Source: Roseobacter sp. SK209-2-6 (GTDB lineage Bacteria; Pseudomonadota; Alphaproteobacteria; Rhodobacterales; Rhodobacteraceae). From it: a stretch of DNA of 64,000 bases. Shown here in pieces: positions 1-64,000 of the stretch. Every line of letters begins with the position of its first letter. Position 1 is the stretch's first letter. A program made the translations under genes and the position numbers. The DNA is taken from assembly GCF_000169455.1 (NCBI RefSeq), contig NZ_AAYC01000005.1, positions 62,001 to 126,000 on the forward strand, given 5' to 3'. The notes under the pieces were generated by a model. The model saw nothing but the letters and a program-made list of their open reading frames with translations. It did no database searches and was not told the DNA's origin.

Positions 1-1
1 G

Positions 2-94
2 GCGAGATTCCATTTCGCGGGGCGTCTGGAGGTCAATACCTGGGGAGGACGGCAATCTGCGCAATTGCGCCTGGAAGATGCTGCAGAGGCGTAA
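2..94 (+). CDS. recJ: RecJ C-terminus (partial)
   Basis: Open from the left edge to a TAA at 92-94, giving 30 residues. It contains G-R-L-E-V-N-T-W and ends Q-L-R-L-E-D-A-A-E-A. This matches the C-terminal OB-fold tail of RecJ, the single-strand 5'-3' exonuclease of recombination and mismatch repair, where a G-x-L-x-x-N-x-W-x-G-R motif followed by I/L-x-D-A is typical. Only the last ~30 of roughly 580 residues are visible, so the call rests on that short motif. The tRNA-Glu genes follow on the same strand. Confidence 0.6.
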   Translation, partial: ARFHFAGRLEVNTWGGRQSAQLRLEDAAEA

Positions 95-116
95 AACATA
101 TATTTTTCAGCATCTT
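75..116 (+). terminator. Possible hairpin at the recJ 3' end
   Basis: AAGATGCTG (75-83) and CAGCATCTT (108-116) are perfect 9-bp inverted arms around a 24-nt A/T-rich loop. The left arm lies in the last recJ codons. No T-run follows the right arm, so this is a weak terminator candidate and could instead be an mRNA-end stabilising stem. Confidence 0.3.
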
Positions 117-194
117 GGATGCACCTGGCGAGAAAACCTCTGAAATGTTCATTTTTCCTCTTGCGGCATCCCCCGCAACACCCTAAACACCCGT

Positions 195-292
195 TCACAG
201 CAAGGCTGCTCCGTTCGTCTATCGGTTAGGACGCCAGGTTTTCAACCTGGAAAGAGGGGTTCGATTCCCCTACGGAGTACCACTTTTCCCAC
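195..292. repeat. 98-bp exact direct repeat, copy 1
   Basis: Identical over 98 bp to 439-536 (offset 244). It carries tRNA-Glu plus 13 bp of 5' and 10 bp of 3' flank, and identity ends sharply on both sides. This indicates a recent local duplication or gene conversion. Confidence 0.9.
208..282 (+). tRNA. tRNA-Glu (TTC), copy 1
   Basis: A 75-nt cloverleaf with encoded CCA. The acceptor stem pairs GCTCCGT with ACGGAGT, ending with discriminator A plus CCA. The anticodon arm is CCAGG-TTTTCAA-CCTGG, so the anticodon is TTC. The T arm is AGGGG-TTCGATT-CCCCT. It reads GAA/GAG codons and also supplies Glu-tRNA for tetrapyrrole synthesis through glutamyl-tRNA reductase. No T-run terminator is obvious after it. 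Confidence 0.96.
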
Positions 293-438
293 AAGAATTC
301 TCAAAGTACATCGCCTTTCATGGGCGCCATTTCCTTTGTGTTTCTTGTGCATTTTCATTCGCTTAGATAGCTCGGAAAAAAGTGGCAATTTCTGAAAAAA
401 GGTCTTGCGCCCTGAAGCGGGACTAAGTAAATACCGCC

Positions 439-536
439 TCACAGCAAGGCTGCTCCGTTCGTCTATCGGTTAGGACGCCAGGTTTTCAACCTGGAAAGAG
501 GGGTTCGATTCCCCTACGGAGTACCACTTTTCCCAC
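439..536. repeat. 98-bp exact direct repeat, copy 2
   Basis: Second copy of the repeat at 195-292. The 146 bp between the copies (293-438) shows no convincing gene or secondary structure. Confidence 0.9.
452..526 (+). tRNA. tRNA-Glu (TTC), copy 2
   Basis: Identical in all 75 positions to the copy at 208-282, with the same TTC anticodon and encoded CCA. The 260 bp that follow (527-786) hold no convincing gene. They contain one inverted repeat (GCAAGCTG at 696-703, CAGCTTGC at 719-726) that could mark the 3' end of the leftward cyclase gene, although no T-run follows it. Confidence 0.96.
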
Positions 537-786
537 CCTGAAAAGCCATCGATCGCGGAGTGCGACACCATTTGATTGTCGCTTTGGTATATGTGATTGA
601 TTCAAGCACTTGAAACGTCAATCCCGTTTCCCCCCGCCCTTCTCCACTGCCTGCAACTTGGGTTGTGTCAAAAGTTGTGGACCTATCATAGCAAGGCAAG
701 CTGCGCGCCAGGCGGCCACAGCTTGCAAAGCCATATGCCAGATGATTGCCACTGGTGATGTCACATGAGGTTGAACCGGCTTCAGA

Positions 787-1794
787 TCACTGACCCGCCA
801 GTTCCTCTTCTTCCATTCCGGAATGGTAGAAACAATGCCTGGATCGTCCAGCGTGTTTCGCCGCATACAGCGCCACATCGGCCTGATGGACCAGATCCGC
901 CGCCTTGAGTGGGTGCTTATTCCAAATGGAAAGCGTGGTCCCAGCACTCGCAGAAATCTTACACAGGTGCCCCCCAAAGGGAACTGGCTCCTCCATCCTC
1001 GCGATTAGGCGATTGGCCAGGGCTTCTAGGACTTTTGGTTGCCTCACATTCTCGAGCAGGATGACAAATTCATCCCCGCCAACACGCGCAACCGTATCGC
1101 TCTGCCGCGTGCATTCGACCATGACTTTGGCGACGTTCTGCAGAACCGCATCCCCTGCTGCATGCCCCAGCGTGTCATTGACCGCCTTGAAGAAATCGAG
1201 ATCTATGTGCATGACCGCAAAATCCGTACCGCGGCTGATCAGGCGACCCAGGATGTGATCCATAGCACGACGATTCTTGAGACCGGTGAGCGTATCTGTA
1301 AAGGCCTGCTCCTCCGCCGCGATTTTCGCGCCTTGGAGCCGTAGATTCAATTGGCGAGAAGCCTCCATAGCGGCCGATTTCGCCTCCACCAGATAGAGCA
1401 TCTCAATGGTGAGATCCGTGGGCGAAAAATCAGCGCTGGTGAGATCATAGTCGCGCACAGCCTCTAGGACCGAGATGCCGAAAGAGAGATTGATCAAAGC
1501 GCCCTGGCCCTCAGGCAGCGGCACAAGAACGCCTTTCAGACTGGTCTGTGGCGCATCCCGAAACTGCAGATGGAGTTTAGCACCCGCTGTCTGGATCAAA
1601 TCCTCGATCGAGCGGGCAGAACGTGGGCGGGAAAGATCAAAGATACGGAAAAACCGCTTTCCCTCCCAGTCCAGATCCGGGCGCAATTTCCGCAGGGTTG
1701 GCCCCACACTTTGCAATCGCCCAGAGGCGTCAACCAAAGCATGCATAGGACAAAGCCCATCCGCAATCGCAGAAAGATCTTGCAAGGAAATCAT
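787..1794 (-). CDS. HNOBA-GGDEF diguanylate cyclase
   Basis: 335 aa. Residues ~10-150 resemble the HNOBA domain that follows H-NOX in soluble guanylate cyclase: a PAS-like fold, L-K-G-V near 87-90, and the L-T-S-A-D-F-S-P-x-D stretch at 118-127 before a helical linker. The C-terminal GGDEF domain has an intact GGDEF at 239-243 and an inhibitory RxxD site (RQSD, 230-233) five residues upstream, so active, product-inhibited c-di-GMP synthesis is expected. Its ATG overlaps the stop of the upstream H-NOX-like gene (ATGA), so the two are almost certainly co-translated partners. In this family H-NOX proteins bind the cyclase and change its activity on ligand binding. No EAL domain is present. Confidence 0.88.
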   Translation of the reverse strand: MISLQDLSAIADGLCPMHALVDASGRLQSVGPTLRKLRPDLDWEGKRFFRIFDLSRPRSARSIEDLIQTAGAKLHLQFRDAPQTSLKGVLVPLPEGQGALINLSFGISVLEAVRDYDLTSADFSPTDLTIEMLYLVEAKSAAMEASRQLNLRLQGAKIAAEEQAFTDTLTGLKNRRAMDHILGRLISRGTDFAVMHIDLDFFKAVNDTLGHAAGDAVLQNVAKVMVECTRQSDTVARVGGDEFVILLENVRQPKVLEALANRLIARMEEPVPFGGHLCKISASAGTTLSIWNKHPLKAADLVHQADVALYAAKHAGRSRHCFYHSGMEEEELAGQ

Positions 1795-2378
1795 AGCGAA
1801 TGCGCCCCTAGATCAAAGGCGCGCCCTTCCGCAAAATCGGATTCAACCAGGGTGATCGAAATCACTTCTGCGTCGCCCTTCTCTCCGCTGTGATCAAGGA
1901 TCACCAGATCCCCATAGTCGTCGCCCATTGCTCGCAGAACACCCATCATAACAGAACCATAGCCAGGCAAGCCTGGCTGACAAATTAGATCAAACTGACC
2001 AGGGGCCTGCTCCACCAGCTCTAACGGCGGCAAATGCAGATCTGCGACCGCCAATCGCGCGCGATCAGGAAGATCATCCAAGGAGTGCAAAAATTCCACA
2101 TAATTTACGCCCCCAAAACGCAGTAGTCGCCTGAGAGCTTCCACCTGCGGGTTGGACACCAAAAATGTCCCAAGGTCTTCTAGAATCTCCGGCAGCGGTC
2201 GTTCCAAGACCCGCTCCATCGCTGCAAGCATCTGCTCGGATTGCTCGTCAGTATAGGTGAGCATGGCCTCGAACTCGGTAAAGCCCAAACCTGCAAGATC
2301 CATAACGGTCACCCACCGCTCTTCCCCGTAGGTACTGGCGACGAATGCCTGAATTGCCCTGTTTATCAGACCATGCAT
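1791..2378 (-). CDS. H-NOX-like protein lacking the heme histidine
   Basis: 195 aa, the usual H-NOX length, opening M-H-G-L-I-N-R-A-I as family members do. Canonical H-NOX binds heme through a histidine in an F-L-x-x-x-D-x-x-H segment and through a Y-x-S-x-R motif about 30 residues later. Here the first segment reads F-L-H-S-L-D-D-L-P, placing Pro104 at the ligand position. The second aligns with Q-P-G-L-P (134-138), so Tyr, Ser and Arg are all replaced. Heme binding in the normal way is therefore unlikely. His98 and His115 are nearby but off register. SD AAGGGG lies 9 nt before the ATG. It is translationally coupled to the HNOBA-GGDEF cyclase downstream, so it probably regulates that enzyme through some other signal or as a structural partner. 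Confidence 0.85.
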   Translation of the reverse strand: MHGLINRAIQAFVASTYGEERWVTVMDLAGLGFTEFEAMLTYTDEQSEQMLAAMERVLERPLPEILEDLGTFLVSNPQVEALRRLLRFGGVNYVEFLHSLDDLPDRARLAVADLHLPPLELVEQAPGQFDLICQPGLPGYGSVMMGVLRAMGDDYGDLVILDHSGEKGDAEVISITLVESDFAEGRAFDLGAHSL

Positions 2379-2558
2379 AAATTGGCCCCTTAGTAAGTCA
2401 CAGACAAGATGGGCGCTGGACAGTTAAAAAATGCCCAACAAATCAAATTTGATAGAGTTTATACACTTCCTGCGTCTAGGCCAACGAGATCTCTCCTTTT
2501 TGTCAGGGCGCTTCTCGCTCGTTTTGCAAGGAGTTGACCCTTTACCAGGCAACCTCAG

Positions 2559-2588
2559 CCTGGGGTTTTCAATTTTGCAAACCCCAGG
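2559..2588. other. Strong 10-bp inverted repeat
   Basis: CCTGGGGTTT (2559-2568) and AAACCCCAGG (2579-2588) are perfect arms around a 10-nt T-rich loop. They sit ~180 bp upstream of the H-NOX-like start and downstream of the mttB-like terminator. This could be an operator or a transcript hairpin. Otherwise the 416-bp gap 2379-2794 holds no convincing gene. Confidence 0.45.
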
Positions 2589-2710
2589 TTTCGTCTGGTC
2601 TATTGGAGAAGGCCGGAATCGGTGTCCCCGTGCCAGGAAAGCACGGCGCCCTGCGACAGATGAGGGTTTGGTTGCGCAGGCAAGAGGCACTGTAGCCCGG
2701 TTCAAATAGG

Positions 2711-2741
2711 AAAAGCGCCCCAGCCTGACTGACTGGGACGC
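2711..2741 (-). terminator. Rho-independent terminator of the mttB-like gene
   Basis: Read on the minus strand, GCGTCCCAG and CTGGGGCGC pair over 9 bp with one U-G wobble around an 8-9 nt loop, and TTTTCC follows. It starts 54 bp after the stop of the methyltransferase gene. The wobble pairs only on the minus strand, which fixes the direction. Confidence 0.75.
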
Positions 2742-2794
2742 ATGAGGTTTCCTACTGGTTAGGAATGCTGGCCGAAGTAGCCTCTAACAAAGGA

Positions 2795-4351
2795 TCAGAA
2801 ATCGGTTGGAGCGCCCCCTTCGGAGATGCGGCGGTCGACAAAGGCCCGCAACTCTTCCTTGATGGCCACGTCCATGGGTGGTTCTTCGTATTCAGCCAGA
2901 ATATCTTTGTAGATCTTGTTCGCACGCTCAACCGTCCAAACTGACCCTGCGCCCTCCCAGGCCTCATAGTTTCTCCAGTCGCTCAGGAAAGGCTGGTAAA
3001 AGGCTGTGGTGTAACGGTCCTGTGTGTGTTGGATGCCAAAGAAATGCCCCTCGTTTCCGACCTCACGGATCGCATCCAGGGCGATCTCATTCGGTCCGGC
3101 GGCACAGACCTCTGGCTGCAGATAGCGCTGAATTTGCTGCAGCACCTCGCAGTCCATAATGAACTTCTCCGGGCTGGCGATCAGCCCCCCTTCAAGCCAA
3201 CCTGCAGCGTGGTAGACCATATTTGTGCCGGACTGCACCGCCGCCCAAAGCGAATTCGAAGTCTCCCACATGGCCTGGCCATCCGGCACATTCGCCGCGC
3301 AGACTCCAGAGGAGCGCATCGGCAGCCCATAGAAGCGCGCCATTTGCCCAGTGATCTGTGTGGCTCGCATGTATTCCGGCGTACCAAAGGCTGGAGCCCC
3401 GGATTTCATATCCACGTTGGAGGTGAATGTACCGATCGCGCAGGGTGTTCCCGGGCGCACATATTGGAACAGGGCAATGGCGCAGAGCGCCTCAGCCAGG
3501 GATTGCGCTACAGCCCCGGCCATCGTGACCGGTGCCATTGCACCCGCCAGGGTAAAGGGTGTGACGACAATCGCCTGCCCCCGCCGGGCCATCCGCAGGC
3601 AGCCATCGATCATCGGATAGTCATGCTTCAGCGGCGAGGTCGAGTTGATATTGGTATAAAGCTTGGGAGAGGCCTCAAACTCCTCATGGCTATGGCCGCC
3701 CGCAATGCGCACCATCTCCATGACGTCCTCAACCCGCTCCTTGCCCAGAGAATAGGCATGCATCGCCTTATCTGTAAGCACCAGCTTGTCATAGCTTGCC
3801 TCCAGGTGGCGGATCGAAGCATGCAGATCCACCGGCTCCACCGGAAAGCCCCCGGCAAAATGAATACAGTTGAAATACTGCGTCAGCCTGACGAGGTTCT
3901 GGAAATACTCCCGAGTTCCGGTCACCTTCTTGCCGAGGTCCAGATCCCAGTAGTTTGGCGGCGAAGAGACATTGCCAAACAGAATATGGTTGCCACCAAT
4001 CGGAATGGTGCGGTCTGGGTTTCGCGGCGTGATGGTAAAGGAACTCGGAGCTTTGCCGATCATTTCCATGACAAACTCGCGATCCATCTTCACCAGATCG
4101 CCTTCGACTTTGCAGCCGGCCTCCTTCAGGATCTCCAAAGCCTCCGGGTTCAGAAAGACGATGCCGATCTCCTCAAGGATGCGCATCGCCCCGTCGTGGA
4201 TCGCCGCCAGGCCCTCTTCCCCCAGGGGTTCAGTCGGGCGATCGGTATTCACCGGGATCGACCAGGGCATCTGGCTGAGAGCAGCGCTGCCCCGACGGGC
4301 TGCTGCGCCAGCTCTGCCACCACCTCGCTTGCTTGCTGCTCTGCGTGCCAT
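2795..4351 (-). CDS. Trimethylamine methyltransferase (MttB) family protein
   Basis: 518 aa. The ATG at 4351 (M-A-R-R-A-A-S-K) has AGGGAG 8 nt upstream; an in-frame start further out lacks this. After a basic, Gly/Ala-rich leader of ~25 residues the whole protein follows the MttB barrel family, which moves a methyl group from a quaternary or tertiary amine to a corrinoid protein. No in-frame stop occurs, so it belongs to the non-pyrrolysine branch that includes glycine betaine, proline betaine and carnitine demethylases. The substrate cannot be read from sequence. No corrinoid protein or methyltransferase partner is adjacent, but corrin synthesis genes lie 36 kb away in this window. It stands alone with its own terminator. 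Confidence 0.85.
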   Translation of the reverse strand: MARRAASKRGGGRAGAAARRGSAALSQMPWSIPVNTDRPTEPLGEEGLAAIHDGAMRILEEIGIVFLNPEALEILKEAGCKVEGDLVKMDREFVMEMIGKAPSSFTITPRNPDRTIPIGGNHILFGNVSSPPNYWDLDLGKKVTGTREYFQNLVRLTQYFNCIHFAGGFPVEPVDLHASIRHLEASYDKLVLTDKAMHAYSLGKERVEDVMEMVRIAGGHSHEEFEASPKLYTNINSTSPLKHDYPMIDGCLRMARRGQAIVVTPFTLAGAMAPVTMAGAVAQSLAEALCAIALFQYVRPGTPCAIGTFTSNVDMKSGAPAFGTPEYMRATQITGQMARFYGLPMRSSGVCAANVPDGQAMWETSNSLWAAVQSGTNMVYHAAGWLEGGLIASPEKFIMDCEVLQQIQRYLQPEVCAAGPNEIALDAIREVGNEGHFFGIQHTQDRYTTAFYQPFLSDWRNYEAWEGAGSVWTVERANKIYKDILAEYEEPPMDVAIKEELRAFVDRRISEGGAPTDF

Positions 4352-4602
4352 GGTTTTCTCCCTGTATTGCCATGCATGCCCTACAGCTGGACCAGTTTTG
4401 ACTATACAGACCTGCCCAATCACGACACCTCTTGTCGTTTTTGGATCAAAGAGCGCCGCAGAACTCTTTTTCTAGACACATGTGCCCAGTTCACCCAAAT
4501 ACCCGCTGGTTAGCCCGCGATTCGAGAGTATCCGCGCGTTTTAGTGAACCAAGCTCGCTTTCTGCCCAGGCGCGAAGGATCCCGGCACAAGTATAGCTGT
4601 CC

Positions 4603-5292
4603 TCAGCGATCCAACCAGGCTGGGAGATGCCCAATATCAGGGAGTACCACATCCGCATGCGGTGCAAGTTCACTTTCCAGAGCCATTCCAGTCAAGACAC
4701 CAATCCGAAGCATCCCAGCCGCCGCTCCGGCTTCCAGGTCGTGGCAGCTATCCCCAACCATAGCGACTTGTTCCGGGGAAAGGCCCGCCGATTTGCTGAA
4801 GGCCAGCAACGGATCAGGGTCAGGTTTCGCCCCATGTCCACTGTCAAATCCAGCAACAAAGGCAAACCGGTCCAGAACACCGGCGGTTTTCAACTGGCTC
4901 ACCGCAGAGCTTTCGGCGTCATTGGTCATCACCCCCAGAACCTTGCCCCGTGCGAGCAGACTGTCGAGCAAAGCCGCCAAAGGTACCGCTTCGCAGAGTT
5001 CCGCTGTTGCAGCACTCTCTGCCAGATAGCGCTCTAGCTCTTCCTGATCCATATGATCGACATGGGGGACCAGGGCCGCAGCCACTTCCCCGTTTGAGCT
5101 GGCAATCACCAGGCTGTCCGGGTTAAAGGCACGCTTCTCCAGATCATAGCTGATCACCTCAGCCATCGCCTGTAGGCGGCTCGCATCCCCCTGAGAGAGT
5201 TCCGCCAGAACCTCTGCAGCCCAGCCATTCCAGGTGGCTGCAAATTCAAACAGCGTTCCGTCCTTATCAAAGAGAAATGCTTCGACTGGCAT
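4603..5292 (-). CDS. HAD-family hydrolase, phosphoglycolate phosphatase-like
   Basis: 229 aa. Haloacid dehalogenase fold with the nucleophile motif D9-x-D11-G-T near the N-terminus, a helical cap at ~20-90, motif II as T-N-D (V-M-T-N-D), a lysine in G-A-K-P-D-P and the Mg-binding G-D-S-x-x-D. This is the arrangement of subfamily IA phosphatases such as Gph. These proteins dephosphorylate small metabolites, with 2-phosphoglycolate as the usual guess; the exact substrate is not evident. The gene is monocistronic. The 251 bp between it and the mttB-like start hold no gene. Confidence 0.85.
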   Translation of the reverse strand: MPVEAFLFDKDGTLFEFAATWNGWAAEVLAELSQGDASRLQAMAEVISYDLEKRAFNPDSLVIASSNGEVAAALVPHVDHMDQEELERYLAESAATAELCEAVPLAALLDSLLARGKVLGVMTNDAESSAVSQLKTAGVLDRFAFVAGFDSGHGAKPDPDPLLAFSKSAGLSPEQVAMVGDSCHDLEAGAAAGMLRIGVLTGMALESELAPHADVVLPDIGHLPAWLDR

Positions 5293-5384
5293 GATGGTGT
5301 CCTTCAGAGTTCGCGTCCGACATGGGACCCTAGAGGCAAAAACGGCTCAGGCAAGCGATTCTTGAATGGTGATTTAATTTTCTA

Positions 5385-5669
5385 TCAGGTCCAGTGCATC
5401 TGAGACTTGCCCTGCAAGATCATTTTTGCAGTCAGGGGGAGTTCATATTTCATGCCCTGCGAATCGCAAAACTGCATGACCCAGGCATCGTCCATCGTTA
5501 AGAAATCGAGCACCGATCCCAAAAAGTCGGAATCCCCAGCGCGAAGGCGAAGATCCTCCGCGCCGATGCCGGTAGATCCCATAAACACTTGAACCAGCTC
5601 ATCATTTCCCATCAGCCAGGTCAAAACCTTCAGGCCGATGGTTTCTGCTTCTTCCATGCTCAGCTGCAT
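5385..5669 (-). CDS. DUF3572 family protein
   Basis: 94 aa from the ATG at 5669, chosen because AGGAAGG lies 9 nt upstream. It begins M-Q-L-S-M-E-E-A-E-T-I-G-L-K-V-L-T-W-L and contains F-L-G-S-V-L-D-F-L-T-M-D-D-A-W-V, both typical of DUF3572. This small soluble family is found in alphaproteobacteria, often beside pleD-like genes as here (the cyclase starts 115 bp away, divergently). No catalytic residues are recognisable and the function is unknown. Confidence 0.8.
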   Translation of the reverse strand: MQLSMEEAETIGLKVLTWLMGNDELVQVFMGSTGIGAEDLRLRAGDSDFLGSVLDFLTMDDAWVMQFCDSQGMKYELPLTAKMILQGKSQMHWT

Positions 5670-5783
5670 AATCGGCACCTTCCTGCCATTTTGTCGACAA
5701 TTTGGTGAAAACACGAAACAGTTTATTAACCAGACTCACTGAAACTTCCAAGCAGAAGCAATCAAGTTTGGAAAGGCTTCCAG

Positions 5784-7184
5784 GTGCAGGGAACGGTGTT
5801 GGTCATAGATGGTGTCGCCACCAACCGCATTATGCTGAAGGTTCAGCTGACCGAGGCATTCTATAGCGTCGAACAGGCCAGTTCGGTGGGTGAAGTACTG
5901 TCCGCCGCACGCAGATCCCGCCCCGATCTGGTCCTGACAGCCATGACCCTGCCGGATGGAGATGCCGCAGCGGTAAAGCAGGCTCTGCGGCAGGATGAAA
6001 TGCTCGCCAATGTCCCGGTCATTGCTGTATCGCACTCGAATGCCCCCGAGCGCCGCCTCAAGGCTCTGTCGGCGGGGATCGACGACGTACTGCCCCAGCC
6101 GGTGGATGATGTCATCCTGCAGGCCCGAATTCGCAGCCTCTTGCGGGCGCGCAGTGCAGACGAGGATCTGCACCTTCAGCGTGATGCATCACATGGGTTT
6201 GTCCTGCCTCTGTCCGACCGCGCCGGACGCAGTGACATTTTCGGTGCCACAGTCGCGCTGATTGCAGAAGACCCCGAAACAGCTGCCAAATGGCAAGAAA
6301 GCCTCTCGCAGCAGGTTCCCTGCTCTGTGCTCTGCCACCAGCTTGGGGACATAAAGCCGCTGATGCAGGACCCCGTAGCCGACGTCTTTGTCATCGAGTT
6401 GAATGAAGCCTCCGCCGGACCAGGGCTGCGTCTCTTGGCGGATCTCAGGGCCAGAGCGGCGACGCGCCAGTCCGTCATTATCGCCATTCCCAACCCTGCG
6501 GATCCGCATATCGCCGCAGAGGCGCTGGATCGTGGCGCGCATGACGTATTGCAGGCCGGGTTTGATGTCGAGGAACTGGCTCTGCGGCTCACCACGCAGC
6601 TGCATTACAAGACCCGCAATGATCAACTGCGCGCCAGCGTGCGAAACGGATTGCGGGCGGCTGTGCAGGACCCGATGACGGGCCTTTACAATCGCCGCTA
6701 TGCCAAACCATTCCTTGATCGAACCGCCAAGCGCGCTGCCGAGAATGGTAGCAACTACGCCTTGATGCTGGCTGATCTGGACCATTTCAAGCGCATCAAT
6801 GACAGCTACGGCCACCCCGTGGGCGATGCGGTTCTGATTGAGGCCGCAAAGCGCCTACAGGCGGAGCTTCGTCCGGTTGATCTATTGGCGCGCGTTGGCG
6901 GCGAGGAGTTCATGATTGTCCTGCCCGGCGCGGATGAGATTGAAGCAGGCGTTGCAGCGGTTGATCTGTGCAATGCAATCAACAGCCGCCCCTTCCATAT
7001 CGATGGAATTCGCGAACCGGTCGAGGTGACGATCAGCATCGGCGCAGTGATCGGGCGCGGCAACGATGATGCCACCCAAAGCGTCAATGATCTTATCAGC
7101 GCTGCAGATCGCGCACTTTATGACGCAAAAAACGCCGGCCGCAACCAGGTGACCATGGGGAAAAAGGGCACTGCCGCCGCTTAA
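5784..7184 (+). CDS. pleD: PleD-like diguanylate cyclase with degenerate receiver domains
   Basis: 466 aa from a GTG start (SD GGAAAGG). The domain order is as in PleD: receiver 1 (~3-122), receiver-like 2 (~155-272) and GGDEF (~290-460). The output domain is intact, with GGEEF at 372-376 and the inhibitory RxxD (RPVD, 363-366). The first receiver has Asp9 but Gly10 instead of the second acidic residue, and Ala53 at the phosphoacceptor position (L-T-A-M where PleD has L-L-D-V). The second receiver also lacks an acceptor. Classical phosphorylation-driven dimerisation is therefore not expected. Activity may be constitutive or controlled by another partner. No histidine kinase is adjacent. Confidence 0.9.
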   Translation: MQGTVLVIDGVATNRIMLKVQLTEAFYSVEQASSVGEVLSAARRSRPDLVLTAMTLPDGDAAAVKQALRQDEMLANVPVIAVSHSNAPERRLKALSAGIDDVLPQPVDDVILQARIRSLLRARSADEDLHLQRDASHGFVLPLSDRAGRSDIFGATVALIAEDPETAAKWQESLSQQVPCSVLCHQLGDIKPLMQDPVADVFVIELNEASAGPGLRLLADLRARAATRQSVIIAIPNPADPHIAAEALDRGAHDVLQAGFDVEELALRLTTQLHYKTRNDQLRASVRNGLRAAVQDPMTGLYNRRYAKPFLDRTAKRAAENGSNYALMLADLDHFKRINDSYGHPVGDAVLIEAAKRLQAELRPVDLLARVGGEEFMIVLPGADEIEAGVAAVDLCNAINSRPFHIDGIREPVEVTISIGAVIGRGNDDATQSVNDLISAADRALYDAKNAGRNQVTMGKKGTAAA

Positions 7185-7304
7185 CCTACGCGATCTTATG
7201 GGCTTAGCGCCTTGGGCCAACGAACTCTAAGCGGTCTTCAAGCGAAAACCAATCTCGGGGTTATCGAATTGAACAGCCCCCTATCCAAATCCCGCCAGCT
7301 TCCC

Positions 7305-7345
7305 GGAAAAGAATAGCGCCCGGAGGGTCGATACTCTCCAGGCGC
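7305..7345 (-). terminator. Terminator of the sigma/EF-hand operon
   Basis: On the minus strand GCGCCTGGAG and CTCCGGGCGC form a 10-bp stem with one U-G wobble and TATTCTTTTCC follows. It lies 30 bp after the last gene of the leftward operon (7375-9373). The rest of the ~190-bp gap (7185-7374) shows nothing else. Confidence 0.65.
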
Positions 7346-7374
7346 TTATTCAGATCAATCCAGCGGGATTTACG

Positions 7375-7860
7375 CTAGTCGCGGGAACCACCACGATGTT
7401 TGCGCCAGTGCTTTGATTTCTCTCTGAACCGTTCCGTTAAAGCTGCGCGTTCCTCCACCGACATATCAGACAGTCGCGCGACCCATTGCTCATGGTTGGC
7501 CAACATGAACCCGTGAATTCCATCCGCATCGCTGCGAAGGGCGGATCGCACGGCTTCAGGATCAAAGGGCTCCGCCTCTATAAGGCGGAGGATCTCGGCC
7601 ATTGCAGAGTGACGCTTGCCAAAAACAGCGCCATGACGATCCAGCGTCTTACGCCGCCATTCGCGCTTGGTCTCGCGGTCTAGATCACCCATGATCAGAT
7701 ACCCCAAGAGAGCAGCACCATTTTTATGCTTGTAGGAAAAATCCTTGTAGCGCCACGCCGATCCTATGGCGATGCCAGCAACAGCAAGGTTCAGGGCCAG
7801 AGAGACGCCCAGCAGCACTTTTAGCCAGGGCCGCATACGATATTTGCTTTCAGCACTCAT
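7375..7860 (-). CDS. Periplasmic heavy-metal sensor-like protein (Metal_resist family)
   Basis: 161 aa. One N-terminal membrane segment (~12-33, W-L-K-V-L-L-G-V-S-L-A-L) is followed by a periplasmic all-helical domain ending in a basic, His/Arg-rich tail. The pattern (L-L-G-Y-L-I, R-R-K-T-L-D-R-H, then E-E-R-A-A-L-T-E-R-F-R at the end) fits the Metal_resist/CpxP-like family of envelope stress and metal sensors. Its ATG overlaps the anti-sigma stop (ATGA). By analogy with CnrX-type systems it could transmit a periplasmic signal to the anti-sigma factor; that role is inferred from the operon. Confidence 0.7.
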   Translation of the reverse strand: MSAESKYRMRPWLKVLLGVSLALNLAVAGIAIGSAWRYKDFSYKHKNGAALLGYLIMGDLDRETKREWRRKTLDRHGAVFGKRHSAMAEILRLIEAEPFDPEAVRSALRSDADGIHGFMLANHEQWVARLSDMSVEERAALTERFREKSKHWRKHRGGSRD

Positions 7861-8246
7861 TCTACGGCCTCTTCTCCTAGCCAGGTCACCAGGTCAATGT
7901 CGTTATAGGCAAGGACGTCTTCGCTGCTGGAGATCTGGTAGATCTGCTCAACCGGGTCCGGCAGGAAAGCGGGCGGCGAGATGCCGATCCATAGCCCCGC
8001 CATACTGGCCGCCGCCAGACCGCCAAAGGCCGGCCAGCCGCCAATCGCGCTGACAAACTGCTGCCAGATCCGGAGCGAGAAACGCCCAGGCGGCTGCGTC
8101 ACAGGCGGCGTGCCGAGTTCAGACTGAACCGCCGCCGCATCTGCCAGAATCGCAGCCATCAAATCCTCGGAGGGGCGCGCCGGAACTTGCCGGGCTTCTG
8201 CAAAGAGAGCCTCCAGGTTGTTCTCTGCTTTTGTGTCATCAGACAT
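7857..8246 (-). CDS. Membrane-anchored anti-sigma factor (putative)
   Basis: 129 aa from the ATG at 8246, which overlaps the sigma gene stop by 8 bp (ATGTCTGA); an ATG 18 bp further out is possible. The short cytoplasmic N-terminal part (~1-60, rich in E, A and D) is followed by one membrane segment (~72-95, G-G-L-A-A-A-S-M-A-G-L-W-I-G-I) and an acidic periplasmic tail. Size, topology and position directly after an ECF sigma gene support an anti-sigma role, although no zinc-binding HxxxCxxC motif is present. Confidence 0.7.
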   Translation of the reverse strand: MSDDTKAENNLEALFAEARQVPARPSEDLMAAILADAAAVQSELGTPPVTQPPGRFSLRIWQQFVSAIGGWPAFGGLAAASMAGLWIGISPPAFLPDPVEQIYQISSSEDVLAYNDIDLVTWLGEEAVE

Positions 8247-8895
8247 CGCTATACCCCAACTCATCGCGCCGCCCTGCCAAGATCTTTGTCAGAGCTCGTT
8301 TGCCTCGAGCGGTCAAGCTTTCGACCGCTTCGACGCTGATTTCCATTATCCCGGCGATTTCCGGGTTTGCCAGTTCTTCAATATGGCGCAGAACCACCGC
8401 CTGCCGTTGCCGTTCTGGCAATTGCAACAGGGCAAGCTGCAGCGCATCGTGACGCGCGTTGTCCTGCATCTGCTCTGGTGCCTGTTGCCCCGGGTCCGGA
8501 GGCTCTGGAATGGCATCCAGATCGATATGCCCGCCGCGCTGGCGACGTTTTAGGTCAATGCACAGGTTCATGACCACCCGGTAGATCCAGGTGGAGACCT
8601 TTGCCTGACCGGGTTGCCACTCTGCCGCCTGCCGCCAGAGCCGCATCATCGCATCCTGCGTCACGTCCTCCGCTTCGGCGCGGTTGCCCAGCACCCGAGT
8701 GGCGACCGCCAGGGCACGTGGCGCAAGCCGTTCTGTCAGCTCCACCGCAGCCCGCGCTTCGCCATTGGCGAAAAGCTTCAACAAAGCGTCATCGCTTGGA
8801 CCTGCGTCAGCGGCCACCTCAGACACCCTGGGCATCCCCCGATACGGGGGCTGCCTGGAGGTCACGGTCAGAGGCGTAGCCTGCAACTGCACCAT
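8239..8895 (-). CDS. ECF-type RNA polymerase sigma factor
   Basis: 218 aa. Region 2 (~45-115) contains A-E-D-V-T-Q-D-A-M-M-R-L-W and S-T-W-I-Y-R-V-V-M-N-L-C-I-D; region 4 (~155-210) contains L-P-E-R-Q-R-Q-A-V-V-L-R-H and the helix-turn-helix with S-V-E-A-V-E-S-L-T-A-R-G-K-R-A-L. It directs RNA polymerase to its own promoter set, probably including this operon. The first ~35 residues are not part of the conserved core, and an internal ATG at codon 21 is an alternative start. The EF-hand gene lies just upstream and the putative anti-sigma overlaps downstream, a four-gene stress operon. Confidence 0.9.
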   Translation of the reverse strand: MVQLQATPLTVTSRQPPYRGMPRVSEVAADAGPSDDALLKLFANGEARAAVELTERLAPRALAVATRVLGNRAEAEDVTQDAMMRLWRQAAEWQPGQAKVSTWIYRVVMNLCIDLKRRQRGGHIDLDAIPEPPDPGQQAPEQMQDNARHDALQLALLQLPERQRQAVVLRHIEELANPEIAGIMEISVEAVESLTARGKRALTKILAGRRDELGYSDV

Positions 8896-8905
8896 TTGCT
8901 TTCAC

Positions 8906-9373
8906 TCAGTTTTGCTCCGAGCCACATTTGCGACCATGCCGTTTGCCAAATCGGGATTTGGCCTGGTCAAATTCCTCTTGCGAGATGCCACCACTTTCGT
9001 CCTGGTCCATTCGCTGGAACATATCACCATGGCGTTTGCCCTCTGGCAACTCGCTTTGGCTCAGGGCGCCGTCGCCATCGGTATCAAAGCGTTCGATCAT
9101 CTTGGCCATGCGTTTGCCCGCGCGCTTTTGCATCATCGCCTGCATTTCTTCCGGGCTCAGTTTACCATCTCCATTGGTATCCGCCTCGGTGAAACGCGCA
9201 GCTTTATGTGCTTGCATTTCCGCCTTGGTCACTTCGCCGTTTCCGTCAGCGTCCAACTCTTGGAAGCTGGCCTTGTGGCCAAACCCGCCATACCCCTGCT
9301 TTGCCATGGCAGAACCAGCCGCAAGAATTCCTACTGCGGCGACTGCTGCGGCGATGAACTTTGCATGTTTCAT
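8906..9373 (-). CDS. Exported EF-hand protein
   Basis: 155 aa. A signal peptide (M-K-H-A-K-F then a hydrophobic core ending A-M-A-K, cleavage ~25) is followed by four EF-hand loops: D-A-D-G-N-G-E at ~42, D-T-N-G-D-G-K at ~64, D-T-D-G-D-G-A at ~97 and D-Q-D-E-S-G-G at ~122. Spacing and acidic positions 1, 3, 5 and 12 are good, so calcium binding in the periplasm is expected. It leads the ECF sigma operon (10 bp before the sigma ATG) and may be a calcium or envelope signal input or a regulon member. SD GAGGAAAAC is strong. Confidence 0.85.
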   Translation of the reverse strand: MKHAKFIAAAVAAVGILAAGSAMAKQGYGGFGHKASFQELDADGNGEVTKAEMQAHKAARFTEADTNGDGKLSPEEMQAMMQKRAGKRMAKMIERFDTDGDGALSQSELPEGKRHGDMFQRMDQDESGGISQEEFDQAKSRFGKRHGRKCGSEQN

Positions 9374-9588
9374 TTCGTTTTCCTCTTCTGCATGGCAGCC
9401 TCTCGCTGCCGGTTACAGAAGCTAAACGCAGGGCGAGCTACATTCCGTCGCAGTTTTTTCGCACGATTGTCAGCGCCCTCCCGCAACGTTCCCTGAATTG
9501 GCGATTGGCGGCACTCGTCAGAGGCACTATCGTCGCTCTGAAAATTGAGGGCTTCACCTCTTTGATCGACCACTTGCAGGAGAACCAC

Positions 9589-10320
9589 ATGAGCAGCACG
9601 ACCATTCAGGGGGTGACGTCGACGGATAAGACCGCAATCCGCAATGCCGCCACTGTCATTGCCCTGCGAGATCGCCACAGCAGTAACCCAAAGGTCCTGA
9701 TGGGGCAGCGCGGCGCCAAGGCGGCCTTTATGCCCAATAAATTCGTCTTCCCCGGCGGCGCTGTGGATCTTGCCGATGCCGCTGTTCCACTGGCCGAGCC
9801 ACTGCCGCAGACCTGCCAAGAGCGGCTTGCAGAACAGGCCAGCACCGGGCTGCATCATGCGCTGGCTGTAGCTGCAATTCGTGAGCTATGGGAAGAGACC
9901 GGTTTGATTTTGGGTCTGCCTGGCGAATGGGGGTCCCCAGTTGACCCAGATTGGCAGAGCTTTGCCGCCACCGGTCACCTCCCCTCTGCAAGGGCCTTGC
10001 AATTTGTCTTCCGTGCCCTGACGCCACCGGGCCGCCCACGCCGCTTTGATGCGCGTTTCTTTCTGGTGGACGCAAGCCAAGTCACGGGCGATCTGGATGA
10101 TTTTTCCCGTGCATCGGATGAGCTGTCGCATCTGCAGTGGATCCCGCTGAGCGAGGTGCGCAGCTTTGATCTACCCTTCATCACCGAGGTGGTCTTGGCC
10201 GAGGTCACGGGGCGCCTCAGGGATGAAACCCCGCCAGAGAGCGTGCCCTATTTTCGCAATGACGATGAAAAGAGCCTGTTCATGCGCCTTAAGGGCTACC
10301 CGATGCCAGAAGATGGTTGA
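9589..10320 (+). CDS. Nudix hydrolase
   Basis: 243 aa from the ATG at 9589 (SD GCAGGAGAA). It has P-G-G-A at 55-58 and a Nudix box around 93-105 with the metal-binding R-E-L-W-E-E-T-G-L, but the upstream G-x5-E half of the signature is degraded. These enzymes hydrolyse nucleoside diphosphates linked to another group. The F-P-G-G-A-V-D start and ~240-residue length resemble CoA-pyrophosphatase or NUDT19-like members. Monocistronic, diverging from the EF-hand gene across a 215-bp spacer with no other gene. Confidence 0.82.
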   Translation: MSSTTIQGVTSTDKTAIRNAATVIALRDRHSSNPKVLMGQRGAKAAFMPNKFVFPGGAVDLADAAVPLAEPLPQTCQERLAEQASTGLHHALAVAAIRELWEETGLILGLPGEWGSPVDPDWQSFAATGHLPSARALQFVFRALTPPGRPRRFDARFFLVDASQVTGDLDDFSRASDELSHLQWIPLSEVRSFDLPFITEVVLAEVTGRLRDETPPESVPYFRNDDEKSLFMRLKGYPMPEDG

Positions 10321-10365
10321 GCTTCCAGCCCGGTGGCCTTTTCCGGTCTCCGGGCTCCTTGCCTG

Positions 10366-11271
10366 TTAGCGAATGGCCAGCCCCAGCGCCAGGATCGACA
10401 GGACCAGCAGGCTCATGCCCAGGATCTCGCGGCGGCTGATTTTCTCTTTGAAGAACAAGACCGAGGCCAGCAGCGACAGCAAAAGCTCGACCTGCCCCAG
10501 CGCCTTTACATAGGCGGCGTTCTGCAGGGTGAAGGCCCAGAACCAGCAGAAAGACCCGCCCAGGCTGGTGAGGCCGACCCAGACCGCAACCTTGCGCGCC
10601 TGCCAGACACGGGTGATCTCTCCCGGTTCGCGCAGTTTCAGCCAGGCCAGCATCATCAGGCTTTGCATAGTGACCACCGCCGCCAGGGTAACACCCGCAC
10701 GAAAAGCTGGCGCCAGATCCCCCAGCTCCAGCGAGGCGCCCCGGTAGCTGACAGCGGAAAAGGCAAAGAGCACCCCTGCCCCTAGCCCTAGGCGTGAGGC
10801 CCGGTTGGTCAGATGCTGCCACCAGGCGCCCTTTGCCTCGGGCGGCTTTGACAGCACCAGCACCGCGCAAAGTCCAATCAGGATCGCCCCCCAGCCCCAG
10901 GCGCTGATGCCATCGCCCAATACCACCAGGCCAACAATGGCGGTCTGGATGACCTCGGTCTTTTTGAAGGTGATGCCAACGGCAAAATTGCGCTGCTTGA
11001 ACAGGGCCACGACGCAGACAGTGGCGAGGATCTGCGACAGGCTGCCGATCAGCCCAAAGATCCAGAAACGCGCGCTAAGCTCCGGCAGTGCCTGGCCCGT
11101 CAGGCCTAGGTACAGCGCCAGCCCCGTCAGGATGAAGGGCGCCGAATAGGCAAAACGTGCAAAGGTGGCACCGCCAGGCGTGAGGGTCACACTGCTCAGA
11201 ACCTTTTGCAGCATGAAGCGCACGGTCTGAAAACTGGCGGCGGCAATTGTAACGGGTATCCATGTCAGCAT
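10366..11271 (-). CDS. EamA/DMT-superfamily transporter
   Basis: 301 aa with about ten hydrophobic segments in two repeated halves, the EamA arrangement. The first half ends near the basic loop S-K-P-P-E-A-K-G-A. The second half carries the usual E-L-L-L-S-L-L-A-S-V-L-F-F-K-E-K-I-S-R-R-E pattern near its end. These proteins export metabolites or amino acids across the inner membrane; the substrate is unknown. Convergent with the Nudix gene and just downstream of the desaturase on the same strand (18-bp gap), so possibly co-transcribed with it. Confidence 0.82.
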   Translation of the reverse strand: MLTWIPVTIAAASFQTVRFMLQKVLSSVTLTPGGATFARFAYSAPFILTGLALYLGLTGQALPELSARFWIFGLIGSLSQILATVCVVALFKQRNFAVGITFKKTEVIQTAIVGLVVLGDGISAWGWGAILIGLCAVLVLSKPPEAKGAWWQHLTNRASRLGLGAGVLFAFSAVSYRGASLELGDLAPAFRAGVTLAAVVTMQSLMMLAWLKLREPGEITRVWQARKVAVWVGLTSLGGSFCWFWAFTLQNAAYVKALGQVELLLSLLASVLFFKEKISRREILGMSLLVLSILALGLAIR

Positions 11272-11289
11272 GGTCCCGCTTATGGCGTT

Positions 11290-12219
11290 CTAGCGCTGGA
11301 AAGGCCAGAGCGGATGCGGCACCGGGTCCTTGCGGCGCAGGAAGTATTTGCCAAAAACCTCACGATAAGAGCTGTAGCGGTAGCCCCCGTTCACCGCGAG
11401 GAAGGCGGCGCGGTTCTGCCGGTAGAGGCGCGGCAGCGCATACCAGGGCACGCCTGGGTGCTTGTGATGGACAATATGCAGGTTGTTGTTGAGGAAGAGC
11501 CAAGCCAGCGGTCCGCGATCCTCGATCACCACGGTGCGGTTGTGGCATTCCTCATGGGCGCGGTGCTCCAGGAAGGTGCGGATCTTGATCAGAGCCAGCC
11601 CGATATAGGCCGCCAGCAGCAGCGCCCAAAGCGGCAGCGGCGAGGCCTGTGCGATCCAGATCACCGGCACCAGCCCCAGCGCATGCAGCACCCAGTCACG
11701 TCTGATGGCATGATTGCCCGCCCGCGCCTGACGCCAGTCATCCGCCATGAAACAGATCTGCCCCAGCAAAGGCCCCAGAACGATGCGCCCCAGGAGGGTG
11801 TTGTTCACCTCCAGAATGGCGCGCCGCCAGGCGGGCATCTTCTGCCAGGCCCCAGGGTCCTGAAAGTTGCTCTCCGGATCGTCATAGGGGTCGGTCAGCC
11901 GTTCATCCTGGTGATGCGCCAGATGGGTGTCGCGGAAGCGCCCGTAGGGGATCATCAGGGTCAGCGGCAAGAACATCAGCGCCTCGTTGATCCAGCGGCT
12001 GCGGAAGGGGTGCCCGTGCAGCGCCTCATGGGTCAGCGAGGAATGCAGCGCGCAAAAAAGGCTGAGGCAAAGGATGGCCAGAGGCACGCTAAGAGGCGCC
12101 AGCAGGAACAGCACGGCCAGCCAGCCGCCATAACAGCCAATGATCAGTGCCAGGGTGCCCCATTCCACGCCGCGTGGCATGCAGCCTGCGCTCTGGATTT
12201 CGCAGCTTTGCTCAGACAT
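11290..12219 (-). CDS. Membrane fatty-acid desaturase family protein
   Basis: 309 aa from the ATG at 12219, which overlaps the DUF2061 stop by 8 bp. It is a di-iron membrane enzyme of the FA_desaturase family: histidine boxes H-x3-T-H-E-A-L-H-G-H (~60-70), H-L-A-H-H (~98-102) and N-N-L-H-I-V-H-H-K-H (~245), with four or more membrane helices. Substrates in this family include acyl lipids, carotenoids and alkanes. The exact one here is not evident, and the small N-terminal domain resembles beta-carotene hydroxylase-like members. The XRE regulator across the divergent gap may control it. Confidence 0.8.
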   Translation of the reverse strand: MSEQSCEIQSAGCMPRGVEWGTLALIIGCYGGWLAVLFLLAPLSVPLAILCLSLFCALHSSLTHEALHGHPFRSRWINEALMFLPLTLMIPYGRFRDTHLAHHQDERLTDPYDDPESNFQDPGAWQKMPAWRRAILEVNNTLLGRIVLGPLLGQICFMADDWRQARAGNHAIRRDWVLHALGLVPVIWIAQASPLPLWALLLAAYIGLALIKIRTFLEHRAHEECHNRTVVIEDRGPLAWLFLNNNLHIVHHKHPGVPWYALPRLYRQNRAAFLAVNGGYRYSSYREVFGKYFLRRKDPVPHPLWPFQR

Positions 12220-12418
12220 TGGCGCGCCCCCAGGAGATCCGGGTCCAGACCCGCTCGTAGACCAGGTAGCAGGCAAAACCCACGGCGGTATTGACCGCCG
12301 CCATGATGCCGCCAACAGTGACCGATCCGGTGGCTGCCAGGCCGACCAGGGTCATGGTGGCCAGGCCCATAAGGTTCCAGATCACCGCCTTCACCAATGA
12401 CCGTTTGCGTGTTTCCAT
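12212..12418 (-). CDS. DUF2061 small membrane protein
   Basis: 68 aa from the ATG at 12418, selected for its strong SD GAGGAG. M-E-T-R-K-R-S-L-V-K-A-V-I-W-N-L-M-G is followed by two membrane helices and Y-L-V-Y-E-R-V-W-T-R-I-S-W-G, the DUF2061 signature. Family members often sit beside sulfate or lipid genes; the function is unknown. It opens a two-gene unit with the desaturase (8-bp overlap), which suggests a lipid or membrane link. Confidence 0.82.
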   Translation of the reverse strand: METRKRSLVKAVIWNLMGLATMTLVGLAATGSVTVGGIMAAVNTAVGFACYLVYERVWTRISWGRANV

Positions 12419-12523
12419 ATGCTGCCGCTCCTCAGGCTGTTTTTTTTGCGAGATTGCTTGCGGCGACAGTAGGTTAGGGGCCGACTGTGCAGAATTCTGA
12501 ATTTGATTAACTTTTGTCACGGT

Positions 12524-12541
12524 TGGTGATATCTATCACCA
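12524..12541. promoter_or_regulatory. Perfect palindrome abutting the XRE start, likely operator
   Basis: TGGTGATATCTATCACCA has 8-bp perfect arms and a TC centre, and ends 1 bp before the regulator's ATG. Its size and position fit an autoregulatory operator for the HTH protein, and it could also control the divergent DUF2061/desaturase unit starting at 12418. Confidence 0.65.
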
Positions 12542-12542
12542 T

Positions 12543-13406
12543 ATGCAGAATTTGATCGACAAGCGCCTGCGGGCCGCACAGTTCCGCACCCGGCTGAACC
12601 GGGCCCTGAAGGACAGCGGCCTAAGCCAGAGCGCGCTGGCGCGTGCCACGGGCGTCGACCGCTCCACCATTTCGCAGCTACTGACGGATGAGGGCGCGCG
12701 CCTGCCCAATGCCCATGTGGTTGGCGCCTGCGCCTCGGCCCTCGGAGTTTCGGCCGATTGGCTCCTGTCGCTTTCCGAGCGCCCCGAAAGTGCGGCAGAA
12801 CTGCTGGCGCTCTCCATGGCGATGACCGAAGCTCCCCGTGCTCTGGTGGATGAGCGCATATATGAATGGCATCGCGAGGCCATGGGCTACAAGATCCGCC
12901 ATGTCCCCGCCATGCTGCCCGATATGCTGAAGACACGGGCGCTGCTGGAATGGGAATATGCCCCGCATCTGGGCCGTACTGCGGATCAGGCCATCGGCGC
13001 CTCAGAGGACCGCCTGGCCTGGATGCGCCAATCCGGGTCGGATTATGAGATCGCAATGCCGATCTATCAGCTCGACAGTTTTGCCCGTGCCGAAGGCTAT
13101 TATGAGGGGCTGCCGCTTGATGTGCGGCTGGAGCAGCTGGACCAGATGGAGCGCCTCTGCACCCAGCTCTATCCGCGCCTGCGGATCTACCTCTTTGATG
13201 CCAAGCGGCTGTATTCCTCGCCGCTGACCATATTCGGCCCGCTGATGTGCGTCTTCTATGCAGGCAGCCACTATATGGCTTTCCGCGACCGCGAGCGGGT
13301 TGAGACCTATACCGGTCACTTCGACCGGCTGGTGCGAGAGGCAGACGTGACCGCCCGGCAAATCCCCGAACGGATCAAAATGCTCAAGGTGGCAATCACC
13401 GACTAA
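12543..13406 (+). CDS. XRE-family transcriptional regulator
   Basis: 287 aa. An HTH_3 domain spans ~14-78 (L-S-Q-S-A-L-A-R-A-T-G-V-D-R-S-T-I-S-Q-L) and is followed by a ~200-residue domain with no recognised fold. That region is rich in Tyr and Glu, with Y-Y-E-G-L-P-L-D and an R-D-R-E-R-V-E-T-Y segment, and probably senses a ligand. The ATG directly follows a palindrome and has no clear SD except a distant GGTGA, so leaderless or weak translation is possible. It diverges from DUF2061/desaturase, its likely targets. Confidence 0.85.
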   Translation: MQNLIDKRLRAAQFRTRLNRALKDSGLSQSALARATGVDRSTISQLLTDEGARLPNAHVVGACASALGVSADWLLSLSERPESAAELLALSMAMTEAPRALVDERIYEWHREAMGYKIRHVPAMLPDMLKTRALLEWEYAPHLGRTADQAIGASEDRLAWMRQSGSDYEIAMPIYQLDSFARAEGYYEGLPLDVRLEQLDQMERLCTQLYPRLRIYLFDAKRLYSSPLTIFGPLMCVFYAGSHYMAFRDRERVETYTGHFDRLVREADVTARQIPERIKMLKVAITD

Positions 13407-13450
13407 ACACGCTCTTCCCCTGTTCTGCGGCGGGCTCGCTCCTTGCCACA

Positions 13451-13501
13451 GGCCCGCGCCAGCGGGCCGCGCAGGCTCAAGGCGCGGCAGCGCCTTGAGC
13501 C
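13451..13501. terminator. Two tandem GC-rich hairpins between convergent genes
   Basis: GGCCCGC-GCCA-GCGGGCC (13451-13468) is followed by a perfect 12-bp stem with a GGCA loop (13474-13501, arms GGCTCAAGGCGC and GCGCCTTGAGCC). They lie between the converging XRE and SDR genes. With no T-run they look like Rho-independent-like or REP-type stems that block read-through both ways. Confidence 0.55.
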
Positions 13502-13513
13502 ATCTTTGCCGGT

Positions 13514-14281
13514 TCAGACCTTGGGGTCCGGGTTTTCCGTATGGCCATCCACCGCGATCACCTGGCCCGAGACCAGCCGCGCGCCATCAGAGCCCAGGAA
13601 TACCGCCATATTGGCGATGTCACGGGCTTCAACAAAGCTGCCCATGGAGGTGCCAGAGGCATAGCCCGCATAGACCTCATCCCGGGTCATGCTCTTGGCC
13701 GCGGCTTCACGCTCCAACACGCCCTCCATGCGCGGGCCCTCGACGGCGCCGGGGCAGATTACATTGGCGCGGATGCCAAAGGGCCCCAGCTCCATCGCAA
13801 GGGTTTTCATCAACCCGATGACCGCCCATTTCGCCGCGCAGTAAGGCGCGCGGTTCGGATAACCATATTGCCCCGCCGTCGAGGAGGTCACGATGATGGC
13901 GCCCTTCCCCGCCGCTTTCATCATCGGGGCGGCATATTTCGCCGCCAGAAAGCAACCCTCCAGATTGACGCTCACGCAATTGCGCCAATCCTCCAGTGCC
14001 ACATCCTCGATGAGGGCGGTGGGCCCGGCCACGCCTGCATTGGCGCAAAGCACATCCAAACCACCCCAACCCTCTGCGATCTCTGCAAAAAGCGCCTTTA
14101 CGCCCGCTTCATCGGTGGCATTGACCACTGTGCCCCGCCAGCCTTCCGGCAGATCGGCTAGGCTCTCCGCATTCACGTCAGTGACCCAGACCTGATGTCC
14201 GGCCGCGGCAAAGCCCTCCGCCAGAGCCCGGCCAATGCCAGAGCCGCCCGCGGTGATCAGGACCTTCTGGGCGCCGCTCAT
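13514..14281 (-). CDS. SDR-family oxidoreductase in the carnitine cluster
   Basis: 255 aa classical short-chain dehydrogenase: nucleotide-binding A-G-G-S-G-I-G (~11-17), N-A-G (~85), and the catalytic S-S and Y-C-A-A-K (Ser ~138, Tyr/Lys ~152-156). Asp in V-T-D-V-N at the end of beta-2 favours NAD over NADP. Its ATG overlaps the stop of the carnitine dehydrogenase fusion (ATGA), so it is co-expressed with carnitine breakdown. Its own substrate is unknown; a hydroxy acid of the carnitine or crotonobetaine route is possible. It is not part of the three-enzyme Pseudomonas pathway. Confidence 0.85.
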   Translation of the reverse strand: MSGAQKVLITAGGSGIGRALAEGFAAAGHQVWVTDVNAESLADLPEGWRGTVVNATDEAGVKALFAEIAEGWGGLDVLCANAGVAGPTALIEDVALEDWRNCVSVNLEGCFLAAKYAAPMMKAAGKGAIIVTSSTAGQYGYPNRAPYCAAKWAVIGLMKTLAMELGPFGIRANVICPGAVEGPRMEGVLEREAAAKSMTRDEVYAGYASGTSMGSFVEARDIANMAVFLGSDGARLVSGQVIAVDGHTENPDPKV

Positions 14282-15753
14282 CGCGGTGCCCCGATGGCAC
14301 GGCCCAGGCCTTCCGGCGCGGCCAAAGCGGCATGGGCTTCGGCCAGCTTGACCAGATTGGCCTCGATATGGGCGGCCGGCGGCGCTGAGCGGCGGGTCTT
14401 TAGGTCCACATGCAACAGCATATGCTCGCCGGTCGCCAGCAGGCGCTCACCCTCATACATCTCATGCCAGAGGTGCATTTTCTTGCCCGCCCCCATGATC
14501 ACCCGGGTTTTCACCTGGATCGGCTGGCCCGCGTGGACCTCATCGATATGGCGGATATGGGTTTCGGCGGTGAAATAGCTGCCGCCGTTGGCGATATATT
14601 CCGCGTCGCAGCCGATGATCATCATAAGCCGATCGGTGGATTGCGCAAAGGCATCCAGATAGCGGCTCTCGGTCATATGGCCGTTGTAATCGGTCCAATC
14701 CAGCGGCACGGTGCGGCTCTGGGTCAGCACCGGCTGGCTCAGATCCGCAAGATCTTTGATCGAGCGCACAAGCCCCGCCTCGCCCTCAAGCGTGATGTCA
14801 TGGGCGTTTTGCAGCGCACCCGCACCCCAGTCATTTGCGCCCAGCGCCCGCATCATGCCAACCAGATTGTCGTCGCGGATACGCTCCATCTCGCGGATCG
14901 ACATATGGCCCGATTGCGCATCCGACTGGCCCGCGATCAGGTCCACCAGCTCATCGGTGAATTCCGGCACATCCATCAGCTTGGTCCAGGGCCAGCTGAG
15001 GCAGGGGCCGAACTGCGCCATGAAGTGCTTCATGCCCGCCTCGCCGCCTGCCACCCGGTAGGTGTCAAACAGACCCATCTGCGCCCAGCGGATGCCAAAG
15101 CCGTAGCGGATCGCATTGTCGATCTCTTCTGTGGTGGCGATACCGTCTTTCACCAGCCAAAGCGCCTCGCGCCAGACCGCCTCCAGGAAGCGGTCAGCAA
15201 CATGGGCGTCGATCTCTTTCTTCAGATGCAGGGGGAACATACCGATGCCGGTGATGATCTCTTTTGCCTTGGCGATCACCTCTTCACCGTTGGCAGCGGT
15301 GGTGACCAGCTCCGCCAGCGGCATCAGATAAACCGGGTTGAACGGGTGCGAGACCACGATCTGCCCGGCATTGCCGCGCCCTTCCTGCAGTTCCGACGGC
15401 TTGAACCCCGAGGTGGAGGAGCCGATGACGGCCTCGGCGCCCGCATGGGCCTCCAGCTCCGCATAGACCTTCTGCTTCAGGTCCAGCCGCTCCGGCACGC
15501 TCTCCTGGATCCAGGCGGCACCTTCGACCGCTTCCGCGATTGTGGCATGGAACGTCAGCTGCCCTTCGACCGGCAGAGTCACATTGCCCAGCCCCGGCAG
15601 GGCACGCCGCGCATTGCCCAGCACTTCGCTGATCTTGCGCTCTGCTTGCGGGTCCGGATCAAAGACCCGCACATTCCAGCCATTGAGCAAAAAGCGCGCG
15701 GCCCAGCCGCCGCCAATAACACCACCACCGATGATTGCTGCTGTTTTTGACAT
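14278..15753 (-). CDS. L-carnitine 3-dehydrogenase fused to a betainyl-CoA thioesterase
   Basis: 491 aa from the ATG at 15753 (SD AGGAAG). Residues 1-~325 are a 3-hydroxyacyl-CoA dehydrogenase-type NAD enzyme (G-G-G-V-I-G-G-G-W near the start, S-H-P-F-N-P-V-Y-L with the catalytic His, then the helical C-terminal part), oxidising carnitine to 3-dehydrocarnitine. Residues ~345-480 are a hotdog thioesterase (D-W-T-D-Y-N-G-H-M-T-E-S-R-Y), the CdhB function that frees glycine betaine from betainyl-CoA. In Pseudomonas these are two genes. The fusion makes first and last steps of the pathway one protein. The BKACE enzyme for the middle step and the regulator CdhR are upstream. Confidence 0.92.
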   Translation of the reverse strand: MSKTAAIIGGGVIGGGWAARFLLNGWNVRVFDPDPQAERKISEVLGNARRALPGLGNVTLPVEGQLTFHATIAEAVEGAAWIQESVPERLDLKQKVYAELEAHAGAEAVIGSSTSGFKPSELQEGRGNAGQIVVSHPFNPVYLMPLAELVTTAANGEEVIAKAKEIITGIGMFPLHLKKEIDAHVADRFLEAVWREALWLVKDGIATTEEIDNAIRYGFGIRWAQMGLFDTYRVAGGEAGMKHFMAQFGPCLSWPWTKLMDVPEFTDELVDLIAGQSDAQSGHMSIREMERIRDDNLVGMMRALGANDWGAGALQNAHDITLEGEAGLVRSIKDLADLSQPVLTQSRTVPLDWTDYNGHMTESRYLDAFAQSTDRLMMIIGCDAEYIANGGSYFTAETHIRHIDEVHAGQPIQVKTRVIMGAGKKMHLWHEMYEGERLLATGEHMLLHVDLKTRRSAPPAAHIEANLVKLAEAHAALAAPEGLGRAIGAPR

Positions 15754-15794
15754 TCGTATCTTCCTAACTAGCGCCTCAGGAGTTATCCAACTCT

Positions 15795-16133
15795 CTAGTG
15801 AGGGCACATAACTTCTAGCCGTTCACCCTTCTCAAGCACCGGCTCACAAATCCAGGCATTCACAACAGGCGCACAGGTGCCGGTCTCAGCCAAGCAAGAT
15901 CCTGCTTCACACTGGCTGCCATCCGTACACATGCGCCCAGCATCAACAGCCGCTCGCTTTGGCAGTTGGCAATACGTTATTTGCGCATAGATGCCTGTCC
16001 GTGCAAACACTCCACCCTTTGCTGCACACTCCTTGGCCATGAGCCTCTCTTCTTTGGTTCGAGGTCCTCGGTCGTATTCGGATTGGCATGCAGCCATGAG
16101 AAGAAGCATCGCCCAAGAAATGAAATAGCGCAT
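15795..16133 (-). CDS. Small cysteine-rich lipoprotein
   Basis: 112 aa from the ATG at 16133 (SD AAGGGA). A lipoprotein signal M-R-Y-F-I-S-W-A-M-L-L-L-M-A-A-C places the lipidated Cys at 16. The mature part has ten further cysteines, including C-T-D-G-S-Q-C-E-A-G-S-C, suggesting a disulfide-rich periplasmic domain. It lies between BKACE and the dehydrogenase fusion on the same strand, with 41 and 59 bp gaps. No family is recognised. The Cys-rich repeats resemble small secreted domains found in alphaproteobacteria, and its relation to carnitine is unclear. Confidence 0.65.
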   Translation of the reverse strand: MRYFISWAMLLLMAACQSEYDRGPRTKEERLMAKECAAKGGVFARTGIYAQITYCQLPKRAAVDAGRMCTDGSQCEAGSCLAETGTCAPVVNAWICEPVLEKGERLEVMCPH

Positions 16134-16192
16134 CAAAGGTCCCTTTATCAAAGCAGTGCTGAGACGCTATTCCCTTTGTTGTCTTTGTCAAT

Positions 16193-17107
16193 TCAGCCTT
16201 TAGGCGCCCGTTTCACCAACCCCAGTTGCTCGCGCACCTCTGCCGGTCCCATCAGCTTGCCGCCCATGTTCTCGATGATGGTGCCCGCGCGCTCCACCAG
16301 CTGGTAGTTCTCGGCCAGAACACCCTTATCGAGCCAAAGGTTGTCCTCCAGCCCAACCCGCACATTGCCGCCCGCCAGCACAGAGGCCGCCACATAGGCC
16401 ATCTGATCGCGGCCCAGTGAAAACGCCGACCAGTTCCAGTCGCTAGGCACATTATTGACCATGGCCATAAAGGTATTGAGGTCATTCGGCGCGCCCCATG
16501 GCACACCCATGCAGAGCTGCACCAACGCGGGGTTTTCCAGAATACCCTCTTTCACCAATTCCTTGGCAAACCAGAGATGGCCGGTGTCAAAAGCTTCGAT
16601 CTCGGGCTTCACACCAAGGTCCGTCATCATCTGCCCCATGGCACGCAACATGCCGGGTGTGTTGGTCATCACATAGTCAGCCTCGGCAAAGTTCATGGTG
16701 CCGCAATCGAGTGTGCAGATCTCGGGCAAACATTCGGCGATATGGGCCATGCGCTCGGTGGCGCCAACCATATCGGTGCCCGCCTCGTTCAGCGGCAGCG
16801 GGTTTTCAGTGTCGCCAAAGACCATATCGCCGCCCATGCCCGCGGTGAGGTTCAGGACCACATCCACGTCCGCATCGCGGATCCGGTCGGTGACTTCACG
16901 GTACAGCGCCAGATCCCGCGCAGGCGCTCCGGTCTCAGGGTCGCGAACATGGCAGTGCACCACAGCGGCGCCGGCCTTGGCCGCAGCAATGGCGCTTTCG
17001 GCGATCTGCTTGGGCGAACGCGGCACATGCGGGCTGCGATCTTGGGTGCCGCCAGAGCCGGTCACGGCACAGGTGATGAAGACGTTTTTATTCATGTTCA
17101 GAGGCAT
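16193..17107 (-). CDS. cdhC: BKACE (DUF849) 3-dehydrocarnitine cleavage enzyme
   Basis: 304 aa. Beta-keto acid cleavage enzyme family: V-V-H-C-H-V-R-D-P with the two metal-binding histidines (~47-49), then a TIM barrel with the E-x-x-x-F-D-T-G-H pattern and [10 protein letters not shown] near the end. These zinc enzymes split a beta-keto acid with acetyl-CoA to give acetoacetate plus a new acyl-CoA. In the carnitine cluster the substrate is 3-dehydrocarnitine and the products are acetoacetate and betainyl-CoA, used by the fused thioesterase. Divergent from cdhR across 134 bp. Confidence 0.9.
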
Positions 17108-17241
17108 TTTTGGTTTTCCCCGCGATGTACAGGGATTTGCCCCGGGTTATCCCCAGGCTCCTCCCCAGATTCTGATTTGCTTTGACAGCGACTCTGCCGC
17201 AGCATTTTGCGGCACAGTTTACACCAGGCGAATCGAAGTTG

Positions 17242-18279
17242 ATGAAATCCGCAAAAAACATCCTGCAGCCCGAGCATAAACCGCTGAAGACGGCGGTTCT
17301 GGTGCTCGACGAATGCAATACGCTCTCCTTTGCGGCCGCCGTTGATCCGATGCGCGCGGCCAATCGGCTAGCCGGGCGCGCCGCCTTTGACTGGGATTAT
17401 GTCAGCGCAACGGCTGAGCCTCCGATGCTCACCTCGGGCCTCACGGTGCCTGCCACGCCGCTGGCGCGGCTGCAGGACTGCGAGCTGCTGATCGTTGTGG
17501 CCGGATTCCAGCTGGCGCAACAGGCCACCCCCAGCCTCCTTGCTGGGCTACGCCGCATCGCTGCAACGGGCGCGACACTCGCGGGCATCGACGGCGGTCC
17601 CTGGCTCCTGGCGGAGGCCGGTCTGCTCGATGGGCACCCGGCCACCACCCATTGGGAAGACCTGGAAAACTTCTCCGCCCGCTTTCCCGAGGTTGATGCC
17701 CGCAATGACCGTTTCACCACATCCGAAGGGCGCATGACCTCCGGCGGCGCCACCCCTGCGATTGAGATGATGCTGCATATCATCAGTGCGCGCCACGGGG
17801 CCGGCTTTGCCTCCCGCGTCGCAGGGTTGTTCCTCTACGATGGGCCTGCCGCAGAACAGCGCCCGCAGAGCCGCCTGGGCGGTCATCGCCACAATGCGCT
17901 CACCGCTAAGGCCAATGCCATGATGGAGGCCTCCCTGGATGAGCCTCTCTCCCTTGCTCGGATCGCGGGCGAGTTGGGCACCAGCCAGCGCAGCCTACAG
18001 CAGCAGTTCCGCCTGCGCCTCAATACCACACCGCAGGATCACTATTTGCACCTGCGCCTGGCAGAGGCGCGCCGCCTGGTCACGGATACCGATCTCTCCT
18101 TGATGGAAGTCGCCCTTGCCACTGGCTTCACCTCGCCTTCCAGCTTTGCCCGCGCCTTCCGGGTGGCCCATGGCACCTCAGCCCGCGAGCTGCGTCAAAG
18201 CCGCAGCGAAGAGCCCGCCTCCAGCCTGACCCGTGCGGGAAACACCCGCACCATCACCCCGCCCCCAACCACCCACTAA
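17242..18279 (+). CDS. cdhR: GlxA/AraC-family regulator, likely CdhR
   Basis: 345 aa from the ATG at 17242; an in-frame TTG at 17182 would lengthen it by 20 residues with no better signal. The N-terminal DJ-1/PfpI-like domain (~12-190, L-V-L-D-E-C-N-T-L-S-F, then G-I-D-G-G-P-W-L-L-A) senses the effector. The C-terminal AraC domain (~225-325) has two HTHs, the second ending G-F-T-S-P-S-S-F-A-R-A-F-R. It diverges from BKACE and matches CdhR, the carnitine-responsive activator of cdhCAB in Pseudomonas. The shared gap 17108-17241 should hold its sites. Confidence 0.88.
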   Translation: MKSAKNILQPEHKPLKTAVLVLDECNTLSFAAAVDPMRAANRLAGRAAFDWDYVSATAEPPMLTSGLTVPATPLARLQDCELLIVVAGFQLAQQATPSLLAGLRRIAATGATLAGIDGGPWLLAEAGLLDGHPATTHWEDLENFSARFPEVDARNDRFTTSEGRMTSGGATPAIEMMLHIISARHGAGFASRVAGLFLYDGPAAEQRPQSRLGGHRHNALTAKANAMMEASLDEPLSLARIAGELGTSQRSLQQQFRLRLNTTPQDHYLHLRLAEARRLVTDTDLSLMEVALATGFTSPSSFARAFRVAHGTSARELRQSRSEEPASSLTRAGNTRTITPPPTTH

Positions 18280-18315
18280 GCCAGGGTCTGCACAGGCAAT
18301 TTTGCCACCAGTGGG

Positions 18316-18433
18316 CCGGATTTCGGGTCAAGGGCCGCACAGCGGCTTTGCGCAGCAAAGTTCACCCTTGAGGCGAAATCCGGATCGCCAATACTGGAAC
18401 TGGCGCCTTTGGAGCAGAGCTGCTCCAAAGCGC
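18316..18433. repeat. Nested inverted repeats between convergent genes
   Basis: CCGGATTTCG (18316-18325) pairs with CGAAATCCGG (18374-18383), and TCAAGGG with CCCTTGA inside. Between them are smaller stems GCCGC/GCGGC and CTTTG/CAAAG. A second hairpin follows at 18403-18433 with arms TTTGGAGCAG and CTGCTCCAAA. The 263-bp gap between cdhR and the aldo/keto reductase is thus almost wholly hairpin-forming. Confidence 0.6.
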
Positions 18434-18455
18434 TTCTCAGCAATTGCCCTTCCCG

Positions 18456-18534
18456 CCGCGCGCCAGCGCGGCGCCGAGCCCAACAGCAAGGGGGCATTTC
18501 AATGCACCCGATGCTGGCGGGAGCTCCGCCCCTC
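18456..18534. repeat. Dispersed intergenic repeat, copy A
   Basis: A GC hairpin (CCGCGC-GCCA-GCGCGG, 18456-18471) leads into GGCGCC-GA-GCCCAACAGC, then 27 nt holding a private hairpin (GCATT/AATGC core, with GGG/CCC outside one unpaired base per arm), then TGGCGGGAGCTC (18515-18526). The two conserved blocks recur at 60282-60339 around a different hairpin. Like copy B it lies between convergent genes. Confidence 0.6.
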
Positions 18535-18542
18535 TGCTTCAA

Positions 18543-19586
18543 TCAGTAAGGCATCGGATGGGCGCGGTGGGCCTGATCAATCTCCGACAGCACCTCTTGC
18601 GGCAGTTCCAGATTGACCGAGGCCAGTATACGTTCCATCTGCTCCAGCCGTGTAGCCCCAAAGATCGCCGAGGTCATGAAGGGACGCGTCCGGCACCAGG
18701 CCAGCGCCATCTGCACTGGATCCAGCCCATGCCGCGCGGAAATTTCCAGATAGGCTGCAACCGCATCGTAAACCCGCGGCGAATGGCGCCCGCCCAGTTC
18801 CGGGTTGATCGTCTTACGCGACCCCTCGGGCAGCGCGCCACCCTGATACTTCCCGGTCAAAAGCCCGGTCCCCAGAGGTGAAAAAGCCAAAAGGCCGACA
18901 TCCTCGTGATGGCTAAGCTCCGCCAGATCGGTGTCGAACATCCGGCACAGGAGCGAGTATTCGTTCTGGATCGAGGCCACCCGGGGACCGCCCCCCTCCT
19001 CCGCCAGACGCAGCCATTGTGCCGTTCCCCAGGCGCTTTCATTCGAGAGGCCAAAGGCGCGAATCTTGCCCGCTTGCTGCGCCCCCTGCAAAGCACCTAG
19101 GCATTCCGCCATATTCTCCAGCACTGCCGCGCGGTCCTGCTGTGAAGGGTCATAGCTCCAATTCTGCCGGAACATATAGCTGCCCCGGTTAGGCCAGTGG
19201 AATTGATAGAGATCGATATAATCCGTCCGCAGTCGGCGCAGCGAGCCCTCGATGGTTTCTGCAATGGTCTGGGCCGAAATCGGCGCGCCATCGCGCACCG
19301 CCATCAGCCCCTGACCGGAGTGTTTGGTGGCCAGAACAACCTCTGCCCGGCGGCCACTGGCGGCAAACCAATTGCCAATGATCTCCTCGCTGCGGCCCAC
19401 ATGCTCTTTGGCAATCGGATTAACCGGATACATCTCGGCCGTGTCGACAAAATTCACCTCAGCCTCCAGCGCCCGCCCGATCTGGGCATGGGCCTCTGCT
19501 TCCGGTGTCTGGGTGCCATAGGTCATCGTACCCAGGCAAAGCTCAGAGACCTCAATACCGGTGCGGCCAAGCGGATTCATCTTCAT
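18543..19586 (-). CDS. Aldo/keto reductase, Tas-like
   Basis: 347 aa from the ATG at 19586. A TIM-barrel NADP-dependent oxidoreductase: G-R-T-G-I-E-V-S-E-L-C-L-G-T-M-T-Y-G at the start, catalytic D-T-A-E-M-Y-P-V (Asp/Tyr ~46-51), catalytic Lys in T-K-H-S-G-Q and Q-F-H-W-P-N. The M-Y-P-V-N-P variant and ~350-residue length match the Tas/YghZ group. Physiological substrate unknown. Monocistronic, convergent with cdhR across the repeat region. Confidence 0.88.
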   Translation of the reverse strand: MKMNPLGRTGIEVSELCLGTMTYGTQTPEAEAHAQIGRALEAEVNFVDTAEMYPVNPIAKEHVGRSEEIIGNWFAASGRRAEVVLATKHSGQGLMAVRDGAPISAQTIAETIEGSLRRLRTDYIDLYQFHWPNRGSYMFRQNWSYDPSQQDRAAVLENMAECLGALQGAQQAGKIRAFGLSNESAWGTAQWLRLAEEGGGPRVASIQNEYSLLCRMFDTDLAELSHHEDVGLLAFSPLGTGLLTGKYQGGALPEGSRKTINPELGGRHSPRVYDAVAAYLEISARHGLDPVQMALAWCRTRPFMTSAIFGATRLEQMERILASVNLELPQEVLSEIDQAHRAHPMPY

Positions 19587-19755
19587 ATGTACAGGTCCCA
19601 CTATCCTAATTCGCACCGCACACTATGCTGTTGTGCCCTCGTTTCAAGCCAATTTTAAGTTAAACTGAAATTAGAAAACATTCGGATTTTCCATGTAAAT
19701 TTGGATTGTATACCGAGGCATACATACTGAGATTAGCTAAAATTGGAGGTCTAAG

Positions 19756-20172
19756 ATGACGAACACGTCCCCTAGAAACCTACGTGAAGCCCTGTCAGAA
19801 GCTGAAGCCAGGGTTCCCCAGATTTCGGTCCGTGACGCGCGCGCTCTCCTTAGCAATGAGCACGTACTGTTTATTGATCTACGTGACATTCGAGAGATAG
19901 AGCGCTTTGGCGGCATCAAGAATGCACATTGCTGCGCACGCGGTTTGCTCGAATTCGCGCTCGACCCGGAAAGCCCCTATTTCCGTGAGGTCTTCAGCCA
20001 ATATGAGACCTTTATCTTCTACTGCGACAATGGGATGCGCTCTCTTTTGGCCGCGCAAACCGCTCAGGACTTCGGATTGGGGCAGGTTTTTGCGCTCGAA
20101 GGCGGATTGGAGCGCTGGATGGAGCTTGGCCACCGCTCCGAACCGCTGCGTTGGACACCCGATGCCGCCTGA
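19756..20172 (+). CDS. Rhodanese-domain protein 1
   Basis: 138 aa, SD TTGGAGG. A single rhodanese domain: D-L-R-D-I-R-E (41-47) and the active-site loop C90-D-N-G-M-R-S. A persulfide on Cys90 would carry sulfur. It is followed 66 bp later by a paralogue with the same length and the same Cys position. The 169-bp upstream region is A/T-rich and probably holds the promoter for both. Confidence 0.85.
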   Translation: MTNTSPRNLREALSEAEARVPQISVRDARALLSNEHVLFIDLRDIREIERFGGIKNAHCCARGLLEFALDPESPYFREVFSQYETFIFYCDNGMRSLLAAQTAQDFGLGQVFALEGGLERWMELGHRSEPLRWTPDAA

Positions 20173-20238
20173 CCCTGCTTGCATTTCTCACAAGAATTGC
20201 CAAATCTGTGCCCGGGCCGATTTCAAGAGGAAATGACC

Positions 20239-20640
20239 ATGGCACAGACGATCACTAAAGGTATCAAGGCCCTTCTGGCGGAAGCCAATGCGGTTGTCAC
20301 CACGCTCTCGGTTGTTGAGGCAATGGAAAAGGCCCAGGATCCTGACTATGTCTTTGTCGATCTTCGTGACATCCGCGAGGTGCAGCGCACCGGGATGATC
20401 CCCGGCGCTTTCTCCTGCCCGCGCGGCATGCTGGAATTCTGGATCGACCCGGATAGCCCCTATCACAAACCCGTCTTCAACCAGGATAAGACCTATGTCT
20501 TTTATTGCGCCAGCGCTTGGCGATCTGCCCTCAGCGCAAAGCTGGCAATTGAAATGGGGCTCAGCCCGGTCGTGCATCTTGAGGGTGGATTTTCAGCCTG
20601 GGCCGAAGCGGGCGCACCTGTTGTCCCACGAGAGAGCTAA
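20239..20640 (+). CDS. Rhodanese-domain protein 2
   Basis: 133 aa from the ATG at 20239, preferred over the ATG 6 bp earlier because AAGAGGA is then 7 nt away. It shares D-L-R-D-I-R-E, R-G-M-L-E-F, D-P-D-S-P-Y and F-Y-C-A-S-A-W-R-S with protein 1, with the catalytic Cys again at 90. Probably a tandem duplication. The loop composition differs (A-S-A-W against D-N-G-M), which in rhodaneses sets substrate preference. Confidence 0.86.
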   Translation: MAQTITKGIKALLAEANAVVTTLSVVEAMEKAQDPDYVFVDLRDIREVQRTGMIPGAFSCPRGMLEFWIDPDSPYHKPVFNQDKTYVFYCASAWRSALSAKLAIEMGLSPVVHLEGGFSAWAEAGAPVVPRES

Positions 20641-20771
20641 CCCCAGGCCCAGACCTCTCTGAACGCCGCCCCTTTTGGGGGTCAGAGCCCCTTCATGCAA
20701 AGCCTTTCAGATGCGGACAAGCCAGATCAAATAAATTTGAGAACAAAGAGCGAACATGTTAGCGTCATGGC

Positions 20772-21374
20772 ATGTCGACTCACCTTCTCAACCGCCGTAG
20801 ATATCGACCGGGCACCACCCTAAAAGTGACGGAGGGACTAGAACTGTCCCTTGGGCGCGCCCATGAGGCCTGTGGACCTGCGCGTGTCAGCTTTGCACTC
20901 TGGCTCGCCGCAGTCAGCCCTGGACCCGTGCTCTGGATCTCTGCCGCCTGGTCGCAAGAGCAACTCAATCCAGCTGGAATATTGGAGTTTGCCGACCCCT
21001 CCCGCTTTCTCTTTGCCCGCGCCAACAGCCGGGATGATCAACTCTGGGCTCTGGAAGAGGGGCTGCGCGCCGGTGTCGCCCCCCTGGTGGTTGCCGATCT
21101 CGATCATCCTCCGGCCCTTACCCCGGTGCGCCGCTTGCACCTGGCGGCGGAACAAGGGGGGCAACAAGGGATGCCTCCCCTGGCGGTCCTCCTCACCCCT
21201 GGTGAGGGCGGCGCGGCTGGGATTGAAAGCCGTTGGCAGCTGCACCCCAGCCATCAAGGGCAACACCGGATCTGGCATCTGCAGCGGCTGCGCGCCCGCA
21301 GCCTGCCCCCAGCCTCCTGGCACCTGCAGCAGGAGGCGCCGGGTCAACCCCTGCGCCCCTGCCCGCCTCCCTGA
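20772..21374 (+). CDS. ImuA-like protein (putative)
   Basis: 200 aa. The core G-P-V-L-W-I-S ... L-N-P-A-G-I ... D-P-S-R-F-L-F-A-R-A ... D-Q-L-W-A-L-E-E-G-L-R ... R-R-L-H-L-A-A-E resembles ImuA, the RecA-like accessory of the ImuB-DnaE2 mutasome. No Walker A loop is visible. The last ~50 residues are Pro/Gln/Arg-rich and look poorly conserved. No imuB or dnaE2 lies nearby, unlike the usual LexA-controlled cassette. The alternative is an orphan RecA-fold protein of unknown role. Confidence 0.55.
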   Translation: MSTHLLNRRRYRPGTTLKVTEGLELSLGRAHEACGPARVSFALWLAAVSPGPVLWISAAWSQEQLNPAGILEFADPSRFLFARANSRDDQLWALEEGLRAGVAPLVVADLDHPPALTPVRRLHLAAEQGGQQGMPPLAVLLTPGEGGAAGIESRWQLHPSHQGQHRIWHLQRLRARSLPPASWHLQQEAPGQPLRPCPPP

Positions 21375-21377
21375 TCT

Positions 21378-21409
21378 CAGCCATGATCCCAGCCATGATC
21401 CCAGCCATT
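21378..21409. repeat. 12-bp tandem repeat after the ImuA-like gene
   Basis: CAGCCATGATCC occurs twice in tandem (21378-21401) followed by a partial third unit CAGCCATT. It starts just after the stop codon of the ImuA-like gene and fills the short gap to the convergent DUF2000 gene. Confidence 0.7.
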
Positions 21410-21411
21410 GC

Positions 21412-21822
21412 TCAGGGATGCATCCGCGCCCCTTTGGTGATCTTGTCCACGAGTTTGCGCTCCTCACGTAGCGCCACCCCCACGAGGTTGAGCGCACCGG
21501 TTTCAAACTCCTGCACCGCAGCGCGGTTGGCCAGATCATGACCGGTTGCGAACATTTCTTGCGTGTAGATCGCAGGATCCGCACCACGTGACAGCGCCCG
21601 GTGCAGAACTTTGGTCAGCCCCGCCGAATCCGCAACCAGCACGATCACCGGCTGTATCAACAGTGCCCGATAACTCTGCCCGCTGGCATCCTGATAGCGG
21701 GCGCCAATCAGGTCGGGGTCCGCACCGACCAGACCACTGGTCAAAAAAGCTGTCACATTGAGTTTCTGCCACATCATCAGATCCTCTCTGACAACAATCG
21801 CGGCCTTCGTTTCAAACTCCAT
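21412..21822 (-). CDS. DUF2000 family protein
   Basis: 136 aa. It begins E-T-K-A-A-I-V-V-R-E-D-L-x-x-W-Q-K-L-N-V-T-A-F-L and contains P-V-I-V-L-V-A-D-S, the DUF2000 pattern; the fold is related to peptidyl-tRNA hydrolase 2. No enzymatic activity is established for the family. It diverges from an Lrp-type regulator whose start is 123 bp away, so it may be the regulator's target. Confidence 0.75.
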   Translation of the reverse strand: MEFETKAAIVVREDLMMWQKLNVTAFLTSGLVGADPDLIGARYQDASGQSYRALLIQPVIVLVADSAGLTKVLHRALSRGADPAIYTQEMFATGHDLANRAAVQEFETGALNLVGVALREERKLVDKITKGARMHP

Positions 21823-21945
21823 TTCACCTCCACTTATTCCAGAGTATCCTCAAAATTCCGTGGAAAATTCCCACTGGAAGATCAAAAACAGTCTAAAGTT
21901 CAAGCTACGGGCCATCAAACGAAGCAAATTCTGCAAGAGGCAGCC

Positions 21946-22428
21946 ATGACCAGTTTTGACCAAACGGATCTGCGCATTTTGGCGCTCTTGTCGAAGAATG
22001 CACGGATGAGCAACAAGGAGCTGGCCCATAGCATTTCGCTCTCCCCCTCCAGCACCCATGAAAGGTTGAAACGCCTGCAAGAGAGCGGACTTCTGGCAGG
22101 GGCGCATGCGGATGTGCCGCTGGAGCAGCTGGGGCTTCCGCTGAAGGCCCTGCTCTTCATTCAGATGAGCGAACATGAAAAGGGCAAACTCTCCAGCTTT
22201 CTGCAGGAAATACTCAAAATCCCGGAGGTTCAGGCCGCATGGATGATCAGCGGTCGCTTTGATACGATGGTCGAACTGGTGGCTCGGGATACCAATCACT
22301 TGCACCTGCTTGTCGTTGAAAAATTCTCTTCCCGTGAGGAGGTCAGTCGGATTGAAACTTCGGTGGTTTTTGAGAGCATCAGGCGAAACGATCTATCTGC
22401 AACGCTCACAATCGAGACCTTGGGCTAA
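21946..22428 (+). CDS. Lrp/AsnC-family regulator
   Basis: 160 aa from the ATG at 21946 (SD AAGAGG). The N-terminal HTH (~5-60: D-Q-T-D-L-R-I-L-A-L-L-S-K-N-A-R-M-S-N-K-E-L-A, S-P-S-S-T-H-E-R-L-K-R-L) is joined to an alpha/beta RAM domain (~75-150). The RAM part shows V-Q-A-A-W-M-I-S-G-R-F-D, the position where family members bind amino acids. It diverges from DUF2000 and has an MFS transporter 113 bp downstream, so regulation of amino acid export or of DUF2000 is plausible. Confidence 0.88.
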   Translation: MTSFDQTDLRILALLSKNARMSNKELAHSISLSPSSTHERLKRLQESGLLAGAHADVPLEQLGLPLKALLFIQMSEHEKGKLSSFLQEILKIPEVQAAWMISGRFDTMVELVARDTNHLHLLVVEKFSSREEVSRIETSVVFESIRRNDLSATLTIETLG

Positions 22429-22541
22429 AGCGACCGCCTCCGAGCAAAGAGAGGCCCTAGAGTCCCCAAGCGGGCCCTAAAGCGACATTTTCGTCGAAAA
22501 ACCGCTTGCAGCCAGTCCTCAGCAGGTCATGCTGCGCGATT

Positions 22542-23771
22542 ATGCGTATGATCCTCTCCTTTGCCGCCCTCTTCCTCTCCGTAATTCTGCTGCAGTTGTC
22601 GACAGGGGGGGTCGGCCCGCTGGATGCTCTCTCCGGCATCACCCTTGGCTTTGACAAAGAGCAGATCGGTCTCTTGGGCTCGGCGCATTTTCTCGGCTTT
22701 TTCATAGGCTGCTGGTGGACCCCACGGCTGATGGGCTCAATCGGCCATTCGCGCGCCTTTGCGGCCTGCACGTCGCTGGGAGCGATGGGGCTATTGGGAC
22801 ATACGCTGACCGAGGATCCCCACCTTTGGGCCCTGATGCGGATTGCCTCCGGTGTTTGTGTTGCCGGCTGTTACACGGTGGTGGAGGCCTGGCTAAATGC
22901 CAAGGTCACCAATGAGAACCGGGGCCGCACCATGGGGCTTTACCGGATTGTCGATATGGGGGCTTCGCTGGGCGCGCAGCTGATTATCGCTGTACTGCCA
23001 CCGGCGGCTTACCTGTCCTACAACCTCTTGGCCATTGTCTGCTGTGCGGCACTGCTGCCCCTGACCCTGACCAAAGCGAGCCAGCCCGAGACCCCGAATG
23101 CGCCGCGCCTGCGGCCGCGTCTGGCCTGGCGCTGCTCGCCCTTGGCGGTGGCGGGGGTGATCGTTGCGGCGCTCAGCTCTGCCTCCTTCCGGATGGTCGG
23201 ACCGATCTATGGCCAGGAAGTCGGGCTGGCGGTGGACCAGATCGCGTTTTTCCTGGCGGCCTTTGTGCTGGGGGGTGCCATGGCGCAATATCCCATGGGC
23301 TGGCTGGCGGATAAATTCGACCGGCGCTGGGTGCTGATCTGGCTGTCTGCCGCTGCGGTGATCAGCTGCCTGGCCACCATGGCGACAAGCGGCATGGGCA
23401 CCCTTGGGGTGATGCTGGCCGCCGGTTTCTTCGGCTTTACCACCTTCCCGATCTTCTCTGTCTCGGCAGCCCACGCCAATGACTTTGCCACCTCGGAAGA
23501 GCGGGTGGAGCTCTCCGCTGCCTTGATGTTCTTCTTTGCCCTTGGCGCCATCGCGGCGCCCTATGTCGCCTCAAGCCTGATTGAGAACTACGGCCCGCCC
23601 GCCCTCTTTGCCTTTGTTGCCTGCGGGCATCTCTTGCTGATCGGTTTTGGCCTGACCCGGATGCAGGCGCGCCCGGCACCGGAACTGGAGGAGCGCACCC
23701 GCTATGTCTATGCGCCGCGTACCTCCTTCACCATCGGGCGGCTGCTGAAAAGGTCGCGTGAGCGCAAATAG
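22542..23771 (+). CDS. MFS transporter, YcaD-like
   Basis: 409 aa from the ATG at 22542; a second ATG is 6 bp downstream and neither has a clear SD. About 11-12 hydrophobic segments in two halves. The sugar-porter-like loop N-E-N-R-G-R-T-M-G-L-Y-R follows helix 4 and Q-Y-P-M-G-W-L-A-D-K-F-D-R-R sits between helices 8 and 9. These motifs and size fit the YcaD/UMF group of drug-metabolite:proton transporters. The substrate is unknown. The hydrophilic tail ends R-L-L-K-R-S-R-E-R-K. A bidirectional terminator follows. Confidence 0.85.
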   Translation: MRMILSFAALFLSVILLQLSTGGVGPLDALSGITLGFDKEQIGLLGSAHFLGFFIGCWWTPRLMGSIGHSRAFAACTSLGAMGLLGHTLTEDPHLWALMRIASGVCVAGCYTVVEAWLNAKVTNENRGRTMGLYRIVDMGASLGAQLIIAVLPPAAYLSYNLLAIVCCAALLPLTLTKASQPETPNAPRLRPRLAWRCSPLAVAGVIVAALSSASFRMVGPIYGQEVGLAVDQIAFFLAAFVLGGAMAQYPMGWLADKFDRRWVLIWLSAAAVISCLATMATSGMGTLGVMLAAGFFGFTTFPIFSVSAAHANDFATSEERVELSAALMFFFALGAIAAPYVASSLIENYGPPALFAFVACGHLLLIGFGLTRMQARPAPELEERTRYVYAPRTSFTIGRLLKRSRERK

Positions 23772-23887
23772 TCCCCTCAAAACCCTGCGCTGCGCGCGAA
23801 TCGAGGGAAGTGCTCAAAGCGCCCGCCCCAAGGGGACGGTTCGGGCGCTGCTAAAGCTAAGCTTTGGCAGATAGGACGAGAAGGGCC

Positions 23888-23930
23888 AAAAAAGAAAGGC
23901 CGGGAAATCCCGGCCTTTCTCTTGTCTTTC
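23888..23930. terminator. Bidirectional Rho-independent terminator
   Basis: GAAAGGCCGGG-AAAT-CCCGGCCTTTC (23894-23919) is a perfect 11-bp stem with a 4-nt loop. On the minus strand T6 follows directly, serving the flotillin gene; on the plus strand TCTTGTCTTTC follows, serving the MFS gene. Confidence 0.88.
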
Positions 23931-23941
23931 AGGGCAGAGGG

Positions 23942-25636
23942 TTATTCCGCAGCCTCAATAGGTTTGCCGGCAATCTCTTCCTCTGCGGTTTCGCCTTCAA
24001 CAATCTCTTCCGGACTGCTCAGCGCCTGGCTGGCAACACCTGCAACGCCGTCCTCCATGGAGATCCCCAGTTCCTCGCCCAGCTTTTTCAGCGCAGGCAT
24101 CTGCACGGCCATGCCCATGATCGAATCAAGCGCCTGATTGACCACCGGCTTGTCGCCGGAATTGGCCGCCGCACCACCGGAGCCAACATAGGGAGCACCC
24201 GCACCGATGCCGCCCACCTGATGGATCTTGATCGAGTCGATCTTTTCCGCAGGTTTCACCATCTCGGCGATCACGCTTGGCATGGCTTCGATCCGGGCCA
24301 TATCGACCTTCATGCGGATCATTGCAGGCGAAAGCGCATTGTCTGCATCCACCAGGGCGCGCTTACCTTCCGCTTCGGCCAACATGTCGTTCTTCTTGGC
24401 CTCGGCACGGATGTTGAGCGCATCCGCTTCGGCCTGAGCCTCCTCACGGCGGGCCTCGGCGCGGTCGGCAGCGGCTTCCTTTTCAGCCTGGGCCGACAGG
24501 CGGATGGCGGTTGCCTGGCGTTCGGCCTCGCGGGTTGCTTCGATCAGAACGATCTGCTTTTCACGCTCGGCCTCAGCCACCTGACGGGCGGTTGCCACCG
24601 CTTCGGTTGCCTTGGTGGCCTCGGCGCGGGCCAGATCAGCAGAGGCGCGGGCGCGGCTTTCTTCCTCGGATTTCTGCTGGATGATGATCTGGCGCTCCTG
24701 CTCGGCCACCTCCAGTTCACGCTCCTTGGTGATTTCGGCATCGCGCAGCTTGCGTTCGCGCTCGATCTCGGCGGCACGCACGGCTTCTTCGCGGGCAATC
24801 CGGGCGCGCTCTGTTTCACGCACAGAATCCTCGGTGCGGGCTGCGATCTCAGCCTCCTGCGCCACACGCAGGGTTTCCACCTTTTCCTTCTGCTCGATGC
24901 GGGCCTGCTCTTCATCCTGCTCGATCAAGAGCTGCTGGCGCTCCGCCTCCATCGCCGAGCGGCGCACCGCGACCTGGGCTTCAGCCTCAATCTGCGCCCG
25001 CTCTTTCTTTGATTGCGCAATCACCTCGGCCAGTTTGCGCATACCAACGGCGTTAAAGGCGTTGTTCTCATCCAGGGCCTCAAAGGGCGTCTGGTCCAGC
25101 GCGGTCAGCGAAACGGATTCCAGCGATAAGCCGTTCTTCAACAGATCCTCGGAGACAGCATTCTGCACCTCCTGCACAAAGTCAGCGCGGTTTTCATGCA
25201 AGCCGTCCATGGTCATCTGCGCGGCCACTGCGCGCAGACCGTCGATGAGCTTACCCTCGATCATCTCGCGCAGTTGCTCAACATCAAAGGTCCGGTCCCC
25301 CAGGGTCTGGGCCGCACGGGCAATGCCCTCAACAGTGGCCATGACAGAGACGTAGAACTCAACACCCACATCAACCCGCATCCGGTCCTGAGTAATCAGG
25401 GCCGCATCGCCGGAGCGCTGAACTTCCAGGCGCAGGGTCTTCATATTGACTGGGCTCACTTCGTGCAGCAGCGGGATAACAACCGTGCCGCCATCCATAA
25501 TGACCTTCTTGCCGCCAGAACCGGTTTTCACCAGGCTGATTTCACGGGTGGAGCGGCGATAGAGACGGCCCAGAACCAGGCCAATAACCAGCAAGAGCAT
25601 CAGAATGCTCGGCACAACAATAATTAGTAATTCCAT
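23942..25636 (-). CDS. yqiK: Flotillin-family membrane scaffold, YqiK-like
   Basis: 564 aa from the ATG at 25636 with AGGAGG 9 nt upstream. N-terminal membrane helix (~2-25), SPFH/band-7 domain (~30-190, S-L-V-K-T-G-S-G-G-K-K-V, then D-V-G-V-E-F-Y-V), a very long Glu/Ala/Arg-rich coiled coil (~220-430) and a Gly-rich, acidic tail. This is the flotillin architecture: oligomeric scaffolds of ordered membrane microdomains. The upstream partner is a YqiJ/NfeD-like OB-fold membrane protein, the standard operon for this type. Confidence 0.9.
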   Translation of the reverse strand: MELLIIVVPSILMLLLVIGLVLGRLYRRSTREISLVKTGSGGKKVIMDGGTVVIPLLHEVSPVNMKTLRLEVQRSGDAALITQDRMRVDVGVEFYVSVMATVEGIARAAQTLGDRTFDVEQLREMIEGKLIDGLRAVAAQMTMDGLHENRADFVQEVQNAVSEDLLKNGLSLESVSLTALDQTPFEALDENNAFNAVGMRKLAEVIAQSKKERAQIEAEAQVAVRRSAMEAERQQLLIEQDEEQARIEQKEKVETLRVAQEAEIAARTEDSVRETERARIAREEAVRAAEIERERKLRDAEITKERELEVAEQERQIIIQQKSEEESRARASADLARAEATKATEAVATARQVAEAEREKQIVLIEATREAERQATAIRLSAQAEKEAAADRAEARREEAQAEADALNIRAEAKKNDMLAEAEGKRALVDADNALSPAMIRMKVDMARIEAMPSVIAEMVKPAEKIDSIKIHQVGGIGAGAPYVGSGGAAANSGDKPVVNQALDSIMGMAVQMPALKKLGEELGISMEDGVAGVASQALSSPEEIVEGETAEEEIAGKPIEAAE

Positions 25637-25712
25637 GGGAATTCCTCCTTCAGTAATAGTCACATCAAGTTTTTCTTTGTTCATCGGGCTGTCCGCCCAA
25701 AGAGAGCTGGGG

Positions 25713-26480
25713 TCATTCCGACAGCGGGATCAGGACATATTTGTCCTGGCGCCGGTCCCGGATCACCAGAACCTCGGTGCCCTGGGTGATTTGCTCATCC
25801 CGCTGTAGGGGTTCCGCGCGCAGATAATGCGCATTGCCATAGCCATCCATGACCCGCACCTCCGCCGGACGGCCTTGCGCTGCGGTCCCTTGGGAGACGA
25901 TGCCGCGACGGCGGCCGAGGCTGCGCTCTGATAGGGCCTCGCTCTCGACCTGCGGCAGAAGCCGGGCAAACGCCGCGCCAAAGCCGCGGGTGAACCACAG
26001 GGCAAAGGCAAAGGCTGGCAGGGAGGCCAGCATGGGAGGCAGGCTCCAACCCAAGAGGTAGCGCAGCCCGAACTGCAGCCCCATCCCCGAAAGGCCAAAG
26101 GAAAAGAGCATCACCGCCAGCCAGATCAGCATCGGCATTTTGCCAAGGCCAAGCCAGGCGCTGGGACCCGCAGCAGCCACAGCCGGGGCAGCCGAACCAC
26201 CGGCCTCGATCCCGTCGATTTCTGCCAGATCCAGCCCTTCCAGGTCCGCCCCGTCAAAATCAACACCATCGAGATCCAAATCGCCCAGATCAGGTGCTTC
26301 AAACCCGCCGGGAGCCCCCTCTATGCCATCGAGATCTGCATCGACATCCGCATCAGCACTATCTCCCAGAAAGCTCATACCGATGAGCAGTGCCGCCAGT
26401 TCCAGCACCGTCAGCCCCAAGAGCAGGGACAGCGATAGGGTAAAAGGCATGAACTCGGGAGAGAACAGATAGTCGAACAT
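25713..26480 (-). CDS. yqiJ: YqiJ/NfeD-like OB-fold membrane protein
   Basis: 255 aa from the ATG at 26480 (a TTG precedes it directly). A membrane helix (~10-32) is followed by an extremely Asp/Glu/Gly-rich low-complexity stretch (~40-95, repeats of L-D-x-D-G-V and D-L-E-G), two to three further helices (~115-170) and a C-terminal OB-fold (~190-250, G-x-x-A-E-V-R-V-M-D-G-Y-G). This is the partner of YqiK flotillin in many bacteria. The acidic segment could bind divalent cations. The 232 bp upstream to metG (26484-26715) hold no other gene. Confidence 0.8.
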   Translation of the reverse strand: MFDYLFSPEFMPFTLSLSLLLGLTVLELAALLIGMSFLGDSADADVDADLDGIEGAPGGFEAPDLGDLDLDGVDFDGADLEGLDLAEIDGIEAGGSAAPAVAAAGPSAWLGLGKMPMLIWLAVMLFSFGLSGMGLQFGLRYLLGWSLPPMLASLPAFAFALWFTRGFGAAFARLLPQVESEALSERSLGRRRGIVSQGTAAQGRPAEVRVMDGYGNAHYLRAEPLQRDEQITQGTEVLVIRDRRQDKYVLIPLSE

Positions 26481-26715
26481 CAATGGGCAAAATCCTATTC
26501 AGTATACAATGGCATGCAATTCAGATGGTAATGGCGCTGTGAAGTTTCAAGGCAGGAACCAATCAAAACTCGCCCTAAAGGTGATTTATTCAAACCGACC
26601 AGGCAAGTGATCTTTGACCAATTGCAGCAAAATTCCCAGGAAAGGGCCGCCTGGGGTTTTCGTGCTGACCTGCATGGGGTAGACGGGCCTTTGACGTATT
26701 CACAGGGTGGATGGC

Positions 26716-28461
26716 ATGGCACGCATTCTGATCACTTCGGCAATTCCCTATATCAATGGGATCAAGCATCTGGGCAATCTTGTTGGCAGTCAGCTGCCGG
26801 CTGATCTCTATGCGCGCTTTCAACGTGGCATCGGCAATGAGGTTCTCTTCCTCTGCGCAACGGATGAGCACGGAACACCCGCTGAACTGGCGGCCGCGAA
26901 GGCAGAGAAACCAGTTGCGGAGTTTTGCGCCGAGATGCATGGCGTGCAGTCAGAAATCGCCAAGGGCTTTGCCCTCAGCTTTGATCACTTTGGCCGCTCC
27001 TCCAGCCCCGAGAACCACAAGCTGACCCAGCATTTTGCGGGCAAGCTGGAAGAGGCGGGTTTGATCCGGGAAGTCGAGGACCGTCAGGTCTATTCCATTG
27101 CGGATGGCCGCTTCTTGCCGGACCGCTATGTCGAAGGGACCTGCCCCAACTGCGGGTTCGAGAATGCCCGTGGCGACCAATGTGAGGAATGCACCAAGCA
27201 GCTGGACCCAACCGATCTGATCAATCCACGGTCTGCCATTTCGGGCTCCACCGATCTGGAAGTACGCGCAACCAAGCATCTGTTCCTGTGCCAGAGCCAG
27301 ATGAAAGACCAGCTGGACGCCTGGATCGACAGCAAGGCCGACTGGCCCATCCTGACCACCTCAATTGCCAAGAAATGGCTGCATGATGGGGACGGGTTGC
27401 AGGATCGCGGCATCACCCGTGATCTGGATTGGGGCGTGCCGGTCAAGAAGGGCGGCGAAGACTGGCCCGGCATGGAAGGCAAAGTCTTTTATGTCTGGTT
27501 TGACGCGCCAATCGAATACATCGCCTGTGCGGGCGAATGGGCAGAGGCCAATGGCAAATCCGACGCCGACTGGCAGCGCTGGTGGCGCACCGACAAAGGC
27601 GCGGAGGATGTCAAATACGTGCAGTTCATGGGCAAGGACAATGTGCCTTTCCACACGCTCTCCTTCCCTGCCACCATCCTGGGCACAAACAACTACAATG
27701 AGAAATCCGGCGATCCAGAGCGCTGGAAGGCCGTCGATTACATCAAGTCTTTCAACTACCTGAACTATGACGGTGGCCAGTTCTCCACCAGCAAGGGTCG
27801 TGGGATCTTTATGGATCAGGCGCTGGAGATCCTGCCCGCCGATTACTGGCGCTGGTGGCTTTTGTCCCATGCGCCCGAAAACAGCGATGCCGAGTTCACC
27901 TGGGAAGATTTCCAGCAATCCGTGAACAAGGACCTTGCGGATGTGCTGGGCAATTTCGTCAGCCGCATCACCAAATTCTGCCGCTCCAAATTTGGCGAAG
28001 AGGTGCCAGCAGCTGGGGAGTTCGGACCTGAAGAAGACGCCCTGATCGAAGAGCTGACCAATCGGATCCAGGCCTATGAAGGGCACATGGAAGCGATGGA
28101 GGTGCGGAAATCCGCGCAGGAACTGCGTGCGATTTGGGTTGCCGGCAATGAGTATCTGCAAAGCACCGCCCCCTGGTCCACCTTCAAGACCGACCCCGAC
28201 AAGGCTGCGGCGCAGGTACGCTTGGGCCTCAATCTGATCCCTCTTTATGCGGTGCTGAGCGCGCCCTTCATTCCGGGTTCGGCCGCAAAGATGCTGGATG
28301 CCATGGGAGTCGAATCTCCCGGCTGGCCCAAAGATGTCAAAGCCGCTCTTTCTGTCATGCCTGCGGGTCATGGCTTTACGGTGCCAGAGGTGCTTTTTGC
28401 CAAGATCACCGACGAGCAGCGCGAGGAATGGCAAGAGCGCTTTGCCGGGATACGCGACTAA
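26716..28461 (+). CDS. metG: Methionyl-tRNA synthetase
   Basis: 581 aa from the ATG at 26716 (SD GGGTGG); a GTG 9 bp earlier is less likely. Class I synthetase: HIGH-like H-L-G-N at 18-21, a zinc knuckle C-P-N-C ... C-E-E-C (~138-159), C-terminal helical anticodon domain. The KMSKS loop reads F-S-T-S-K (356-360), keeping the last Ser-Lys. No C-terminal EMAP/Arc1p-like tRNA-binding extension is present. It charges both initiator and elongator tRNA-Met. Followed directly by a strong terminator. Confidence 0.95.
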
Positions 28462-28487
28462 GACACGCATCACACCCACTCATGAAG

Positions 28488-28520
28488 AAAGCCCGCCACT
28501 CTCTGGCGGGCTTTTTCTTT
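28488..28520 (+). terminator. Rho-independent terminator of metG
   Basis: AAAGCCCGCCA (28488-28498) and TGGCGGGCTTT (28504-28514) form an 11-bp stem around CTCTC, followed by TTCTTT. It begins 26 bp after the metG stop. Confidence 0.92.
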
Positions 28521-28746
28521 GGCTGCCGCAGATCAAAGCGAGCCCCATTTTTGGGCATCTGATCCCGCAGTCACAGGCAACCGCAGGAGAGAATCACGCC
28601 AAGATGGCTAACCTTAAACTTGTCATCAAATGCTTCCCCAACGGCGCCCAGTCTACACTCTCCGAAGATCAAACAGGGAAAAGGCCCCGTCTAGTCATGT
28701 TCCCCGCCCCTATTTTGAAAACAAGTAGGCAGGGTGCAAATTTTTT

Positions 28747-28759
28747 CCGACTAAATTAC
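28747..28759. promoter_or_regulatory. Candidate iron-responsive site 1 upstream of hemP
   Basis: CCGACTAAATTAC matches 11 of 13 positions with the reverse complement of GTAAATTAGTCAG upstream of bfd (32210-32222). Sharing between two iron gene promoters suggests a common operator, possibly the iron-box type described in Rhodobacterales; I cannot confirm the published consensus from memory. Confidence 0.45.
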
Positions 28760-28772
28760 TAAGAATGGGTTT

Positions 28773-28791
28773 CCTGATAAAATAAATCAGG
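28773..28791. promoter_or_regulatory. Inverted repeat with TGA-N9-TCA spacing (possible RirA box)
   Basis: CCTGAT-AAAATAA-ATCAGG contains TGA and TCA separated by exactly nine A/T bases, the spacing known for the RirA-type iron-responsive operator of alphaproteobacteria. It lies 14 bp downstream of candidate site 1 and ~240 bp before hemP. The remaining gap 28521-28860 shows no gene. Confidence 0.5.
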
Positions 28792-28860
28792 TATATATCC
28801 CTCAGCCAACCTGCGCGACAGGCCAGCCCGCATCGAAACAACTGCAACCCTATCGCCACC

Positions 28861-29037
28861 ATGTCGAACGGAACGCCTGAGCCCAGCACCTCCGACCGGA
28901 AAGACACTCAACCTGTGGACCGGTCCGATACAGAACTGCTGTGGAGCGCAAGCTGTGCGCCTTCGGGATCTCTGTCCGGCTTCTGTCTGGAATGGCTTCT
29001 GGACAAGGCGGAATTCAACAATGGGCGACCCTCATGA
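28861..29037 (+). CDS. Candidate small ORF coupled to hemP
   Basis: 58 codons starting at ATG 28861 and ending at a TGA that overlaps the hemP start as ATGA (29034-29037). Sequence is Ser/Asp-rich at the start (M-S-N-G-T-P-E-P-S-T-S-D-R-K-D) then S-G-F-C-L-E-W-L-L-D-K-A-E-F. No clear SD is present, so leaderless or weak initiation would be needed. The same ATGA overlap links hemP to its follower, which argues for a three-gene coupled unit. No family is recognised. It may be a leader peptide or simply chance. Confidence 0.35.
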   Translation: MSNGTPEPSTSDRKDTQPVDRSDTELLWSASCAPSGSLSGFCLEWLLDKAEFNNGRPS

Positions 29038-29204
29038 ATCAGATCACCTCCGAGCCTGTGGCAACCACAGCAACCACCGAAGTCTTTCCGACTTATCACG
29101 CCGAAGACCTGACCCGTGGCGGCATCCAGGCCCGCATTCTGCTGAACGGCCAGATCTACAGCCTGCGCATCACCCGCGCGGGAAAGCTGATTCTCACAAA
29201 ATGA
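29034..29204 (+). CDS. hemP: Hemin uptake protein HemP
   Basis: 56 aa. The second half reads Y-H-A-E-D-L-T-R-G-G-I-Q-A-R-I-L-L-N-G-Q and I-Y-S-L-R-I-T-R-A-G-K-L-I-L-T-K, the HemP family signature. HemP proteins are small cytoplasmic factors needed for iron-limited heme utilisation in several proteobacteria. The first ~20 residues are variable. The ATG overlaps the stop of a small upstream ORF, and its stop overlaps the next gene's start (ATGA). No classical hmuRSTUV genes are next to it here, which instead pairs it with imelysin. Confidence 0.88.
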   Translation: MNQITSEPVATTATTEVFPTYHAEDLTRGGIQARILLNGQIYSLRITRAGKLILTK

Positions 29205-29680
29205 CGCAGCGTGGCGCACCTCCTCGCGGCGGCGCCTCTGTTGGGCTGCTGAATGACCTGCCCCCGCTGGAAGCGGGGGCCGTGCGCTATCTGCGCCATT
29301 GGTTCAGCGGCGCAGAAGCGCGCTCCGACCTGCACCAAGCCTTTCACGGGAAACTGGGCGCGCCCATTGCCGAAAGCGCCTTTGAGAGCTTTGGGGCGCT
29401 TTGCGATTTCTGCGTCAAACATGGCCGCCGCCCGCTCGTCCGGCATGGCATGACCTGCTCTTGTCTGGGAGCCGATGAAAACTGTTTTGCCAATCTTGTT
29501 GCGGCTGCGGCTGCGGGAGATCTGGAGGATGCGGAACTTCTGGCCTCCCTCATTGTTCCCCCAAAGCGCGCCCAGCAGCTCTGCCATCTTGCGGTTCAGT
29601 GCGGGCTCTATCTGCAGCAGATCTCCCAGAACGCACCGCCACGACGGACCTACCGGCCTGGCAACGCCACCCTTCACTGA
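29201..29680 (+). CDS. Conserved hypothetical protein downstream of hemP
   Basis: 159 aa from the ATG that overlaps the hemP stop. Hydrophilic, no signal peptide. The centre (L-C-D-F-C-V-K-H-G-R-R-P-L-V-R-H-G-M-T-C-S-C-L-G-A-D-E-N-C-F) has five closely placed cysteines and three histidines, suggesting a metal or Fe-S site. A C-terminal L-C-H-L-A-V-Q-C-G-L-Y-L-Q-Q-I follows. Position in the heme/iron unit suggests an iron role. No established family is recognised. Confidence 0.7.
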   Translation: MTQRGAPPRGGASVGLLNDLPPLEAGAVRYLRHWFSGAEARSDLHQAFHGKLGAPIAESAFESFGALCDFCVKHGRRPLVRHGMTCSCLGADENCFANLVAAAAAGDLEDAELLASLIVPPKRAQQLCHLAVQCGLYLQQISQNAPPRRTYRPGNATLH

Positions 29681-29721
29681 CTGAAACAAAACCCACCAAA
29701 AGAAACCTAAGGACTATATCG

Positions 29722-30990
29722 ATGAAATCTGTTTTTCTTACAGGGACTGCGCTGGCAGGTATAATTTTCAACGCCGCGCCCGTTTTGGCGGCGAGCAAAG
29801 CTGACATTCTGACCAACTATGCCAATATTGCAGAAGCCAAGTATCAAGACAGCCTGCACACCGCGAAACAGCTTCAATCCGCCGTTGAGGCACTGATCGC
29901 CTCCCCTTCGGCTGAGGCTCTGGAGGCCGCGCGTGCAGCCTGGATTGCCTCTCGTGTGCCCTATCAGCAGTCCGAAGTCTTCCGTTTCGGCAACGCTATC
30001 GTTGATGACTGGGAAGGCAAGGTAAACGCCTGGCCGCTGGACGAAGGTCTGATCGACTATGTGGACGCCTCCTATGGTGGCCCAAGCGACGAGAACGCTC
30101 TGGCCGCACTGAATGTCATTGCAAACCCTTCCTTTGACCTTTCCGGCAAGAGCATCGACACCAGCAAGATCACCCCAGAGCTGCTCTCTGACACCCTGCA
30201 TGAGGCTGACGGCATCGAGGCCAATGTGGCCACCGGCTACCACGCCATCGAATTCCTGCTCTGGGGTCAGGATCTGAAGGGCACCGAGCACGGCGCTGGC
30301 GACCGCCCCTGGACGGACTATGCTTCAGGCGAGGACTGCACCGGCGGGCACTGCGACCGCCGCGGTGAGTATCTGAAGGCCGCAACAGACCTGCTGGTCT
30401 CTGATCTGGAATGGATGGCCGCACAGTGGAGTGCATCAGGTGAGGCGCGCGGTACGCTCCTGGGCGATGAAGACGTCGGCATCTCTGCCATGCTTACCGG
30501 TATGGGGTCCCTCTCTTACGGCGAACAAGCCGGTGAGCGCATGCGTCTGGGCCTGATGCTGAACGACCCGGAAGAAGAGCATGACTGCTTCTCCGACAAT
30601 ACCCACAACAGCCACTACTATGACGGTTTGGGCGTACAAAACGTCTATTTGGGCGAATATGTGCGCGTCTCGGGAGAGCTCGTTTCCGGCCCCTCCCTGT
30701 CGGATTTGGTTTCCGCTAGCGATTCCTCCCTGGACAGCGAGATGCGGTCAAAACTAGCAACCACCATGCAAGCCCTTGGAAGAATTAAACTTACTGCCGA
30801 AGCAGGCACGTCTTACGATCAAATGCTTGAGGCAGGAAATTCTGCAGGCGAAGCGCTGATTATGGGTGGCGTAAACGGTTTGGTTGATCAGACACGCTCC
30901 ATCGAACGGGTCGTAAAACTGCTCAGCCTTGACGGTCTGGAATTTGAAGGTTCCGACAGCTTGGATAATCCTTCGGCTGTCTTCCAATAA
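29722..30990 (+). CDS. Imelysin-family periplasmic iron-regulated protein (IrpA-like)
   Basis: 422 aa, SD AAGGA. The signal peptide ends V-L-A-A-S (~cleavage 24). The imelysin (peptidase M75-like) all-helical fold has the G-x-H-x-x-E motif intact as G172-Y-H174-A-I-E177, which in this family binds iron or is needed for iron uptake. Length and the Y-x-Q-S-E-V-F-R-F-G motif match IrpA. It is followed by a beta-barrel gene across a weak terminator and belongs to the hemP unit. A second imelysin of different type lies at 34560. Confidence 0.92.
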   Translation: MKSVFLTGTALAGIIFNAAPVLAASKADILTNYANIAEAKYQDSLHTAKQLQSAVEALIASPSAEALEAARAAWIASRVPYQQSEVFRFGNAIVDDWEGKVNAWPLDEGLIDYVDASYGGPSDENALAALNVIANPSFDLSGKSIDTSKITPELLSDTLHEADGIEANVATGYHAIEFLLWGQDLKGTEHGAGDRPWTDYASGEDCTGGHCDRRGEYLKAATDLLVSDLEWMAAQWSASGEARGTLLGDEDVGISAMLTGMGSLSYGEQAGERMRLGLMLNDPEEEHDCFSDNTHNSHYYDGLGVQNVYLGEYVRVSGELVSGPSLSDLVSASDSSLDSEMRSKLATTMQALGRIKLTAEAGTSYDQMLEAGNSAGEALIMGGVNGLVDQTRSIERVVKLLSLDGLEFEGSDSLDNPSAVFQ

Positions 30991-31013
30991 GACGCAGCGA
31001 ATAGAGAAATCCC

Positions 31014-31050
31014 AAGAGGGCTAGCCAGGCAGGGTAGCCAGCCCTCTTTT
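31014..31050 (+). terminator. Intercistronic hairpin after the imelysin gene
   Basis: AAGAGGGCT (31014-31022) and AGCCCTCTT (31040-31048) form a 9-bp stem with TTTTC following. Placed between imelysin and the beta-barrel gene, it may reduce rather than stop read-through. Confidence 0.7.
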
Positions 31051-31070
31051 CAAAAAAGAAGAAAACCCCA

Positions 31071-32084
31071 ATGAAATCTACCACCTTTTCCGCGCTCGCC
31101 CTTGGCGCGCCTTTCGCGTTGTGCGCAACTGTTGCCTCTGCTCAGGAGTTCTCCTGGGAAGGCGAAATCGAAATCGGCAATGAGCAGGTAATCTCCTCTG
31201 ACGTTGCCGCCAATGAGATCCGCAACACCTATGCTATCATCACCGCCACCGGCACCTATAGCTTTGCCAATGGCGTGGAAATTTTCGCCACCCTGACAGG
31301 TGAAAGCGTCACCGATGCAACTGCGGACCGCACGTTCGAAGACATGGGCCTCTATGTCGAAGAACTCGGCCTCAGCTTTGGTGTCGGCGAATCCACAACC
31401 GTCAGCCTCGGTAAACTTGCGCCCTCTTTCGGCAGTGCCTGGGACGATACTGCCGGTTTCTTTGGCGGCACGCTGGCAGAGGACTATGAGCTGACCGAGC
31501 AATTGGGCGTTTTGGCGGATGTTGAACTCGCCAATGCCGGCACCCTCTCCTTTGGGGTGTTCTTTGCCGATGACACCAGCCTCAGCCGCTCCTGGGGTGA
31601 AGATCGCGGTCGCAACCGCGCCTCTGCCGGTGGTGCAGGCAATACCGGTGAACTGGACAACTTTGCCATTCAGTGGGCCCATGAAGTAAATAACACCCGC
31701 TTCCACGTCGGTGCGCGCCACCTGAGCGCAAGCGTGGGCGATGTCGATGATGAGCAGGGCTTTGTCGCGGGCATTGGCCATTCCTTCGACGGCGGCCTGG
31801 ACGTCTTTGCAGAAACGGCTTCCTTCTCCAACTTTGGCGGCACTGCGGACGACGCGACTTTTGTGACCCTCAATGCGGCCTATGCAATCGGCAACCTGAC
31901 CCTCTCTGGCACCCTGTCGCAGCGCGATCTGGATACCTCTGGCAAGACAGATCTTCACTCGATCGCTGCCGAGTATGAGTTCCAGAACGGCATGACCCTT
32001 GGTGGCGCCCTGGCGTTTCAGGATGACAGCGGAGTGGAAGACACCATTCTTGGCGTCAACCTGATTATCCCCCTGGGCAGCTGA
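31071..32084 (+). CDS. Outer-membrane beta-barrel (porin-like) protein
   Basis: 337 aa. A signal peptide ending V-A-S-A-Q (~25) is followed by alternating hydrophobic/polar strands without long helices and a C-terminal strand ending V-N-L-I-I-P-L-G-S. Composition (rich in Gly, Ser, Thr, Asp; no Cys in the mature part) is typical of Rhodobacterales porins, but it is not a clear Omp porin match. Its place after imelysin suggests a channel for an iron compound. It ends with a strong terminator. Confidence 0.7.
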   Translation: MKSTTFSALALGAPFALCATVASAQEFSWEGEIEIGNEQVISSDVAANEIRNTYAIITATGTYSFANGVEIFATLTGESVTDATADRTFEDMGLYVEELGLSFGVGESTTVSLGKLAPSFGSAWDDTAGFFGGTLAEDYELTEQLGVLADVELANAGTLSFGVFFADDTSLSRSWGEDRGRNRASAGGAGNTGELDNFAIQWAHEVNNTRFHVGARHLSASVGDVDDEQGFVAGIGHSFDGGLDVFAETASFSNFGGTADDATFVTLNAAYAIGNLTLSGTLSQRDLDTSGKTDLHSIAAEYEFQNGMTLGGALAFQDDSGVEDTILGVNLIIPLGS

Positions 32085-32130
32085 ACATGATCCCTCGGGG
32101 CTGGTGAAACACTTCAAACCGAACCGGACT

Positions 32131-32158
32131 GGGCCGCAGCATTGCGGCCCTTTTTTCT
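32131..32158 (+). terminator. Rho-independent terminator of the hemP-imelysin-barrel unit
   Basis: GGGCCGCA-GCAT-TGCGGCCC is a perfect 8-bp stem with T6 directly after. It closes the first half of the iron island. Confidence 0.93.
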
Positions 32159-32209
32159 TTTCCACCCCTCAATTCTCCCTGCGACAAACCGCCCAAAGAG
32201 GTTTTCAAA

Positions 32210-32222
32210 GTAAATTAGTCAG
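32210..32222. promoter_or_regulatory. Candidate iron-responsive site upstream of bfd
   Basis: GTAAATTAGTCAG is near-complementary (11/13) to the hemP site at 28747-28759 and lies 88 bp before the bfd ATG in an A/T-rich stretch that also carries likely promoter elements. Confidence 0.45.
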
Positions 32223-32309
32223 AATTAAAACTTGTATCCTTATTTTTTCTGTCAGATATTCGCTGCAGCCGGGACGAGTGAGTCCCTCGATAGCCTAGGG
32301 ACCAGCCGC

Positions 32310-32603
32310 ATGATCATATGCCATTGTACCCAGATCACGGATCACGACATCCATGCTGCCATCAACTGGATGCGGGATGCGGATCCTGCAACCATCATCA
32401 CGCCGGGCAAGATCTACCGCGCCCTCGGAAAGGCAGCGGATTGCGGCGGATGCATGCCACTCTTCCTCGACACCATGCGAACGAATGATAAGATGACGGT
32501 ACCGGCGGGGCTGCAGAACCTACGCCTTAGAACAACTCAGGAGAGCACCTATGAAGGGCGACCCCAAAGTCATCGACTATCTCAACAAAGCGCTGCGTCA
32601 TGA
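32310..32603 (+). CDS. bfd: Bacterioferritin-associated ferredoxin
   Basis: 97 aa. Cys4, Cys6, Cys45 and Cys48 (I-C-H-C ... D-C-G-G-C) match the C-x-C-x(n)-C-x2-C [2Fe-2S] ligands of Bfd, which donates electrons to reduce and mobilise iron stored in bacterioferritin. Normal Bfd is ~65-70 residues; here ~27 extra C-terminal residues run 53 bp into the bacterioferritin gene. The tail ([14 protein letters not shown]) has no known function and may be a by-product of the overlap. It lies directly before bfr, its partner. Confidence 0.88.
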
Positions 32604-33039
32604 ACTGACCGCCGTCAATCAATACTGGCTGCATTACCGCCTGCAGGACGATTGGGGCCTGGGCAGCATGGCCAAGAAGAGCCGCGAAGAAAGCATCGAA
32701 GAGATGCAGCACGCGGATGATCTGATCCAGCGCATCCTTTTCCTGGGCGGGCATCCGAACCTGCAAAAGCTGGACCCGCTGCGGATTGGCCAAACCCCGA
32801 AAGAGACCCTCGAATGCGATCTGGCCGCCGAAGAGAGCGCACGCGCCCTCTATAAGGAAGCCCGCGAGGCCTGCGACAAGGCCGGTGACTATGTCACTAT
32901 GAAACTGTTTGAAACTCTGCTGGCGGATGAGGAAGGTCACATCGACTTCCTCGAAACCCAGCTCGAACTACACGACCGGATTGGTGCTGAAAACTATGCA
33001 CAACTCAACGCCACCAAAATGGATGAGGCTGAAGAGTAA
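32551..33039 (+). CDS. bfr: Bacterioferritin
   Basis: 162 aa, SD AGGAG. All canonical bacterioferritin residues are in register: ferroxidase Glu18, Tyr25, Glu51, His54, Glu94, Glu127 and His130, and the heme ligand Met52. It forms a 24-meric iron store. The start lies inside bfd and the 3' end overlaps the next gene by 17 bp, so it is part of one transcript with bfd and the DUF1111-imelysin-DUF1513 genes, linking storage with periplasmic iron handling. Confidence 0.96.
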
Positions 33040-34558
33040 TCTGCTCTGGGCTGCCGCTTTTGCGGCAGCCACCCCCGGGGCAGCATTGGACCTTTCACCT
33101 CTTGCCCTGGGTGACCCCCACCTGAAGACCCTCCCCCGCAGTTCTGAAGATCAGGCACGGATCACGGAAGTCACCCGTGCGACCGGGGACTTCTCTCGCT
33201 CAGAAGCATTTGAAGCCCGACCTGCCGGCAGAGCCACGGTGCGCGCGCGCAGCGATGACGAAGCCTTCTCGCATCACAGTGCCAATCTATCCTTTGAACA
33301 GGAACTCGAATTCAAGCTCGGCAATGGGCTGTTCAAGAAGATCTGGGTCTTCTCGCCTGCCTCCACCCGTGCCTCTGACGGGTTGGGGCCGCTTTACAAC
33401 GCGCGCTCCTGCCAGCGCTGTCATGTAAAAGACGGGCGCGGAGAAGTCCCGGAAGATCCGGATTACCGCTCCGCCTCGATGTTCCTGCGCATCTCGATCC
33501 CGGCCCCCGCGCCCAAAGAGATGCAAGCGATTGAGGACTATCTCGGCACCGCGCCTGATCCTGTCTACGGCGGCCAGCTGCAGGATTTCTCCCCACCCGG
33601 CATCGCACCGGAATACCGGCTGCGGGTCAGCTATTCACCGCTGACAGTCCCACTGAAGGGTGAAGCCCCCGCTACACTGCGCGTGCCCAGCTATGAGGCT
33701 GCCGAACTTGGCTATGGCCCACTGCACGAGGGGGCCATGCTCTCTCCTCGTATTGCACCGCCAATGATTGGGCTGGGCCTGCTGGAAGCAATCTCTGCCA
33801 AAGACATCCTCGCCAATGTGGATGAGCAGGACAACAACGGCGACGGCATCTCTGGGCGCGCAAACCTCACCTGGTCGCAAGAGTTTGACCAGGTCATGTT
33901 GGGGCGCTTTGGTCACAAGGCCGGCATGCCCACCCTGCACGAACAATCAGCAGCCGCTTTTTCAGGCGATATTGGCATCTCGACACCCCTGTTCCCGTCA
34001 GCTGCCGGGGATTGCACTGCAGCGCAGGTGGCTTGTCAGTCCGCCCCGCATGGCGACGGGGATATTCGCGGCACCGAGATTGATCAGGCCAATATGGATC
34101 TGGTGACCTTCTACAGCCGCAATCTGGGCGTGCCAGCGCGACGCAATATTGATGACCCAGAGGTGCTGCGCGGCAAAGAGATCTTCTATGCCGGTGGCTG
34201 CATCAGCTGCCACACACCCAAGTTTGTCACCCAGCGCCTCGCAGACCGGCCCGAAAACAGCTTTCAGCTGATCTGGCCCTACAGCGACCTTCTGCTGCAT
34301 GATATGGGTGAGGGGCTGGCGGACAATCGCCCTGAAGGCCGCGCCACGGGCCGTGAATGGCGTACCCCCCCGCTCTGGGGCATAGGCCTTACAAAACAGG
34401 TAAACCCGCGCGCCACCTATCTGCATGACGGACGTGCCCGCACCCTGCTAGAGGCGATCCTCTGGCACGGCGGCGAGGCGGAAGCGGCAAGAAATCGTGT
34501 GACCGAACTGGATCCGGCGGACCGACGTGCCCTGATCCGCTTTTTGGAAAGTCTTTGA
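33023..34558 (+). CDS. Exported diheme c-type cytochrome, thiol oxidoreductase-like (DUF1111)
   Basis: 511 aa from the ATG at 33023 (overlapping bfr by 17 bp), chosen because it gives a clean signal peptide ([12 protein letters not shown]). Two c-heme sites: C130-Q-R-C-H134 and C393-I-S-C-H397, as in the DUF1111 family. In iron clusters these periplasmic cytochromes accompany imelysins and are thought to oxidise or reduce iron during uptake. The middle has an EF-hand-like D-E-Q-D-N-N-G-D-G. The next gene starts 2 bp after the stop. Confidence 0.9.
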
Positions 34559-34559
34559 A

Positions 34560-35564
34560 TTGAAACATCTGTTTTCAAGCGCTGTTCTAGCCCTTTCGCT
34601 TACAGCATCCTCCCTCCATGCGGATATGGTCGATGAAATCCTCGACCAGCAGATCCTGCCCGATATGCAGACCCTGGCTGAGAGCAGCGCGCATCTGGCA
34701 AATGCGGCGGAGCAGATGTGCCGCCCTGGGGTCAGTCCCCTGCGCGAAGCCTATGCCCAGGCCTTTGACGCCTGGATCCGTGTCAGCCACCTGCGCTTTG
34801 GCCCCAGCGAAGTCGAGAACCGCGCCTTTGCGCTTGCCTTTTGGCCGGATAGCCGTGGGAAAATTCCAAAGACACTTGCTGCCCATCTGCGCAAGGCAGA
34901 TCCAGCACTTCTCTCTGATGCAAAGTTTGCCCAATCCTCCATCGCGGGTCGCGGTTTTTACGCTTTGGAGTTTTTCTATTTCAGCCCTGAGGACATCGGC
35001 GCAGAGCCCAGTGAATTCACCTGCGGGCTTACACGCGCCATTGCCCGCGACATCGCTAAAAACTCCGAAGCGATCTATCAAGACTGGCTAAGCGGCTACG
35101 CCACGCAGATGCGCGAGGCGCAGGGTCGCTATGCGAATGAAAGCGAAGTCAAACAGGAACTCTACAAAGCGCTGAACACCGGATTGCAGGTTCTATCTGA
35201 TATGCGCCTTGGGCGTCCCCTGGGCGCATTTGACAAACCGCGCCCCAAACGAGCCGAGGCCTGGCGATCGGGACGCAGCCTTCACCACATCCTTCTTTCG
35301 CTTGATGCGCTGAAACAGCTGGCCCTCAGCCTTTCTGCCAAGGATCCGGCGCTGGCCGAGCGGTTGGAACAGGGATTTGATCGTGTCTTAGCCCGGGCCG
35401 AGGCACTGGACGACCCCCGCCTGGAAGGGGTTGCTGACCCGCAAAAGCGTTTTCGCATCGAAGCGCTGCAGCAGCAGGTCAATGATCTGCGAACCCTGAT
35501 CGAGGCAGAGCTTGGGCCGTCACTGGGGGTTCTTGCGGGTTTCAACTCGCTCGACGGCGACTAA
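34560..35564 (+). CDS. Second imelysin-family protein
   Basis: 334 aa from a TTG start at 34560. This start gives a proper signal peptide (M-K-H-L-F-S-S ... L-H-A), and GGAAAG lies 8 nt upstream. The fold resembles imelysin, but the G-x-H-x-x-E motif is degenerate: G132-F-Y134-A-L-E137, with Tyr for His. It shares only general helix patterns with the 29722 protein. In many gammaproteobacteria imelysin-DUF1111-imelysin-DUF1513 form a conserved iron module, as here. Confidence 0.85.
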   Translation: MKHLFSSAVLALSLTASSLHADMVDEILDQQILPDMQTLAESSAHLANAAEQMCRPGVSPLREAYAQAFDAWIRVSHLRFGPSEVENRAFALAFWPDSRGKIPKTLAAHLRKADPALLSDAKFAQSSIAGRGFYALEFFYFSPEDIGAEPSEFTCGLTRAIARDIAKNSEAIYQDWLSGYATQMREAQGRYANESEVKQELYKALNTGLQVLSDMRLGRPLGAFDKPRPKRAEAWRSGRSLHHILLSLDALKQLALSLSAKDPALAERLEQGFDRVLARAEALDDPRLEGVADPQKRFRIEALQQQVNDLRTLIEAELGPSLGVLAGFNSLDGD

Positions 35565-35578
35565 CACTGGAGGCAAGG

Positions 35579-36673
35579 ATGACAACAAGACGCAGTTTTC
35601 TGACGGGTCTCGCGGCCAGTGGCTTTCTCCCACAGGTCAGCTGGGCTGATGTCGGCACCCCGGCCTTTCTAACTGCCGGGCGCGACAGGCAGGGCCACTT
35701 TGTCCTTGTCGGCTTGAGTGGCGCCGGGGCCCCGCTCTTTCGCCACCAACTCCCAGGGCGCGGCCATGCTGCTGCCGGGCATCCCACGCGCCCAGAGGCG
35801 GTTGCCTTTGCCCGCAGGCCCGGCCAATTCGCCGAGGTCATCGATTGCAGAAGCGGCACAATCCTGACCAGACTGACGCCCCCCTCCGGGCACCATTTTT
35901 ATGGCCACGGCTGCTTTTCCCCAGATGGCACAAGGCTGTTCACCACAGAGAATGACTATGACAACGCCCGCGGTGTCATCGGTATCTGGGAGGTAGGCAC
36001 CAGCGGCTATCGCCGCATTGGCAGTTTCTCCTCTGGCGGGATAGGTCCTCATGATCTTTTGCTGCGCAATGGCGCGCAGGGTCCGCAACTTGTCGTGGCC
36101 AATGGTGGGATCGAAACCCACCCCGACAGCGGTCGCGCTAAGCTGAACCTTGCCACGATGCAAAGCAATCTAAGCCTCTTGTCGCTGAGCGGGCAACTGC
36201 TGGAGCAGGTCACTTTGCCGACTGACCTTCGGCTGAACTCCATTCGCCATCTTACCCTAGCATCCGATGGAACCATCGGCTTTGCCATGCAATGGCAGGG
36301 CGATGCGGGCCAAGGGCACCCGATTGTTGGCCTCCACAGATCCGGCGGGTATCTGCAGCTTTTGGCCGAAGGGGACCCTCGTCTGCATAACCTGAATGGA
36401 TATGGCGGCTCCCTCGCCTTCTCGGCAGATGGGGCGGAAATTGCCGTCACCTCCCCGCGCGGCGGCGTGGTTCAGGTTATGAACACACAGTCCGGCGAGA
36501 TAGTACGAGAACACCAGCTGGCAGATGTCTGCGGCCTCAGCTCTGGTCGAAGCCATCTGATTGCCAGCACCGGGCAAGGTCACATTTGCCAGCTCACTCC
36601 CAAGGGCAGCACATTGCTGCATCAGGATGAAATCGCCTGGGACAACCACCTGATCGCCCTCCCCCAGCTCTGA
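35579..36673 (+). CDS. DUF1513 exported beta-propeller protein
   Basis: 364 aa, SD GGAGG. A twin-arginine signal (T-T-R-R-S-F-L) is followed by seven-bladed propeller-like repeats with H-x-H/G-H-G-C-F-S-P-D-G motifs (~108) and G-I-G-P-H-D-L, typical of DUF1513. Export as a folded protein suggests a cofactor or metal. It is the last gene of the bfd-bfr-DUF1111-imelysin run, and its function in iron handling is inferred from that conserved order. Confidence 0.85.
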   Translation: MTTRRSFLTGLAASGFLPQVSWADVGTPAFLTAGRDRQGHFVLVGLSGAGAPLFRHQLPGRGHAAAGHPTRPEAVAFARRPGQFAEVIDCRSGTILTRLTPPSGHHFYGHGCFSPDGTRLFTTENDYDNARGVIGIWEVGTSGYRRIGSFSSGGIGPHDLLLRNGAQGPQLVVANGGIETHPDSGRAKLNLATMQSNLSLLSLSGQLLEQVTLPTDLRLNSIRHLTLASDGTIGFAMQWQGDAGQGHPIVGLHRSGGYLQLLAEGDPRLHNLNGYGGSLAFSADGAEIAVTSPRGGVVQVMNTQSGEIVREHQLADVCGLSSGRSHLIASTGQGHICQLTPKGSTLLHQDEIAWDNHLIALPQL

Positions 36674-36701
36674 GCCGCTGTCGTTGAAAACCAATCAAAA
36701 A

Positions 36702-36732
36702 GCAGAAACGCAGTTTCGGCTGCGTTTTTCTT
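36702..36732 (+). terminator. Rho-independent terminator of the iron island
   Basis: AAACGCAG-TTTCGG-CTGCGTTT forms an 8-bp stem with TTC following; it begins 33 bp after the DUF1513 stop. Confidence 0.85.
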
Positions 36733-36745
36733 TACCTCGCGCAAA

Positions 36746-36763
36746 AACGAAAGCACAACGAAA
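36746..36763. promoter_or_regulatory. Direct repeats of AACGAAA, possible GlpR operator
   Basis: AACGAAA occurs at 36746-36752 and 36757-36763, one helical turn apart (11 bp), followed by two further TCGAAAG copies toward the start codon. DeoR-type regulators often bind such repeats; autoregulation of glpR-glpD is likely. Confidence 0.45.
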
Positions 36764-36794
36764 ATAAAGAGTGACTCTTCGAAAGGGTTTCACT

Positions 36795-37604
36795 ATGGAG
36801 ATTTCGAAAGGAACCGCCATGGATGCCACCAGCCGTCACGCAAGGATTTTGGAACTTCTCAACACGCAGGACCGTGTCGAAGTGGAAGAGCTTTCCGCCC
36901 TGTTTTCAGTTTCGCTGCAAACCATTCGCACTGACCTGCGGGATCTGGCGGCACGCGGCGCTCTGTCTCGGATACATGGTGGCGCCGTGCGCCTTAGCTC
37001 CGCTGCGAACCGTGCCTATGCGGAGCGGCGCAAGCAGAACGCAGATACCAAGCAAAACATGGGAACACTGGCGGCAAGCCTGATCCCGGACCATTGCTCC
37101 CTTGCCCTCAATATCGGAACTTCGACGGAACAGGCCGCAAGGGCGCTGGCCTGTCACAAAGGGCTGACCGTTCTCTCCAACAATATTAATATCATCAATA
37201 TTATGATGGGCGGGGAAGCCAAGGAGTTGATCCTGGCGGGCGGCACAGTGCGCCAGAGCGATGGCGCCATTGTCGGCGAAGATGCGGTTGAGTTCATCAA
37301 TCGATACAAAGTCGACTATGCAGTTATCGGTGCCTCGGCCCTGGATGCTGATGGGGCTGTGCTGGATCATGACAGTCGCGAAGTTTCGGTCGCACGTGCA
37401 ATTCTGCGCAATGCCCGCACCAAGATCCTGCTCTGTGACAGTAGCAAGTTCTCCTGCTCCGCTCCGGTCCGGATCTGCGATATCTCCGATCTCGATATTC
37501 TTGTCACCGACTACCCGCCCCCTGCCGCATTCCAGGAGGCTGCAGATGCAGCTGGCACCCGCATCCTAATAATCGACAAAATCGAAAGTCGCGAAAATGA
37601 CTGA
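36795..37604 (+). CDS. glpR: DeoR-family regulator, GlpR-like
   Basis: 269 aa from the ATG at 36795 (AAGGG 8 nt away); the in-frame ATG at 36819 with AAAGGA is a serious alternative. N-terminal DeoR HTH (R-H-A-R-I-L-E-L-L, V-S-L-Q-T-I-R-T-D-L-R-D-L, S-R-I-H-G-G-A) followed by the DeoRC sugar-phosphate domain (~80-250). Its stop overlaps glpD by 8 bp. It is expected to repress glpD until glycerol-3-phosphate binds. Confidence 0.9.
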   Translation: MEISKGTAMDATSRHARILELLNTQDRVEVEELSALFSVSLQTIRTDLRDLAARGALSRIHGGAVRLSSAANRAYAERRKQNADTKQNMGTLAASLIPDHCSLALNIGTSTEQAARALACHKGLTVLSNNINIINIMMGGEAKELILAGGTVRQSDGAIVGEDAVEFINRYKVDYAVIGASALDADGAVLDHDSREVSVARAILRNARTKILLCDSSKFSCSAPVRICDISDLDILVTDYPPPAAFQEAADAAGTRILIIDKIESREND

Positions 37605-39189
37605 CAACGCTACCTCCACCGGCACAATCACGGATCTCTTCATCATTGGCGGCGGCATCAATGGCTGTGGCATTGCACGCGACGCCGCCGGGCGCGGTCT
37701 TTCGGTGACGCTGGCAGAGATGAAGGATCTCGGCTGGGCCACCTCCTCGGCCTCGACCAAGCTGTTCCACGGAGGCCTTCGCTATCTGGAATACTTTGAG
37801 TTCCGACTGGTGCGCGAAGCCCTGATCGAGCGTGAGGTGCTGCTGCGGGCGATGCCCCATATCTCCTGGCCCATGCGCTTTGTCTTGCCCTTTCACAAAG
37901 ACATGCGCTTTGACAGCGAGACACCCACCTCCAAATTGCTCACCACCTTTATGCCTTGGATGAAGGGGCGGCGTCCCGCCTGGCTGATCCGGTTGGGGCT
38001 GTTCCTCTATGACAGCTTGGGCAAGCGCGGGATCCTGCCCGGCACCCGTAGCCTCGACCTGCATCACGATGCGGCCGGAGGACCATTGAAAGGCAAGTTC
38101 AAGCGCGCCTTCGAGTATTCCGACTGCTGGGTCGAGGATGCGCGTCTGGTGGTACTGAATGCCCGCGACGCCCAGGCCCGCGGGGCGGAGATCCTGACCC
38201 GCACCGAAGTTCTGTCAGCTGAGCGCCATGCGGACCATTGGCTGGTGCGCACCAAGGACCATGCCACCGGCAAAGAGCAAGAGCATCGCGCCAAGATGCT
38301 GGTCAATGCAGGCGGCCCCTGGGTGGCAGATGTGCTGCATCAGAAACTGGGGCAGAACAGCCGCGAAAATGTCCGTTTAGTGCGTGGCAGCCATATCGTG
38401 GTGCCAAAGCTCTTTGATCATGGCCGTTGCTACTTCTTCCAAGGCGAAGACGGCCGCATCATCTTTGCCATCCCCTATGAGGAGGATTTCACCCTGATTG
38501 GCACCACCGATGCAGACCATCCTGATCCACAGACGCGGCCCAGCTGCACCCCGGAAGAACAGGGCTATCTGGTCGATTTCGCATCGAACTACTTCGAAAA
38601 ACCGCTATCGCGTGCGGATGTCATCTGGACCTACTCCGGCGTTCGCCCGCTTTATGATGATGGCGCCAGCTCGGCCACTGCGGCCACCCGCGAATATGTG
38701 CTGACATTGGATCAGGCGCAGGCGCCGCTCCTGAATGTCTTTGGTGGGAAGATTACCACCTATCGCAAGCTGGCAGAGGCAGCGCTGGCCAAAATCGGCG
38801 AGGCCCTGCCCGGTCTGTCAGGCGATTGGACCGCAGGTGTTGCGATGCCTGGTGGCGATTTTGCGGTTGAGGATGTGTCGAAACTGGTGGCCAAACTGGC
38901 TGCCGATTTCCCCTTCCTCTCCGCCTATGCCAGCCGCCGCCTGATCCGCGCTTATGGCACCGAAGCCTGGGAGATACTGGGAGATGCCAAATCCGCCGCC
39001 GATCTGGGTCAGGATTTTGGCGCAACTATAACTGCACGAGAGCTCGACTGGGCAATTGCCCGCGAATGGGTACGGACAGGCGAGGATTACCTGTGGCGCC
39101 GCACCAAATTGGGGCTGCGGCTGGATGAAGCCCAGCGCGCTGCCGTGGATGCCTATATTCAGGACCAGTTGACCCAGCGTGCTGCCTGA
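37597..39189 (+). CDS. glpD: Aerobic glycerol-3-phosphate dehydrogenase
   Basis: 530 aa. FAD-binding G-G-G-I-N-G-C-G near the N-terminus, S-S-x-S-T-K-L-F-H-G-G-L-R-Y-L-E (~55), F-A-I-P-Y-E-E-D-F-T-L-I-G-T-T-D and the C-terminal DAO-C helical domain. This flavoenzyme oxidises sn-glycerol-3-phosphate to DHAP and passes electrons to quinone at the inner membrane. It overlaps glpR; no glpF, glpK or uptake genes are here. A near-perfect palindrome lies between it and cobO. Confidence 0.95.
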   Translation: MTDNATSTGTITDLFIIGGGINGCGIARDAAGRGLSVTLAEMKDLGWATSSASTKLFHGGLRYLEYFEFRLVREALIEREVLLRAMPHISWPMRFVLPFHKDMRFDSETPTSKLLTTFMPWMKGRRPAWLIRLGLFLYDSLGKRGILPGTRSLDLHHDAAGGPLKGKFKRAFEYSDCWVEDARLVVLNARDAQARGAEILTRTEVLSAERHADHWLVRTKDHATGKEQEHRAKMLVNAGGPWVADVLHQKLGQNSRENVRLVRGSHIVVPKLFDHGRCYFFQGEDGRIIFAIPYEEDFTLIGTTDADHPDPQTRPSCTPEEQGYLVDFASNYFEKPLSRADVIWTYSGVRPLYDDGASSATAATREYVLTLDQAQAPLLNVFGGKITTYRKLAEAALAKIGEALPGLSGDWTAGVAMPGGDFAVEDVSKLVAKLAADFPFLSAYASRRLIRAYGTEAWEILGDAKSAADLGQDFGATITARELDWAIAREWVRTGEDYLWRRTKLGLRLDEAQRAAVDAYIQDQLTQRAA

Positions 39190-39307
39190 CCCTCGGCAGT
39201 TTTGTGAAAAGGCAAAGGGCTAAGGGTGATTGGGTTTTGTTGCGGGGGAACAACCCATATGAGCCCGCATGCCTGACAACGCCCAAGATTAGTATCAGCA
39301 AGGCTGA

Positions 39308-39341
39308 CAGGTTGTTTCGCGCGCGAAACAACCTGCCTTTT
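39308..39341 (+). terminator. 28-bp perfect palindrome, probable terminator of glpD
   Basis: A perfect 14+14 bp palindrome without loop bases at 39308-39335 (arms CAGGTTGTTTCGCG and its complement), with CCTTTTC following on the plus strand. It separates the convergent glpD and cobO genes. It could instead be a protein-binding palindrome. Confidence 0.7.
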
Positions 39342-39378
39342 CAGAATAGATAGGGATCACATCCAAAGGGCATCGGCC

Positions 39379-40014
39379 TCAGAATTCGACGCCTTTCTGT
39401 GCCTTTACCCCGGCGCGGAACGGGTGCTTGATCTGCCCCATCTCGGTGACCAGATCGGCGATCTCGATCAGCTCTTCTTTGGCGTTCCGGCCTGTCAGAA
39501 CAACATGGGTCATGGCTGGCTTTTTCTCCACCAGAAACTCCAGCACTTCTTCGAGGTCGAGATACTCATAACGCAGCGCGATGTTGATCTCATCCAAGAG
39601 CACCATGGTATTGCGCTCATCCAGGATCATCTCCTTGGCCTTCTCCCAGCCCTTTTGCGCAGCCGCAATGTCGCGCGCCTTGTCCTGGGTCTCCCAGGTG
39701 AAACCCTCGCCCATGGCGTAGAACTGACACAGATCGCTGAAGTTCTCCTCGATCAAGGTGCGCTCTCCGGTCTGCCAGGCGCCCTTGATGAACTGCACCA
39801 CGGCCGAGGGCATCCCATGGGCGATACAGCGCATGATCATGCCAAAACCAGAAGAGGATTTCCCCTTGCCGGGACCGGTGTGGACGATGATCAGGCCCTT
39901 TTCACCCTCTTTTGTTTTCATCATCCGGTCACGCGCGGCCTTCTTCTTGGCCATTTTTGACGCGTGACGGGCGGCTTCTTCTTCTGAGATGCCGGTTTCA
40001 GACTTTTCACTCAT
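39379..40014 (-). CDS. cobO: Cob(I)yrinic acid a,c-diamide adenosyltransferase
   Basis: 211 aa from the ATG at 40014 (SD GGAGAG). P-loop T-G-P-G-K-G-K-S (46-53), a basic N-terminal helix rich in Lys/Arg and D-E-I-N for magnesium. CobO transfers the adenosyl group from ATP to reduced cobalt. It points away from the rest of the cob genes, starting 68 bp before the riboswitch that serves the other strand, so it must have its own promoter. Confidence 0.95.
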   Translation of the reverse strand: MSEKSETGISEEEAARHASKMAKKKAARDRMMKTKEGEKGLIIVHTGPGKGKSSSGFGMIMRCIAHGMPSAVVQFIKGAWQTGERTLIEENFSDLCQFYAMGEGFTWETQDKARDIAAAQKGWEKAKEMILDERNTMVLLDEINIALRYEYLDLEEVLEFLVEKKPAMTHVVLTGRNAKEELIEIADLVTEMGQIKHPFRAGVKAQKGVEF

Positions 40015-40082
40015 TTGCGCTCTCCCGCTGTTCGCCCCATGTCTTGACAAAGAAGGGTGCAATAGCGCAAGGGGGTTCAGCT

Positions 40083-40262
40083 GGTTCCTGGGGAAACCTG
40101 GGCGAAGAGGGAATGTGACAGCTGGAATTATCTGGCAAAAAGCACAGCCGCCCCCGCGACCGTGACCGGATGAGACCGCCATGCCACTGGGACACCCCGG
40201 GAAGGCAGGAGGGTCGACAGAGCGCACGCTCTGGCATCCGCAAGCCGGGAGACCTGCCAGCA
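40083..40262 (+). promoter_or_regulatory. Cobalamin (B12) riboswitch
   Basis: The B12 box reads AAGCCGGGAGACCTGCCA at 40242-40259. Upstream are GGTTCCTGGGGAAACC (P2-like stem, from 40083), GAAGAGGGAA, then GCCACTGGGACACC and GGGAAGGC, the conserved core order of class-I cobalamin riboswitches. The following 115 bp, with GGGGGGCC/GGCC-rich segments, can form an expression platform covering the SD of DUF1636 at 40378. It should repress the DUF1636-cobW-cobN... operon when adenosylcobalamin is plentiful. A TTGACA at 40044-40049 could be its -35. Confidence 0.92.
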
Positions 40263-40377
40263 AGAGGAGATTTCAACGGGCGGACGGGGTGTTCCGCGAC
40301 CGGTTGGGGGGCCAAGCACGATATTGCCCCCATCTGGCCGAGCCCCCTGTTTGCCGACCGCAACAGGAGATGCGCGA

Positions 40378-40788
40378 ATGGCTGAAGACAAGGCGGAGAC
40401 GCCCGCGAGCAACGCGGCACCGGTGACGCTGACCGTATGCCTCACCTGCCGGAATGAAGGCGCGGATCCGGAGGCCACACGCCCCGGCACTCTCTTGCAT
40501 GACGCCCTGAAAGAGGCGGGCATGCCTGAGGGCGTCACCCTGCGCGGTGTCAAATGCCTCTCCGCTTGCTCGCGCAGCTGCACCGTGTTGCTGACCGGCG
40601 GCGAAGAGCGCTGGAGCTATGTCTATGGGGATATGGATCCCGAAGAACACGTGGCAGAGATTCTGACCGGCACCGCAGCCTATGCCGCTACCGCCGACGG
40701 TCTGGTCCCCTGGCGCGAGCGCCCCACAGCATTTCGCAAACAATCCGTTGCCCGCATCCCGCCGGCTGCTTTCCCTTCCGAGGAGTAA
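40378..40788 (+). CDS. DUF1636 metal-binding protein of the cob operon
   Basis: 136 aa from the ATG at 40378 (SD AGGAG). C-L-T-C-R near the start and C-L-S-A-C-S-R-S-C in the middle give five cysteines with the spacing of thioredoxin-like [2Fe-2S] ferredoxins; the DUF1636 family is regularly encoded with cobW and cobN. It may help deliver cobalt or electrons for the cob(II) step. First gene after the riboswitch; 3-bp gap to cobW. Confidence 0.85.
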   Translation: MAEDKAETPASNAAPVTLTVCLTCRNEGADPEATRPGTLLHDALKEAGMPEGVTLRGVKCLSACSRSCTVLLTGGEERWSYVYGDMDPEEHVAEILTGTAAYAATADGLVPWRERPTAFRKQSVARIPPAAFPSEE

Positions 40789-40791
40789 TTC

Positions 40792-41868
40792 ATGAGCAAC
40801 CTCAACAAGATCCCCGTCACCGTCATCACCGGATTTCTGGGCGCGGGCAAAACCACTTTGATCCGTCATCTGATGCAGAACCCGCAGGGCAAGCGTCTGG
40901 CGGTTGTGGTCAATGAGTTTGGCACCGCTGGCGTGGATGGCGAGATCCTGAAATCCTGCGCGGATGAAAACTGTCCGGCTGAGAACATCATGGAACTGGC
41001 CAATGGCTGCATCTGCTGCACCGTTGCCGATGACTTCATCCCCACCATTGAACAGCTGATGGACCTGCCCGAAAAGCCCGATCACATCGTGATCGAAACC
41101 TCTGGCCTGGCGCTGCCCAAACCGCTGCTGAAAGCCTTTGACTGGCCCGCGATCCGCTCCCGCATCACCGTGGACGGAGTTGTGGCACTGGCGGATGCGG
41201 AAGCCGTTGCCAAAGGCCAGTTCGCGACTGATCTGGACGCAGTGCAGGCGCAACGCGAAGCAGATGAGGGTATCGATCACGAAACCCCGCTGTCGGAACT
41301 GTTCAAGGATCAGATCTCTTGTGCCGATATCATTCTCCTGTCCAAGGCCGATCTGGCCGGCGAAGAGGGAGTCGAGCAGGCCCGCGCCACCATTGAGGCC
41401 GAAGCTCCGCGCAAGCTGCCGATCCTGTCGATGTCCGAAGGCGTGATTGATCCCCGCGTCATCCTGGGGCTTGAGGCCGCGGCCGAAGACGATCTGGATG
41501 CGCGCCCCTCCCATCACGAGCATCATCACCACCACGATGATGACGACGATCACGACCATCATCACGACCACGACCACAGCCATGACGAATTTGACACAAT
41601 CGTTGTCGAAATGGGCGAAGTCAGCGATCCGGAAGCGCTGCAAAATGCCATCGTGAATCTTGCCCGGACCCGCAATATCCTGCGCGTCAAAGGCTATGTC
41701 GCGGTGGAAGGAAAACCGATGCGGATGCTTGTGCAGGCCGTGGGCGAACGCCTGCGCGCTCAATATGACCAACCCTGGGGCGCACAAGAGCGCAAAACCG
41801 CACTGGTGGTCATCGCTGAGCATGACAATATTGACGAAGTGGCCATCCGCGCCGCTCTGGGGGCCTGA
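40792..41868 (+). CDS. cobW: CobW-type GTPase metallochaperone
   Basis: 358 aa. Walker A G-F-L-G-A-G-K-T (14-21), the zinc/cobalt C73-I-C75-C76 motif (N-G-C-I-C-C), E-T-S-G-L-A and S-K-A-D for guanine, then a CobW C-terminal domain. A loop at 242-265 is a run of His and Asp (about 15 His), a likely cobalt-binding segment. COG0523 protein, here clearly cobalt-related through its place between DUF1636 and cobN under a B12 riboswitch. Confidence 0.95.
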   Translation: MSNLNKIPVTVITGFLGAGKTTLIRHLMQNPQGKRLAVVVNEFGTAGVDGEILKSCADENCPAENIMELANGCICCTVADDFIPTIEQLMDLPEKPDHIVIETSGLALPKPLLKAFDWPAIRSRITVDGVVALADAEAVAKGQFATDLDAVQAQREADEGIDHETPLSELFKDQISCADIILLSKADLAGEEGVEQARATIEAEAPRKLPILSMSEGVIDPRVILGLEAAAEDDLDARPSHHEHHHHHDDDDDHDHHHDHDHSHDEFDTIVVEMGEVSDPEALQNAIVNLARTRNILRVKGYVAVEGKPMRMLVQAVGERLRAQYDQPWGAQERKTALVVIAEHDNIDEVAIRAALGA

Positions 41869-41882
41869 AACTGATGCCCAAC

Positions 41883-41980
41883 GGCGAAACCTCAGGTGTT
41901 TCGCCCGGCGGAAACGCCGGGCAGCGCCCGACCTCCCCCACAGGAGGGCGCTTCGCTTCCTCCCGAGGCCGGGCACTGCC
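41883..41980. repeat. Three consecutive hairpins between cobW and cobN
   Basis: GGCGAAAC/GTTTCGCC (41883-41905), CCCGGCG-GAAA-CGCCGGG (41904-41921), then a long imperfect stem with 14 of 16 matched bases (41920-41935 with 41965-41980) enclosing GGAGG/CCTCC. The spacer is fully structured. It may attenuate or stabilise the transcript between the two genes. Confidence 0.65.
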
Positions 41981-42011
41981 CTCAGCTCTTCTTTTGGAAA
42001 GGGCCTGACAC

Positions 42012-45000
42012 ATGCATGTCGTCTTCCGCGAAAGCCACGGCCTTGACGAGACTGATACCCCGCAGGATCTGGGGCAAACCCCTGCGGATCTTGTGGTGCT
42101 GTCCTTCTCTGACAGCGACCTCGGCGCCTTTGCAGCAGGTTGGCACCGGGCGGAGGGCAAACTGCCCAGGCTCCGGGTCGCCAACCTCGTCGCGCTGAAG
42201 CACCCCCTCTCGGTCGACGTCTACGCGGAACAGACACTTGAGGGCGCCAAGGGCGTCCTTGTCCGTCTCATTGGCGGCGAAAGCTATTGGTCCTACGGCC
42301 TCGCCACCCTGCAGGACCTGGCCCGCCGTAAGGGCATCGCGCTGGCAGTGCTGCCGGCCGACGGGCGTGAAGACCCTCGCCTGGACGAACTCTCTACCCT
42401 GCCCGTCTCTACCCTGCGCCGTCTGCAATCCCTCTGCGATGCCGGAGGCACCGTCGCGGCCCAGGCCGCCCTCGCCCAGCTTTCGCTGGCTGCTGGGCTA
42501 TATGCAGGGCCAGTGCTTGGCCTCAAAACCACGCCTGAACACGGCTTCTACGACCCGGCCAAGGGCGTTCTGGCGGAACTGCCGCCGCAGGACAAACCGC
42601 TGGTTCTGGTCAGCTTCTATCGCTCATACCTCACTGCCGCCGACACCGCCCCGGTGGATGCGCTGATCGAAGAGCTGCGTGCCCGTGGCTACGCCGCCTA
42701 TGGCGTCTTTGCCGCCAGTCTCAAGGCCCCTGCCGCCGCAAACTGGCTGCGCGACAAACTCCCGGAACTGGCCCCGACGGCCATCATCAACGCCACCGCA
42801 TTTTCCGCCCAGGGCACCGACGGCAGCGCCTCTCCGCTCGGCGCGACCGGCTGCCCGGTGTTCCAGGTTGCACTGTCCACCGCGCGCCGCAAGGATTGGC
42901 TCGAGGCCGACCGCGGCCTCTCCCCTGCCGACCTCGCCATGCATGTCGTCCTGCCCGAGGTTGATGGCCGCATCTTTGCCGGCGTCGTCAGCTTCAAATC
43001 GCCGGGCAAAAAAGACCCCGACCTGCAGTACTCCCGCTTTGCCCACCGCGCTGACACGGACCGCATCAAGGCAGCCGTGGACCGTGTCGAAGGCTGGCTG
43101 CGCCTCGCCAATGTGCCCAATGCGGACAAACGCCTTGCCCTGATCCTCTCCACCTACCCCGGCCGCGATCACAACCTCGCCCATGCCGTCGGGCTCGACG
43201 CACTGGCCTCCTGCGACGCGATCCTGCGTGAGCTGTGGGACAAGGGTTACACGGTCGAACCGCAAGAAAACACCGGCTTGCGGCTGATGGAAGAGACCCT
43301 CAGCCTCCCTCTCTCTGACTACAAATCCGCCCTATCCACCCTGCCGCAAGATCTGCAGAACACCCTGGCGGAGGCCTGGGGGGACCCGGAAGGCGATGCA
43401 GACTTTCGCGATGGGGCCTTTCACTTCAAAGCTTTGCGCGCAGGTAAGGCCCTGGTTGCGCTGCAGCCCGAACGTGGCGAAGTGAAAACCCGCGTCGACG
43501 ACTACCACGACCTGGACCGCACCCCTCGGCATGCCTATGTGGCCTTCTATCTGTGGCTGCAAAGCCAAGCAGACGCGCTGGTCCATATCGGCGCCCATGG
43601 CACGCTGGAATGGCTGCCGGGCAAGGCGGTAGCGCTCTCCGGTGCCTGCTGGCCCGAAGTGCTGACGGGCTCGCTGCCCGTTGCCTATCCCTTTATTGTC
43701 AACGATCCTGGCGAGGCCGCGCAGGCCAAACGCCGCATTGGTGCTGTCACGCTTGGCCACCTGCCGCCGCCGCTGGCGCAGACCAACCTACCCGAGGGTA
43801 TGTCACGGCTCGAAAGCCTCTTGGACGAATACTCCACCGCCGACGGCCTCGACCCGGCCCGCCGCGACCGCCTTATTGATGACATCCGGGCCGAGGCGCA
43901 GGGAACCGGTGTCGAGGCCGACCTCGGCCTCACCCCCGATACCTCCCCAGCTGAGGCGATCACCCGCATCGACGCCTTTGTCTGCGACATCAAGGAAAGC
44001 CAATACGGCGAAGGCCTGCATATCTTTGGCACCGGCCAGTGCGGGACTGAGGAACGCGCAGGCCTGATCGCCGCGTTGGACGGCAAAATCGTCACCCCCG
44101 GCCCCTCTGGTTCGCCGTTTCGCGGCCGCGCCGATGTGATCCCCACGGGCCGCAACCTCTTTACCACAGATCCAAGATCGGTGCCATCGCGGGCGGCGCA
44201 TGCGCAGGGGGTCAAATTGGCGGAAGAGCTGCTGCGCCGCCACCTCCAGGACCATGGCGACTGGCCCAAGGGGCTGGTGATCGACCTCTGGGGCTCCGCC
44301 ACCATGCGCACCGCGGGTGAGGAATTTGCCATGGCGCTGCACCTTGCAGGCCTGGCGCCGAAATGGGACGAGAACTCCGAGCGCGTCTCCGGTTTCGAGG
44401 TGCTGCCGCTCTCGATGCTGAACCGCCCGCGCATCGACGTGACCCTGCGCGTCTCCGGCCTGTTCCGTGATGTCTTTCCGGGCCTCGCCCAGATGTTCGA
44501 AAGTGCCGCCGCCGCCCTTGCGCAGCGCGAGGAAACCCAGGCCGACAACCCATACCTGACAGAGACCCCCCGCGTCTTTGGACCCAAACCGGGCCAATAC
44601 GGGCTGTCGATGAACCCGCATCTGGACGACTATACGGATGAGGCCCGCCAAGCTGCTGGCGAGGCCTGGCTCAACGCCTCCTCCCACGCCATCGACGCCA
44701 AGGGCGCCATCCATGACGCCCGCGAAGCGCTGGAGGTCCGGTTGCAGGGCGCCGACAGCTTTGTGCATCTACAGGACCTGCCAGAAACCGACCTGCTGGT
44801 CGCCTCAGACTATGCCGCGCATGAGGCCGGTTTTGCCGCCGCCATGGCCCGCATCGGCCAGGCGACGCCTGCGCTCTACCACATGGACGCGACCCGCCCG
44901 GACAAACCGCAGGCGCGCTCCCTGGGTGAGGAAATCGCCCGCGTCACCCGCGCCCGTGCTGCCAATCCGGACTGGGCCACCTCGATGATGAACCACGGCT

Positions 45001-45257
45001 TCCGCGGCGCCGCCGAAATCGCCGCCACCCTCGACCATATGGCCGCCTTTGCCCATCTGGCGCAGGTGGTGCAGCCGCATCTGTTTGATCTCTACTTCGA
45101 AGCCACCCTGGGCCGCGACGATCTGGTGGACTTCATGCAGCGTGAGAACCCGGAGGCATTGCAGGCCATGCGCGACCGCTTCCGCGCCCTGTTTGATGCC
45201 GGTCTATGGAGCACGAGGCGCAATTCGATCATGGCCGATCTGGAGGGGGCAGCATGA
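42012..45257 (+). CDS. cobN: Cobaltochelatase subunit CobN
   Basis: 1081 aa, matching the shorter form found in Rhodobacterales. CobN/magnesium chelatase H fold throughout, with [14 protein letters not shown] (~520-533) and C-G-T-E-E-R-A-G and D-L-W-G-S-A-T-M-R in the C-terminal half. With CobS and CobT (not in this window) it inserts cobalt into hydrogenobyrinic acid a,c-diamide in an ATP-dependent step. Its stop overlaps cobG (ATGA). Confidence 0.96.
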
Positions 45258-46414
45258 ATGCCACCACCCCCAAAGTCTATGGCTGGTGTCCCGGCGCCCT
45301 GCGCCCGATGATGTCCGGCGACGGGCTGGTGGTGCGGGTGCGTGCGCCGCTGGGGCGGCTGACACCTGATCAGGCGCGCGGTGTGGCAAGGCTGTCGCAG
45401 GAGTTTGGCAGCGGGCTGCTGGATATCTCCGCCCGCGCCAACCTGCAGATGCGCGGCATCCGCGAAGAGGCGCATGATGCATTGATCGCCGGCCTACGTG
45501 ATCTCGGCCTCATTGACCCCGATGCCCAGGCCGAGGCCCGCCGCAATGTCCTGCTCGCGCCCTTCTGGAGCGAAGGGGATGAAACCCACGCTATCGCCAC
45601 AGACCTGAGCGCCGCGCTGACTGCGGCCACAGATCTCTTCCTACCGGGGAAATTCGGCTTTGCCGTCGACTGCGATGAAGCACCGGTCCTGCAAGACACC
45701 GCCGCCGACATCCGCATCGAACGCTCCTGCGAGGCTCTCATCCTGCGGGCCGACGGCGCGGAGACTGGCAAACCCGTCACGCGGGAAACCGCCGTTTCCG
45801 AAGCCCTGGCCCTGGTCCGCTGGTTCCTGGAGCAAGGCGGCGCGCCAGAGGGGCGTGGCAGGATGCACCGTCTCATTGCGCGCCGCGCACCGCCACCAGC
45901 GCATGTCGCCCCCTGGGTAAAAGCAAGCTTCACCGCAGAACCCGGACCTGTCTCTGCGGGAACGCTCGCGGCATTGGAGTTCGGCCAGATGCCTGCTGCC
46001 ACCCTGGCCAAACTGGCAGACTACGGCGCCATCCGCCTCACCCCTTGGCGCGCGCTGCTGGTGGAAGGCGCCGATAGCCTGCCGCCTCTGCCCGGTCTGA
46101 TCCTGGATGCAAGGGATCCGCGCCTGCAAGTCATCGCCTGTACCGGGGCACCCGGCTGCCTGCAGGCGCTTTCGCCAACCCGCGACTTGGCTCGCAGTCT
46201 GGCAAAACAGCTCCCCGCGGGCACCACTGTGCATGTGTCGGGCTGTGCCAAGGGTTGCGCTTGCCCGGCCCCCGCCCCGCTCACCCTGACCGCCACCGGC
46301 CAAGATGAATTCTCCCTGATCCGCCATGGCACTGCCGCAGATCAGCCGCTAAAGACCCGCCTGAGCGCCGCCGCGTTGCGCGCCTCTCCCGAACTTTTGA
46401 AAGAGGGCAGCTGA
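45254..46414 (+). CDS. cobG: Precorrin-3B synthase CobG
   Basis: 386 aa. Related to sulfite/nitrite reductases: a ferredoxin-like N-terminal part ([10 protein letters not shown]) and the [4Fe-4S] cysteines in C-T-G-A-P-G-C and G-C-A-K-G-C (~290-340). This Fe-S mono-oxygenase makes precorrin-3B using O2, which marks the pathway as aerobic. Related Rhodobacter species use CobZ instead, so CobG here separates the strain from those. Confidence 0.94.
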
Positions 46415-46415
46415 C

Positions 46416-47045
46416 ATGCTCCACACCTATGAAACCAACGGCGCCGCGATCTATGCTGAGAGCTTTGCCACCATTCGCCGCGAAGCAAACCTCACCCGTT
46501 TCAACAAGGACGAGGAAAGCGTCGTGGTGCGTATGATCCACGCGGCCGGCATGGTCGGGCTGGAGGAACATGTGCGCTTCTCAGAAGGTATGGCGGAAAC
46601 CGCCCGTGCTGCGCTGGCCCAAGGCGCCCCGATCCTTTGCGATGCTTATATGGTCAGCGAGGGCATCACCCGCCCGCGGCTGCCCGCAGATAACGAAGTC
46701 ATCTGCACCCTGCGCGACCCGAAGGTGCCCGAAATGGCCAAGGAAATGTCCAACACCCGTTCGGCAGCCGCGCTTGAGCTGTGGCGCCCGAAACTGGAGG
46801 GCGCTGTGGTGGCCATCGGCAATGCCCCAACCGCGCTGTTCCACCTGCTGAACATGCTGAAAGACCCATCCTGCCCGCGCCCCGCCGCCATCATCGGCTG
46901 CCCGGTGGGTTTTGTCGGAGCGATGGAATCCAAAGACGCGTTGATGGAAGACCTGCCGGTGCCTTCGATGATCGTCAAAGGCCGTCTGGGCGGCTCTGCC
47001 ATCACTGTTGCAGCGGTGAACGCGCTGGCGAGCTGGAAAGAGTAA
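46416..47045 (+). CDS. cobH: Precorrin-8X methylmutase CobH
   Basis: 209 aa. It contains R-M-I-H-A-A-G-M-V (~33-41) with the catalytic His and P-V-G-F-V-G-A-M-E-S-K. It moves the C11 methyl group to C12, giving hydrogenobyrinic acid. 1-bp gap after cobG, and its TAA overlaps the cobI ATG (TAATG). Confidence 0.96.
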   Translation: MLHTYETNGAAIYAESFATIRREANLTRFNKDEESVVVRMIHAAGMVGLEEHVRFSEGMAETARAALAQGAPILCDAYMVSEGITRPRLPADNEVICTLRDPKVPEMAKEMSNTRSAAALELWRPKLEGAVVAIGNAPTALFHLLNMLKDPSCPRPAAIIGCPVGFVGAMESKDALMEDLPVPSMIVKGRLGGSAITVAAVNALASWKE

Positions 47046-47764
47046 TGATGGGTAAAGTCATCTGCGCAGGGCTTGGCCCCGGTGATCCAGACCTGATGAG
47101 CGTGCGCTCGCACCGGCTGATTTCCGGCGCGCGCCATATCGCCTATTTTCGCAAGGCTGGCCGCCAGGGCCAGGCCCGCGCCATCGTCGAGGGCATGCTG
47201 GGTGACAACGTCACCGAACACGCGATGGAATACCCGGTCACCACCGAGATTCATTTCTCGGACCCGGAATACAACCGCGTTCTGGGCGAATTCTACGACC
47301 AATGGGCCGATACCTTGGCGGAGATCGCCCAGAGTGAAGACGTTGTGGTGCTCTGCGAGGGCGACCCGTTTCTCTATGGCTCTTACATGCATCTCTATAC
47401 CCGCCTGCAGGGCCGTACGGCGCAAGAGATCGTGCCCGGCATCACCGGCATGTCCGGTTGCTGGACTGCCTCGGGCCAGCCAATCACCTGGGGTGATGAT
47501 GTGCTGACCGTGGCGATGGCCACCCTGAGCGAGGATGAACTCGCCAAGCGCGCCGCCGAGACCGACGCTCTGGTGGTGATGAAGATCGGCCGAAACCTGC
47601 CCAAGCTGCGCCGAGCACTGGAACGTGCGGGCCGTGCAGATGACGCCTGGCTGGTCGAGCGTGGCACCATGCCGGGGCAGACCGTACAAAAACTGTCGGA
47701 GATCACGGGCGAGGTTCCTTATTTCTCCATCGTATTGGTTCACGGACAGGGGCGCCGACCATGA
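47045..47764 (+). CDS. cobI: Precorrin-2 C20-methyltransferase CobI
   Basis: 239 aa from the ATG at 47045 (a second ATG follows immediately). Class III SAM methyltransferase: G-L-G-P-G-D-P-D-L at the start, C-E-G-D-P-F-L-Y-G (~105) and P-G-I-T-G-M-S-G. It methylates C20 of precorrin-2. The stop overlaps cobJ (ATGA). Confidence 0.95.
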   Translation: MMGKVICAGLGPGDPDLMSVRSHRLISGARHIAYFRKAGRQGQARAIVEGMLGDNVTEHAMEYPVTTEIHFSDPEYNRVLGEFYDQWADTLAEIAQSEDVVVLCEGDPFLYGSYMHLYTRLQGRTAQEIVPGITGMSGCWTASGQPITWGDDVLTVAMATLSEDELAKRAAETDALVVMKIGRNLPKLRRALERAGRADDAWLVERGTMPGQTVQKLSEITGEVPYFSIVLVHGQGRRP

Positions 47765-48525
47765 GCATGAGTGACAAAGGCTGGGTGGTGATCGCTGGGC
47801 TTGGCCCTGGAAACGAGGCGCTGGTGACCCAGGAAGTGCGCGACACCATCGGGGAAGCCACTGATATTGTGGGTTATATCCCCTATGTGAAGCGCATCGA
47901 TCAGCGCGAAGGCCTGACCCTGCATGCGACCGACAACCGGGTTGAGGTCGATCGCGCCACCCATGCGCTGGAGATGGCCGCCGAGGGCAAGCGTGTGGTT
48001 GTGGTCTCCTCCGGTGATCCTGGCGTGTTCGCCATGGCCTCTGCCGTGTTCGAAGCATTGGAAAACAATGCCGAAGCCCGTCCTGAATGGCTGGATCTGG
48101 AGATCAAGGTTCTGCCCGGCATCACCGCCATGTTGGCTGCTGCTGCCGCCATCGGCGCGCCTTTGGGGCATGACTTCGCGGCCATCAACCTCAGCGACAA
48201 TCTGAAGCCTTGGAGCCTGATTGAAAAACGGCTGCAGCTGGTCGGCGAGGCAGGCTTGGCAATGGCTTTTTACAACCCGCGCTCTAAATCGCGGCCGCAT
48301 CAGTTTGCCCGTGCACTTGAAATCCTGCGGGGCGCCTGTGGTGAGGAGACCCTGATCACATTCGCCCGCGATGTGACCAAGCCGGGACAGGAGTTGCTGA
48401 CAGTGCCACTGAAAGACGCGATGCCCGAGATGGCCGACATGCGCACCGTGGTGATTGTCGGCAACCACGACACCCGGCGGGTGGGCAATTATGTCTACAC
48501 ACCGCGCTACGCGACTGAAAGCTAG
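47761..48525 (+). CDS. cobJ: Precorrin-3B C17-methyltransferase CobJ
   Basis: 254 aa. Class III SAM methyltransferase with V-S-S-G-D-P-G-V-F-A-M (~81) and P-G-I-T-A-M-L-A-A-A. It methylates C17 with ring contraction. Its stop is 3 bp from the convergent stop of cobK. Confidence 0.95.
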   Translation: MSMSDKGWVVIAGLGPGNEALVTQEVRDTIGEATDIVGYIPYVKRIDQREGLTLHATDNRVEVDRATHALEMAAEGKRVVVVSSGDPGVFAMASAVFEALENNAEARPEWLDLEIKVLPGITAMLAAAAAIGAPLGHDFAAINLSDNLKPWSLIEKRLQLVGEAGLAMAFYNPRSKSRPHQFARALEILRGACGEETLITFARDVTKPGQELLTVPLKDAMPEMADMRTVVIVGNHDTRRVGNYVYTPRYATES

Positions 48526-48528
48526 GGG

Positions 48529-49269
48529 TTAGGACGCCGGATGCGCCAGCCAGGCAATAACCTCTGCCACGCGGCCCTTGACGGGGCGGCCCGGCAACTC
48601 GGGTCTGTCGATCATAATGACTGGCAGGCCGAGGCTGCGCGCGGCCGTGAGCTTGGCCACGGCACCGATGCCGCCGGCGTTCTTGGCCACCACTTGGGTA
48701 ATGCCATGGCGCTGCATCAGCGCGGTATCACCGGCCGCATCAAAGGGCCCGCGAGCGATCTCCACCGTCGTGTTCGGCAGCGGCAGGGGCGCATCAGGCT
48801 GGTCCACCAGACGCAGCAGATAGTGGTGCTGGGGCTTGGCCGCAAATTGGCTGAGGTTCTGCTTTCCGATTGCCAGAAACACCCGCGCGGGCATCTCAGG
48901 CAGCGCATCCACCGCGCTGTCGATGCTGTCCACATGGATCCAATTGTCGCCCTCGCCCGCCTGCCAGGCCGGACGTTCAAAGGCGCAGAGTGGCACACCC
49001 GCCGCCACACAGGCCTGGACCGCATTGGTACTCATCTGCGCGGCGAAGGGGTGGGTTGCGTCGACCACATGGGTGATGGCTTCGGCCGTGAGGTAAGCCG
49101 CCAGGCCTTCGGCGCCGCCAAAACCGCCAACACGCGTGGGCAGCGGCTGGCTGACCGGCTTGGCGGTGCGACCCGCATAAGAAAACACCGCATCCGCGCC
49201 TGCCCCGGCCAGGGTCTTGGCCAGCGTCGAGGCTTCGGTGGTGCCGCCCAGAAGAAGGATGCGTGTCAT
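48529..49269 (-). CDS. cobK: Precorrin-6A reductase CobK
   Basis: 246 aa from ATG 49269 on the minus strand. L-L-L-G-G-T-T-E-A opens the fold, then D-A-T-H-P-F-A, K-N-A-G-G and D-R-P. It reduces precorrin-6A with NADPH. The only inverted gene in the ring-building part of the cluster: its start codon overlaps the cobL start codon (CATG) and its SD (GGAAAGG) lies inside cobL. It converges with cobJ. Confidence 0.95.
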   Translation of the reverse strand: MTRILLLGGTTEASTLAKTLAGAGADAVFSYAGRTAKPVSQPLPTRVGGFGGAEGLAAYLTAEAITHVVDATHPFAAQMSTNAVQACVAAGVPLCAFERPAWQAGEGDNWIHVDSIDSAVDALPEMPARVFLAIGKQNLSQFAAKPQHHYLLRLVDQPDAPLPLPNTTVEIARGPFDAAGDTALMQRHGITQVVAKNAGGIGAVAKLTAARSLGLPVIMIDRPELPGRPVKGRVAEVIAWLAHPAS

Positions 49270-50464
49270 GTCTGATGGCCTTTCCAAACACTGGCTCTCT
49301 ATCATTGGTCTGGGCGAAAATGGCCTGGAATCCTTAAGCGATGCAAGTCGGAAGGCGCTGGCGGAGGCAGAAGTCATATTCGGTGGCCCGCGGCATTTGG
49401 AACTGGCGGATGCTGGCGCCAAGGGGCAGCCTTGGCCAGTGCCCTTTTCGACCGAGCCGGTGCTGGCCCTGCGCGGGCGACGCGTGGTTGTTTTAGCCTC
49501 GGGCGATCCGTTCTGGCATGGGGCCGGTGGGTCGCTGATGCGCGATCTGGAGGCGGAGGAATGGGTCTCGCACCCGGTGCCCTCTTGTTTTGCGCTGGCG
49601 GCCAACCGACTGGGTTGGAAGCTGGAAGAGGTTCTATGCCTGGGCCTGCACGCGGCACCCTATGCGCGGTTGCTGCCGCTCCTGGGCCGGGGTGTGCGGG
49701 TGATCTGCACCCTGCGGGATGGAGCTGCATCCGGCGAGTTGGCAGCCTGGCTGGTTGCGAATGGCCAGCCGGATGCGCAGCTCTGTGTGATGGAACGGCT
49801 GGGCGGGCCCAAGGAACAACTGCACCGCACCACGGCAGAAACATGGGATCTGGCGCCGGGGGGGGCTCCGGTCCTTATGGCCATCGAGGCCAAGCGGCCC
49901 GGGCTGCCGCAGGCTTCGGGGCTGGCGGATGCGCATTTCGCCAGCGATGGACAGATCACCAAACGCCCGGTGCGGGCGCTGACACTGTCGGCGCTGGCAC
50001 CGCGTCCGGGCGAGCTTTTGTGGGATATCGGCGGCGGCTCCGGCTCTGTCTCAGTCGAGTGGTGCCTGGCGGCACGCGGCGCGCGGGCAGTGACGTTTGA
50101 GCCGCGCGAGAGCCGTCTGGAAAACATCCGCGCCAATGCCGCGACCTTTGGCCTTGATCACCGGATGACGGCCGTTTTGGGCAAGGCCCCGGACGTATTG
50201 GAGGGCCAGCCCCTGCCTGATTGCGTGTTTATTGGCGGCGGCGGTTCGCAGGCGCTGTTGCGCCATCTGTGGGAGATCCTCCCCGAAGGCACGCGGCTGG
50301 TGGCCAATGGCGTCACGCTGGAGACAGAGACCCTGCTGATGCAGGCCCATGCTGCACAAGGCGGGCACTTGATGAAGGCGGAGATTGCAGAGGTCGGACC
50401 GCTTGGCTCCATGCGCGACTGGCGCCGGGCACGGCCTGTCATCCAGTGGAGCGTCACCCGATGA
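49268..50464 (+). CDS. cobL: Precorrin-6Y C5,15-methyltransferase (decarboxylating) CobL
   Basis: 398 aa fusion of CbiE-like (1-~200: G-L-G-E-N-G, A-S-G-D-P-F-W-H-G) and CbiT-like (~210-398: W-D-I-G-G-G-S-G-S-V-S-V-E-W) methyltransferases, adding methyls at C5 and C15 and removing the acetate carboxyl at C12. Start ATG 49268; an in-frame ATG 9 bp earlier is possible. Its SD (AAGGA, ~49254) lies inside cobK. Confidence 0.94.
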   Translation: MSDGLSKHWLSIIGLGENGLESLSDASRKALAEAEVIFGGPRHLELADAGAKGQPWPVPFSTEPVLALRGRRVVVLASGDPFWHGAGGSLMRDLEAEEWVSHPVPSCFALAANRLGWKLEEVLCLGLHAAPYARLLPLLGRGVRVICTLRDGAASGELAAWLVANGQPDAQLCVMERLGGPKEQLHRTTAETWDLAPGGAPVLMAIEAKRPGLPQASGLADAHFASDGQITKRPVRALTLSALAPRPGELLWDIGGGSGSVSVEWCLAARGARAVTFEPRESRLENIRANAATFGLDHRMTAVLGKAPDVLEGQPLPDCVFIGGGGSQALLRHLWEILPEGTRLVANGVTLETETLLMQAHAAQGGHLMKAEIAEVGPLGSMRDWRRARPVIQWSVTR

Positions 50465-50838
50465 AAGTGGCGGGCATAGGTTTTCGCGGCGTTGCGACGG
50501 CGACGGATTTGCAGGCGGCGTTGGCGCTGACCGGCGAGCGTGTGGATGCGCTTGCCTCGATCGCGGAGAAAGCCGAGACGCCCGCCATGCAGGAATTTGC
50601 GCGCAGTACCGGACTGCCGGTGATTGCGCTGCAAGAGAGCGATATTGCCGGGGAGCAGACCCTTACCTGCTCGCCCCGGATCAAGGCGCGGTTTGCCACC
50701 GGCTCGCTGGCGGAAGCCGCGGCGCTGGCGGGCGCGCGCCATGGAGCACGGGGCGCGCGGGCGCGCCTCTTGGCCCCGAGAGTTGTCACCGCGGATGGGC
50801 TTGCCACCGCGGCTATAGCAGAAAGACTTGAGCCATGA
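50461..50838 (+). CDS. cobE: Cobalamin biosynthesis protein CobE (CbiG C-terminal domain)
   Basis: 125 aa. M-K-V-A-G-I-G-F-R at the start, then [10 protein letters not shown] and the C-S-P-R-I segment typical of the CobE/CbiG-C domain. It overlaps cobL and cobM by ATGA at both ends. Needed for the aerobic pathway; its exact chemical role is unsettled. Confidence 0.9.
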
Positions 50839-51629
50839 CCGTTCACTTCATTGGCGCCGGACCGGGCGCTGCCGACCTTTTGACCTTGCGCGGGCGCGAC
50901 ATCATCGCCTCCTGCCCGGTGTGCCTATACGCGGGCTCGCTGGTACCGGAGGAGATCCTGGGCCACTGCCCGGCGGATGCGAAGATCGTCAACACGGCCG
51001 CCATGGATCTGGAGGCCATCGTGGCGGAGATCAAGGCCGCCCATGAGGCAGGCCAGGATGTGGCGCGGCTGCATTCCGGCGATCTGTCTGTCTGGTCTGC
51101 AATGGGCGAGCAACTGCGCCGCCTGAAGGCCGAGGGCATTCCGGTGAGCGTCACCCCCGGTGTGCCGTCCTTTGCCGCCGCAGCCGCCGCGCTGGGAACC
51201 GAGCTGACCCTGCCGGGCCTGGGCCAGTCGGTGGTGCTGACCCGTACGCCGGGGCGGGCCTCCTCGATGCCCGAGGGTGAATCGTTGGAGAACTTCGCGC
51301 GGACCGGCGCCACACTGGCGATCCATTTGTCGATCGGCAATCTGGATCATGTGGTCGACAGCCTGACGCCCCACTACGGTGCTGACTGCCCGGTAGCAGT
51401 GGTCTACCGCGCCAGCTGGCCGGATCAGCAGATCCTCCGCGCCACGCTGGAGACCCTGAAAGAGACGCTGGATGAGAAGATCTCCCGCACGGCGTTGATC
51501 CTGGTGGGGCCGGTGCTGAAGGGCGAGGGCTTTGACGAAAGCTGCCTCTATTCCGCCGATTACGACCGCCGTTACCGACCGCAGAGCGCCGAGAGCCCCT
51601 GGTCGAGCTGGAGCCATGGCGATGATTGA
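50835..51629 (+). CDS. cobM: Precorrin-4 C11-methyltransferase CobM
   Basis: 264 aa. Class III SAM methyltransferase: G-A-G-P-G-A-A-D-L at the start, L-H-S-G-D-L-S-V-W (~83), [10 protein letters not shown] and T-R-T-P-G-R-A. It methylates C11. Last gene before a 162-bp spacer containing hairpins. Confidence 0.95.
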
Positions 51630-51699
51630 AGCAGTATCACGTGCCGCGGGCCTAAGCTCAGGCCTCTGCAATGCCAACAAACGAACGCAAAGGGCTGCT

Positions 51700-51770
51700 C
51701 CGGACCGCGGGGTGGCGCAAGCGCGCCGTCCCGGGGGGGCGGTCCGGCGCGGCCCGGCCTGCGGCCGGGC
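51700..51770. repeat. GC-rich hairpins between cobM and cobB
   Basis: CCGGACCGC/GCGGTCCGG (51700-51708, 51739-51747) and GCCCGGCC-TGC-GGCCGGGC (51752-51770, 8-bp perfect stem). They end about 20 bp before the cobB start. No T-run follows. Confidence 0.5.
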
Positions 51771-51791
51771 GAGACATAAGGAGACCGCGCA

Positions 51792-53102
51792 ATGAACCCT
51801 CCCGGACTGATGATCTCGGCGCCCTCCTCTGGCACCGGCAAGACCACCGTGATGCTGGGCCTTCTGCGGGCACTGGCTGAGGACGGCCTCACCGTGCAGC
51901 CCTACAAGAGCGGACCGGATTATATCGACCCGGCCTTCCACCTGGCGGCGGCGAAACGGCCCAGCTTCAATCTGGACACCTGGGCGATGGATGCGGGCCT
52001 GCTGGATGCGGTCACCGGTCAATCGGCGGGCGCGGAAATCTGTGTCGGCGAAGGCTCCATGGGGCTTTACGATGGGGTGGCGACACGCGGCCAGTCGGGG
52101 TTTGGCTCCTCTGCCGAAACCGCCAAGCGCATGGGCTGGCCGGTGGTTCTGGTTGTGGACGTGGGCGGCCAGGCGCAATCGGCGGCGGCCACGGCACTGG
52201 GGTTTAAGAATTACGACCCCGAGCTGCCCTTTGCAGGTGTGATCCTGAACCGGGTGGCAAGCCCGCGTCACGAACGCCTCACCCGGCTGGGGATGGAAAA
52301 AGCCGGTATCAAGGTGCTGGGCTCCCTGCCCCGGCGCGGTGATCTGGCCCTGCCGGAGCGGCATCTGGGCCTGATTCAGGCGGTGGAGCACCCGGATCTG
52401 GAAGCCGCCATCGCAGGCTATGCCGCCTTCCTGCGCGAAAATGTGGATCTGGAAGCGATCAAAGCCGCCGCCATGTCCGGTGCCGCGCCTGCCCCTGCCA
52501 GCCTGCCAACACCACCGGCCCAGCGGATTGCCCTGGCGCGGGATGCAGCGTTTTCCTTCACCTATCCGCATCTTCTGACCGGTTGGCGTGCGGCCGGAGC
52601 AGAAATCCTGCCCTTCTCTCCGCTGGCGGATGAGGCCCCAGCAGCGGACGCAGATCTGGTCTGGCTGCCGGGCGGATACCCTGAGCTGCATGGCGGCGCC
52701 CTGGCTGCGGCAGAGACCTTCCGTGCAGGCGTACGGAAACATGCCGAAACCAAGCTGGTGCATGGCGAATGCGGCGGCTATATGGCCCTGGGCGAAGCAC
52801 TGATCGACAAGCAAGGCACCCGCCACCAGATGCTGGGCCTCTTGGGGCTTGTGACCTCATATGAAAAACGCAAGTTCCACCTGGGTTACCGCCGCGCTAT
52901 TCTGCAGGCCGACATGCCCGGGTTTGGCACCGGCAATGCCCTGCGCGGGCATGAGTTCCACTACTCGACCATTCTGGAGGAACCTGACGCGCCCTTGGCC
53001 AATGTCATGGATGCTGACGGCAACCCAGTACCGGAAACCGGCTCGATCAAGGGCCATGTGACCGGCACCTTCTTCCACCTGATCACCGGAGAACAGGCAT
53101 GA
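51792..53102 (+). CDS. cobB: Cobyrinate (hydrogenobyrinate) a,c-diamide synthase CobB
   Basis: 436 aa, SD AAGGAG. N-terminal P-loop A-P-S-S-G-T-G-K-T-T with K-S-G-P-D-Y-I-D-P-A-F; C-terminal glutamine amidotransferase class I domain with catalytic Cys in V-H-G-E-C-G-G-Y-M (~323) and the H-E-F-H-Y-S region. It uses ATP and glutamine to amidate the a and c carboxyls. The stop overlaps cobA. Confidence 0.95.
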   Translation: MNPPGLMISAPSSGTGKTTVMLGLLRALAEDGLTVQPYKSGPDYIDPAFHLAAAKRPSFNLDTWAMDAGLLDAVTGQSAGAEICVGEGSMGLYDGVATRGQSGFGSSAETAKRMGWPVVLVVDVGGQAQSAAATALGFKNYDPELPFAGVILNRVASPRHERLTRLGMEKAGIKVLGSLPRRGDLALPERHLGLIQAVEHPDLEAAIAGYAAFLRENVDLEAIKAAAMSGAAPAPASLPTPPAQRIALARDAAFSFTYPHLLTGWRAAGAEILPFSPLADEAPAADADLVWLPGGYPELHGGALAAAETFRAGVRKHAETKLVHGECGGYMALGEALIDKQGTRHQMLGLLGLVTSYEKRKFHLGYRRAILQADMPGFGTGNALRGHEFHYSTILEEPDAPLANVMDADGNPVPETGSIKGHVTGTFFHLITGEQA

Positions 53103-53821
53103 GCGGCTTTGTCAGCTTTGTGTCATCTGGCCCCGGTGACCCGGAGCTCTTGACCGTGAAAGCGGTGAAGCGGCTGGAAGCGGCGGATGCGGTGCTGTTT
53201 GACGATCTATCCTCCGGCCCGATCCTGAGCCATGCCCGCGAGAATGCGGATCTGGTGGGTGTGGGCAAACGCGCAGGACGTCCCTCACCCAAGCAAGATC
53301 ATGTCAGCCAGCTTTTGGTGGATTACGCATCATCGGGCCTGAATGTGGTGCGGCTGAAGTCCGGCGATTCCGGTGTCTTCGGGCGGCTGGAGGAAGAAAT
53401 CACCGCGCTGCGCGAGGCAGGTATAGGTTTTGAAATCGTACCCGGCGTGACTGCCGCATCAGCTGCTGCTGCGGCGGCGAACATCCCACTGACCCGGCGC
53501 ATGACGGCGCGGCGGCTGCAGTATATCACCGGCCATGACGTGACAGGTGGCCTGCCGGAAAACCTGAATATGGCGGCTCTGGCCGACGGGGATGCCACCA
53601 CAGTGGTCTACATGGGCAAGCGCACTTTTGCAGGCCTGTCGGAGAAGCTGATGGAGGCAGGCTTGCCTAAAAGCACCCCAGCGCTGGTGGCACTGGGCGT
53701 TTCCACGCCAGAGCAATCCCTGCATCGCCATACCGTGGGTGAGCTGCCGGACCTGTTACGTGCAATGGAGACGACAGCCCCGGTGCTGATCCTCTATGGT
53801 CCCCTGGCCGATCCGGAATGA
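53099..53821 (+). CDS. cobA: Uroporphyrinogen-III C-methyltransferase CobA
   Basis: 240 aa. S-S-G-P-G-D-P-E-L-L-T at the start, K-S-G-D-S-G-V-F-G-R, P-G-V-T-A-A-S-A and Y-M-G-K-R-T. It makes precorrin-2 by methylating C2 and C7, the branch point from heme to B12 and siroheme. Overlaps cobB before it and cobF after it by 4 bp. Confidence 0.95.
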   Translation: MSGFVSFVSSGPGDPELLTVKAVKRLEAADAVLFDDLSSGPILSHARENADLVGVGKRAGRPSPKQDHVSQLLVDYASSGLNVVRLKSGDSGVFGRLEEEITALREAGIGFEIVPGVTAASAAAAAANIPLTRRMTARRLQYITGHDVTGGLPENLNMAALADGDATTVVYMGKRTFAGLSEKLMEAGLPKSTPALVALGVSTPEQSLHRHTVGELPDLLRAMETTAPVLILYGPLADPE

Positions 53822-54606
53822 GCCGGGACAAGACGAAAGACGCTGCCATGATTGAACTCACCCTCATTGGGATTGGGACAGGTAACCCGCAACATATGAC
53901 CCTGCAGGCCATTGAGGCCCTGAATGCGCAGGATCTGATCCTGATCCCCAACAAGGGTGCGGGCAAGGACGATCTTGCCGGGCTTCGGCTGGAGATCTGC
54001 AAAGAAGCAATCCGGGGCAGCGGCCCGCGTATTGTAGAGTTTACCCTGCCGGTGCGGGATGAAGCGACCCAGAGCTACCGCAAGCGTGTAGATGACTGGC
54101 ATGATGCGATTGCAGAGATCTGGTGGCAGAACATCACAGATCATCTACCAGAAGGCGGCAAGGTCGGGTTTCTCGTTTGGGGGGATCCATCGCTCTATGA
54201 CAGCACCATGCGGATCGCAGAGCGGCTGAAATCCCTCACCCAGATCCAGCTAAACGTGATCCCGGGTATTACCTCCATTCAGGCTCTTACAGCCGCGCAT
54301 GCGATACCGATCAACGAGATTGGGGCGCCCTTCATCATCACCACGGGTCGTCAATTGCGCGACAATGGCTGGCCGGACAGCGCCGAAACCCTGGTTATCA
54401 TGCTGGACGGTCAGTGCTCATTCCAGTCTCTGGATACCGCAGGTATCACTATCTGGTGGAGCGCCTATGCCGGCATGGAAAATGAGATCAACATTTCCGG
54501 TCCGTTGGCAGAGGTCAGCGCCGAGATCCTTGCGACCCGCGCCAAGGCGCGACAGGATCATGGCTGGATCATGGATATCTACATTCTGCGTAGGACTGAG
54601 AGCTAA
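53818..54606 (+). CDS. cobF: Precorrin-6A synthase (deacetylating) CobF
   Basis: 262 aa from the ATG overlapping the cobA stop; an internal ATG at codon 11 is possible. G-I-G-T-G-N-P-Q-H (~18), V-W-G-D-P-S-L-Y-D-S-T (~122) and P-G-I-T-S-I-Q. It methylates C1 and releases the C20 fragment as acetate, found only in the aerobic route. Last of the cob genes. Confidence 0.94.
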   Translation: MSRDKTKDAAMIELTLIGIGTGNPQHMTLQAIEALNAQDLILIPNKGAGKDDLAGLRLEICKEAIRGSGPRIVEFTLPVRDEATQSYRKRVDDWHDAIAEIWWQNITDHLPEGGKVGFLVWGDPSLYDSTMRIAERLKSLTQIQLNVIPGITSIQALTAAHAIPINEIGAPFIITTGRQLRDNGWPDSAETLVIMLDGQCSFQSLDTAGITIWWSAYAGMENEINISGPLAEVSAEILATRAKARQDHGWIMDIYILRRTES

Positions 54607-54628
54607 AGGCAAAAAATGTCTGGAAAGG

Positions 54629-55498
54629 TCAGGTCTGGGCAGCAGGCTTGACCCGCCCTGCAAGCCAGAGCGAGGAGAGCCCAGAGCAGATGATGATCGC
54701 CAGCCCCCAAAGCGCATAGCGGTCCGGGAGATCTCCAAAGGCCAGATAGCCGACGATTGCCGCCGCCAGGAGCTGACTATAGATCAAAGGGGCCACCACA
54801 TTTGCGGGTGTGCTCCTGTTCACCACCACCAGCAAGAAATTCCCTGCTGCCGATCCCAGAGCACTGATCAGGATCAGACTGATCCCGTCGGATGTGTAGC
54901 TGGTTGGCATGTTGCCCAAGGCAAAGGGAAACAGGGCAATTCCGCCGATCGAAAGCTGCGACAGCAGCAGGAACCGCGGTCTGAACTCCCCGGCCAACCA
55001 GCGTGTAGCAACCAGGAAAGAGCCGTGAAAACAGCCCGCCAGGACAGCAAACCCCATCCCAATCCGCATATCCGCCCCTGGTTTCACCACCAAAAGGACA
55101 CCGGCGAAACTCACCAATAGAAGCACGCCACGCCCCAGGGTGACAGGCTCTTTCAACAGCAGGGCTGAGAGTACGAAGGCCACAATGGGGCCAACAAAAA
55201 AACCACCAAATACATTGGCCATGGGTTCTGTGCGCAGGGCCGTCAGGATGCAGCTGATCGCAGCCGTCACCAGCAAGGCCCGCAGCCAGATGCGCCAATC
55301 CAGAAACCCGCGCAATTCGCCCGCAGTCAGCCCGGCAAAGGGCAAAAAGAGGAGCGCTGCCACCGCAAAGCGTGACCAGGCCACAAACAAGGGGGCAAAC
55401 CCCTGCCTGGTCATTTCCTTGCCAGCGGCATCACCAATGACAATCAGAACCATTGCCAGGACGACAAGACCGAGAGCCTTTAGGGGAATGTGTTTCAA
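54629..55498 (-). CDS. EamA/DMT-superfamily transporter
   Basis: 289 aa with ten predicted membrane segments in two repeats (first half: M-K-H-I-P-L-K-A-L-G-L-V-V; second half ending near R-V-K-P-A-A). E-P-M-A-N-V-F-G in the first half and N-V-V-A-P-L-I-Y-S-Q in the second mark the typical EamA inner repeats. Substrate unknown. It is convergent with cobF and lies just downstream of the MocR-type gene on the same strand (35-bp gap), which may regulate it. Confidence 0.82.
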   Translation of the reverse strand: MKHIPLKALGLVVLAMVLIVIGDAAGKEMTRQGFAPLFVAWSRFAVAALLFLPFAGLTAGELRGFLDWRIWLRALLVTAAISCILTALRTEPMANVFGGFFVGPIVAFVLSALLLKEPVTLGRGVLLLVSFAGVLLVVKPGADMRIGMGFAVLAGCFHGSFLVATRWLAGEFRPRFLLLSQLSIGGIALFPFALGNMPTSYTSDGISLILISALGSAAGNFLLVVVNRSTPANVVAPLIYSQLLAAAIVGYLAFGDLPDRYALWGLAIIICSGLSSLWLAGRVKPAAQT

Positions 55499-55533
55499 TG
55501 GGGCTACCCCTGAATAAGTTGATCAACAAAGGG

Positions 55534-56922
55534 TCAGCCGAGCCAATCCTTGCGCATCAATGCATCCTGCAAGGCCAGCAGATCTTCACGCAGCTGAGCC
55601 ATTGAAATCGGACCACCCAGGCAGACACGAACCGCCTCTTGTGGTTCCCCTGCGACGGTGAAGGCATCACTGGGCAGGATACCGATCTTGCGGTTTGCCA
55701 TACGCCCCATGACCTCGGCCCGGCTGGTGCCCTTGGGCAGTTCCACCCAAAGACAAAAGGCTTCGGGCGCAGATTCGAAACGACACCCTTGTAGAATATC
55801 AGCCGCTAGCGCCTGACGCTCTCTCGCGGCCTGTTGCAGGTTTGCTTGCAGTGCAGCCGCTGTACCATCCTCGATCCAGCGTCCCATCAGGGCCAGGCTC
55901 AGCGGTGAGGGCATGATGTGCATGCTCCGTTGGATCTGGGCAAAGGCCCCCATCGCAACCCCATTGGGGATAGTGGTATAGGCCAGGCGCAGACCTGCCC
56001 CGAACACCTTTGAGATCCCCGCGATATGCCAGCCAAGATCCGGCAGGTGGCTGGAAATCGGCGCGGGCGCATCCGCTGCGATGAAGCAATAGGCATCATC
56101 CTCGATCAAAGGCAGATCAAAGCGCTTTAGGACCTCTGCGATTTCAAACCTTCGCTCTTTGGGGATTGTTCTGGTTCGGGGATTGCTCAGGGTCGGGTTC
56201 AGATAGAGCCCGGCTGGCCAATACTCCGTTATCAGGGCCTCCAATGCCTCTGGGATGATGCCATGCTCATCCTCCTTGACGCCGATGAGTTTCACCCCCA
56301 ATTGTCCCGCAATAGAGCGCAGGCCGGGATAGGTCACGGCCTCACAGAGCAGGGCTTGGCCCGGCTCGGTCAGAAGCGTGAGAATCGCATAGATGCTCGC
56401 ATGCGCTCCGGGTGAAATGGCAAGGCGCTCCAAGGGGGTGTCAAACCCATTCTCCTGCATCCAGGTCCGGGCGAGGTCACGATCCGCAGCACTGCCCGTC
56501 ACCGATTGATAGCGCAGCAGTGGCACCAGATTTGCAGAAACATGCGCCACGCCCTGCGCCATCCGCCTGAGCAGCTGAGGCTCTTCCGGCTCTGGCGGCA
56601 TGTTCATCATCGGATCTTCTTCCAGGCTCCGGCGTGGGTCCGGCTGGGCGGTTTCAGTCTCTTCCCCTGCCGGGCCGTTTGTCTCCCGCACAAAGGTGCC
56701 GCGACCAACAAAGCTTTCAATGTCTCCGCGCCGGACGGCCTCGGCATAGCCGCGAGATACGGTGGAGAAATCCACACCCAAAGCCTGCGCCACCCCGCGT
56801 TGAGGCGGCAGCCGATCACCCGGTTTCAAAATTCCAGATTCGATGTCCGTGCGAATGGCTTCAGCCAATTCAATATAGCGCGGCCTGCCTGTCGGAAGCA
56901 GCGAGGGGATCCATTGTGCCAA
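55534..56922 (-). CDS. MocR/PdxR-type GntR-aminotransferase regulator
   Basis: 462 aa from a proposed TTG at 56922 (SD GGAG 8 nt away), where the family begins (A-Q-W-I-P). Starting at an ATG would add up to 47 poorly conserved residues. N-terminal GntR winged HTH (~10-80: L-P-P-Q-R-G-V-A-Q-A-L-G-V-D-F-S-T-V-S-R-G-Y), then a fold-type I aminotransferase domain with the PLP lysine in A-G-I-S-K-V-F-G-A-G-L-R-L-A. MocR proteins use PLP or an aldimine as signal. The DMT transporter downstream and DUF983 across the divergent gap are possible targets. Confidence 0.85.
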   Translation of the reverse strand: MAQWIPSLLPTGRPRYIELAEAIRTDIESGILKPGDRLPPQRGVAQALGVDFSTVSRGYAEAVRRGDIESFVGRGTFVRETNGPAGEETETAQPDPRRSLEEDPMMNMPPEPEEPQLLRRMAQGVAHVSANLVPLLRYQSVTGSAADRDLARTWMQENGFDTPLERLAISPGAHASIYAILTLLTEPGQALLCEAVTYPGLRSIAGQLGVKLIGVKEDEHGIIPEALEALITEYWPAGLYLNPTLSNPRTRTIPKERRFEIAEVLKRFDLPLIEDDAYCFIAADAPAPISSHLPDLGWHIAGISKVFGAGLRLAYTTIPNGVAMGAFAQIQRSMHIMPSPLSLALMGRWIEDGTAAALQANLQQAARERQALAADILQGCRFESAPEAFCLWVELPKGTSRAEVMGRMANRKIGILPSDAFTVAGEPQEAVRVCLGGPISMAQLREDLLALQDALMRKDWLG

Positions 56923-57030
56923 TGCGATAGCTCCAAGGGCAATTACGGAAGGGCAATTGAGGGGCAGAACACCAAGGCGCTCCACCATTGCCCGCATTGC
57001 AATAGCAGGATTGTCTGGATTTGCAAACAA

Positions 57031-57056
57031 ATTGATCGCATCAATGATTGCAATCA
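57031..57056. promoter_or_regulatory. Two overlapping palindromes in the MocR/DUF983 divergent region
   Basis: ATTGAT-CGC-ATCAAT (57031-57045) and TGATTG-CAATCA (57045-57056) sit 109-134 bp upstream of the proposed MocR start. Their position fits an autoregulatory operator. The sites would lie inside the coding sequence if the long MocR start is used, which favours the shorter protein. Confidence 0.5.
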
Positions 57057-57103
57057 ATTTCAAAACAAACTACACCGCTGCTGTCAGCACGGAGACCCCT
57101 TTG

Positions 57104-57553
57104 ATGCAACACACAGAATCACCTGAGATTGAGCAGCCCACACCTACGATGCACATGCCCAAGGATGAACCAAACCTTCCGGAAGGCGAGACCGAGGTGG
57201 AAACCCGTGACTGGAAAGCGGCGGTTCTGCGCGGGCTGCGCCTGCGATGCCCCAGCTGCGGTGAAGGGAAGTTGCTGCACAGCTACCTGAAGGTTCGCCA
57301 TAGCTGTGATCACTGTGGTCAGGAGCTCTTTCACAACCGTGCCGACGACGGCCCTGCCTATCTGACCATCCTGATTGTCGGGCATATTCTGGGTTTTGCG
57401 CTTCACATCACCTTTGTGCTTTACCGGCCTGATCCCCTGGTTCTGGCCCTGATCATGTCCGCCGTGACGATCGGCACATCGCTCTGGCTGTTGCCGCGTA
57501 TGAAGGGATTGGTGGTTGCCTATCAATGGGCCAAACGGATGCACGGGTTTTAG
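57104..57553 (+). CDS. DUF983 membrane protein
   Basis: 149 aa from ATG 57104 (SD GGAG). R-L-R-C-P-S-C-G-E-G-K-L and C-D-H-C-G-Q-E give a zinc-ribbon-like CPSC...CDHC pair, followed by two membrane helices (~80-125). This is the DUF983 pattern seen near cytochrome oxidase or ribosomal genes; the function is unknown. The first ~45 residues are acidic and variable. Confidence 0.82.
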   Translation: MQHTESPEIEQPTPTMHMPKDEPNLPEGETEVETRDWKAAVLRGLRLRCPSCGEGKLLHSYLKVRHSCDHCGQELFHNRADDGPAYLTILIVGHILGFALHITFVLYRPDPLVLALIMSAVTIGTSLWLLPRMKGLVVAYQWAKRMHGF

Positions 57554-57633
57554 ACCCGGCCTGCGCCACTGCGACCGGGGCTTGGCCCGAGCCTAGGGCA
57601 AGGCACTTCTGATCCCTTTGGGCAGCGAGCCTC

Positions 57634-58272
57634 CTATGGCAGCGGGACCGGGCCGCTTTCTGTTGGCACTTGGTAGCCGCGCTGCACCGCTGGCCGCGCG
57701 GCCAACCTCTGATACCAGTTACAAACGGCAGGATAGGCCTTTAGGTCCACCTCCTGCCATTCAAATCTGGAGATCCAGGGCCAGATTGCCATATCCGCAA
57801 TCGTATACTCACCCCTGCCCGCCCCCGCCACATAGTCCCGATCGCTCAATCGCTTATTGAGCACCTTGTAAAGACGGTGGGCCTCGCCAGAGTACCGCTC
57901 TTCCGCATAGGGTGCGGCACCTTTGTTGAAACGCAGGAAATGATGGACCTGCCCCAGCATCGGGCCCAAGCCCCCCATCTGCCACATCAGCCATTCCATC
58001 ATCGCCCAGCGTTCTTGGCCTGCGCACAGGAAACGCTGCTCTTTCTCAGCGAGATAAAGCAGGATCGCGCCACTCTCCATCAGGCTCATCCCGGTTTCAC
58101 GATCAACGATTGCAGGAATTCGGTTATTCGGGGAGATCTCAAGAAAATCCGGGGCCAACTGATCACCTGCGGTAATATCGATGGGTTTGACCTGATAGGG
58201 CAGATCAAGCTCCTCCAACAGGATTGAGACCTTCCGCCCGTTTGGCGTCCCCCAAGTGTAGAAATCAATCAT
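57634..58272 (-). CDS. Glutathione S-transferase family protein, YfcG-like
   Basis: 212 aa from ATG 58272 (SD GGAGGG). Thioredoxin-like N-terminal domain with T-P-N-G-R-K-V (the Asn-type active site of Nu-class/YfcG enzymes), N-R-I-P-A-I-V-D and E-S-G-A-I; helical C-terminal domain with T-I-A-D-M-A-I-W-P-W. Disulfide reductase or peroxidase activity with glutathione is likely. A monocistronic gene; the 195-bp gap upstream (58273-58467) holds nothing else. Confidence 0.9.
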   Translation of the reverse strand: MIDFYTWGTPNGRKVSILLEELDLPYQVKPIDITAGDQLAPDFLEISPNNRIPAIVDRETGMSLMESGAILLYLAEKEQRFLCAGQERWAMMEWLMWQMGGLGPMLGQVHHFLRFNKGAAPYAEERYSGEAHRLYKVLNKRLSDRDYVAGAGRGEYTIADMAIWPWISRFEWQEVDLKAYPAVCNWYQRLAARPAVQRGYQVPTESGPVPLP

Positions 58273-58467
58273 TTCCGCCCTCCCCGCATATCTGCTTTTC
58301 TGACCACCTCTGCTGATCGGCGCCGTTGCAGCAGCTTTGACCGGAAATCTGCCCAAGCCAAGTCAGAAACCACAAGAGAGGACCAATTCTCACTTAGCAA
58401 TGACAAGACCTGGAGTTCCAAAACGCCGCCTTGCGGCTGAATGGCAGGGCCCAGCCCCTGAAGCAGT

Positions 58468-59634
58468 CTAAGACGCAGCCGCCCAGTGCACCGGGACCTT
58501 TTGTGGTCCTCGGAATGCCCAGCCCCCAAAGGGGACCTCCCCATTCAGTTCGAGTTTCGGCAGGTATTCAAACAGCATGGGCAGGGCTGCCTCTGCAATC
58601 AGCGCTTTGGAAATCCAGGCCCCGGCACAGAAATGCGGCCCGGCACCAAAGCTGAGTGAGGGGCTGCAATCTTGAAAAAGGTCAAAGCCCTCTGGGTTTG
58701 AAAAGCGCCTCTCATCTCGATTGCCCGAGCCAAACATCAAAAACACCCGATCCTCCGGCAACAAACGCGCCTCTTCGATCTCATAGGGCTGAGCAACACG
58801 CCTTGGCGACATGCCGATTGGGGAAATCCATCGCGCATATTCTTCAAAGGCCTGCAGCCAGCTGGCCTCGCCCCCCAGGACCGCGTCGAGCTGCGCTGTG
58901 TGGGTCAAGAGCGCCCAGGCCGTACCGGCAATTGCATCGCGTGGCTCGTTCTGGCCGCCGGAAATCGCCAGCTTGATATTTGCGCGCACCTGCTCCTCCG
59001 GGAGGCCCGCGCGCAGTTGCACCGCAAGGAGCGACAGGTCATCCTCCGCAAAGCCGCGCGCCATCTCTTCGGATATGGCCCGATCGATTTCCGCAGTACA
59101 GAGATTGCAGTTTGCCTCAACCGCAGGATCCCCTTTGTAGTTTGCACAACCATCTATCATGCCCTGGCTCACCCGATCCATATCGAGAGCACTCATGCTG
59201 CTGAGGCCTGTCACCAGTTTCAGCGCCTCTGCCGAGACTGGCAGGGCAAAATCCGCAACCAGATCACAAGACCCCCGGCGCTGAAGCTGCTCCAAAATCT
59301 CGGCGGTTCGCGCCCGAAAGCCCTCTCGCCAGACCCGCTGCACCGTTTTGGGCGATACAGTCGGGAAGATCGCCCTGCGCTCAGCCATATGGTCCGCACC
59401 GTCCTTGCGCATCATGTTCTCGCCCATCAGCAGGGTCATCAGCCCCTTTGGCTGAACCGAAGAGAAGACATCGGTCTTTTTCTCTTCGCGAAAAATGTCG
59501 TCCCGGCGCGTCATCAGGAAGGCATCCAGTTGCGGCACATAGACCACCGCCGCAAGGCGGCGCATCGCCGCCAGATCCGGATAGGGATCCTGCCAAAAAC
59601 GCTCTGGGTCGATGTCATAGGTTTTCGCGCGCAC
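58468..59634 (-). CDS. Cytochrome P450
   Basis: 388 aa from a GTG at 59634 with GGAGGG 8 nt upstream. Heme loop F-G-A-G-P-H-F-C-A-G with Cys ~336, K-helix E-Y-A-R (ExxR), a soluble bacterial form with no membrane helix. The I-helix reads G-G-Q-N-E-P-R-D where most P450s have G-x-D/E-T, so the acid-alcohol pair for oxygen activation is replaced. No ferredoxin or reductase gene is adjacent. It diverges from a MarR gene with two operator-like sites between. Confidence 0.92.
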   Translation of the reverse strand: MRAKTYDIDPERFWQDPYPDLAAMRRLAAVVYVPQLDAFLMTRRDDIFREEKKTDVFSSVQPKGLMTLLMGENMMRKDGADHMAERRAIFPTVSPKTVQRVWREGFRARTAEILEQLQRRGSCDLVADFALPVSAEALKLVTGLSSMSALDMDRVSQGMIDGCANYKGDPAVEANCNLCTAEIDRAISEEMARGFAEDDLSLLAVQLRAGLPEEQVRANIKLAISGGQNEPRDAIAGTAWALLTHTAQLDAVLGGEASWLQAFEEYARWISPIGMSPRRVAQPYEIEEARLLPEDRVFLMFGSGNRDERRFSNPEGFDLFQDCSPSLSFGAGPHFCAGAWISKALIAEAALPMLFEYLPKLELNGEVPFGGWAFRGPQKVPVHWAAAS

Positions 59635-59650
59635 AGCCAGAGCCCTCCAT

Positions 59651-59664
59651 GTTGACTTGTCAAC
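59651..59664. promoter_or_regulatory. MarR-type operator 1
   Basis: GTTGACTTGTCAAC is a perfect palindrome (arms GTTGAC/GTCAAC) 17 bp upstream of the P450 GTG. Spacing and sequence resemble MarR-family sites. See the related site at 59686. Confidence 0.7.
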
Positions 59665-59685
59665 TCAAACTCTGAACCCAGATGT

Positions 59686-59699
59686 GTTGCCCTGTCAAC
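59686..59699. promoter_or_regulatory. MarR-type operator 2
   Basis: GTTGCCCTGTCAAC matches operator 1 in 12 of 14 positions and lies 35 bp away (start to start), 22 bp before the MarR ATG. One site for each divergent gene suggests joint repression. Confidence 0.65.
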
Positions 59700-59721
59700 A
59701 AGCTCGGGATACCTTCCAGAC

Positions 59722-60249
59722 ATGAGCGATAAATCCCCCTCTCCCACCACGGATCTGGCAGATGATCTGTTTTTGGTTCACCCCGAACCGGATGACGGAG
59801 CCCCGGCGGCGCCAACACTCAGCTTTCGGCGCAGCCCCGTGGTACTGGTGACCTTTGCGGGCAACAGGCTCACCCGGAATGCGACCCGCGCGTATCAGGC
59901 AGAGTTTGGTATCGGGGTGATGGACTGGCGCATGCTGGTGATGCTGACCCGCCAACCGGGCTGCAGCGTGGCCCATGCAGCGCGCACCACCGGAATAGAC
60001 AAGGCCGCAGTTAGTCGGTCGCTGGCCCATCTGGAAAGCGCAGGTCTGGCCAAGGCAGAGGCCTCTGGCGGCGATGAGAGGCGCAAATCCTGGCATCTGA
60101 CCGATGCTGGCCAACAGCTCCATGCGGAGCTATTGCCGCGTGCGCTGGAAAGGCAACGCGGCCTGCTAAAAGGCTTCAGCGAGGACGAAGTGCATCAGTT
60201 CACCGGGTTTCTACAACGATTTCTGCACAATATCGAAGAAGCCGATTAA
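59722..60249 (+). CDS. MarR-family regulator
   Basis: 175 aa. Winged HTH (~65-130): M-D-W-R-M-L-V-M-L-T, V-A-H-A-A-R-T-T-G-I-D-K-A-A-V-S-R-S-L-A-H-L-E, wing with G-G-D-E-R-R-K-S-W-H-L-T. The first 40 residues are acidic and Pro-rich and not part of the core fold. Divergent from the P450 gene, which it most likely controls through the palindromes between them. Confidence 0.9.
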   Translation: MSDKSPSPTTDLADDLFLVHPEPDDGAPAAPTLSFRRSPVVLVTFAGNRLTRNATRAYQAEFGIGVMDWRMLVMLTRQPGCSVAHAARTTGIDKAAVSRSLAHLESAGLAKAEASGGDERRKSWHLTDAGQQLHAELLPRALERQRGLLKGFSEDEVHQFTGFLQRFLHNIEEAD

Positions 60250-60263
60250 CCACATCTCCAACC

Positions 60264-60339
60264 GCGCCGGGCCTCTGGCCCGGCGCCACGCCCAACAGCT
60301 TGCAGGTTTTCTCTGAAAACTGCCAGTTGGCGGGAGCTC
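60264..60339. repeat. Dispersed intergenic repeat, copy B
   Basis: GCGCCGGGCC-TCT-GGCCCGGCGC (60264-60286, perfect 10-bp stem) leads into GGCGCC-AC-GCCCAACAGC (60282-60299), then 28 nt with a private hairpin (GCAGGTTTTC/GAAAACTGC), then TGGCGGGAGCTC (60328-60339). Both conserved blocks match 18470-18526. It lies between convergent marR and ppk2. Confidence 0.6.
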
Positions 60340-60401
60340 TCCCCTCGGTCAGCGCGCGCCTCAGGAGCAACGGGAGCAACTCAACTTGTGTGCTATTATC
60401 C

Positions 60402-61319
60402 CTAGTAAACCTTGGGAACGTAGAGCTCATCCGGCAGGAACCGGCGTTCATAATCCGGGTTATACTCCCGGTCCGGCAGCGTGACCTTTTCGCTTTCGAC
60501 CTCTTGATAGGGGATCATGCTCAGAAGATGCTCAATGCAGTTCAACCGCTCGCGCTTCTTGTCATTGCCTTCAACGATGTACCAGGGCGCTTCCGGGATA
60601 TTGGTCCGCTCGAACATCTCCTCTTTGGCTTTGGTATATTGCTCCCACCGAATGCGGCTCTCCAGATCCATCGGGGACAGTTTCCACTGCTTCATAGGAT
60701 CGTGAATACGCATCATGAACCGCAGCTGCTGTTCCTCATCCGTGATGGAAAACCAATACTTCAAAACGATTGTGTTTGAACGCACCAGCATGCGCTCAAA
60801 CTCAGGCACGTCGCGGAAAAAATTCTCCACCTGGTTTTCATCGGCAAAGCCCATGACCCGCTCCACACCAGCGCGGTTGTACCAGGAGCGGTCGAAGAGA
60901 ACGATCTCACCCGCCGAGGGCAGATGCGGCACGTAACGCTGGAAATACCATTGGCTTTGCTCACGACGGTTTGGGGCAGGCAATGCCACCACCCGCGCAA
61001 CCCTGGGATTCAGACGCTGCGTGATCCGCTTGATTACTCCGCCTTTCCCGGCACTGTCGCGCCCTTCCATGATCACCAGAACCTTGGCCCCGGTTTCAAC
61101 CACCCAATCTTGCAGTTTGATCAGCTCCGCCTGCAAGCGCAGAAGGTTGCGAAAATAGACCTGCCGGTCCAGCATCTCCGGGTGCTGTTCACGGTAGATC
61201 TTTCGCAGCTCCATCGAGAGCATCGGTTCTGCAAATTCGATTTCGATATCCTCATCCAAGGTGTCCTGCAGCTCAGCTTCGAGCCAGTCAAAGGAGTCCT
61301 CTTGGGTATCGCGGGTCAC
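60402..61319 (-). CDS. ppk2: Polyphosphate kinase 2
   Basis: 305 aa from a GTG (SD AGAGGA). Walker A-like E-G-R-D-S-A-G-K-G-G (~85-94), the R-E-Q-S-Q-W-Y-F-Q-R-Y segment and the Walker B/lid F-D-R-S-W-Y-N-R-A-G-V (~141-151). PPK2 class I enzymes move phosphate between polyphosphate and ADP or GDP; the direction is usually toward ATP/GTP formation. No ppk1 or ppx is beside it. The 212 bp upstream to the GMC gene hold no gene. Confidence 0.95.
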   Translation of the reverse strand: MTRDTQEDSFDWLEAELQDTLDEDIEIEFAEPMLSMELRKIYREQHPEMLDRQVYFRNLLRLQAELIKLQDWVVETGAKVLVIMEGRDSAGKGGVIKRITQRLNPRVARVVALPAPNRREQSQWYFQRYVPHLPSAGEIVLFDRSWYNRAGVERVMGFADENQVENFFRDVPEFERMLVRSNTIVLKYWFSITDEEQQLRFMMRIHDPMKQWKLSPMDLESRIRWEQYTKAKEEMFERTNIPEAPWYIVEGNDKKRERLNCIEHLLSMIPYQEVESEKVTLPDREYNPDYERRFLPDELYVPKVY

Positions 61320-61531
61320 GGGCGCATTCCTCTCAGTTGTTGTTTGCAGATCGCTTTGCCAGAGCTCTAGGGTGCTTTGATGTCAGTTCCACGACGCAGT
61401 CCGCCAAACGCGGCAGAGCAGCGTGGGACGGTCCGGAACGGGATTCGGCACCAGGAGTTCTAATCTCCCTAGGGAATCGATTTTTGACCAAAGGTGCAAG
61501 CAGCTTCGCCAGATTTTGGTGGCAAATCTCG

Positions 61532-63124
61532 CTATGCCTGCCGCGCTGCCTCCAAAATCATGTCAGCTGCCTTTTCAGCAATCATAATGGTCGGCGCATT
61601 GGTATTGCCGCTGGTGATGCGCGGCATGACACTGGCGTCTGCAACCCGCAAACCGGACACCCCGCGCAGACGCAGCTCGCCATCCAATGGGGCGTCTTCA
61701 CCCTGCCCCATATGCACCGTGCAGGTCGGATGAAAGATCGTGGTGCCAATGTCACCTGCCGCTTTGCGCAGGTCTGCCTCATCATCCGAAACGGGTCCGG
61801 GCTTCAGCTCTTCCGCAGCATATTGCGCCATGGCGGGCTGTGCCATGATTGCACGGGCCTGCCGGATTGCGGCAACCGCCACCTGTCGATCCCCTTCAGT
61901 CGACAGGTAATTTGGCGAAATTTTAGGGGCTTGCAGCGGATCCGGGGAAGAGATCGCAACATGGCCACGGCTTTCGGGGCGCAGATTGCAGACACTTGCC
62001 GTCAACCCAGGGAAGTCATGCAGAGGCTGCCCAAAGGCTTCCAGCGTCAGGGGTTGCACGTGGTATTCCAAATCAGGTGTCGCCAGATCCGGCCGCGATC
62101 TGGCAAAGGCCCCCAATTGGCTGGGCGCCATCGACATCGGGCCAGAGCGTTTCAACGCATATTCCATCCCGATCTTCGCCTTGCCCCAAAGCGAATTGGC
62201 CAGCGTGTTCAAAGTGTGCCCCTGCTTCAACCGCCAGGCACAGCGCAGTTGCAGGTGGTCCTGCAGATTGCTGCCAATCGCCGGCGCGTCCTTCAGAACG
62301 CTGATCCCGTGTTCCTGCAACAACTGCCCCGGACCCAAGCCGGAAAGCTGCAGGATCTGCGGGCTATTGATTGCCCCTGCCGACAGGATCACCTCTGCGC
62401 GCGCATGCGCGGTGAGAACCTTATCCCCTTTCTGGTATTCCACCCCGGTAGCGCGCCCAGCCTCAACCAGGACTTTGCGGCAATGGGCCTGGGTCTCCAC
62501 CTTCAGGCAATCATTCTGGCTGGTTCGCAAAAAGGCCTTGGCCGTGTTCATGCGCCAGCCATCCCTTTGGTTCACCCGGAAATAGCCAACCCCTTCGTTG
62601 TTGCCGGTATTGAAGTCCGTGACCTTGGGCAGACCCCAGCTGGCGGCAGCCTCCATCCAGTCGTCCAGAACATCCCAGTGCAAGCGCTGGTTCTCGACCC
62701 GCCATTCGCCGCCTGCCCCATGCAGCTCTGAGGCGCCATCGACATAGTCTTCGGACTTCTTGAAATAGGGCAGCACATCGTCCCAACCCCAGCCAGGCAG
62801 CCCCAGTTGACGCCAGCCATCATAGTCAGCGGCCTGTCCGCGCAGATAGAGCATGCCATTGATAGAGGAGCACCCACCCAGAACCTTCCCCCTCGGATAG
62901 ATCAGACTGCGCCCGTTCAATCCGGGATCCGCCTCTGTCCGATACATCCAATCGGTGCGCGGGTTGTTGATGCAGTAGAGATAACCCATCGGGATATGAA
63001 CCCAGTGGTAGTTATCCTTACCCCCAGCCTCGAGCAGAAGCGTTTTATATCCTGCATCGCTGAGCCGCTTTGCAATCACGCAACCCGCACTCCCTGCACC
63101 GGCAACGATATAGTCCCACTCCAT
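61532..63124 (-). CDS. GMC-family FAD oxidoreductase (choline/alcohol dehydrogenase type)
   Basis: 530 aa from ATG 63124. FAD motif V-A-G-A-G-S-A-G-C-V (~6-15), signature G-K-V-L-G-G-C-S-S-I-N-G-M-L-Y-L-R-G (~79-96) and C-terminal H-P-T-C-T-V-H-M-G and D-A-S-V-M-P. It resembles choline dehydrogenase and alcohol dehydrogenases of the AlkJ/BetA group; no betaine aldehyde dehydrogenase or betI lies beside it, so an alcohol substrate is as likely as choline. Same strand as, and downstream of, the Lrp-type regulator. Confidence 0.9.
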   Translation of the reverse strand: MEWDYIVAGAGSAGCVIAKRLSDAGYKTLLLEAGGKDNYHWVHIPMGYLYCINNPRTDWMYRTEADPGLNGRSLIYPRGKVLGGCSSINGMLYLRGQAADYDGWRQLGLPGWGWDDVLPYFKKSEDYVDGASELHGAGGEWRVENQRLHWDVLDDWMEAAASWGLPKVTDFNTGNNEGVGYFRVNQRDGWRMNTAKAFLRTSQNDCLKVETQAHCRKVLVEAGRATGVEYQKGDKVLTAHARAEVILSAGAINSPQILQLSGLGPGQLLQEHGISVLKDAPAIGSNLQDHLQLRCAWRLKQGHTLNTLANSLWGKAKIGMEYALKRSGPMSMAPSQLGAFARSRPDLATPDLEYHVQPLTLEAFGQPLHDFPGLTASVCNLRPESRGHVAISSPDPLQAPKISPNYLSTEGDRQVAVAAIRQARAIMAQPAMAQYAAEELKPGPVSDDEADLRKAAGDIGTTIFHPTCTVHMGQGEDAPLDGELRLRGVSGLRVADASVMPRITSGNTNAPTIMIAEKAADMILEAARQA

Positions 63125-63228
63125 GCTTTGCCTCCGCATTTGCTGCCGTATTTCACCGCATTGCGACAAGGCCTGCAACCGAATGCGGTGCGAAACATCA
63201 ATTTTTCAAGTGCTTGCGCGCAATACGC

Positions 63229-63687
63229 TCAGACTGGGAGGGCGGTTGTCTTGAACACCGTCCGCAGCGCAAAGCTAGATTGCATCTGCGCAACGCCCGG
63301 CAGACGCGCGAGATGCTGGCGGTGGATCCGCGCAAAGTCATCGGTGTTTTCCGCCACGACTTTGAGAATGTAATCAGCGGTCCCCGCCATCAGGTGGCAC
63401 TCCAGCACGTCGGGGATACGGGCAACCGCACGCTCAAAAGCATCCAGAACATCATCCGCCTGCCCCTGCAGGGTGATTTCCACAAAAACGGTTGTGGGCA
63501 CCTTCATTTTGCGCGCATCTAACAGCGCAACATAGTCTTTGATATAGCCCTCACTCTCGAGCCGTTGCACCCGACGATGGCAGGCCGAAGCCGAGAGGTT
63601 CACCTTTTCACTGAGGTCCGCATTTGAGATGCGACCCTGGCGCTGAAGCGCCTGCAGTATACGACGATCTGTGCTATCCAGAGACAT
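63229..63687 (-). CDS. Lrp/AsnC-family regulator of alanine dehydrogenase (AldR-like)
   Basis: 152 aa. HTH (~3-60: D-S-T-D-R-R-I-L-Q-A-L-Q-R-Q-G-R-I-S-N-A-D-L-S, S-A-S-A-C-H-R-R-V-Q-R-L) plus RAM domain (C-H-L-M-A-G-T-A-D-Y-I-L-K). Divergent from ald, which such regulators typically activate with alanine. Two perfect palindromes lie in the 137-bp divergent region. Confidence 0.9.
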   Translation of the reverse strand: MSLDSTDRRILQALQRQGRISNADLSEKVNLSASACHRRVQRLESEGYIKDYVALLDARKMKVPTTVFVEITLQGQADDVLDAFERAVARIPDVLECHLMAGTADYILKVVAENTDDFARIHRQHLARLPGVAQMQSSFALRTVFKTTALPV

Positions 63688-63722
63688 TTCTGCTAATTTC
63701 CTTGCTCACTTTACCCATTATA

Positions 63723-63739
63723 TTCGAAGAATCTTCGAA
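63723..63739. promoter_or_regulatory. Palindrome in the ald/Lrp divergent region, likely operator
   Basis: TTCGAAGA-A-TCTTCGAA is a perfect 17-nt palindrome 36 bp upstream of the regulator start and 85 bp before ald, in an A/T-rich stretch, a typical place for Lrp/AsnC binding. Confidence 0.65.
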
Positions 63740-63786
63740 ATGCATGTTTTTATTCTGCTCAAAAAAGCAGCACCTTTTGTTTGTTC

Positions 63787-63803
63787 TGCGTCAGACTGAC
63801 GCA
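63787..63803. promoter_or_regulatory. Second palindrome upstream of ald
   Basis: TGCGTCAG-A-CTGACGCA is a perfect 17-nt inverted repeat ending 21 bp before the ald ATG, just upstream of its SD. It may be a second regulator site or a leader hairpin. Confidence 0.5.
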
Positions 63804-63824
63804 AAGCAAACGGAGGAGTTGCAC

Positions 63825-64000
63825 ATGAAAATCGGTTGCCCCACAGAGATCAAACCTCAGGAATTTCGCGTCGGCATGACGCCTGACGCCGCCCGCGAGG
63901 CGGTCAACAACGGTCATGACGTTGTGATCCAAAAGGGCGCAGGCCTGGGCGCTGGCTTCACTGATGAAGACTATGCAGCAGCCGGTGCAGTTGTGCTGGA
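63825..64000 (+). CDS. ald: Alanine dehydrogenase (partial)
   Basis: 58 residues to the right edge, SD CGGAGGAG. M-K-I-G-C-P-T-E-I-K-P-Q-E-F-R-V-G-M-T-P is the start of Ald, and the D-A-A-R-E-A-V-N-N-G-H-D-V and G-A-G-F-T-D-E-D-Y segments follow in order. NAD-linked conversion of alanine to pyruvate and ammonia. Only ~15% of the usual ~372 residues are visible. Confidence 0.93.
   Translation, partial: MKIGCPTEIKPQEFRVGMTPDAAREAVNNGHDVVIQKGAGLGAGFTDEDYAAAGAVVL

Follow-up and report, generated by a model that had tools for sequence, protein, structure and literature searches.

An H-NOX-like protein with proline at the heme-ligand position, encoded beside a diguanylate cyclase in Roseobacter sp. 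SK209-2-6 and its relatives

Results

The H-NOX/cyclase gene pair

The window, i.e. the whole stretch of 64,000 nucleotides of Roseobacter sp. SK209-2-6 DNA that was analysed, contains an ORF with an ATG start on the minus strand (1791..2378) encoding an H-NOX-like protein (HNOB) of 195 aa with Pro at the heme-ligand position. A Pfam profile scan identified the protein as HNOB (PF07700: 70.3 bits; cut-off 25.5) and, among solved structures, Nostoc Alr2278 is nearest to it in sequence (E 1e-16); the initial annotation was right that the H-NOX fold is kept. No second HNOB protein is encoded in its own genome. A search for other NO genes in this genome revealed two NnrS, no FIST and no NO synthase.

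The H-NOX stop overlaps the ATG of a partner diguanylate cyclase of 335 aa (787..1794, minus strand; ATGA). This cyclase has an N-terminal HNOBA (PAS-like) domain (residues 11-82; 1549..1764, minus strand), whose match to PF07701 is weak yet over the cut-off (27.1 bits; cut-off 23.4), and a GGDEF domain (residues 164-319; 838..1305, minus strand; PF00990: 148.2 bits) with an intact GGDEF motif (residues 239-243; 1066..1080, minus strand) and RxxD inhibitory site (1096..1107, minus strand). The N-terminus of a profile built from 25 cyclase orthologues matched sGC beta-1 residues 210-375 (E 7e-4) and PDB 2p04 (E 1.1e-4), which we take to be the Nostoc H-NOXA domain. Judged by domain order, the gene pair resembles a split sGC, with H-NOX on one chain and PAS, coiled coil and cyclase on the second, except that the cyclase is of the c-di-GMP type. 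Among the orthologues, the L102 cyclase matched HNOBA with 31.6 bits, and the Paracoccus denitrificans and L110 cyclases showed no HNOBA by Pfam at E 0.001.

Upstream of the H-NOX gene, the element TTGTTGGGCATTTTTTAAC (2423..2441, minus strand) is a possible promoter or CtrA half-site whose position is kept among relatives. Its TTAA was found in 14/14 aligned sequences, hand-picked from 42 upstream regions. The TTGTTGGGC..TTAAC element, about 45 bases before the start, likewise keeps its position in the 14 hand-picked sequences; it is compatible with CtrA control as a candidate site.

Further upstream lies a gene for an MttB-like protein of the trimethylamine methyltransferase family (2795-4423; PF06253: 739.7 bits), which scored 271 against TIGR02369 (trimethylamine Co-methyltransferase), under the cut-off of 525. 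A second diguanylate cyclase (receiver-GGDEF) is encoded about 4 kb away on the plus strand (5784-7184). Two tandem tRNA-Glu (TTC) genes (208-282 and 452-526) look alike by eye, and their 5' flanks are repeated.

Pro104 occupies the position of the proximal histidine

Alignment with Alr2278 placed the Nostoc His (..ENLDNLHAR..) opposite Pro104 (..HSLDDLPDR..; codon CCT, 2067..2069, minus strand), and the neighbouring columns are ungapped. Profile-profile alignment against five canonical H-NOX proteins gave the same register (probability 99.9; residues 1-165 ungapped), as did 20 orthologues with a His inside the same motif, e.g. LHDRARLA. The initial annotation had put Pro104 at this position, and its assignment is upheld. 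An alternative ligand residue at the His position is ruled out by the two alignments.

All four key heme contacts are changed, as had also been proposed, but the residues then named for Tyr, Ser and Arg of the Y-x-S-x-R motif (Gln134, Gly136 and Pro138) were misplaced: the one-residue offset used at the His had been dropped further on. The actual residues are Cys133 (TGT, 1980..1982), Pro135 (1974..1976) and Leu137 (1968..1970; all minus strand). The initial annotation had also named a conserved His98 (2085..2087, minus strand) as a residue that might take the ligand position; His98 aligned with a non-ligand canonical position (E/K/N/D/R/A). Cys133 is the sole Cys of the protein, which makes a three-Cys zinc/disulfide switch of the V. 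cholerae type within the chain unlikely.

Loss of the heme-binding residues across the family

We surveyed 394 genomes of the GTDB family of the window (taken as Rhodobacteraceae), about one per genus. PF07700 matched 296 of them, and a profile of 32 orthologues matched 287, leaving 107/394 without a match. Loci were read for most matching genomes. This gave 323 ORFs counted as orthologous, in some cases as fragments of a single broken gene; 312 of them had full length. The set of 252 orthologues used below leaves out other members of the window genus, 43 named loci and identical rows; two of its rows come from one genome.

Residue 104 was Pro in 183 of the 252 orthologues and His in 20. The other 49 carried Arg (11), Gln (10), Ala (6), Asn (5), Ser (5), Gly (4), Glu (3) or Thr (2), and Asp, Lys and Tyr occurred once each. 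The proximal His typical of heme-based H-NOX gas sensors is thus missing in 232/252 orthologues. The Y-x-S-x-R motif was kept in 0/252, so that no orthologue retains the propionate-binding triad, whereas His, Tyr and Ser were present in all 31 canonical rows used for comparison (28 distinct genes; L002 and L003 occur twice and L354 equals L074).

Other features of H-NOX gas sensors are retained. Gly70 (2169..2171), Gly146 (1941..1943) and Pro117 (2028..2030; all minus strand) were found in 252/252 orthologues and in 31/31 canonical rows; Trp22 and Arg87 were also present in 252/252. Excerpts of PMC7108781 describe two conserved hinge glycines and a conserved heme Pro as signal-transmission parts of H-NOX. 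Gly70 and Gly146 probably correspond to the first and second hinge, and Pro117 to the Pro that distorts the heme. The family has, in addition, charged residues that are unconserved in canonical rows (E67 D68, R83 R84 R87 and D153 D154), and hydrophobic positions in the pocket region stay hydrophobic. His2 (2373..2375, minus strand) was present in 233/252 orthologues and in 0/31 canonical rows, where Lys or Tyr predominates. From these alignments, the moving and docking parts of the protein appear kept and the heme-holding parts gone.

The cyclase named as operon partner in the initial annotation is a general feature of these loci. In 240/252, the next gene downstream, on the same strand, encodes a cyclase homologue, and two of the 12 remaining loci had <150 bases of room. 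GGDEF was intact in 239/240 aligned partner cyclases and RxxD too in 236, across all three residue-104 classes.

At the level of the class Alphaproteobacteria, 10/385 genomes matched the family profile. Five of these lie outside the family with weak matches, and the four that were read were all canonical. In a few relatives, including Pseudophaeobacter leonis and a same-genus genome, the H-NOX gene is broken, with split frames or an internal stop (L030, L072, L073 and L198) or with one internal stop each (G231 and G211). The H-NOX/cyclase operon is dispensable, since 107/394 genomes gave no match and some copies are broken.

Selection on residue 104 and its history

The initial annotation had raised the question of whether the Pro is conserved in the lineage. 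Across the family Pro is the majority residue, and among close sequences (42 with three identical pairs, hence 39 distinct, window included) Pro104 was invariant, with all four Pro codons in use (17, 8, 8 and 6). The median dN/dS was 0.054 (100 pairs of the 39 sequences, 0.1<dS<1.2). An invariant Pro written with four codons at a dN/dS of about 0.05 indicates that the Pro is maintained. The only invariant His and Cys residues of the window protein in this set were His2, His98 and Cys133 (39/39 each).

A FastTree phylogeny of H-NOX plus cyclase was calculated for the 252 rows together with 7 canonical outgroup rows, each of the latter carrying His, with residues 104, 133, 135 and 137 left out. 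It recovered the family as one clade (support 99) and required at least 13 changes between His and non-His, compared with a mean of 20.4 and a minimum of 17 in 100 shuffles. A reversible model of residue 104 performed better than irreversible loss (lnL -56.5 vs -75.4); strictly irreversible loss would need 43 losses on this tree, whose deep branches are partly weak. A single ancient His loss was rejected (lnL 84.3 worse, p-AU 0.0165) with IQ-TREE on a 70-row subset consisting of the 20 His rows, 43 of 232 non-His rows drawn at random and the 7 outgroup rows. Because deep branches are partly weak, gain and loss of His104 are not cleanly separable.

A single base change separates Pro codons from those for His, Arg, Gln, Ala, Ser and Thr. 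With residue 104 masked, the match to canonical H-NOX was no better for His104 members than for those with Pro104 (medians of 58.0 and 55.4 bits, p 0.33), and 10/20 of the former outscored their nearest non-His relatives. Since Pro and His codons are near neighbours and His104 members do not look more canonical at other positions, part of the His104 occurrences may be drift. The NO sensing reported for Dinoroseobacter shibae suggests that His104 can be functional. Coupling of His104 with Trp135 (9/20 vs 20/232, Fisher p 7e-5), and with Ser8 and others, was not significant with phylogenetically independent pairs.

H-NOX proteins outside the family

A search of 398 genomes of the phylum provided a control of 67 loci (66 distinct genes) from other Proteobacteria, picked as 27 best-scoring, 20 mostly low-scoring and 20 mostly of a 420-460 aa class, so that fractions among them are not population estimates. 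In these non-random loci the proximal His was kept in 41 and missing in 26, and 23 of the 26 His-less rows kept Y-x-S-x-R. By alignment column, His2 was present in 18/26 His-less and 6/41 His-bearing rows.

In fusions of about 420 aa from other Proteobacteria, H-NOX is followed at the C-terminus by PilZ, a c-di-GMP receptor domain. We scanned ten His-less proteins in the size range 417-424 aa (L414, L417, L418, L420, L422, L423, L425, L426, L427 and L429). All were HNOB, nine had PilZ over the Pfam cut-off (23.0-30.0 bits) and the tenth scored 16.5. These sequences point to a second H-NOX class that loses the proximal His and is also tied to c-di-GMP, but keeps the propionate motif. The L413 and L419 fusions keep the His, with PilZ at 35.1 and 31.0 bits. 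L431 has Gln at the His position and a PilZ score of 20.6 bits, under the cut-off of 22.5.

Discussion

A proposed heme-independent regulatory subunit

The H-NOX fold without its ligand residues, adjoining PAS and cyclase domains, makes the window protein a candidate pseudo-H-NOX. We consider it about an even prospect that the fold serves here to regulate the neighbouring HNOBA-GGDEF cyclase as a subunit, by protein-protein contact and without canonically ligated heme. The alignments support this on several counts: His and Y-x-S-x-R are lost from a retained fold, Gly70, Gly146, Pro117 and the charged set are kept, Pro104 is under purifying selection, and the operon persists with a cyclase of intact motifs and an sGC-like PAS domain.

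The initial annotation regarded such a protein as a new kind of H-NOX switch. This novelty is not borne out, as both His loss (PMC5588039) and the sGC alpha pseudo-H-NOX (PMC8196705) have already been described. The latter is an H-NOX fold free of heme beside PAS and cyclase domains, as the window protein would be, with the His missing in human or Y-x-S-x-R missing in moth, according to the same part of PMC8196705. Unlike the window protein, sGC alpha is an animal protein in a single fused chain, and it has a heme-excluding N-terminal extension that the window protein lacks.

Paracoccus denitrificans Pden_3719 (H-NOX) and Pden_3720 (DgcA) form an orthologous pair with overlapping genes like those of the window. 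The P. denitrificans H-NOX copy (HAMBI_2443, NZ_CP141053.1, L362) has Pro104 and the conserved set like the window protein, to which it is about 37% identical; it is without His98, and its cyclase differs from the window cyclase in the missing HNOBA match. The consulted part of PMC5588039 reports that the H-NOX proteins of P. denitrificans and R. sphaeroides have no axial His. It further reports too little biofilm in a P. denitrificans hnoX mutant and too much in a mutant without both dgc genes, and it proposes inhibition of DgcA by H-NOX. Deletion of hnox has metabolic effects in P. denitrificans, with c-di-GMP below detection, which leaves the mechanism unproved (excerpt of PMC12582929). Mutation of the CtrA phosphorelay lowers hnox and its dgc in both Phaeobacter inhibens and D. 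shibae (PMC12363192, in part), and H105C in human sGC beta removes the heme and gives an activated-like enzyme (PMC8196705, in part). Taken together, the P. denitrificans, CtrA and H105C literature favours, by analogy, a heme-independent and probably inhibitory subunit.

In such a mechanism, the H-NOX would bind the cyclase via its helix-F and alpha A-C face, as other H-NOX proteins bind their kinases. With no Fe-His bond to break, it would sit near the His-released ('NO-on') conformation and would restrain c-di-GMP synthesis by default. The degree of restraint would be set by expression of the operon, which is CtrA-dependent in relatives, or by some other input, and not by NO at a His-ligated heme. 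A model of the window H-NOX fitted activated sGC better than inactive sGC in three matched pairs, by margins of about 1 Z unit (21.7 vs 20.4, 20.8 vs 19.8 and 17.5 vs 16.3); the order was reversed in a fourth pair (9oxn, compact, 19.2 vs 9p2r, extended, 12.7). The conformational argument from these model fits is weak. Heme-independent H-NOX signalling as such has a precedent in the V. cholerae redox switch, which uses Cys/Zn and disulfides (PMC7108781 and PMC8738867, both in part), whereas the window protein has one Cys.

Several points speak against a pseudo-H-NOX. The D. shibae orthologue has His104, HNOBA was undetected in two of the cyclases, and the operon is dispensable. In addition, NO has been proposed to act through the His-less P. 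denitrificans H-NOX (PMC5588039, in part), which would need some NO sensing.

Alternative ligands and heme sensing

It is unlikely that heme or a bare metal is held by another residue, most probably His2, where helix A begins, or else His98 or Cys133, to give an unusual gas or redox sensor. In favour of this, His2 is nearly universal in the family (233/252) and absent from the canonical rows (0/31). Residues 5 and 9 of H-NOX are presumably distal-pocket positions, and residue 2, which by helix periodicity should lie on the same face, would thus be near the heme. All three residues are invariant in close sequences, the pocket region remains hydrophobic, and the enrichment of His2 in the His-less control rows points the same way. 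However, His2 is equally common in His104 (18/20) and Pro104 (169/183) members and so does not track the loss of His104. It also occurs beside the proximal His in fusions (L413, L419 and L424, in a non-random control) and may be a class trait, and loss of the propionate-binding triad in 252/252 speaks against a held heme. His98 (150/252) and Cys133 (140/252) are unconserved in the family, and a family-wide substitute ligand at either residue was rejected.

We regard as quite unlikely that some other hydrophobic or tetrapyrrole-like molecule occupies the pocket left empty, which would turn the H-NOX into a small-molecule sensor for the cyclase. Folding by itself is enough to keep hydrophobic cores conserved. 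Neither a candidate ligand nor a conserved polar specificity residue other than His2 was found.

An ordinary heme sensor that binds heme through a weak protein ligand or none and responds to NO like the D. shibae protein seems very improbable. The D. shibae pair H-NOX/Dgc1 (Dshi_2815 and its neighbour) is an orthologous operon, in which NO-bound H-NOX inhibits Dgc1 according to the consulted parts of PMC7232146 and PMC8846402, and NO stimulates P. denitrificans biofilm (PMC5588039, in part). The presumed D. shibae orthologue (G070/L102), listed there as a heme NO sensor, is without Y-x-S-x-R like the rest of the family and is thus a reported sensor without the propionate motif. Unlike the window protein, however, it has His104 and no His98. 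The loss of heme in sGC beta H105C and the purifying selection on Pro at residue 104 also argue against this explanation. Legionella Hnox1 and Shewanella woodyi SwH-NOX, neither of them among the 31 canonical rows, are stand-alone H-NOX proteins acting on a c-di-GMP enzyme (DGC or DGC-PDE), as proposed for the window protein; unlike it, they are listed as heme NO sensors (PMC8846402, in part).

A decaying gene without function is extremely improbable despite the few broken copies and the 107 genomes without the gene, given the dN/dS of about 0.05 in the window's own clade, 252 full-length orthologues, the retained operon and the P. denitrificans mutant phenotype (excerpt of PMC5588039).

A pattern of the family

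A further reading, rather less likely, takes in the whole family. The H-NOX/DGC switch may have been rewired off His-ligated heme family-wide, with His2 as ligand or with H-NOX as a constitutive 'NO-on' cyclase inhibitor, and His104 may have drifted in and out later. If so, D. shibae and the few other His104 members would be atypical and no model for the family.

The proximal His has been called absolutely conserved in the consulted parts of PMC8738867 and PMC7108781, in the latter among 598 V. cholerae-like H-NOX proteins, a set that evidently does not include proteins of the window family. His loss was already known for two species, to which the window gene adds a further case; the interest lies in the family-wide pattern rather than in this gene alone. 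In the open-access literature we found no account of the family-wide His loss, the maintained Pro, His2 or the His104 exceptions. Such genes have served as an argument that NO controls biofilm and motility in denitrifying and marine bacteria. If most members cannot ligate heme in the known way, this argument does not hold for the bulk of the family, and D. shibae cannot safely be taken as its model. Natural pairs of His and Pro proteins that share an operon context make it possible to study directly what H-NOX does without heme.

Genes of this kind are annotated as 'heme NO-binding', e.g. in Phaeobacter sp. G2. A 120-kb plasmid of this strain (CP104104.1) also carries the block cyclase-DUF3572-HAD-MttB-H-NOX-cyclase (window 787-7184), which may therefore have moved between replicons.
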